From a virus: DNA of 23,033 nt. Below, piece after piece: positions 1 through 23,033 of the stretch. The notes below the pieces were generated by a model. That model worked only from the letters and a program-made list of their open reading frames with translations. It searched no databases and was not told the DNA's origin. The stretch lies in the IMG/VR virus record IMGVR_UViG_3300027777_000155, positions 1 to 23,033 of that record; one strand, written 5' to 3'. The position numbers and the translations under genes were made by a program. Within the stretch, counting starts at the first letter, position 1; every line of letters starts with the position of its first letter.

Positions 1-360
1 CTTGAATTCCAGCACGTGTTCAGTCTTGGCCGCACCAGGCACCCCCTTGCCGATGCCGTCCAGACTGCCAGACACATGGCTTCCAAAATCAACCTTGCGT
101 TGGGTTCCTGATACGCTCATGCCAATGGCCCGCAGGTCACTAATGATGGTGGCTTCCTCATTGTTGCCACGCCTAAACAGGCGCAGGATTCGGCCCTTAA
201 ACTTTTCTTGCACTGCCCAGCGAAACGATAGCCACATCCAGCGTTCGCAGTGATGGCCTAAAGTGCTAGCTCCCATGTGGGCGCGGGGCTTCTCCAACCG
301 TGCTTCGTGCGCTTTATCAATAAGTGAAGTTATGGTAACCTCTGGCTCGGGAATCTTCAT
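1..360 (-). CDS. PD-(D/E)XK nuclease, Cas4/phage-exonuclease-like (partial, cut by left edge)
   Basis: An open frame of 120 codons reads leftward from ATG at 358-360 and runs off the window without a stop. The start has a strong ribosome site (AGGAGA, about 6 bases upstream). The protein begins MKIPEPEVTITSL and carries the pattern of phage PD-(D/E)XK exonucleases: a helical segment with GASTLGHHCERWMW (about residues 30-43), an R-RLFRRGNNEEA segment, then SGSLDG (acidic metal ligand, about residue 100) and the E-F-K of the ExK motif in the last three codons. Such nucleases resect DNA ends for phage recombination and commonly sit beside Sak4-type ATPases and DUF669 proteins, as here. Seen: motifs and gene order. 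Inferred: exonuclease role in recombination. The C-terminal part lies outside the window. Confidence 0.8.
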   Translation of the reverse strand, partial: MKIPEPEVTITSLIDKAHEARLEKPRAHMGASTLGHHCERWMWLSFRWAVQEKFKGRILRLFRRGNNEEATIISDLRAIGMSVSGTQRKVDFGSHVSGSLDGIGKGVPGAAKTEHVLEFK

Positions 361-383
361 GGTTTCTCTCCTGTTGAGTAGTT

Positions 384-414
384 GACCCCGGCTTTAACAC
401 CGGGGTCTTTTTTT
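384..414 (+). terminator. GC-rich hairpin with T-run, terminator-shaped on the plus strand
   Basis: Perfect 8-bp stem GACCCCGG / CCGGGGTC around an 8-base loop, followed on the plus strand by seven T. It lies in the 56-base gap between two minus-strand genes, so on the transcribed strand the run is A before the stem, not T after it. As drawn it would stop rightward (antisense) transcripts; for the leftward mRNA it is only a stable hairpin between the DUF669 stop and the nuclease ribosome site. Confidence 0.6.
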
Positions 415-416
415 GT

Positions 417-899
417 TTACTTCTTAGCCCAAGGTGGTGCAGCCTTGGCAGGCGCAGCGCTTGGTACTACAGACTTAAACGGTACAGACACATTTCGTGA
501 AGGGTCACCTAAAGCCTTAAAGCCTTTAATCTCGTTACCGACATACTCACCAGTACGAACGGTCAACTTGATGCCCAGGTTCCCGCCAATCAGTTGGTCG
601 GTGTCGGATACCTTACCTAAACCAATGGCTCGCATGATTTCGCCAAGCTGCTGGCGTCCAATCTCCTCGGCCTTAGTGCTGGCGTTCTTGATGTTAAGGT
701 TGCCAAACACCACCCGCCCTTGATGGCTCGGGCCGGTGACGGTGTACTTGCAGGCAATGTACTTGCCATCACCCGCTTTGGTTTCCTTCACTTCAGCGCC
801 CGTGATGGTGGCGTTGTACCAACCTTCGGGCAATGGTTCAAAGTTGCTGGTTCCAACGGGCAGCGTGTCTACGCTAAATTCTTCGTCTAAAAAAGCCAT
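417..899 (-). CDS. DUF669-family protein (phage ssDNA-binding-like)
   Basis: 160 residues. The EPLPEGWYNATI segment (residues 21-32) followed by a short beta-rich region with GKYIACKYTV and GRVVFGNLNIKN matches the DUF669 family, small phage proteins encoded next to recombination ATPases and regarded as likely single-strand DNA-binding partners. The C-terminal tail is Pro/Ala-rich and ends PPWAKK; it lacks the acidic tip of bacterial SSB. The start ATG is preceded by AAGGA at good spacing, and the gene lies 2 bases after the stop of the upstream 123-residue gene, so the two are probably translated from one message. Family assignment is from recalled pattern; the DNA-binding role is inferred from family and neighbours. 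Confidence 0.75.
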   Translation of the reverse strand: MAFLDEEFSVDTLPVGTSNFEPLPEGWYNATITGAEVKETKAGDGKYIACKYTVTGPSHQGRVVFGNLNIKNASTKAEEIGRQQLGEIMRAIGLGKVSDTDQLIGGNLGIKLTVRTGEYVGNEIKGFKALGDPSRNVSVPFKSVVPSAAPAKAAPPWAKK

Positions 900-901
900 G
901 A

Positions 902-1273
902 TTATTCCTTAGTAATTGTGAAAGTGGGGCGTCCAGGGGTGGACGTGATAGCACCAAGCAAAGGCCCAGTCACGGCGTCAGCAGCCGCATTCCAAACTTT
1001 TGCATTGATTTCAGGTTTCCAACGAAAGAGGCTGGACAAGTGTTCAGACAAACCAGCTTCAGCAGCAAGCATTTGCAGCTTGTCAGCGTCAATCTTCTTA
1101 TTGATACGGCCTTCCAACTTGATTTTGTAACCTTCAGCTTCGCAATGAAGTGTGCTATCCAAATCTTTAGGAACTGCAAGTTCTTTGCTAATCAGGTCTT
1201 CAAGTTCGCGGCGCTCAGCTACCGCAGCAACTTCCAATTTTTTGGCGTCGAGCCAGCGTTGATATAAGGTCAT
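902..1273 (-). CDS. Conserved phage protein of the recombination module (unknown function)
   Basis: 123 residues, mostly helical in the first half (residues 1-40 highly charged). A middle segment, YKIKLEGRINKKIDADKL (49-66), and a C-terminal GPLLGAITSTPGRPTFTI stretch look like a phage family often found between a Sak4-like ATPase and DUF669 gene; it resembles what I recall of DUF7173, but this is not certain. No enzymatic motif is visible. Its ATG overlaps the TGA of the upstream gene (ATGA at 1270-1273), so it is translationally coupled to the ATPase operon. A role in recombination or replication is inferred from position only. Confidence 0.7.
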   Translation of the reverse strand: MTLYQRWLDAKKLEVAAVAERRELEDLISKELAVPKDLDSTLHCEAEGYKIKLEGRINKKIDADKLQMLAAEAGLSEHLSSLFRWKPEINAKVWNAAADAVTGPLLGAITSTPGRPTFTITKE

Positions 1274-1551
1274 GCTGTGTACTCCAGTGCAGTCAATTTA
1301 CTAATGCGTTCGTTAATCTCGGTAACTGACTTTTGGTAGTCAGCCATTGTTTTGATTTTCTTTGCCTCTAAAGCAGCGATTTGCTGCGCCCGAGGGTCAA
1401 AGTCTTCTGGAATTTCAATTTCAATCTCTTGCGAACACACATAAGTCTGGTGTTCGGCTTCCTCTATCTTTACGTAAAGAACAAGGTATTCGCCTTTTGG
1501 TTCCCATGAATACTTAGAAAAGTAAATATGGATTTTTGTTTTAATTTTCAT
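1270..1551 (-). CDS. Small hypothetical protein, beta N-terminus plus coiled-coil C-terminus
   Basis: 93 residues. The first half is beta-like and rich in charged and aromatic residues; the second half (about residues 53-90, RAQQIAALEAKKI... to ISKLTAL) has heptad-like spacing of leucine and isoleucine and may form a coiled coil. No family recognised. It overlaps both neighbours by ATGA junctions (1548-1551 and 1270-1273), which supports real translation as part of the recombination operon. Function unknown; a partner of the ATPase or the 123-residue protein would fit the spacing. Confidence 0.65.
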   Translation of the reverse strand: MKIKTKIHIYFSKYSWEPKGEYLVLYVKIEEAEHQTYVCSQEIEIEIPEDFDPRAQQIAALEAKKIKTMADYQKSVTEINERISKLTALEYTA

Positions 1552-2213
1552 GCCACACCCCCAATCTTTGCAATGATTTCACCAAGATCAGGCGCTTCCC
1601 ATGCACCCAGCTTGCCGGAGCGATCCTTTGCCAACCACAAGCCATCGCTATCGCACATCAAAGCACGTTGGGTGTTACCCTCGGCATCCTTTTCAACACG
1701 TAGCGCCAGAACTTCGTCAAAGAAGTAAGGCAGTGCTTGGCCTGTTTTATTGCCTGGCATAGATGGGCTATACAGCACTCGCCCCATCTCGTCTTGGGTT
1801 TTCTCCAACTTGGCAGTCATAAGCACATGGCGACCAGGGATGTCGCGGAATGCCCGAATGATGTCGGCCATCTGCTCTTGCATTGCACCGTATGCGGCGC
1901 GCGGGTCTTTATTGACCTTCTTCTCGTGGTTTAAGCAAACCTCTGCAATCTCGCTGATTGAGTCAAGGGCTACGCTCTTGTACTCAGATTCAAGAACCCA
2001 AGAATAGGCTTCCCGAAGGTCATCCATACTGGTGATTTCCAAGTAAGGAAGGTCGGCATCCTGAATGGACAACAAACCGCCCTCGGCAGACAATACAACG
2101 GGGTTTGGCAGCGTCTTAATCAGACTTGTCTTACCCGAACCAGCCTGTCCGTAGACAAGCAACTTAACACCATTGGCACTCAGGCCGCCGGTACGTTTCA
2201 ACGATATAGCCAT
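1548..2213 (-). CDS. Sak4-like AAA/RecA-fold ATPase (phage recombinase)
   Basis: 221 residues. Walker A GQAGSGKT at residues 22-29 and a hydrophobic Walker B strand ending in acidic D (SVALDS, residues 80-85) define a RecA-type P-loop core of the compact phage class (phage nucleotide-binding protein / Sak4). Sak4 proteins are short RecA relatives that promote single-strand annealing or exchange with a phage SSB-like partner; the DUF669 gene and nuclease downstream fit that module. The ATG has AAGGAG upstream at 8-base spacing. It is the first gene after the divergent control region, so expression is set by the leftward promoter there. Length and motifs agree with the family; annealase activity is inferred. 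Confidence 0.85.
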   Translation of the reverse strand: MAISLKRTGGLSANGVKLLVYGQAGSGKTSLIKTLPNPVVLSAEGGLLSIQDADLPYLEITSMDDLREAYSWVLESEYKSVALDSISEIAEVCLNHEKKVNKDPRAAYGAMQEQMADIIRAFRDIPGRHVLMTAKLEKTQDEMGRVLYSPSMPGNKTGQALPYFFDEVLALRVEKDAEGNTQRALMCDSDGLWLAKDRSGKLGAWEAPDLGEIIAKIGGVA

Positions 2214-2261
2214 GTGGCTCTCCTTCTCTGTTTGCGCTTCCGTCTGGACTCAGTTCGAAGC

Positions 2262-2279
2262 GTGCTTGCATCATAGCAC
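2262..2279. promoter_or_regulatory. Candidate operator: GTGCT-N8-AGCAC inverted repeat
   Basis: Perfect 5-bp half-sites GTGCT (2262-2266) and AGCAC (2275-2279) separated by 8 bases. Centre-to-centre spacing of half-sites is 13 bases, roughly one helical turn and a bit, as for dimeric helix-turn-helix repressors. It covers the -35 element of the rightward promoter and the -10 element of the leftward promoter, so a bound protein could block both. No cognate regulator is identified; the winged-helix gene at 6823-7047 is the only DNA-binding regulator candidate in the window. Confidence 0.4.
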
Positions 2280-2293
2280 AGGTTCGTGATACA
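2266..2293 (+). promoter_or_regulatory. Rightward early promoter for primase-helicase
   Basis: TTGCAT (-35, 2266-2271), 16-base spacer, GATACA (-10, 2288-2293). The -10 is weak alone, but the same architecture TTGCA-N17-GATA recurs before the gene at 4379 (TTGCAC, 16 bases, GATAAA). Predicted start near 2300 leaves a leader of about 30 bases before the ATG at 2329. No good Shine-Dalgarno is visible before that ATG. Confidence 0.45.
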
Positions 2294-2300
2294 GTGTCAA
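2270..2300 (-). promoter_or_regulatory. Leftward promoter for the recombination operon
   Basis: Reading the minus strand: TTGACA (-35, perfect consensus, 2295-2300), then TGC-TATGAT, an extended -10 with hexamer at 2270-2275. Spacing is 19 bases, longer than the usual 17, which the extended -10 could offset. It interleaves with the rightward promoter: the two -10/-35 sets occupy the same 35 bases. Confidence 0.5.
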
Positions 2301-2328
2301 CAACTTTTTAACAAATGATTGAAAATAA

Positions 2329-4341
2329 ATGGCAGACCTCTCAAGCATCCTTGGCGGCCCTTGGTCGCCACCAGAACAACAAGCCCCCGCCGCACCCGAC
2401 ATACAGCTAAAAGACGCAATGCTTGGTGCAGGGCTAAAGCCACCGGATGTGATCCACCTAGACGGTAAAGTCCACCGCTTTAACAGCGGCACGAAGGGCG
2501 AGAAAGGCCACGACAAGCCAGGTTGGTACATAGCCTTTAACGATGGCGTACCGGCAGGGCGCTTTGGATGCTGGCGCTCTGGCGTAGAACTTACTTGGAA
2601 GGCAGACATTGGCCGCAGCCTGACGGTGGCCGAGGAAATGGCACAGTCGCGCAGGCTATCTGAAGCTAAGGCACAGCGCGATGTGGAGCAGGCCAAGACC
2701 CGCGAAGTGGCCGCAAACACCGTAGACTTAATATGGTCGCAAGCAGGAGCCGCAAGCCCAGAACATCCCTACTTACAGCGCAAAGGCATACAGCCCAATG
2801 GCGCACGGATTACAGGTGATGGGCGTTTGATGGTGCCTCTGTATAACTCAGACGGCGAACTCTCTAGCATCCAATACATTGACCACCAAGGCGGCAAACT
2901 GTATCACCCAGGTGGGCAGACCGGCTCAATGTATTGGCTAGTTGGCAGCATGGACGACGCCAGCACTCTCTACATTGCCGAAGGCTTTGCCACAGCGGCT
3001 ACCATTGCCGAAGTCACGGGCCAGCCCTGCGCGGTGGCGTATAGCGCCAGCAACTTGGTGCCTGTGACGGGAATTTTGAAAGCAGCACATCCGGCACTGG
3101 ACATTTGCATTGTTGCCGACAATGATGCAAGCGGCGTAGGCCAGCGTTATGCCGAGCAAGCCAGTGCTAAATTTGGGGTACGCATGACAATGCCGCCGAT
3201 TGAAGGTGACGCTAATGATTACGTTAAAGCAGGGCACGATTTGGCACTGCTTTTAAAGCCCCAAATAGCAACAGACTACCTAATCCATGCCGATGGCTTT
3301 TCAGAGCAGCCAGCGCCGATTTCGTGGCTTGTGAAGCACTGGATACAGGACAAGGCATTGGTGATGGTGCATGGCCCTAGCGGTGGCGGCAAGACATTTG
3401 TGACCCTTGATTGGATGCTGCACATTGCCAGTGGTAAAGCAAGTTGGTTTGGCCACAAAGTTAAGGCAGGCAACATGGTTTACCTTGCAGGTGAAGGCCA
3501 TCACGGACTGCGAAGCAGGATAGCGGCATGGAAACACCACAACAGCGTTACAAGTCTCAATATGTGGGTCAGTAAATCAGGCGTAGACCTTAACACCGCT
3601 GAAGGGTATTTGAAAGTTTTAGAAGCGGTCAGGGCGCTCAAGATCAAGCCAAGTGTCATTACCGTGGACACCTTGCACCGATTCATGGCTGGTGATGAGA
3701 ACAGCGCCCAAGATGCCAAAACCATGCTAGACGCCTGCGCTGCGCTCATGCAAGAGTTTGATTGCACCGTTATTCTGGTTCACCACACTGGCGTCAGCGA
3801 GGAAGCCCAGCACCGTGCCCGTGGTAGCAGTGCTTGGCGTGGCGCTTTGGACATTGAGATAAGCGTGATACCTGCCAAGGGCGACAAGTCCATTGAGATC
3901 GTGCAGCGTAAGAGCAAAGACGCCGAGATGGCAGCGCCAGTCTATGTCAATCTCGAATCTGTGGCGATACTCGGCTGGTTCGATGAGGATGGAGATCAGG
4001 TCACCAGCGCAGTGGTGGTCAAAGGCGAAGCGCCAGAAGGAAAAAGCAAAGGTGATTCACTTTGTTTTTCATCATTTGAACGTGCGTGGTTTGCCACTGG
4101 TGCAGAAGATCGAGGCGGCGCACCGTACCTTACCCGCAGCGCACTTTATGAATGGGCATTGGTCAACGGTTTGAAAAACAAGAAATACACAAAGGACAGC
4201 TTGAGAGCGCAAATACCAGCAGACGGAAACAAGGGCAAGTACATAGGGCCGTTGATTGAAGAAAAGTTGATTGAAGTCCATGAGAACGGATGGCTTGTGA
4301 TTGACCCCGGCACGGCATCAGGAATGATGTTAAAAAAATAG
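2329..4341 (+). CDS. Toprim primase fused to RepA/DnaB-type replicative helicase
   Basis: 670 residues. N-terminal region to about 160 precedes a Toprim domain: YIAEGFATAATI (215-226, catalytic Glu218), IVADND (261-266) and DAND (294-297). A P-loop ATPase follows: Walker A GPSGGGKT (349-356), LAGEG (386-390), Walker B ending in D447 (PSVITVDTLHR), and VHHTG (484-488), the RepA/AAA_25 helicase pattern. A C-terminal 100 residues look like a small winged-helix tail (KKYTKDSLRAQI... to NGWLVID). It should prime and unwind DNA at the phage origin. The N-terminus lacks a clear CHC2 zinc finger, so primer synthesis may be absent or use another fold. First gene of the rightward early cluster; the start ATG lacks a clear ribosome site. 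Confidence 0.85.
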   Translation: MADLSSILGGPWSPPEQQAPAAPDIQLKDAMLGAGLKPPDVIHLDGKVHRFNSGTKGEKGHDKPGWYIAFNDGVPAGRFGCWRSGVELTWKADIGRSLTVAEEMAQSRRLSEAKAQRDVEQAKTREVAANTVDLIWSQAGAASPEHPYLQRKGIQPNGARITGDGRLMVPLYNSDGELSSIQYIDHQGGKLYHPGGQTGSMYWLVGSMDDASTLYIAEGFATAATIAEVTGQPCAVAYSASNLVPVTGILKAAHPALDICIVADNDASGVGQRYAEQASAKFGVRMTMPPIEGDANDYVKAGHDLALLLKPQIATDYLIHADGFSEQPAPISWLVKHWIQDKALVMVHGPSGGGKTFVTLDWMLHIASGKASWFGHKVKAGNMVYLAGEGHHGLRSRIAAWKHHNSVTSLNMWVSKSGVDLNTAEGYLKVLEAVRALKIKPSVITVDTLHRFMAGDENSAQDAKTMLDACAALMQEFDCTVILVHHTGVSEEAQHRARGSSAWRGALDIEISVIPAKGDKSIEIVQRKSKDAEMAAPVYVNLESVAILGWFDEDGDQVTSAVVVKGEAPEGKSKGDSLCFSSFERAWFATGAEDRGGAPYLTRSALYEWALVNGLKNKKYTKDSLRAQIPADGNKGKYIGPLIEEKLIEVHENGWLVIDPGTASGMMLKK

Positions 4342-4369
4342 TTGCACAAATCTTTTAACTTGTGATAAA
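4342..4369 (+). promoter_or_regulatory. Second early promoter with extended -10
   Basis: TTGCAC (-35, 4342-4347), 16-base spacer, then TGT-GATAAA (extended -10, hexamer 4364-4369). A CACAA-N10-TTGTG inverted repeat (4345-4364) fills the spacer and could bind a regulator. Predicted transcription start at about 4376-4378 coincides with the ATG at 4379. Confidence 0.5.
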
Positions 4370-4378
4370 CTTTCCAAC

Positions 4379-4567
4379 ATGAACAAATCAACACATATTT
4401 TTGAAGTGATCGGGCATAGCACATTAAATAAATGTAGCGGTCATGTATGGCAGGGAGAGGGAAGATGCCCTTATTGTGCCAACGACCAACTTAACCGCCA
4501 GCGAAATCAAGAAATCATAACCAAAGCGTTGGAAATTTTAAACACGGAGTTATTTAAAAAAATTTAA
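4379..4567 (+). CDS. Small putative zinc-binding protein (likely leaderless)
   Basis: 62 residues. Cys19-x2-His22 and Cys30-Pro-Tyr-Cys33 form a CxxH/CxxC set that could hold one zinc ion, with a charged helical C-terminal half (about 36-62). Family not recognised. The ATG has no Shine-Dalgarno; the upstream -10 element ends 9 bases before it, so the transcript probably begins at or next to the start codon. First gene of the small-gene cluster downstream of the primase. DNA or protein binding is a guess from the zinc ligands. Confidence 0.6.
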   Translation: MNKSTHIFEVIGHSTLNKCSGHVWQGEGRCPYCANDQLNRQRNQEIITKALEILNTELFKKI

Positions 4568-4569
4568 AC

Positions 4570-4734
4570 ATGAACAAAAAACTCATCCAACTTAAAGCCA
4601 AGCTAAGAGCCGCGCAAGCGGAACTTGCTATCCGAACCCGTACAAACAACAGTGCGTCACGGGCTTACAACAAAGTTACAGCACACATTGCCGAACTGGA
4701 GGCAAAAATCAATGCTTACGAAAAAAAGATGTGA
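4570..4734 (+). CDS. Small helical protein, 54 residues
   Basis: Starts MNKKLIQLKAKLRAAQ and is Lys/Ala/Leu-rich through its whole length, likely one long helix or helical hairpin with heptad-like leucines. It starts 2 bases after the previous stop (TAA then ATG) and its last 23 bases overlap the start of the HNH gene. A GGAG lies about 20 bases upstream, too far to be a standard ribosome site, so translation probably depends on the preceding gene. No family recognised; basic charge would allow nucleic-acid contact. Confidence 0.55.
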   Translation: MNKKLIQLKAKLRAAQAELAIRTRTNNSASRAYNKVTAHIAELEAKINAYEKKM

Positions 4735-5188
4735 CGAGTTATTTGATTACCAAAATGGTGTTCTTTACAGAAAACAAAAAACACGCGGCGCGTTAATTGG
4801 TGAAATTGCTGGAAATCAACGCAAAGATGGATATTTTCATGTTCGTGTTGATGGCAGCAGACAGTTGTGGCACAGAATTATTTTTGTTATGCACTTTGGT
4901 TGGGAGCCTGAAACCGTTGATCACATTGATGGCAACCCAAGCAACAACAAAATAGAAAATTTGCGAGCCGCAACCAGATCGCAAAATCAACACAATCGTC
5001 GTCAAAACAAAAATTGTTCTTCTGGAATTAAGGGTATTTCTCTTGTTTCCAATGGTTTGTGGTGTGCGCGAATAAATGTAAAAAAACAAATTGTGTTTAA
5101 ACAATTTTTTAATGATCTTGAGCTGGCTAAGTTTGCTATTGAGGAAGCAAGAAGTAAGTATCACGGCAATTTTGCCAAACACACTTAA
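4712..5188 (+). CDS. HNH endonuclease with AP2 domain (free-standing homing type)
   Basis: 158 residues from ATG 4712. The upstream in-frame TTG at 4625 is rejected because GGAGG sits 9 bases before this ATG. HNH core: LWHR (His54), VDHIDGN (Asp70-His71), then N-x-IENLR-A-T (79-87), which is the HNH_3 pattern with HNH histidines and Asn. A C-terminal AP2-like DNA-binding domain spans about 104-155 (GIKGISLVSNGLWCARI and later EEARSKYHG). These proteins cut DNA at specific sites and spread themselves by homing. Base composition is more AT-rich than neighbours, with A/T runs, which suggests separate acquisition. It sits inside the early cluster without an obvious intron, so it looks free-standing. 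Target unknown. Confidence 0.88.
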   Translation: MLTKKRCDELFDYQNGVLYRKQKTRGALIGEIAGNQRKDGYFHVRVDGSRQLWHRIIFVMHFGWEPETVDHIDGNPSNNKIENLRAATRSQNQHNRRQNKNCSSGIKGISLVSNGLWCARINVKKQIVFKQFFNDLELAKFAIEEARSKYHGNFAKHT

Positions 5189-5192
5189 GGAG
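5187..5192 (+). promoter_or_regulatory. Ribosome site AAGGAG deciding a TTG start
   Basis: AAGGAG at 5187-5192, 8 bases before TTG 5201. The nearby ATG at 5209 is in another frame that ends after six codons, so the ribosome site points to the TTG. Confidence 0.65.
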
Positions 5193-5200
5193 AAACAAAA

Positions 5201-5389
5201 TTGCTGACATGGCGAAAATTTCAGAGTGAGTTGCCCAATTACAGTGAAGCCGATTTATTGGCTTTGTTGCAAGAGGAACGCAGCCAACACAAACGAGTGT
5301 CTATGCTTGAACGCATACACCAGCGTTACAACACCCTGCGCGTTGCCCGTGAACGTGTAGAACTTTTAAAGATTGGGAAAAGGCCGTGA
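5201..5389 (+). CDS. Small helical protein with TTG start
   Basis: 62 residues starting (M)LTWRKFQSELPNYSEADL. Charged and helical, with an Arg-rich second half (ERIHQRYNTLRVARERVELL, about residues 37-56). The TTG start is supported by AAGGAG at ideal spacing. Ends in a GTGA overlap with the next gene (5386-5389). No family recognised. It is reported as real because of the ribosome site, the coupled junction and dense packing of the cluster. Confidence 0.6.
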   Translation: MLTWRKFQSELPNYSEADLLALLQEERSQHKRVSMLERIHQRYNTLRVARERVELLKIGKRP

Positions 5390-5583
5390 AATCTTCACAA
5401 GAAATGTATGACGCAGGGTATGCCATACCTCAGTATGACATTTCAACTGTAAAACGAACGTGGCGCTACAAAGACAAGATTTTTACCACGCCGCATGACG
5501 TACCCGTTGAAAAAATGATGTGGAACGGGCACTTAATGGAATTTTTAAAAATGGAGAAGAATAATGAACGCAGTACCCGCTAA
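5386..5583 (+). CDS. Small hypothetical protein with GTG start
   Basis: 65 residues beginning (M)KSSQEMYDAGYAIPQYDI, aromatic-rich with RTWRYKDKIF in the middle. GTG start overlaps the upstream TGA (GTGA), with an AAAAGG run just before acting as ribosome site. Overlaps the next gene's start by 20 bases. No family recognised; function unknown. Confidence 0.5.
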   Translation: MKSSQEMYDAGYAIPQYDISTVKRTWRYKDKIFTTPHDVPVEKMMWNGHLMEFLKMEKNNERSTR

Positions 5584-5764
5584 ATACTTTGCATTCCCAC
5601 CCTACCGAGCCGAAGACCTTGGCGGCAAGATGGGTTGGTGGGGCGTAATGAACCGTAATGGCTTTAATTGCTTGACGTTTTCCGATAAGCCAGGGGCAGT
5701 GGTGACAACTGAGGAATGGGCAAAACAGATTGCAACTGAATGGAATGACGCATATAACAAATGA
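5564..5764 (+). CDS. Conserved small phage protein
   Basis: 66 residues. Pattern GWWGVMNRNGFNCLTFSDKPGAV (about 24-46) followed by a helix ending in TEWNDAYNK resembles a widespread phage/bacterial small protein with a beta-hairpin carrying 'N-x-LTFTDKPGA' and a C-terminal helix, but I cannot name it. GGAGA precedes the ATG at good spacing. It is ATGA-coupled to the following gene. Function unknown. Confidence 0.65.
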   Translation: MNAVPAKYFAFPPYRAEDLGGKMGWWGVMNRNGFNCLTFSDKPGAVVTTEEWAKQIATEWNDAYNK

Positions 5765-5925
5765 CCAACTTTCAAACATGGGAGCAAAGAAATTTAGCAA
5801 AGTTTGCCGCAGAAGCAAACAAGAAAGTGTTAGAGCAACAAGAAGAAATCAAGGCGCTGCGTGAAGATTTGCGCGTTGCACTTGACGCATATCGTCAATT
5901 ACTCACAAAGGAAGAAACCAAATGA
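5761..5925 (+). CDS. Small coiled-coil protein, 54 residues
   Basis: Begins MTNFQTWEQRNLAKF; residues about 12-48 have heptad-spaced hydrophobics (KKVLEQQEEIKALREDLRVAL), so a short coiled coil or helical dimer is likely. Start shares ATGA with the previous stop and its own stop shares ATGA with the next start. No family recognised. Confidence 0.55.
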   Translation: MTNFQTWEQRNLAKFAAEANKKVLEQQEEIKALREDLRVALDAYRQLLTKEETK

Positions 5926-6053
5926 ACATAACTCGATTAACCCAAGTCCGCGCCCTGTTCCCAAACCAGCGCAAGTATCAGCGCCAATGGGCGCGTAGCA
6001 TCCGACTGCTTGGAGCTAAATGGCTGCTGGCTACACCAAGGGGGCACGTATGA
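5922..6053 (+). CDS. Very small basic protein, 43 residues
   Basis: Begins MNITRLTQVRALFPNQRKYQ and is strongly basic and aromatic, with WARSIRLLGAKWLLA following; short proteins of this 'RQW-RS-R-LG-KWLLA' type occur in replication/early regions of betaproteobacterial phages as I recall. Preceded by AAGGAAG and ATGA-coupled on both sides (5922-5925, 6050-6053). The charge suggests nucleic-acid or membrane-surface contact; function unknown. Confidence 0.55.
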   Translation: MNITRLTQVRALFPNQRKYQRQWARSIRLLGAKWLLATPRGHV

Positions 6054-6331
6054 CTGATACAGACTCAGGCTGGCGCAAGCGTCAGATTGCCCTTGACCAA
6101 AAGGCTGAGAACGCCCGTGAGTTGGGGCTTGACTATGATGCAGCCCAAGAGAAGGAGGCGTGCGCAAAGTTAATTAAGTCGGCGCAAGGAGTGCTTGAAT
6201 CGACTGAAATAGCTCATCGACCACCGCTACGCGACTTGCTTGAAGTTGGGCGCATGGTGAGGGTTCGTCTTCACGCATTAGCGGATTTAAAAGACGCATT
6301 AGCCGCACACGGCATAAAGGAAACAACATGA
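6050..6331 (+). CDS. Helical hypothetical protein
   Basis: 93 residues from ATG 6050 (MTDTDSGWRKRQIALD). An in-frame ATG 30 bases upstream lies inside the previous gene and is less likely given the ATGA junction at 6050-6053. Nearly all helical, Glu/Ala/Arg-rich, one Cys. Ends ATGA-coupled to the next gene. No family recognised. Confidence 0.6.
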   Translation: MTDTDSGWRKRQIALDQKAENARELGLDYDAAQEKEACAKLIKSAQGVLESTEIAHRPPLRDLLEVGRMVRVRLHALADLKDALAAHGIKETT

Positions 6332-6699
6332 CTAAAGACGAAGCATTGAAGCAGGCGCTCCAAGCGTTGGAAAGCCACATTGTTTGGTTTTCCCGTGACA
6401 CTATGATTGGAAAATCTATGCGTGAAAAAACAGATAAAGCCATCGCCGCTATCAAAGAAGCCTTGGCACAGCCAGCACCTGTGCAGGAGCCTGTGGTTTG
6501 CAAGCATGAGTGGTTTCGCACAGGTGCAATGGAGCCGGGGAAGTGCAGATGTATCAAATGCGGGGTATGGAATAACACTACCTCCCCACAGCGGCAATGG
6601 GTAGGGCTGACTCGCAAAGAAGTTTATGATTTATATGACTCAGATTTTGAAACTTTTCACCAAAGCATTGAAACCAAACTCAAGGAGCTGAACACATGA
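6328..6699 (+). CDS. Three-part hypothetical protein with a Cys/His zinc-ribbon-like centre
   Basis: 123 residues. N-terminal helix (MTKDEALKQALQALE...) and an AIAAIKEALAQPAPVQEP linker match a modular phage family that mixes short blocks. The centre, C-K-H-E ... C-R-C-I-K-C-G (about 58-78), could bind zinc. The C-terminal block WVGLTRKEVYDLYD is another recurring block. AAGGAAA precedes the ATG. ATGA-coupled on both sides. Modular make-up is seen; zinc binding and function are inferred or unknown. Confidence 0.65.
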   Translation: MTKDEALKQALQALESHIVWFSRDTMIGKSMREKTDKAIAAIKEALAQPAPVQEPVVCKHEWFRTGAMEPGKCRCIKCGVWNNTTSPQRQWVGLTRKEVYDLYDSDFETFHQSIETKLKELNT

Positions 6700-6851
6700 A
6701 CACCGAAGACGACGAGTTCAATCGCATTGAAATGGAGCAACGTGTCCGTGCTAAACAAAAAGAAATGTTTGGAATTCCGTTCATCACGCAAGAAGAACTG
6801 CAAGAACTTTTAAAAGACGAAGATGAAGTCCAGACACCACGCGATACGTGA
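6696..6851 (+). CDS. Small acidic protein, 51 residues
   Basis: Begins MNTEDDEFNRIEMEQRVRAK, strongly acidic with EELQELLKDEDEVQ near the end. AAGGAG precedes the ATG; start overlaps the upstream stop by ATGA. It overlaps the next gene by 29 bases in another frame. No family recognised; acidic small phage proteins sometimes act as protein inhibitors or DNA mimics, but nothing here proves that. Confidence 0.55.
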   Translation: MNTEDDEFNRIEMEQRVRAKQKEMFGIPFITQEELQELLKDEDEVQTPRDT

Positions 6852-7047
6852 CTTACTGGCGGCATCCGAAGATGGCCTTACGGTAACCGAAATAGCCGAG
6901 CATTTTGGCGCAACTGCTGACACTATCTGTAAGACGCTAAAAACCGTTTGCGGCGTGTACATTGACCGTTGGACGGGGCCAAACCGAGGCCAGTATGCGG
7001 CAGTCTATGTGTGTGTGGAGACGCCTGAGAACGCTCCACATCCTTAG
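6823..7047 (+). CDS. Winged helix-turn-helix DNA-binding protein
   Basis: 74 residues. Residues about 7-42 (IRDLLAASEDGLTVTEIAEHFGATADTICKTLKTV) form a helix-turn-helix with the turn near HFGA, followed by a beta wing (GVYIDRW...AAVYVCV). The fold fits a small transcription regulator or replication accessory protein. It is the last gene of the early cluster and its stop overlaps the endolysin stop from the opposite strand. It is the best candidate in the window for binding the operator near 2270, which remains untested. Weak ribosome site (GACGAAG). Confidence 0.7.
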   Translation: MKSRHHAIRDLLAASEDGLTVTEIAEHFGATADTICKTLKTVCGVYIDRWTGPNRGQYAAVYVCVETPENAPHP

Positions 7048-7466
7048 ACGTAGGGGCGAGTTCCAGTACGGTCAATAATCAGCTTACTCTTGCGTGGTGC
7101 AGCACCAACCACGTTGGGTATGCTGATGTGGGTCCATCGGTCAAATTCTCGAATGATTTGGTCGTAGGGCAAGTTGATAAGTGCTTTGACCACTTGGTCA
7201 GGCGTCATTCCAGGTACTCGGAAGTCTGCCGCGCAGCCCAATCGGTGTTGAGAGGTATCTTTGGAACCAACAGCATCGTTGACCGCTTTAGATCGGAAGG
7301 CAGAGTTGACAATGATGAGCTTTCCTCCAAGTACTGTTTTGACTTGCTCAAGAAAGTTTGCAAGACGCTGAAGGTTACTGATTTCATTTTGTGTTGGAGT
7401 ATTGTCAAGCTGGCGGTGATCCGTGTATGTCAGTTCGGCAAGTGTGAAATGAGGCGACAAATTCAT
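7044..7466 (-). CDS. Endolysin, M15-type D-Ala-D-Ala peptidase
   Basis: 140 residues. Peptidase_M15 pattern: SAFRS-K-VN-x-x-G (55-67), SQHRLGCAADF (72-82; zinc ligands His74 and Asp81) and WTHIS (111-115; His113). N-terminal FTLAELTYTDH is typical of the family. It should cleave peptide stems of peptidoglycan. No signal peptide is visible, so it needs the holin to reach the wall. ATGA-coupled to the holin upstream. Last gene of the late block; no cell-wall-binding domain, consistent with a Gram-negative host. Confidence 0.9.
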   Translation of the reverse strand: MNLSPHFTLAELTYTDHRQLDNTPTQNEISNLQRLANFLEQVKTVLGGKLIIVNSAFRSKAVNDAVGSKDTSQHRLGCAADFRVPGMTPDQVVKALINLPYDQIIREFDRWTHISIPNVVGAAPRKSKLIIDRTGTRPYV

Positions 7467-7870
7467 GTCCGCGCAACGCCGTTAAGTTTTTCAATTGTTC
7501 GCAAACCGCCGATACCAAGCATACCCATTAACACAGGGGTCATTTCAGACAGATCGGCAGGGGCCAAATTCAAAGAATGTTCAAAATATGCAGCCGCAAA
7601 TAAAGCAATCTTTAATCCAATCCAGTTCCAAGCGCAAGCCGCGCCGCATACCCAACCAATAAAGGGACGCCAGCCAGAAACAAACACGCTGGTGCTTGCC
7701 GCCTCAACCTTGTTAATCTCCATCTGCCCAGCCATTGCGGCCAGTTCACCAGACTGTTGGAGTTTGATCAGTTCCAGTTTTGCAGTTGCCGCCTGCACAG
7801 GATCAGGCCACACCCGATCAATGACTTTGCCGCCGATGTCCAGCAATGCTGATACGGGGTCAAGGCTCAC
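7463..7870 (-). CDS. Holin of the 3TM (GTA holin) family
   Basis: 135 residues from a GTG start. N-terminal amphipathic region (1-55), then SGWRPFIGWVCGAACAW (65-81), a marker of the 3TM holin family, with hydrophobic segments about 69-86, 87-98 and 112-123. It should form membrane pores that release the endolysin. The start GTG overlaps the upstream stop (GTGA at 7867-7870), with AAAGG before it; no nearby ATG fits. Adjacent endolysin confirms the lysis role. Confidence rests on the WRP motif, hydrophobic pattern and context. Confidence 0.85.
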   Translation of the reverse strand: MSLDPVSALLDIGGKVIDRVWPDPVQAATAKLELIKLQQSGELAAMAGQMEINKVEAASTSVFVSGWRPFIGWVCGAACAWNWIGLKIALFAAAYFEHSLNLAPADLSEMTPVLMGMLGIGGLRTIEKLNGVART

Positions 7871-8088
7871 TTATCAACCTTTGCATCTAGTTTGTCAAAG
7901 ATTTTACCGAGCATTTCTTTAATGTCATCAATGTCTCGGCGGTAGTCGTCCTTGGATACGTAGGTGCTGGGCATCGCCCTGACATCCGTGTCAAGGCGCT
8001 CAATCGCTTTGGTAATGTTGTTCAACACCCATCCTCCAAGGAAAGCAACCAAACCGAGAGCAACGTTGATGATTTGTTGGGTATCCAT
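7867..8088 (-). CDS. Small membrane-anchored coiled-coil protein of the lysis cassette
   Basis: 73 residues. One N-terminal transmembrane segment (about 6-25, VALGLVAFLGGWVLNNI), then a charged helical tail with YVSKDDYRRDIDDIKEMLGKIFDKLDAK (43-70), likely a coiled coil. The shape fits a lysis accessory or spanin-like protein, but there is no lipobox and no nested Rz1-type gene. Proteins of this shape commonly precede phage holins. Stop overlaps holin GTG; start overlaps the stop of the upstream ejection protein by one base (TAATG). Confidence 0.65.
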   Translation of the reverse strand: MDTQQIINVALGLVAFLGGWVLNNITKAIERLDTDVRAMPSTYVSKDDYRRDIDDIKEMLGKIFDKLDAKVDK

Positions 8089-10487
8089 TATTGTGCCAAT
8101 GCGTTACGGTTTTGTTGGGTAGGAGCTAATTGGTTAGTAGGTATGTCTGAAACAAAACTAAAACCTGCTGCACCAGCGCGGCCACCAAGTGAACTGGAAT
8201 AAGCTGTAATGCCTTGCAATAACAATCTACGAGCCATACCTAATTTTTCACTGTCAGGCACACGTTTAGCTTCTATAGCAGCCAATTGTTGGGCTATTGA
8301 ATTAGCCTCATCTTTACCTAACATGCCAAATTTTTCTAACGCAGGGCGCATATTTTCGTTAAACTTTTGCGTAACGCCTTTGCTACTGCCTAATTCAGAT
8401 GCAACTTGGCGCACAGCATCAAACACTGCTTTTTTTGCTTCAGGCGAGCGTTCTATAATAGGCGCAATTGCAGCCCATTTTTCCATGTTGCCGCCTTCTA
8501 TAGCGTCCCTGACATTTTTTAATGGGCCAGATGTAGAATTCCAAATGTTATCCGCTGCTTTAGCGGCTTCTTTTGTAATTAAACCCGCCTCATTTTTTGC
8601 CGCTGTTGCTTGTAAATTGCCTGCTTCTAATTGTTGAGCAGCGTTAGCTCGCGCGGTTTTAAGTATGTTCGCATTGGCGGTACTTAATTGTTTAATGCCA
8701 CCACCAAGGTTAGCCACAGTACGTTCGCCACTTTCTAGCGTAGTGCGATATTTAATAACGGCATCTCTAACTTCAGGGACCGCGCTCAAAAACTCGCTGT
8801 TAGCGGTCATCCAGTTTCTAACTTGTTTAGATGTTTCTTTGGGTGCTAATTGATTAGCAGCGTATTGTTGCGCCGCCTTAAGCGCCAGTTCTTTGCTGCC
8901 CACCATCTCTATAAGCGCGTTATAGTTTTTAGGTGTAGAAAAAAAGTAATCTGGCAGTTTTGATGGATCGCTGGCAAATTGCGTTAGCGCACCTTTATCT
9001 AAACCTGTTAATTTAGCGCCAGCTTTTGATCCAAAGACTTCTAAGCCTGGGCGTGAATCAGCATACTGGGTAAGCAACTGTGTTTGTGGTTCGCCAGCAA
9101 AATCTTTTTGAATTTGCGACAACAAACCGTAGTATTTTTTTTGCGCTGTTTGACCAATAGCTTTATAGCCTTCATCGGCCTGACCACGAAAAGCCTCGCC
9201 AAGCATACGCCTAGCATCGTCTATAGCTTGAAAACTAGGACCAACAGCCGCAGCGCCTGGTGTTTCGCTGTAAACCATTTGACCTGACGCAGGGTCAAAA
9301 GTAAAGTTTGGAGTAGCTTCGCCACCAGCACTGGTTTTTATTTGGTCAAGTATTTTTTGATACGCCGCCGCTACATCTTTAGAATGTACACCTGGTTTTA
9401 ATTCACGTTCTAGGCTTGCAACAATTGATTTATAAGACGGCAACGTTGTAACTGACTCACCTTTAGATTCGCGGCCAGATACAATTTCATTTACTTTGGC
9501 CTCTGTAGCTTGGTATTGTTTAGCGGCGGCTGTTCTTAACTCACCTTCACGTGCTGCGGCAGCAGTTTGCAAATCTTGGCCAATTACATGCAAAGGTTTG
9601 TTTTCGCCTACCGTGTCAACAGTGCCTCTTGCTTTGTTTATTACATCCGTTTTTAGGTTAGTAAGGTAAGTAATAGCATCAGCGCGAGGTTGGCGGCGTT
9701 GGCCTACTGAACCTAATTCAGCATCCGCAGCTTGTTTGGCGGCTATCATTGTTTGATTAGCAGAATCATGCAACGCAGCCGCTTTAGCCGCAGCAGCAGC
9801 GCGTGTTGCCGCCGCGCCTTTTTCCATTTCCATGCCAAGTATTAACATGGCTTTATCAGGGTCTTGCTCGCCCATCAACTTAGCGGCTAAACTTTCTACG
9901 TATTTTTTTTCTGCCGTACTCAAACTGCCTTTTGAATTGGTCAAATTAGCCATAAGGTCTTTGGCAAAATTTATTCCAGAAGTGGCAACTTTTCCCGATA
10001 TCATTAGTTTGGCGGTGTTTAACGCCAATGGGACAAATTCAGGGGTTATAGCGCCACCAACCAAACGTGCGGTTTCAGCAGTAACTGGGCCTGCACCCAT
10101 TTGCTCTGCAACTTGACCAGAAGTTTCACCCATAAGGCCGCTAAAACCACCAGTAACAGCACGGGTTGCAGGCCCAACTTGTTTAGTCATTTGGCCCATG
10201 ACATTAAGAGCACCGCTTATAGGCCTTAACGCCGGTACAGCTTGTGCAAGTGTTGAAGCGCCTTGCAAAATTTGTGGGCCAAAGTAACCCATCACACCGC
10301 CTAAAGCACCAGCGCCGCCAATAGCTTCAAGGCTTTCTGTGCCGGTTGTTTTACGTGCGCCGCCATATTTTTGTGTGGCTAATGGGTTACCCATAGCCGC
10401 CCCACCAGGGGTTGACTCCCACAACGCTTGTAACTCAGTTTGGGACGTTGGCGCTGAGTCCCACAATTTTTGCAGGTCTTCAGCCAT
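8088..10487 (-). CDS. Large internal/ejection protein (gp16-like position)
   Basis: 799 residues. Begins MAEDLQKLWDSAPTSQTEL. Contains a glycine-rich hydrophobic stretch (about 57-80) that could insert in a membrane, a long Ala-rich helical stretch (about 225-275, RAAAAAKAAALHDSANQ...) and further Ala/Lys/Glu helices to the end. No enzymatic motif is visible. Size, composition and position last in the virion block, after gp7- and gp20-like genes, match the P22 order of ejection proteins (gp7, gp20, gp16), which leave the capsid with the DNA. Sequence identity to gp16 is not evident. GAGGAG before the ATG is a strong ribosome site, suited to a structural protein. Confidence 0.7.
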   Translation of the reverse strand: MAEDLQKLWDSAPTSQTELQALWESTPGGAAMGNPLATQKYGGARKTTGTESLEAIGGAGALGGVMGYFGPQILQGASTLAQAVPALRPISGALNVMGQMTKQVGPATRAVTGGFSGLMGETSGQVAEQMGAGPVTAETARLVGGAITPEFVPLALNTAKLMISGKVATSGINFAKDLMANLTNSKGSLSTAEKKYVESLAAKLMGEQDPDKAMLILGMEMEKGAAATRAAAAAKAAALHDSANQTMIAAKQAADAELGSVGQRRQPRADAITYLTNLKTDVINKARGTVDTVGENKPLHVIGQDLQTAAAAREGELRTAAAKQYQATEAKVNEIVSGRESKGESVTTLPSYKSIVASLERELKPGVHSKDVAAAYQKILDQIKTSAGGEATPNFTFDPASGQMVYSETPGAAAVGPSFQAIDDARRMLGEAFRGQADEGYKAIGQTAQKKYYGLLSQIQKDFAGEPQTQLLTQYADSRPGLEVFGSKAGAKLTGLDKGALTQFASDPSKLPDYFFSTPKNYNALIEMVGSKELALKAAQQYAANQLAPKETSKQVRNWMTANSEFLSAVPEVRDAVIKYRTTLESGERTVANLGGGIKQLSTANANILKTARANAAQQLEAGNLQATAAKNEAGLITKEAAKAADNIWNSTSGPLKNVRDAIEGGNMEKWAAIAPIIERSPEAKKAVFDAVRQVASELGSSKGVTQKFNENMRPALEKFGMLGKDEANSIAQQLAAIEAKRVPDSEKLGMARRLLLQGITAYSSSLGGRAGAAGFSFVSDIPTNQLAPTQQNRNALAQ

Positions 10488-12367
10488 TATTTTATCTCCT
10501 CAACAGTTCCATCGGCTTTTTTACCTAACGTGCGCCCGTTAACCACTTTAGTTTCTACGTATTGGCTAGACGGCGATAACCCTTGCACAGCTGCTGGCGT
10601 TAAATACCGCGATTTAAAATCAGTGCGACCAGTGCCTGCACTATATTGTTTCTCTAGCCCGTTAAGTTGTCCTCCAATTAACTCTTTATAGTTAGCAACT
10701 ATACCTTTAAGTTGTTCGGGAGAAGAGGCTGCCAAAATTGTTTTCTTAAGTGCCACACGATCAGCCAACGCGCCAGTGCCTGGCACAACAGACGCAACAA
10801 TTTCGTCGGCCAAAATTTCTTTGACCGCATTAAAATTACCAGGCGCGGGTTTGCCAGTTTGTGTTTGAATATATTGAGACACGGCATTGATAGCGCGTAC
10901 ATCACCTGATTGCAACGCATCTGCGGCTTTTTCAAGTGTAGTAAAGTGATCCATTACAACGTTAAGCGAACGTACTTTATTTCCTTGTATGCCTTGGTTA
11001 AACGCTTTTACTGCTGACGTTTGTAGGCCGTAATCGCTGGCTTTAAAGTCAGGTTTCATTGCAATAACTTCATTCATTATGCGAGTTGAATTTGGACCTG
11101 TAAGCGGCGGTAAGTTACCTTCAGCAATGTTCTTTGCCGTTGCCCTGTCAGCCAATGTTAAGACTTGTTTACCTTGGATGTTACCTTGCGTTTTAGCTTT
11201 TGATGCGGCCAATACTTGATCTTCGCTAAGGCTAGACAAATTTAGTGTTGGGTTGGCTTTAATTGCCGCAACGTACATTTTGGCGTTAGAAGCATTTAAT
11301 TTATTAACAGGTATTTGGCCTGACTCTACGGGGCCACCAGGACCAAACAAAAGCGCAGAATCTGTGTCACTTAACCCTAACATAGCGCGAGCAGTTCCAG
11401 TAGGCGATTGGTTTAACGCAAATTGACCTTGAGGCCCACCACCTGCACCGGCAAGGCGGGTAACAATTTGATTGCCGTTTGCATCAACGCCGACCACATT
11501 TTGCATAGCAAGGCCGGGATGCAAGTTTCTTATGTCTCGTTGCAATTGAGCAATAACTGCTGGCGGCGCTTTATTAGCTATAGCAATTTGCAACTCGCGC
11601 TGCATTTTCATTGATTGAGATTCACCAGCCGCAAGTGCTTGGTCATACGCTTGAATGCGAGGATCAGTTGGTGGCACACCACTTTCTATTAACGCAGCGC
11701 GTTCTTGTAAAAGTTTACTTGTAGGAGACGGAGTAGGGGGTGCAGCCGGTGCGGTAAACAAAAGTTTATTATCTCTACCAACAAGCGATGCGCCAGGTGC
11801 CACAGAAACTGGGCGCATATCGGCAGCGCTTGCGCCTGCTTGAGACAATAATTGTGCGCGATCTTGTGGGGGCAATTTCAAAAGTTCTTGAACTGTACGG
11901 TCAGCTTGTTCGGGGGTGAAGATGCCATCAATTACAGAATCTTGGCCCCAAGCCCTGACGTTATCGTCAGATGGGTTTCGTGACAAATTTCGTTTGGCTT
12001 GGTCTACAAATTTAGATTGCGCGTCTTTAAGGTCAAATGCCTGTTTCTTTTTTAACGCGTCAGCAGCCTCTAATTCGCGCCGTGTTTTTTCAATGCCAGG
12101 CAATTGAGCGCCACCACCACCGGCGGCCACAAGGCCAGTCAGTTTGTTGTAATCAATTTGGCCCGTAGCTAGGTCTACTGATTTGGCATACGCATCGGCT
12201 AAAACATTTTGCGTGGCCTCTGTACGCTGGGCAGAACCAAGCTGATACTTTGCCAAAGCGTTTTGATTTTGAGCATTCTGAATCTGAGCAATTTGGCCGT
12301 ACTGGGCTATAGGGTCAGGCAACTCAATGCCTCTATAACTTAATGCGATGTTTGGATCGAGTGCCAT
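10487..12367 (-). CDS. Internal/ejection protein (gp20-like position)
   Basis: 626 residues. N-terminus MALDPNIALSYRGIELPDPIAQYGQ followed by Gln/Ala/Asn-rich helices is a recurring start of podovirus internal proteins that I recall from betaproteobacterial phages. The middle is Pro/Ala-rich (about 200-220) and the rest alternates helical and Gly/Asn-rich parts. No catalytic motif. It lies between the gp7-like gene (9-base gap) and the 799-residue protein (one-base overlap), so all three are probably made together and packaged for DNA ejection. P22 gp20 is shorter (about 470 residues). The assignment is by position and composition. Confidence 0.65.
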   Translation of the reverse strand: MALDPNIALSYRGIELPDPIAQYGQIAQIQNAQNQNALAKYQLGSAQRTEATQNVLADAYAKSVDLATGQIDYNKLTGLVAAGGGGAQLPGIEKTRRELEAADALKKKQAFDLKDAQSKFVDQAKRNLSRNPSDDNVRAWGQDSVIDGIFTPEQADRTVQELLKLPPQDRAQLLSQAGASAADMRPVSVAPGASLVGRDNKLLFTAPAAPPTPSPTSKLLQERAALIESGVPPTDPRIQAYDQALAAGESQSMKMQRELQIAIANKAPPAVIAQLQRDIRNLHPGLAMQNVVGVDANGNQIVTRLAGAGGGPQGQFALNQSPTGTARAMLGLSDTDSALLFGPGGPVESGQIPVNKLNASNAKMYVAAIKANPTLNLSSLSEDQVLAASKAKTQGNIQGKQVLTLADRATAKNIAEGNLPPLTGPNSTRIMNEVIAMKPDFKASDYGLQTSAVKAFNQGIQGNKVRSLNVVMDHFTTLEKAADALQSGDVRAINAVSQYIQTQTGKPAPGNFNAVKEILADEIVASVVPGTGALADRVALKKTILAASSPEQLKGIVANYKELIGGQLNGLEKQYSAGTGRTDFKSRYLTPAAVQGLSPSSQYVETKVVNGRTLGKKADGTVEEIK

Positions 12368-12376
12368 AATTTAACC

Positions 12377-13066
12377 TTAAGTAGGTGTAAAGTAAGGATT
12401 GACAACTGCGTTATAATCCGCCCCGTTACCCCCACGCAACGCGGCCAAAAGATCGTTGCCTTGGTTGTATCTCATGTATTGACTTGCACCCCCACCAAAC
12501 GCATTTGCCACGCCCATATTGCCAGCCGCTTGCGCTGCCGCGCCGCCAGTAATCATGTTGCCTGCATTGGTTGCATAGTTTTGTCCCGCTTGAGCAGAAA
12601 GTGCATTTGCATTTGTACCGTAGCCAGCAAGCGTCATGTAAGGCGAAAGCGTAGCTTGCCGTTCGGTCTGATAGCGGTTAAAAGCATTTTGGTATTCTTG
12701 CGAACCCATGTCTTGGCCAAATGCTGTAGCAGCGCGTAAGGCATTACCTGAAATTAAACCACCACGGACAGCAGCACTTGCATCTAAGGCTTTTTGACCT
12801 TGCTTTAAACGAAACCCGTAACCAGGGTCTTGCGTAAACGCATTCATGTCAAATGGCTTGTAATCAGCCATGCTTTCCAACTTAGTCAATGCTCGACCGC
12901 CAGCTTCACGCCACGGACGTTGCTGTTCGTTGGTTATGTCAAATTGCTCTCTTTGAAGATCGGCTGCGCGTCTTGCTGCATTGGCTTGTGTATCGGCAGC
13001 ACTTTTAGCTGATGCTGCGCCGATAACAGTGCTACCTATTATTGTACCGGTTACTGGATCAGGCAT
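12377..13066 (-). CDS. DNA transfer (ejection) protein, P22 gp7-like
   Basis: 229 residues from ATG at 13066. A longer frame from 13153 is rejected because GGGAG lies 8 bases before this ATG and the extension overlaps the upstream gene. N-terminus MPDPVTGTIIGSTVIGAASA then a helix ending in QREQFDITNEQQRPWREAG is the typical pattern of the gp7 family; the length equals what I recall for P22 gp7. Residues 165-210 are Gly/Ala-rich. In P22 gp7 is a virion protein needed to deliver DNA through the envelope. Followed by the gp20- and gp16-like genes in the P22 order. Confidence 0.82.
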   Translation of the reverse strand: MPDPVTGTIIGSTVIGAASAKSAADTQANAARRAADLQREQFDITNEQQRPWREAGGRALTKLESMADYKPFDMNAFTQDPGYGFRLKQGQKALDASAAVRGGLISGNALRAATAFGQDMGSQEYQNAFNRYQTERQATLSPYMTLAGYGTNANALSAQAGQNYATNAGNMITGGAAAQAAGNMGVANAFGGGASQYMRYNQGNDLLAALRGGNGADYNAVVNPYFTPT

Positions 13067-13529
13067 GATTGATCTCCCAATTTTCAAAAGTTTCAAAAGC
13101 GTAGAATTCGCGGATTTCGCGGGATACTTTACGCATGTGATCAAACCCACCAATCAAAAACGCGGTGGCAATGTGAATCTCAATCCCCAAATTGCGGATG
13201 TGAAACGCAAGATTTCTCAAGTGCTTTTTGTCGCTTTTGCACATTTCATTGGCGTCATGGAATCCGTTTATGGACGCCATGATCAACGGTTGATAATAGG
13301 TGTAGTTTGCCACAAACCAAGGGTTTGCGGGAAGCACAAACATCAACGAGGTAAACACCCGATTAACGTGGGCGTCCTCAATGGGGACATCTTTGTCAAT
13401 CAGATCATCCCAAAGTTCCACGGCGTCAAAAAAGCAATTCAAAAAGTCAATGGCTTTCTGATCCCCCAAGCACCAGTTGCGCTTGTTGGTTTGGTTTTGC
13501 TCTTGCCACTCTGGCGTCATTGTGGGCAT
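13059..13529 (-). CDS. Helical hypothetical protein with DDLID motif
   Basis: 156 residues, all-helical in appearance and rich in Phe, Trp, His and Asn. AVELWDDLIDKDVP (36-49) carries a DDxxD pattern; a second polar stretch, FHDANEMCKSDKKH (90-103), contains conserved-looking acidic/amide residues. The family is one I recognise only as a recurring hypothetical of podovirus tail regions. It sits between the tailspike gene (5-base gap) and the gp7-like gene (8-base overlap). No ribosome site is obvious. A virion, chaperone or metal-binding enzyme role are all open; nothing in the sequence decides. Confidence 0.65.
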   Translation of the reverse strand: MPTMTPEWQEQNQTNKRNWCLGDQKAIDFLNCFFDAVELWDDLIDKDVPIEDAHVNRVFTSLMFVLPANPWFVANYTYYQPLIMASINGFHDANEMCKSDKKHLRNLAFHIRNLGIEIHIATAFLIGGFDHMRKVSREIREFYAFETFENWEINHA

Positions 13530-13534
13530 GTTGT

Positions 13535-15316
13535 TTATTGGTCAACCATGTAGACAAAAGTGAATCTAATAGTTGCAGCGCTGAGTGAACTATTCGCAAC
13601 AGATGCGCCCAATGGCGTTTTAATCTGAACCACATTTGCTGAATAAGCATCTACAACAATTTGCGTGGCTGATGTGTTGTAAGAAACAAATCCACCCGAA
13701 TTCGCAGCAGAAGCACTTTGAGCATATGGCAAACCACCAATGAAAGCAGCATTTGCCGTAACAGTTGTAGGGTACGTTAATGTGCATTGTGCGGTAACAA
13801 GATGCCCAATTTTGTAATATGTTCCCGACACGCCAGTAAATGTCAATGCTGCTGGTGATGCGTCCACTGGTGTCCAAGTTCCAACAGGATCGTTGGCAAG
13901 AACCATAGGATAGAGTGATCCGCTAAATACTGTTGAAGTTTGATTGCCAGAACCAGAAATCCTGACCAATTCACCCACAGCATAAGCGTAAAGAATGTCT
14001 TTGTAAATGCTGCCTTCGTAATAGTTGCCAACTTCCAAGGCGTCAAATGTTGCGTTTCCCGCACCTCGATTACCGATGACTCGTCCGTAGCTGTTGGTTT
14101 CAATAACGTTATTTATTGATACGCATCCATATAAGGCATCATCTTGAATGCCAGCAACTTTTGCGGCTTGCAATGTGCTAGAGCGTACAGTAATTCGGCT
14201 GTTGTCACCGCTTCTCAAAATGTTGACGTTAGAACCTTGAATAATTGTAAATGCAGAATTTGACAAGGTAGTGTTAAGAGATGGGTATATGGTTAAACTT
14301 GAAGCGCCGACCGCTTGAATTTCAAAAGCATAACCGCCTGCATCACCACTAAAATAAACATAATCAACGCCAGACCTGATGCCAAGCGTTGTCAAATTTG
14401 CAGCACCACTGATAGTTACTGTAGTTGAGCCAGATGATCCAGAAGCAGTGCCTGTTGTATAAGTTGTTCCGCAATTGCGAATCAAACAAGTATCAATCAC
14501 AGAACTGCTATTGTTACCAGTGCTTGCAAACGACACGTTGTCATATTTAGCACCCTCAATTTGACACGTTTGAATCAATGTTCCATTAGAGCCTGAAAGT
14601 TTTACGCAAACACTTTGGTTGCCATTGCCCATGATGGACAAATTGGAAATGACCACACGACCTGAAACGGTGAGCATATAGTCAATAGTTGCTGTGCTAC
14701 TAATTGTGCTTTTACCTTGTCCATCACCATATATGGAACAAGCAACAGTTAAACCTGTTGTAATTTTGTACGTACCAGTTGGAAAATAAACATTTCCAGC
14801 GCCAGAATTTAAAGCATTTTGAACTGCTGTTGTGTCATCAGTCGTACCATCGCCTTTTGCGCCAAAATCAAACACGCTAACGGTTTCTTGTAATTTTTGA
14901 TGAACTGTACGTCCAACAGCATTAGTTAAGATACCTGTTGCATTTGACTGTTTAAAACCTACTAAAGCATCGCCTTTAGCAACATCTGAAGTGTTAGCCA
15001 AATCTGCTTTAAATGCGTCTAACAAACTTATTAAATATGCGTTGCTGGTGATATTGTCAACCGTCCAAATCAACGTGTCAGTTGAAGTTTTGAGGACAAA
15101 TTTGTACGCTGCTGAAGTCAGCCAAATGTTGGCTTCCCCTCGGGTGTCTAAGATGATTGGGTTGGTATTGGCCGCCGTACCCGTCGAATCATAGTAAGTT
15201 GTCAGCGGCGTGGTGGTGCCAGCCGCATAAGTGTATACCTTGCCGCCCACCAAAGGGTTGCCATCGGTGCCAAAAAATTGAAGTTTTGGTGGGGGTGAAA
15301 GAGCAACAACTGTCAT
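13535..15316 (-). CDS. Tailspike with pectate-lyase-type beta-helix
   Basis: 593 residues. N-terminal head-binding-type domain (about 1-95: PPPKLQFFGTDGNPL, then GEANIWLTSAAYKFVL), a short helical link, then VSVFDFGAKGDGTTDDT (146-162), the hallmark start of the Pectate_lyase_3 right-handed beta-helix. The rest shows beta-helix composition with short Ser/Thr/Gly-rich rungs, and the C-terminal 120 residues (from about 470) form a separate beta-rich, trimerising-type domain. It should bind and perhaps depolymerise a surface polysaccharide. GGAG before the ATG. Catalytic residues cannot be named from sequence alone. Confidence 0.85.
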   Translation of the reverse strand: MTVVALSPPPKLQFFGTDGNPLVGGKVYTYAAGTTTPLTTYYDSTGTAANTNPIILDTRGEANIWLTSAAYKFVLKTSTDTLIWTVDNITSNAYLISLLDAFKADLANTSDVAKGDALVGFKQSNATGILTNAVGRTVHQKLQETVSVFDFGAKGDGTTDDTTAVQNALNSGAGNVYFPTGTYKITTGLTVACSIYGDGQGKSTISSTATIDYMLTVSGRVVISNLSIMGNGNQSVCVKLSGSNGTLIQTCQIEGAKYDNVSFASTGNNSSSVIDTCLIRNCGTTYTTGTASGSSGSTTVTISGAANLTTLGIRSGVDYVYFSGDAGGYAFEIQAVGASSLTIYPSLNTTLSNSAFTIIQGSNVNILRSGDNSRITVRSSTLQAAKVAGIQDDALYGCVSINNVIETNSYGRVIGNRGAGNATFDALEVGNYYEGSIYKDILYAYAVGELVRISGSGNQTSTVFSGSLYPMVLANDPVGTWTPVDASPAALTFTGVSGTYYKIGHLVTAQCTLTYPTTVTANAAFIGGLPYAQSASAANSGGFVSYNTSATQIVVDAYSANVVQIKTPLGASVANSSLSAATIRFTFVYMVDQ

Positions 15317-15329
15317 TTGGTATCTCCGA

Positions 15330-15665
15330 TTAAGTCACTTCACGCCCAGAAACGCGAATGTTAATTGCGCTGGCAGTGCCTGCAATTGTACTGATGAAAT
15401 CACTAACACCAAGCACTTGCCCAACAAGTTCGGGAAACGTGTAAACCTCGGACGCTTGGAGTGTTTTGGTCTTAGTGATCAAGTTGGTGTTGCCAGCCGA
15501 TCCAGCCGATGTGACCAAGTTTACGCTAATCGTCGCGGCTGTGGCGCTGATGTTGGTAGCCGTAAACTTGTCAATGATCGCGGTAACACCAGTCGCGGTG
15601 TACTGGGTTGTTTGAGTTGCCTCGGCGTATTTAGCTGGTACGAGGACTTTAACGGTGACTGTCAT
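15330..15665 (-). CDS. Small beta-rich phage structural protein
   Basis: 111 residues, Thr/Ala/Val-rich with alternating beta pattern (FTATNISATAATISVNLV about 34-51) and a final VSGREVT. The style matches small virion or tail-attached proteins found beside tail fibre genes, several of which look like single beta-sandwich domains. Starts in an ATGA overlap with the S74 fibre stop. Could be a fibre accessory or adaptor; no name is justified. Confidence 0.65.
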   Translation of the reverse strand: MTVTVKVLVPAKYAEATQTTQYTATGVTAIIDKFTATNISATAATISVNLVTSAGSAGNTNLITKTKTLQASEVYTFPELVGQVLGVSDFISTIAGTASAINIRVSGREVT

Positions 15666-17884
15666 TTTTGCTCCAATGCCGCAATACGGGCTGTAAGTGA
15701 ATCAATGGTATCAAGTGCTTTCTGCAAAGACATAACAACCACGGCTAAAACAGAACGGTCGTAGTAGCCCCAAGGCTTTCCTTCTTTGGGTTCTGGAGCA
15801 GCTTCAGGGCCAATCGCGGCGTTGACGTTTTGGGCGTAAAAGCCTAGTTGCCGATCTTTGCCAAAGATTTCTTTCTTCTCGTCATTGTAGTACCAATAGC
15901 CAGGCTCTAGTTTTTTAAGCATGGCGTCTGCGTCAACTGGAGCGCCATCCTTGATTTTCCATGTTTCATCGGACACAGACGATATAACGCCAGCAGCCGA
16001 GAAAGTAGCTGTACCAGCGCCATATGCGCTCATGGTGACGATGCCAGTTGAGGCAAGCGTCATGGAAGTAGCAGAAGCGTTAGTCCTCCATGTATGCGAA
16101 GCTGCGTAATAGTATGTGTCTACGTATGCTGCGCCAGAACGATTGTAACTTTGAATATACGTTCCAGTACCCCCACCAGGCGCATTTGCAAAAAATTCAA
16201 GCCCTGCTGCGCCAGCATTTGAAACTGCAAGTTTTGCTTGTGGCGAACTTGTTCCAATACCTACATTACCGCCATAAGGTTGAATAAGCAAATCACCAGA
16301 AGCAGCACCGTTTGCACTTACTTGCAATTGAGGCAGATCACCTGTGCCAGATGCAATGGCTAATGAATATCCTGATGTGGATTTTGGAACCACCACCACA
16401 GATGCGGCTGAATACGATGTTGCAAGTGTTGTGACGTTTGTTGTACCACCAGTGATTTGCAATTTGGCATCTGTCCCCGCAACAGGAGTAACGTTAATGC
16501 CAAACTTTGTTCCATCAAATACCAACGTGGACCCAGTAGCCAATACACTTGAAGACGATGCGTAGACCACGCCGTTGGCCGTAAACGATGTCAGGTTTGT
16601 TCCACCATTGGCGGTAGGCAGCGTGCCGCTTACATGGGTTGTCAAACCAATTTTGCCGTAGCTTGGCGCTACGTTAATGCCACCAGAAATTAAAGCGTTG
16701 CCTGTGGCCACATCGGCAAGTTTAGACAAAGCGCTAGTCGTAGAGGCATAGAGAATATCGCCCACTGCGTATGCAGATTGTCCTGTGCCTCCATTGGCCG
16801 CAGCGAGCGTTCCAGCGAGCGTAATTGTTCCGGATGTAGTAATGGGGCCACCGGAGGTAGTAAGCCCCGTAGTGCCCCCAGAGACCGCTACAGAAGTAAC
16901 CGTGCCCGAGCCTTTGCCATTAAAAGTGTTCCAATCAGTCGATGTCAGATAGCCGCTGACTGATGTAGTTGCAGCGGCCATAGATATGGCTGGGGTTGCC
17001 CCACCGGACGAAACAACTGGGGCGGTTCCAGTCACTGATGTGACAGTGCCAGAACCTTTATTGTTAAAAGTATTCCAGTCGGTTGAAGTCAAATATCCGT
17101 TTACTGATGTAGTTGCCGCAGGCATACTGATGGCGGGGGTTGTACCCCCCGATGACACTACAGGTGACGTACCGCTAACCGATGTAACGTAAGACAATGA
17201 TGGAATATCAGCCGCCACCAAAGTTCTAAACACAGGCACAGCCGCCGCGCCCGATGTAGGACCAGCCAAAACATAATTGGCGGTCTTGGCGGCATAAGGA
17301 TTGACCGTATCGCCATAGGCTGCATTGATGCTGATGTTTGGGGTAAACCCGCCCGAAGACGCAATAGGCGCAGTGGCGGTCACTGAAGTAATTGTGCCCC
17401 CTGAGCCAGTGGCGCTTAAAACACCCGCTACAAAACTGACGCCTGAGCCTGTTGTGGCGTTGCTAAAGCCACCTAAACCATCGCCATACAAAAGTGATGT
17501 ACCGCTGGTAATTGGGCCTGGCAAAGGCGCAGGTAAAAGATTGAGCGCGTCAAGTTGCTTTTGCATTTCGGCTATTTGCGACAACAACCCAGTCGCATAG
17601 TTGGCCAAGCCAGCCGCTTCAATTTGTTTAGTTAATTCTGCGCTTAAGTCAACAGGCAACGGTTGCGTGTCAACGTTTTGCGCCAGTGCCTGCAAGGCCG
17701 CATCGTAAGATGCAATCAAAGATTCAGCACTTGGGCTAAAATCGCCATCGTATACCAAGCTGGCTGCATTAAACATTGACAAGAAAAACATATACCAAGC
17801 ACGGTCAATTAAACCCGTGCGAGGGTCAATCAACGGCACCCGAGGTGGCGTGACTGGCGTTGGTGTAGCGTTAGGGCTAGGCAT
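15662..17884 (-). CDS. Tail fibre with C-terminal S74 intramolecular chaperone
   Basis: 740 residues. N-terminus with LIDPRTGLIDRAWYMFF (18-34), a short coiled coil (about 100-115), three related Thr/Ser/Gly modules, TGG-type blocks (AAANGGTGQSAYAVGDILY and PTANGGTNLTSF), then GNVGIGTSSPQAKL (539-552), a common lead-in to the S74 domain. The chaperone starts near 637: Ser638-Asp and Lys643 reproduce the SDxxxK dyad used for self-cleavage, followed by GYWYYND, KDRQLGFYAQNV and a C-terminal coiled coil. It should trimerise and be trimmed by its own chaperone. It overlaps the gp10 gene by 8 bases and occupies the position of the tail needle gene in P22. Confidence 0.88.
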   Translation of the reverse strand: MPSPNATPTPVTPPRVPLIDPRTGLIDRAWYMFFLSMFNAASLVYDGDFSPSAESLIASYDAALQALAQNVDTQPLPVDLSAELTKQIEAAGLANYATGLLSQIAEMQKQLDALNLLPAPLPGPITSGTSLLYGDGLGGFSNATTGSGVSFVAGVLSATGSGGTITSVTATAPIASSGGFTPNISINAAYGDTVNPYAAKTANYVLAGPTSGAAAVPVFRTLVAADIPSLSYVTSVSGTSPVVSSGGTTPAISMPAATTSVNGYLTSTDWNTFNNKGSGTVTSVTGTAPVVSSGGATPAISMAAATTSVSGYLTSTDWNTFNGKGSGTVTSVAVSGGTTGLTTSGGPITTSGTITLAGTLAAANGGTGQSAYAVGDILYASTTSALSKLADVATGNALISGGINVAPSYGKIGLTTHVSGTLPTANGGTNLTSFTANGVVYASSSSVLATGSTLVFDGTKFGINVTPVAGTDAKLQITGGTTNVTTLATSYSAASVVVVPKSTSGYSLAIASGTGDLPQLQVSANGAASGDLLIQPYGGNVGIGTSSPQAKLAVSNAGAAGLEFFANAPGGGTGTYIQSYNRSGAAYVDTYYYAASHTWRTNASATSMTLASTGIVTMSAYGAGTATFSAAGVISSVSDETWKIKDGAPVDADAMLKKLEPGYWYYNDEKKEIFGKDRQLGFYAQNVNAAIGPEAAPEPKEGKPWGYYDRSVLAVVVMSLQKALDTIDSLTARIAALEQK
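16901..17044. repeat. 144-bp fibre module, copy 2
   Basis: Encodes residues 281-328 of the fibre, VTSVTGTAPVVSSGG... to STDWNTFNGKGSGT. Tandem with the copy at 17045-17188; the start of a third copy (VTSV at residue 329) follows. Confidence 0.8.
17045..17188. repeat. 144-bp fibre module, copy 1
   Basis: Encodes residues 233-280, VTSVSGTSPVVSSGG... to STDWNTFNNKGSGT, about 85-90 percent identical in protein to the copy at 16901-17044 by eye. A degenerate module start (ITSVTATAPIASSGG) lies at residues 165-179. Confidence 0.8.
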
Positions 17885-19517
17885 TGGTTGGACTCATAAT
17901 AAGTTCAGCGCCCATAATGGCTATCTTTACTGGGTCTGTGCCCGACACTTCATAAACACGATCCCGCAATTTAACAGTCATGCCCAACCTGCGCCAAAAG
18001 GTTCGGTGACCATACGCACCAATTTTGCCAACTGGTGACCAATGTTCGTTGCTCCAAGTATGACCGCCATCATCTGACCAGCGCAGCATAACTTCAGGGT
18101 CGTAGCCAGGGGCAGCAAGGTAAGCCGTGGTTATTAAGTTGTACCCGCTAATATCGGTATCTGATAGTTCGTATTGGCCTAAAGGCTCAAAACCGTCCCC
18201 GGCCTCGGTAGTTAAAGTAACGCCCGATTGCGTTGCTAAAAACGTCTGTACGTATTCAGCTACAAGGTCTAACCCTGACTCAGTGTCAATATTTTCGCTG
18301 TCATAGCCAGGGTACAGATTTAGCCCCACGCCTGTTTCACAGTCCAGTTGCAGGCTGTGGTGCGCGGTGCGCTTCAAATTGTTTTGGCCGGTTGGCAGCG
18401 CCCGCCATGAACGCAGCCACTTTTGAATGCTGCCATTGTCTGAATAATCGTCTAAGTCAAACGCGTAAATGTTGCCGTTCTCATAGTCGCCAACAACGAT
18501 CTTGTTGTTAAACGCCATCTGACAATTTGATTGATGGCGAGTAAATTGGCCTTCTGAAAAGCCAGCGCGTTCATGCCATGCTTGTGTTGAGGCATCGTAG
18601 ACCCATGTGGTGTTGGCGGAGGGAAAGATCAGCACATAAAAGCTGTGGCCGTCTTGCTGGTAGGTGTACCCTATTGCGTCCGACATGTCAGCATACTGCT
18701 GAATCTGCCATTCAACTGCATGAGTAGAAATACGTACACCGGTATAGCCATTGGCACGGTAAACAATACCTTGGCCACGGCGGTCACGGCCAAGCCAGAA
18801 CAAACCATTGTCCATCTTGGCCACTGAGTAAGGGGCAGCGCAACCTAACTCATTAAAAGCGCCTTGGATACGTTGCAAAGGGAATCCAGTGCCACCAACG
18901 TCATACCAAACTTCAATTGAATTTGTGCCAAAAGCCCAGACTTCGCGGAAGTTGGACGCCACTGCAATTAAGCCATCAGGAGAACCTTCTGTGCTGGCAA
19001 AATCAAGCGCGTCAATGTTTGTGCCGTCAAGGATTGCGGTAACCCACATTAACTGGCTATTGGGTTGGTTGAATACAAAATATCCGTCCAAATAGCATAC
19101 GGTTACAGCGCCAGGAAAATCAGGGTCTGTGATAGCCCCAAACACGCCCGTGGTGTTGTTGTATATGTAGCTAGGACCGTTACAGGCGATAAACAATTGC
19201 GTGCCGTTGTCAGCCATACTGACAGGGCCAGTGCCACTGACAGTGCCAAGTAGCGTAGCGGTGTATGCGTTGTTGATTCTATAAAGTTCAAGGCCGGACA
19301 CAACAAAAGCAGTGCCGTCATTGGACGAAAAAGCCCACAAGCCACGGATCGGGCCAGTGCCAACTGTGTTCAACAATTTCAAGCCTGGCGCTCGTTGCAA
19401 GAACGCAGGCTCTTTTCCCGCCTCGGGAACAATCTCAGGAAACAAATTGACCATCCTAGCATCCGCAGCATTGACGCTGCGGGCCACATAGGTTGAACCA
19501 AGGATGGGCGTTTTCAT
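17877..19517 (-). CDS. Packaged-DNA stabilisation protein, P22 gp10-like
   Basis: 546 residues (P22 gp10 is about 470). Starts MKTPILGSTYVARSVNAADARMVNLFPE and continues RAPGLKLL; the S-R-NAADARMVNLYPE opening and repeated beta-propeller-like blades (GLWAFSSNDGTAFVV, DNGTQLFIACNG, YLDGYFVFNQ, EVWAFGTNSIEVWYD) are typical of Phage_stabilise proteins. It should form the hexameric tube segment that plugs the portal after packaging together with gp4. It overlaps the downstream fibre gene by 8 bases and the upstream gene by one (TAATG). Family match by recalled motifs is strong. Confidence 0.87.
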   Translation of the reverse strand: MKTPILGSTYVARSVNAADARMVNLFPEIVPEAGKEPAFLQRAPGLKLLNTVGTGPIRGLWAFSSNDGTAFVVSGLELYRINNAYTATLLGTVSGTGPVSMADNGTQLFIACNGPSYIYNNTTGVFGAITDPDFPGAVTVCYLDGYFVFNQPNSQLMWVTAILDGTNIDALDFASTEGSPDGLIAVASNFREVWAFGTNSIEVWYDVGGTGFPLQRIQGAFNELGCAAPYSVAKMDNGLFWLGRDRRGQGIVYRANGYTGVRISTHAVEWQIQQYADMSDAIGYTYQQDGHSFYVLIFPSANTTWVYDASTQAWHERAGFSEGQFTRHQSNCQMAFNNKIVVGDYENGNIYAFDLDDYSDNGSIQKWLRSWRALPTGQNNLKRTAHHSLQLDCETGVGLNLYPGYDSENIDTESGLDLVAEYVQTFLATQSGVTLTTEAGDGFEPLGQYELSDTDISGYNLITTAYLAAPGYDPEVMLRWSDDGGHTWSNEHWSPVGKIGAYGHRTFWRRLGMTVKLRDRVYEVSGTDPVKIAIMGAELIMSPTNA

Positions 19518-20185
19518 TAAGCCGCAACTGCTTTGATAACTGCAAAGTTAAATACTGGTGTTTCTGTGGTCGTGCCGCCAGTTGTGCGGAATGTAATGTT
19601 AAAACTGCCTGCTGCCACCGCAGTAACCATCAAGTCGTACAAGTCAGCGCCTGACTTTTGATTCAAGATAACAACATCGGTTGCCGCCACAGTGCTGTTG
19701 GTCACAGTAAAGGTTGCTGCCGTCGTTGTTCCTGCTGCGCTGAATAGAGTAATTGCGCCTGCCGTCTTGTTAAGTGTTACGCCTGTGGTGCGGCTAGTTA
19801 ACTGTGTAACCGCGCCGCCAGCGCCTGTGGCATAGCCTATGCCAGCCGTGCCGGTTGATGCAATTACACCTGTGGCTGTCAGGCTTGTACCTGTAGCAGC
19901 GCCGATTACTGGCGTCACCATCACCATACTGGTGCTTGTGCAGTTTGACAAATTACCGCTTGTTGGCGTACCCAATACAGGCGTAACCATAACCATACTG
20001 GTGCTTGTACAAGCACTGATGTTGCCGCTTGCAACAGTACCTAGCGCAGGCGTTACCAATGTAGGGCTGGTAAACAGCAGTGCGTTGGTGATTTGTTTAG
20101 TTGTGCCGCCTTGCACAATTGGCAAGACATCACCAACGGCAGCAGCAGTTGCGACGGGGAGAGATGAGATTGCGATAGTTGCCAT
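19517..20185 (-). CDS. Repeat-containing beta-structured virion protein, domain shared with gene at 21127
   Basis: 222 residues from ATG 20185 (MATIAISSLPVATAAAVGD); the frame extends 16 codons upstream into the gp4 gene but ATG 20185 lies one base after gp4's stop. N-terminal part has three 23-residue repeats of the type VTP-LGT--SGN-S-CTSTSMVM, a repeat family seen in phage fibres and decoration proteins. The C-terminal 100 residues (IGYATGAGGAVTQLTSRTTGVTLNKTAGAIT to NFAVIKA) are clearly related to residues 54-163 of the protein at 21127-21618. It likely lies on the capsid or tail surface. Function is inferred; the domain relation is seen. Confidence 0.72.
   Translation of the reverse strand: MATIAISSLPVATAAAVGDVLPIVQGGTTKQITNALLFTSPTLVTPALGTVASGNISACTSTSMVMVTPVLGTPTSGNLSNCTSTSMVMVTPVIGAATGTSLTATGVIASTGTAGIGYATGAGGAVTQLTSRTTGVTLNKTAGAITLFSAAGTTTAATFTVTNSTVAATDVVILNQKSGADLYDLMVTAVAAGSFNITFRTTGGTTTETPVFNFAVIKAVAA
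19911..20117. repeat. Three 69-bp tandem repeats
   Basis: Units start at 19911, 19980 and 20049, each opening GGCGT(C/A/T)ACC; the first two share ACCATACTGGTGCTTGT. They encode the 23-residue protein repeat in the gene at 19517-20185. The third unit is diverged at its far end. Confidence 0.75.
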
Positions 20186-20186
20186 G

Positions 20187-20903
20187 TTAGTAGTTTCCTG
20201 CGTAAATGTTAAAGCGTTGGCGGGTTGCCACAAGCGAGTAAGGCATTGACATTACATCATCAGGGTTGTTGATGCGCTTCAAGTCACGCTTGCTGGTCAT
20301 AGCAATGCGCTGCACTTGGGGACTTGGCTCAACACCAAACTCAGGCGCGATTTCCATCGCCAACGCATAGGTAAACGCACGCAAATAGCCTGGCGGGAAC
20401 GCCAATACGGTTTGTAACGTAGCAGGCTGGGTTAATTCTTCAACACTGACAAAGTGCCACTCCAAGTCCCGCGTGGGCTTGGGGTAGATGTACATATCAA
20501 CGTCTGGATATGTCATGTTGATAAACAACACTTGCGGGTAAGTAGACGTTACTGTCTTCACAGCAATACCATCGTATTGCTGTTGGTTAATCATTTTTAT
20601 GCCGTAAGAAACGTTTGTGCTTGCGTCACGGTAGTACGTTGCATCATCTAGCAAAATAGGCCGGTTGCCTACAAAATTGCCTGTTGGGCCAAGAGTGCGG
20701 TTAATAAAACCAGCAGGCCATGTAAAGACTTGATCTTGGGTGCTAAACACTGACAAACGTTCAGTGTTCCAACTGTCAATCATTTGGTTTAAAGCAACAA
20801 GACAGTCATTGGCTGTTTCTGTAGAAGGCAATTCGCTTTCGGCCAGCATACCGATCAAGCGCAAGGCTCGGTTAATTTGATCACCGGCGGTGTACGTGGC
20901 CAT
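20187..20903 (-). CDS. Tail accessory factor, P22 gp4-like (head-tail connector)
   Basis: 238 residues. Starts MATYTAGDQINRALRLIGMLAESE; the INRALRLIG-L-ESELPS opening with CLVALNQMIDSWN is characteristic of gp4-family adaptors, followed by a beta-rich central part and PPGYLRAFTYALAMEIAPEFG (175-195). Gp4 binds the portal after packaging and seats gp10. It is longer than P22 gp4 (about 166 residues), with an enlarged C-terminal arm. GGAG before the ATG and two bases from the upstream gene. Next to gp10 as in P22, apart from the inserted 222-residue gene. Confidence 0.85.
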   Translation of the reverse strand: MATYTAGDQINRALRLIGMLAESELPSTETANDCLVALNQMIDSWNTERLSVFSTQDQVFTWPAGFINRTLGPTGNFVGNRPILLDDATYYRDASTNVSYGIKMINQQQYDGIAVKTVTSTYPQVLFINMTYPDVDMYIYPKPTRDLEWHFVSVEELTQPATLQTVLAFPPGYLRAFTYALAMEIAPEFGVEPSPQVQRIAMTSKRDLKRINNPDDVMSMPYSLVATRQRFNIYAGNY

Positions 20904-20905
20904 GC

Positions 20906-21094
20906 TCAGACTCCTTCAGTTTCACCTTTGCGGGTGTATTTGCGCTTCACAACTAACGTGTTGGCCGCTTCTTCAGAGTCTGAAGGCGTGTCTGGATTGT
21001 AGCGCATCCAGCCATTTTTTTCATCAAAATCGGCTTCAAGGTCCATTGTGGCTACTTTGCGGCCATGAACAGGATGAGAAAGATAAATAACCAT
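20906..21094 (-). CDS. Small conserved phage protein between decoration and gp4 genes
   Basis: 62 residues. MVIYLSHPVHGRKVATMDLEADFDEKNGW with a final basic VVKRKYTRKGE tail recurs, as I recall, next to the gp4 gene of P22-like phages. No ribosome site precedes the ATG; instead the UUCG hairpin at 21103-21122 ends 9 bases upstream. An internal ATG at residue 17 is also without ribosome site. Function unknown. Its product is small and charged, and could be a capsid/connector accessory. Confidence 0.6.
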   Translation of the reverse strand: MVIYLSHPVHGRKVATMDLEADFDEKNGWMRYNPDTPSDSEEAANTLVVKRKYTRKGETEGV

Positions 21095-21102
21095 GATTTA
21101 AG

Positions 21103-21122
21103 AACGGGGCCGAAGCCCCGTT
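21103..21122 (-). terminator. UUCG-tetraloop hairpin 1
   Basis: 8-bp stem AACGGGGC/GCCCCGTT around CGAA (TTCG on the transcribed minus strand). Followed on the minus strand by CTTAAAT, a poor U-tract. Weak terminator or mRNA-stabilising hairpin after the gene at 21127-21618. Confidence 0.55.
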
Positions 21123-21126
21123 TGGT

Positions 21127-21618
21127 TTAAGCGCCGTGGATGATTGCAAAGTTGATGATGACAGCTTCAGAATATGAAGTTGACGCAGTCAAGTTTCGCA
21201 ACGTGATCAAGGCAGAACCAGCAGCCAAATACGAAACGTAAGTGGTGTAAGCCCCAGCAGCGCTACCAGTGGTGTTACTAGAAACGTTCACAATAATTGT
21301 GTCATTGGTGGAGATTAAGCTATTGGTCAAGATGAACGACACAGCAGTGCTACCTGCCAGCGCTGCGTTGCTCATTGTGATGCGGCCAGCAGACTTGTTC
21401 AGAGTTACCCCTGTGCTTTTGTCTGTCAACTGCGTCACAGTACCTTCAGCCGCTGCCGCATAACCAATTTCGGTTGTAGCGTAAACGGTAGTTCCAACAA
21501 CTGTAGATGGCGTTGTTGCACCAATTGTGCTGCCATCAATTACCGCACCACTTACAGTAGTGCCAGAAGTCAATTCGGGATCGCTAAATGCAACGCCGAC
21601 AGATTTTGAATTTGCCAT
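21127..21618 (-). CDS. Capsid decoration-like protein (domain shared with gene at 19517)
   Basis: 163 residues, Ser/Thr/Ala/Val-rich, all-beta in appearance. N-terminus MANSKSVGVAFSDPELTSG, then IGYAAAAEGTVTQLTDKSTGVTLNKSAGRIT (52-82) and an ending NFAIIHGA that define the same domain found in the C-terminal half of the protein at 19517-20185. Proteins with this GxxTQ-T-K-TGVTLNK-x-G-IT pattern occur beside coat genes, so capsid decoration or head fibre is the likely role. It is bounded by UUCG hairpins on both sides, with AAGGAA before the ATG. Confidence 0.72.
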   Translation of the reverse strand: MANSKSVGVAFSDPELTSGTTVSGAVIDGSTIGATTPSTVVGTTVYATTEIGYAAAAEGTVTQLTDKSTGVTLNKSAGRITMSNAALAGSTAVSFILTNSLISTNDTIIVNVSSNTTGSAAGAYTTYVSYLAAGSALITLRNLTASTSYSEAVIINFAIIHGA

Positions 21619-21633
21619 GATTGTTCCTTAAAG

Positions 21634-21653
21634 AATGGGGCCGAAGCCCCATT
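21634..21653 (-). terminator. UUCG-tetraloop hairpin 2
   Basis: 8-bp stem AATGGGGC/GCCCCATT around CGAA (TTCG on the minus strand), followed on the minus strand by CTTTAAGG, which runs straight into the ribosome site of the next gene. Near-identical to the hairpin at 21103-21122. Partial terminator or stability element after the gene at 21659-22081. Confidence 0.55.
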
Positions 21654-21658
21654 TAAGT

Positions 21659-22081
21659 TTAGGCCACGCGGTATAGAGACCAGGCGCCGTCACCAGTCTT
21701 AACTGCGCGATACATTTGAGATGTACCAGCAGTCGTGACAGTCATCAAGCCTTGTGAGCCAGACGAACCAATAGACCAACCGGTATTGGTGGTGATAGTA
21801 ATCACGCCGCTACCAGAACCATTGGTGTTAACCACAACAAAGTCAAAGCTGCTGTTGACTTTAGCGCTAGACAAAGCTGCGTCCAGATCAGTAGCCAAAG
21901 GCAAAGTGTAAGCCGCTGCGGTGGTGGTGGGAGTACCCAAAATGATACCGTTCAGCAATTGAGCAGTTGTCAGCGTTGCCGTGACAGTTGCAGTTGCTGG
22001 AGTAGCCTGAGTCTCAATTTGCATTTCATTGATATTGCCGTCACCAACTTGGTAACCGCCTGCGCCATTAGGTAATGCCAT
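21659..22081 (-). CDS. Small capsid-associated (decoration-type) protein
   Basis: 140 residues. MALPNGAGGYQVGDGNINEMQI, then TATLTTAQLLNGIILGTPTTTAAAYTLP, SSFDFVVVNTN and a final GAWSLYRVA match a widespread small beta protein encoded directly after phage coat genes. Its position, 27 bases after the coat stop, fits a decoration or head-stabilising role. AAGGA precedes the ATG. No name is justified; it is not related to the neighbouring 163-residue protein as far as I can see. Confidence 0.7.
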   Translation of the reverse strand: MALPNGAGGYQVGDGNINEMQIETQATPATATVTATLTTAQLLNGIILGTPTTTAAAYTLPLATDLDAALSSAKVNSSFDFVVVNTNGSGSGVITITTNTGWSIGSSGSQGLMTVTTAGTSQMYRAVKTGDGAWSLYRVA

Positions 22082-22108
22082 GATATTTTTCCTTTAAAAA
22101 AGAATTGG

Positions 22109-23033
22109 TTAACCCCAGAGACGGCAAGCCATCTGTGGACGAATGGTGTTAAAGCCATACAGAACGTCAATACGGCAAGGCATACGGTCGTTGTTGATGT
22201 CGTACTGACGAACAACGCGCAAGCTGATACCGTTATGAACTGCACGAGCAGCCATGTCAACACCTTGGGGGAGCAAGAGGTCAGCAGTAGCGAACGTGAT
22301 GGCGTCCTTGTGGTAAACCAAGTTCTGTGCGTAAGCAGTAGATGCGGTGCCCAAGAAGGTCACAACAGCGCTAGATACTGGCAAAGCGGTCATGGTAGCC
22401 AATGCGTGAGCAGCGGAGTACATGGGAGCCACAGTTACAGTCCAAGTGCCGGACACAGCAGTTGCATCAGCCAAAGCCACAAACTGGAACAACGAACCAG
22501 TGGTTTCACGGGTTTGTGGGTTCACAGCAAAGCAAGCTGCAATGGTAAACACATCACCGGCTTTGAGGGTAGTAGTTACAGAACCTTGAGACAAGGTTAC
22601 AGTAGAAGCACCTTCAGAAGTCACGGTAGCGCCGACTGTGGTAGATGCAGTAGCATCACGCGAACCAGTGGTGAACTGTTTGATCGACTGAGACATGTTG
22701 ATCTCGTCATAACCCAACACACCAGTGCCCATCATGCCGTTCTTAAACTGCTTGCTGATGGTGTCGGTGGGGTTAAACAAACCTTTCATGCCTTCAACCA
22801 GACCAGCGTTAGCGGCAGGGTTGACGGTGGCGTAACGTGGGTTCATCACGGCGGCGTTTTCGTTCAGTTTCTGCTGGGCTTGCAACAAGACCAAAGAAGT
22901 TGAAGGCGTAGTGCCAGGAGTGCCAACCGAGTTACCGATAGTCTTGAAGCAGTTAGCAACGTCAGCATCAATGCTGGAGGCCAACTGGCTGATACGAGGC
23001 TTCAACACACGTTCTGCAAAGTCATCCAATTGC
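22109..23033 (-). CDS. Major coat protein, P22 gp5-like (partial, cut by right edge)
   Basis: About 308 C-terminal residues are present; the open frame continues past the right edge, so any TTG or internal start near 23029 is not the real N-terminus. It begins DDFAERVLKPRISQLASSIDADV, which aligns with the P22-coat region near residue 100-120 (helix then ...NNVELKVA...), and ends VLYGFNTIRPQMACRLWG, closely like the YGVNATRPE-A-G end of P22 coat. The middle (about 150-225, TVTSEGASTVTLSQGS to GTWTVTVAP) is beta-rich and sits where P22 gp5 has its inserted domain and beyond. It builds the icosahedral shell. First in the visible late block; the promoter must lie further upstream, outside the window. 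Confidence 0.88.
   Translation of the reverse strand, partial: QLDDFAERVLKPRISQLASSIDADVANCFKTIGNSVGTPGTTPSTSLVLLQAQQKLNENAAVMNPRYATVNPAANAGLVEGMKGLFNPTDTISKQFKNGMMGTGVLGYDEINMSQSIKQFTTGSRDATASTTVGATVTSEGASTVTLSQGSVTTTLKAGDVFTIAACFAVNPQTRETTGSLFQFVALADATAVSGTWTVTVAPMYSAAHALATMTALPVSSAVVTFLGTASTAYAQNLVYHKDAITFATADLLLPQGVDMAARAVHNGISLRVVRQYDINNDRMPCRIDVLYGFNTIRPQMACRLWG

Follow-up and report, generated by a model that had tools for sequence, protein, structure and literature searches.

Results

The window analysed here, 23,033 nucleotides long, is an IMG/VR phage contig in which an intergenic space at 2214-2328 lies between a recombination operon on the left and a replication operon on the right. 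The features of the locus are as follows.

417-899, minus strand: ssDNA-binding-protein-like gene, farther down the leftward operon (phrog_2300, of unknown function, 1e-38; phrog_6015, annotated 'single strand DNA binding protein', 1.5e-22)
1548-2213, minus strand: gene for a Sak4-like ssDNA annealing ATPase, first of the leftward operon (phrog_124, E 1e-56)
2214-2234, minus strand: spacer with Shine-Dalgarno AAGGAGAG, from the hairpin to the sak4 start codon, read from the sequence
2235-2263, minus strand: leader RNA hairpin, predicted to be 5'-terminal, from covariation and a predicted fold (model R1, 44.6 bits at 2232-2265, minus strand)
2262-2279, no strand: inverted repeat GTGCT-N8-AGCAC, present and not conserved as a repeat
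2266-2295, plus strand: rightward promoter, with weak -35 TTGCAT (2266-2271), 18-bp spacer, extended -10 TGA-TACAGT (2287-2295) and predicted start A2302
2270-2300, minus strand: leftward promoter, with -35 TTGACA (2300-2295), 19-bp spacer, extended -10 TGC-TATGAT (2278-2270) and predicted start A2263
2329-4341, plus strand: TOPRIM primase-helicase gene, first of the rightward operon in the window clade (phrog_2249, 1.8e-52)
4625-5188: HNH_3 endonuclease gene of the rightward operon (1.3e-15)
6823-7047: gene for a protein of 74 aa that matches HTH_23 marginally (1.9e-5), whose product the first-pass annotation had put forward for footprinting

In the window clade the primase leader at 2302-2328 has no clear Shine-Dalgarno. 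The plus strand has a terminator-like hairpin at 384-414, GACCCCGG...CCGGGGTC with seven T after it, and the genes on its two sides run opposite to it.

Two interleaved divergent promoters lie within 2266-2300, as had been proposed from the sequence alone, with 2270-2295 common to both, and their overlap is reciprocal in that the -35 of each abuts or overlaps the -10 of the other. The leftward one, described beforehand as a perfect TTGACA with extended -10 TGC-TATGAT, proved to be the best sigma70-like site in the window, and has an unusually long 19-bp spacer that the earlier description did not give. On a simple sigma70 weight matrix built with textbook frequencies, it comes first of 45,974 window positions, and the rightward TACAGT at 2290-2295, whose TG lies at 2287-2288 and whose spacer is 18 bp, ranks 61. 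The TTGCAT proposed for the rightward promoter was retained, and the GATACA proposed as its -10 (2288-2293; rank 5340, final T missing) was replaced by TGA-TACAGT, in which the -10 lies two bases over. A strict promoter scan, allowing spacers of 16-18 only and requiring at least 9 of 12 matches, found neither promoter because of these spacer and match limits. Judged by alignment, both promoters are conserved in close relatives: the fixed elements are TGN-TAnnnT, on each strand, and TGTCAACAAC, and the bases between drift, with one aligned member (L047) having an unrelated leader.

Comparison of related loci shows how often a regulator gene accompanies this arrangement. In about 105 of 174 distinct loci, with classes assigned from our own sequence patterns, a small Cro/P22-Cro-type HTH gene opens the rightward operon. 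P22_Cro (PF14549) is matched by one HTH type at 7.7e-19, and HTH_3 by other types; several match HTH_26 only below cut-off, and the class B representative (L053) had no Pfam match. A window-like arrangement in which an HTH gene separates sak4 from the primase occurs in Idiomarinaceae phage 1N2-2, Alteromonas phages XX1924 and PB15, Salicola phage CGphi29 and the environmental genome ct3Oc712. In the window clade the first rightward gene is the primase or a PAPS-reductase-like gene, not an HTH repressor, and searches of the window with HTH_3 and HTH_26 gave no match. The PAPS-reductase-like gene, called on the motif SGGRTSAYM with a PF01507 match below its cut-off, sits between the rightward promoter and the primase in some close relatives, namely L004, L007, L008, L026, L031 and others. 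The first-pass annotation had noted the geometry of a switch and no cI/cro-type repressor nearby; the second point is correct for the window, relatives often carry a Cro-like HTH gene at that place, and the switch idea suits those relatives better. A search confined to tyrosine integrases (PF00589) found none in the window, which is partial, or in the records of ten relatives. Subject to that partial coverage, this counts against a lysogeny switch, and a lysis-lysogeny switch is unlikely.

The inverted repeat at 2262-2279 had been read as a single palindromic operator over both promoters, a reading staked on conservation of its half-sites across relatives. It is literally there, and its arms drift: of 49 close relatives, 5 have arms that pair throughout, 29 have one mismatch and 15 have two or three. 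A general dyad search found that the best dyad in the window promoter block does not exceed shuffles (p ~0.83), and dyads above mononucleotide shuffles occurred in none of 33 HTH-less loci of the primase class, in 1 of 12 loci of the PAPS class, in 38% of HTH class A and in 2 of 4 of class E. An example from HTH-bearing relatives is GTGCTTGCA...TGCAAGCAC, which spans both -35 elements. On this evidence from sequence, palindromic operators appear real in some relatives and not in the window, for which the palindrome was rejected as operator because the repeat drifts and the dyad does not exceed shuffles.

The strongest feature of the locus, overlooked in the first-pass annotation, is a covarying hairpin in the leftward leader. 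Read as RNA from 2263 to 2235, the leader is A-CGCUUC-GAA-CUG-AGUC-CAG-ACG-GAAGCG, comprising A (+1), an outer stem CGCUUC/GAAGCG, an internal loop GAA/ACG, an inner stem CUG/CAG and an apical loop AGUC. Among 50 unselected close relatives all but one have the hairpin; in these 49 the cells comprise 293 Watson-Crick, 1 G-U and 0 mismatches, and the outer-stem arms take seven forms (CGCTTC/GAAGCG, CGTTAC/GTAACG, CGTTCC/GGAACG, CGCCTC/GAGGCG, CATTAC/GTAATG, CACACC/GGTGTG and CGCTTC/GAAGTG). When 141 distinct loci were anchored on the loop only, pairing not being required, the cells were Watson-Crick in 819 cases, G-U in 11, A-C in 2 and of another kind in 14. That G-U outnumbers A-C when the strand of the sak4 mRNA is read (11 versus 2 cells) points, modestly, to the mRNA strand. 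Among 56 distinct hairpins, a set chosen by a stem finder and thus inflated in pairing, 96.2% of cells are paired versus 66.7% in shuffled sequences, and covariation is 0.711 versus 0.167 shuffled and at most 0.097 slid; the anchor-based counts are free of that bias. RNAalifold recovers the same two-stem structure unaided, and the loops are conserved where the stems vary. As judged across relatives, the helices carry compensatory base changes, by which a structured cis-regulatory RNA is recognised. The folding energy of the window leader by itself is not exceptional (z -1.69), and Rfam gave no match at E up to 5 within 1400-3200. Upstream of sak4 in L040 the entire hairpin is swapped for the CACACC...GGTGTG type within promoter sequence resembling that of its neighbours, which suggests a cassette exchange.

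The hairpin also holds a fixed place relative to the leftward promoter. Across 157 distinct loci, the gap between the end of the -10 (TAnnnT) and the stem is exactly 7 nt in 129; in a further 19, mostly of a clade with a stem one pair longer, it is 8 nt when measured to the fixed stem frame, so that a distance of 7-8 nt accounts for 148 of 157. Since transcription usually starts 7 nt after the -10, the stem is predicted to begin at +2, with A2263 as start. The covariance model found a strong site in 25 of the 27 phage records searched, and comparison with sak4 positions puts one such site per record directly ahead of sak4. Phage 1N2-2 has a weak match (20 bits); XX1924, PB15 and CGphi29 have none, yet similar two-stem hairpins fold at the same place. 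In four unrelated phages that have Sak4 (Rhizobium RHEph06, Seurat, Moraxella Mcat32 and Iggy) the model found nothing, and in these phages other genes of its operon precede Sak4. The 60,673-base record of L237 (G018) holds two strong copies, at 12266 and 44436; this record is possibly two joined genomes. At least three HTH classes accompany each of loop types 2 to 5, and none accompanies type 1. The hairpin is therefore not tied to any one HTH gene, and it was rejected as an HTH operator, the loop types being common to several HTH classes.

Discussion

Patterns detected at this locus are best explained, in our judgement with somewhat better than even confidence, by overlapping promoters together with a 5'-terminal leader hairpin that protects or regulates the mRNA of the sak4 operon. 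Two sigma70-type extended -10 promoters would fire, the left into the sak4 and ssDNA-binding operon and the right into the primase operon. Because their geometry overlaps, polymerase would sit at only one promoter on any one DNA molecule, and both operons are expected to be early and expressed; the earlier suggestion of one polymerase at a time thus survives for a single molecule, and mutual exclusion of the recombination and replication arms, as stated, is not supported. The leftward transcript would start at A2263 and from nucleotide +2 fold its 5' end into the conserved two-stem hairpin, about 20 nt ahead of the start codon and with the Shine-Dalgarno left outside. Most likely the hairpin guards the 5' end against RNase E and against loss of pyrophosphate and so stabilises the recombination mRNA, and the conserved internal and apical loops may also bind a protein. 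In most relatives a Cro-type HTH protein, encoded by the first rightward gene, probably represses one or both promoters; the window clade lacks this gene at that place and keeps the promoters.

The main rival to protection of the 5' end, with which it can coexist, is an RNA operator, with loops that the ssDNA-binding-like protein or Sak4 would bind so as to repress translation of the operon; T4 gp32, which acts in this way on its own mRNA, is the precedent (PMC535899). The operon does encode ssDNA-binding and annealing proteins, the hairpin adjoins the ribosome-binding site, and conservation of loop sequence while stems vary, which simple stabilisation does not need, hints at protein binding; the Shine-Dalgarno is not inside the hairpin, however, and adjacency confounds any coevolution test, so that we regard this explanation as possible and considerably less probable than a coin toss. 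We hold just as tentatively the broader proposal that the hairpin represents a new family of phage RNA operators, kept as HTH repressors are swapped or vanish, and used by an ssDNA-binding or annealing protein for autogenous control of the recombination operon.

A cis-acting put- or nut-like antitermination element, loaded onto polymerase at the beginning of a long early operon, would also suit a hairpin whose internal and apical loops are conserved and which opens a transcript that is presumably early. Put and nut sites are present on both early arms, whereas here each genome has a single hairpin and the rightward transcript has none, and no N-like protein was identified, which leaves antitermination improbable. 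Quite improbable too is the model of the first-pass annotation, in which one palindromic operator makes a switch between recombination and replication in the window phage: the promoters do overlap, and relatives of HTH classes A and E have dyads over them, but the repeat of the window drifts, the window has no HTH_3 or HTH_26 match, and the candidate product of 6823-7047 is merely HTH_23-like. A role in DNA, as a single-strand initiation or origin structure beside the primase gene, would draw on the adjoining primase and recombination genes and on the capacity of single-stranded DNA of the same bases to form the hairpin. The locking of the hairpin at a fixed distance to the leftward -10, and intermediates that on the mRNA strand are G-U rather than A-C, make such a role highly improbable. 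Returning to the promoter pair with its probable 5'-protective hairpin, the finding has two implications. It adds to an environmental phage lineage a leader RNA supported by covariation, absent from Rfam 15 and tied to a predicted start site, and it offers a natural series of loci that differ by exchange or loss of Cro-like regulators and retain the overlapping promoter pair and leader hairpin.

Among known systems, the bacterial bidirectional promoters of Warman, Grainger and colleagues are alike in their pseudo-symmetric overlap and in admitting one polymerase at once. Those are defined by start sites 7-25 bp apart and a shared -10 (PMC10268837), whereas the phage pair has separate -10 elements and predicted starts at 2263 and 2302, about 39 bp apart and outside that range. 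Tests on five bidirectional E. coli promoters showed basal transcription too low for the two directions to compete, except where one of them was strongly activated (PMC12825309); these promoters share a -10 element, and their geometry differs from that of the phage pair. The lambda/P22 pR-cro type is similar in having divergent promoters and, in the relatives, a P22_Cro-family or other HTH gene after the rightward promoter, but differs in that the ten relatives searched had no tyrosine integrase, the window clade has no HTH gene there, and the promoter overlap is reciprocal. The leader of T4 gene 32 is likewise a structured leader of an operon encoding an ssDNA-binding protein. It consists of a pseudoknot plus unstructured sequence. 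Finally, 5'-terminal stem-loops are established mRNA stabilisers in E. coli (Emory 1992, Bouvet 1992 and Arnold 1998, as cited in PMC3997798). The phage leader resembles the ompA and papA leaders in carrying a hairpin within about 1 nt of the 5' end, here a predicted one, upstream of the ribosome-binding site, and differs from them in having internal and apical loop sequence that is conserved across phages.
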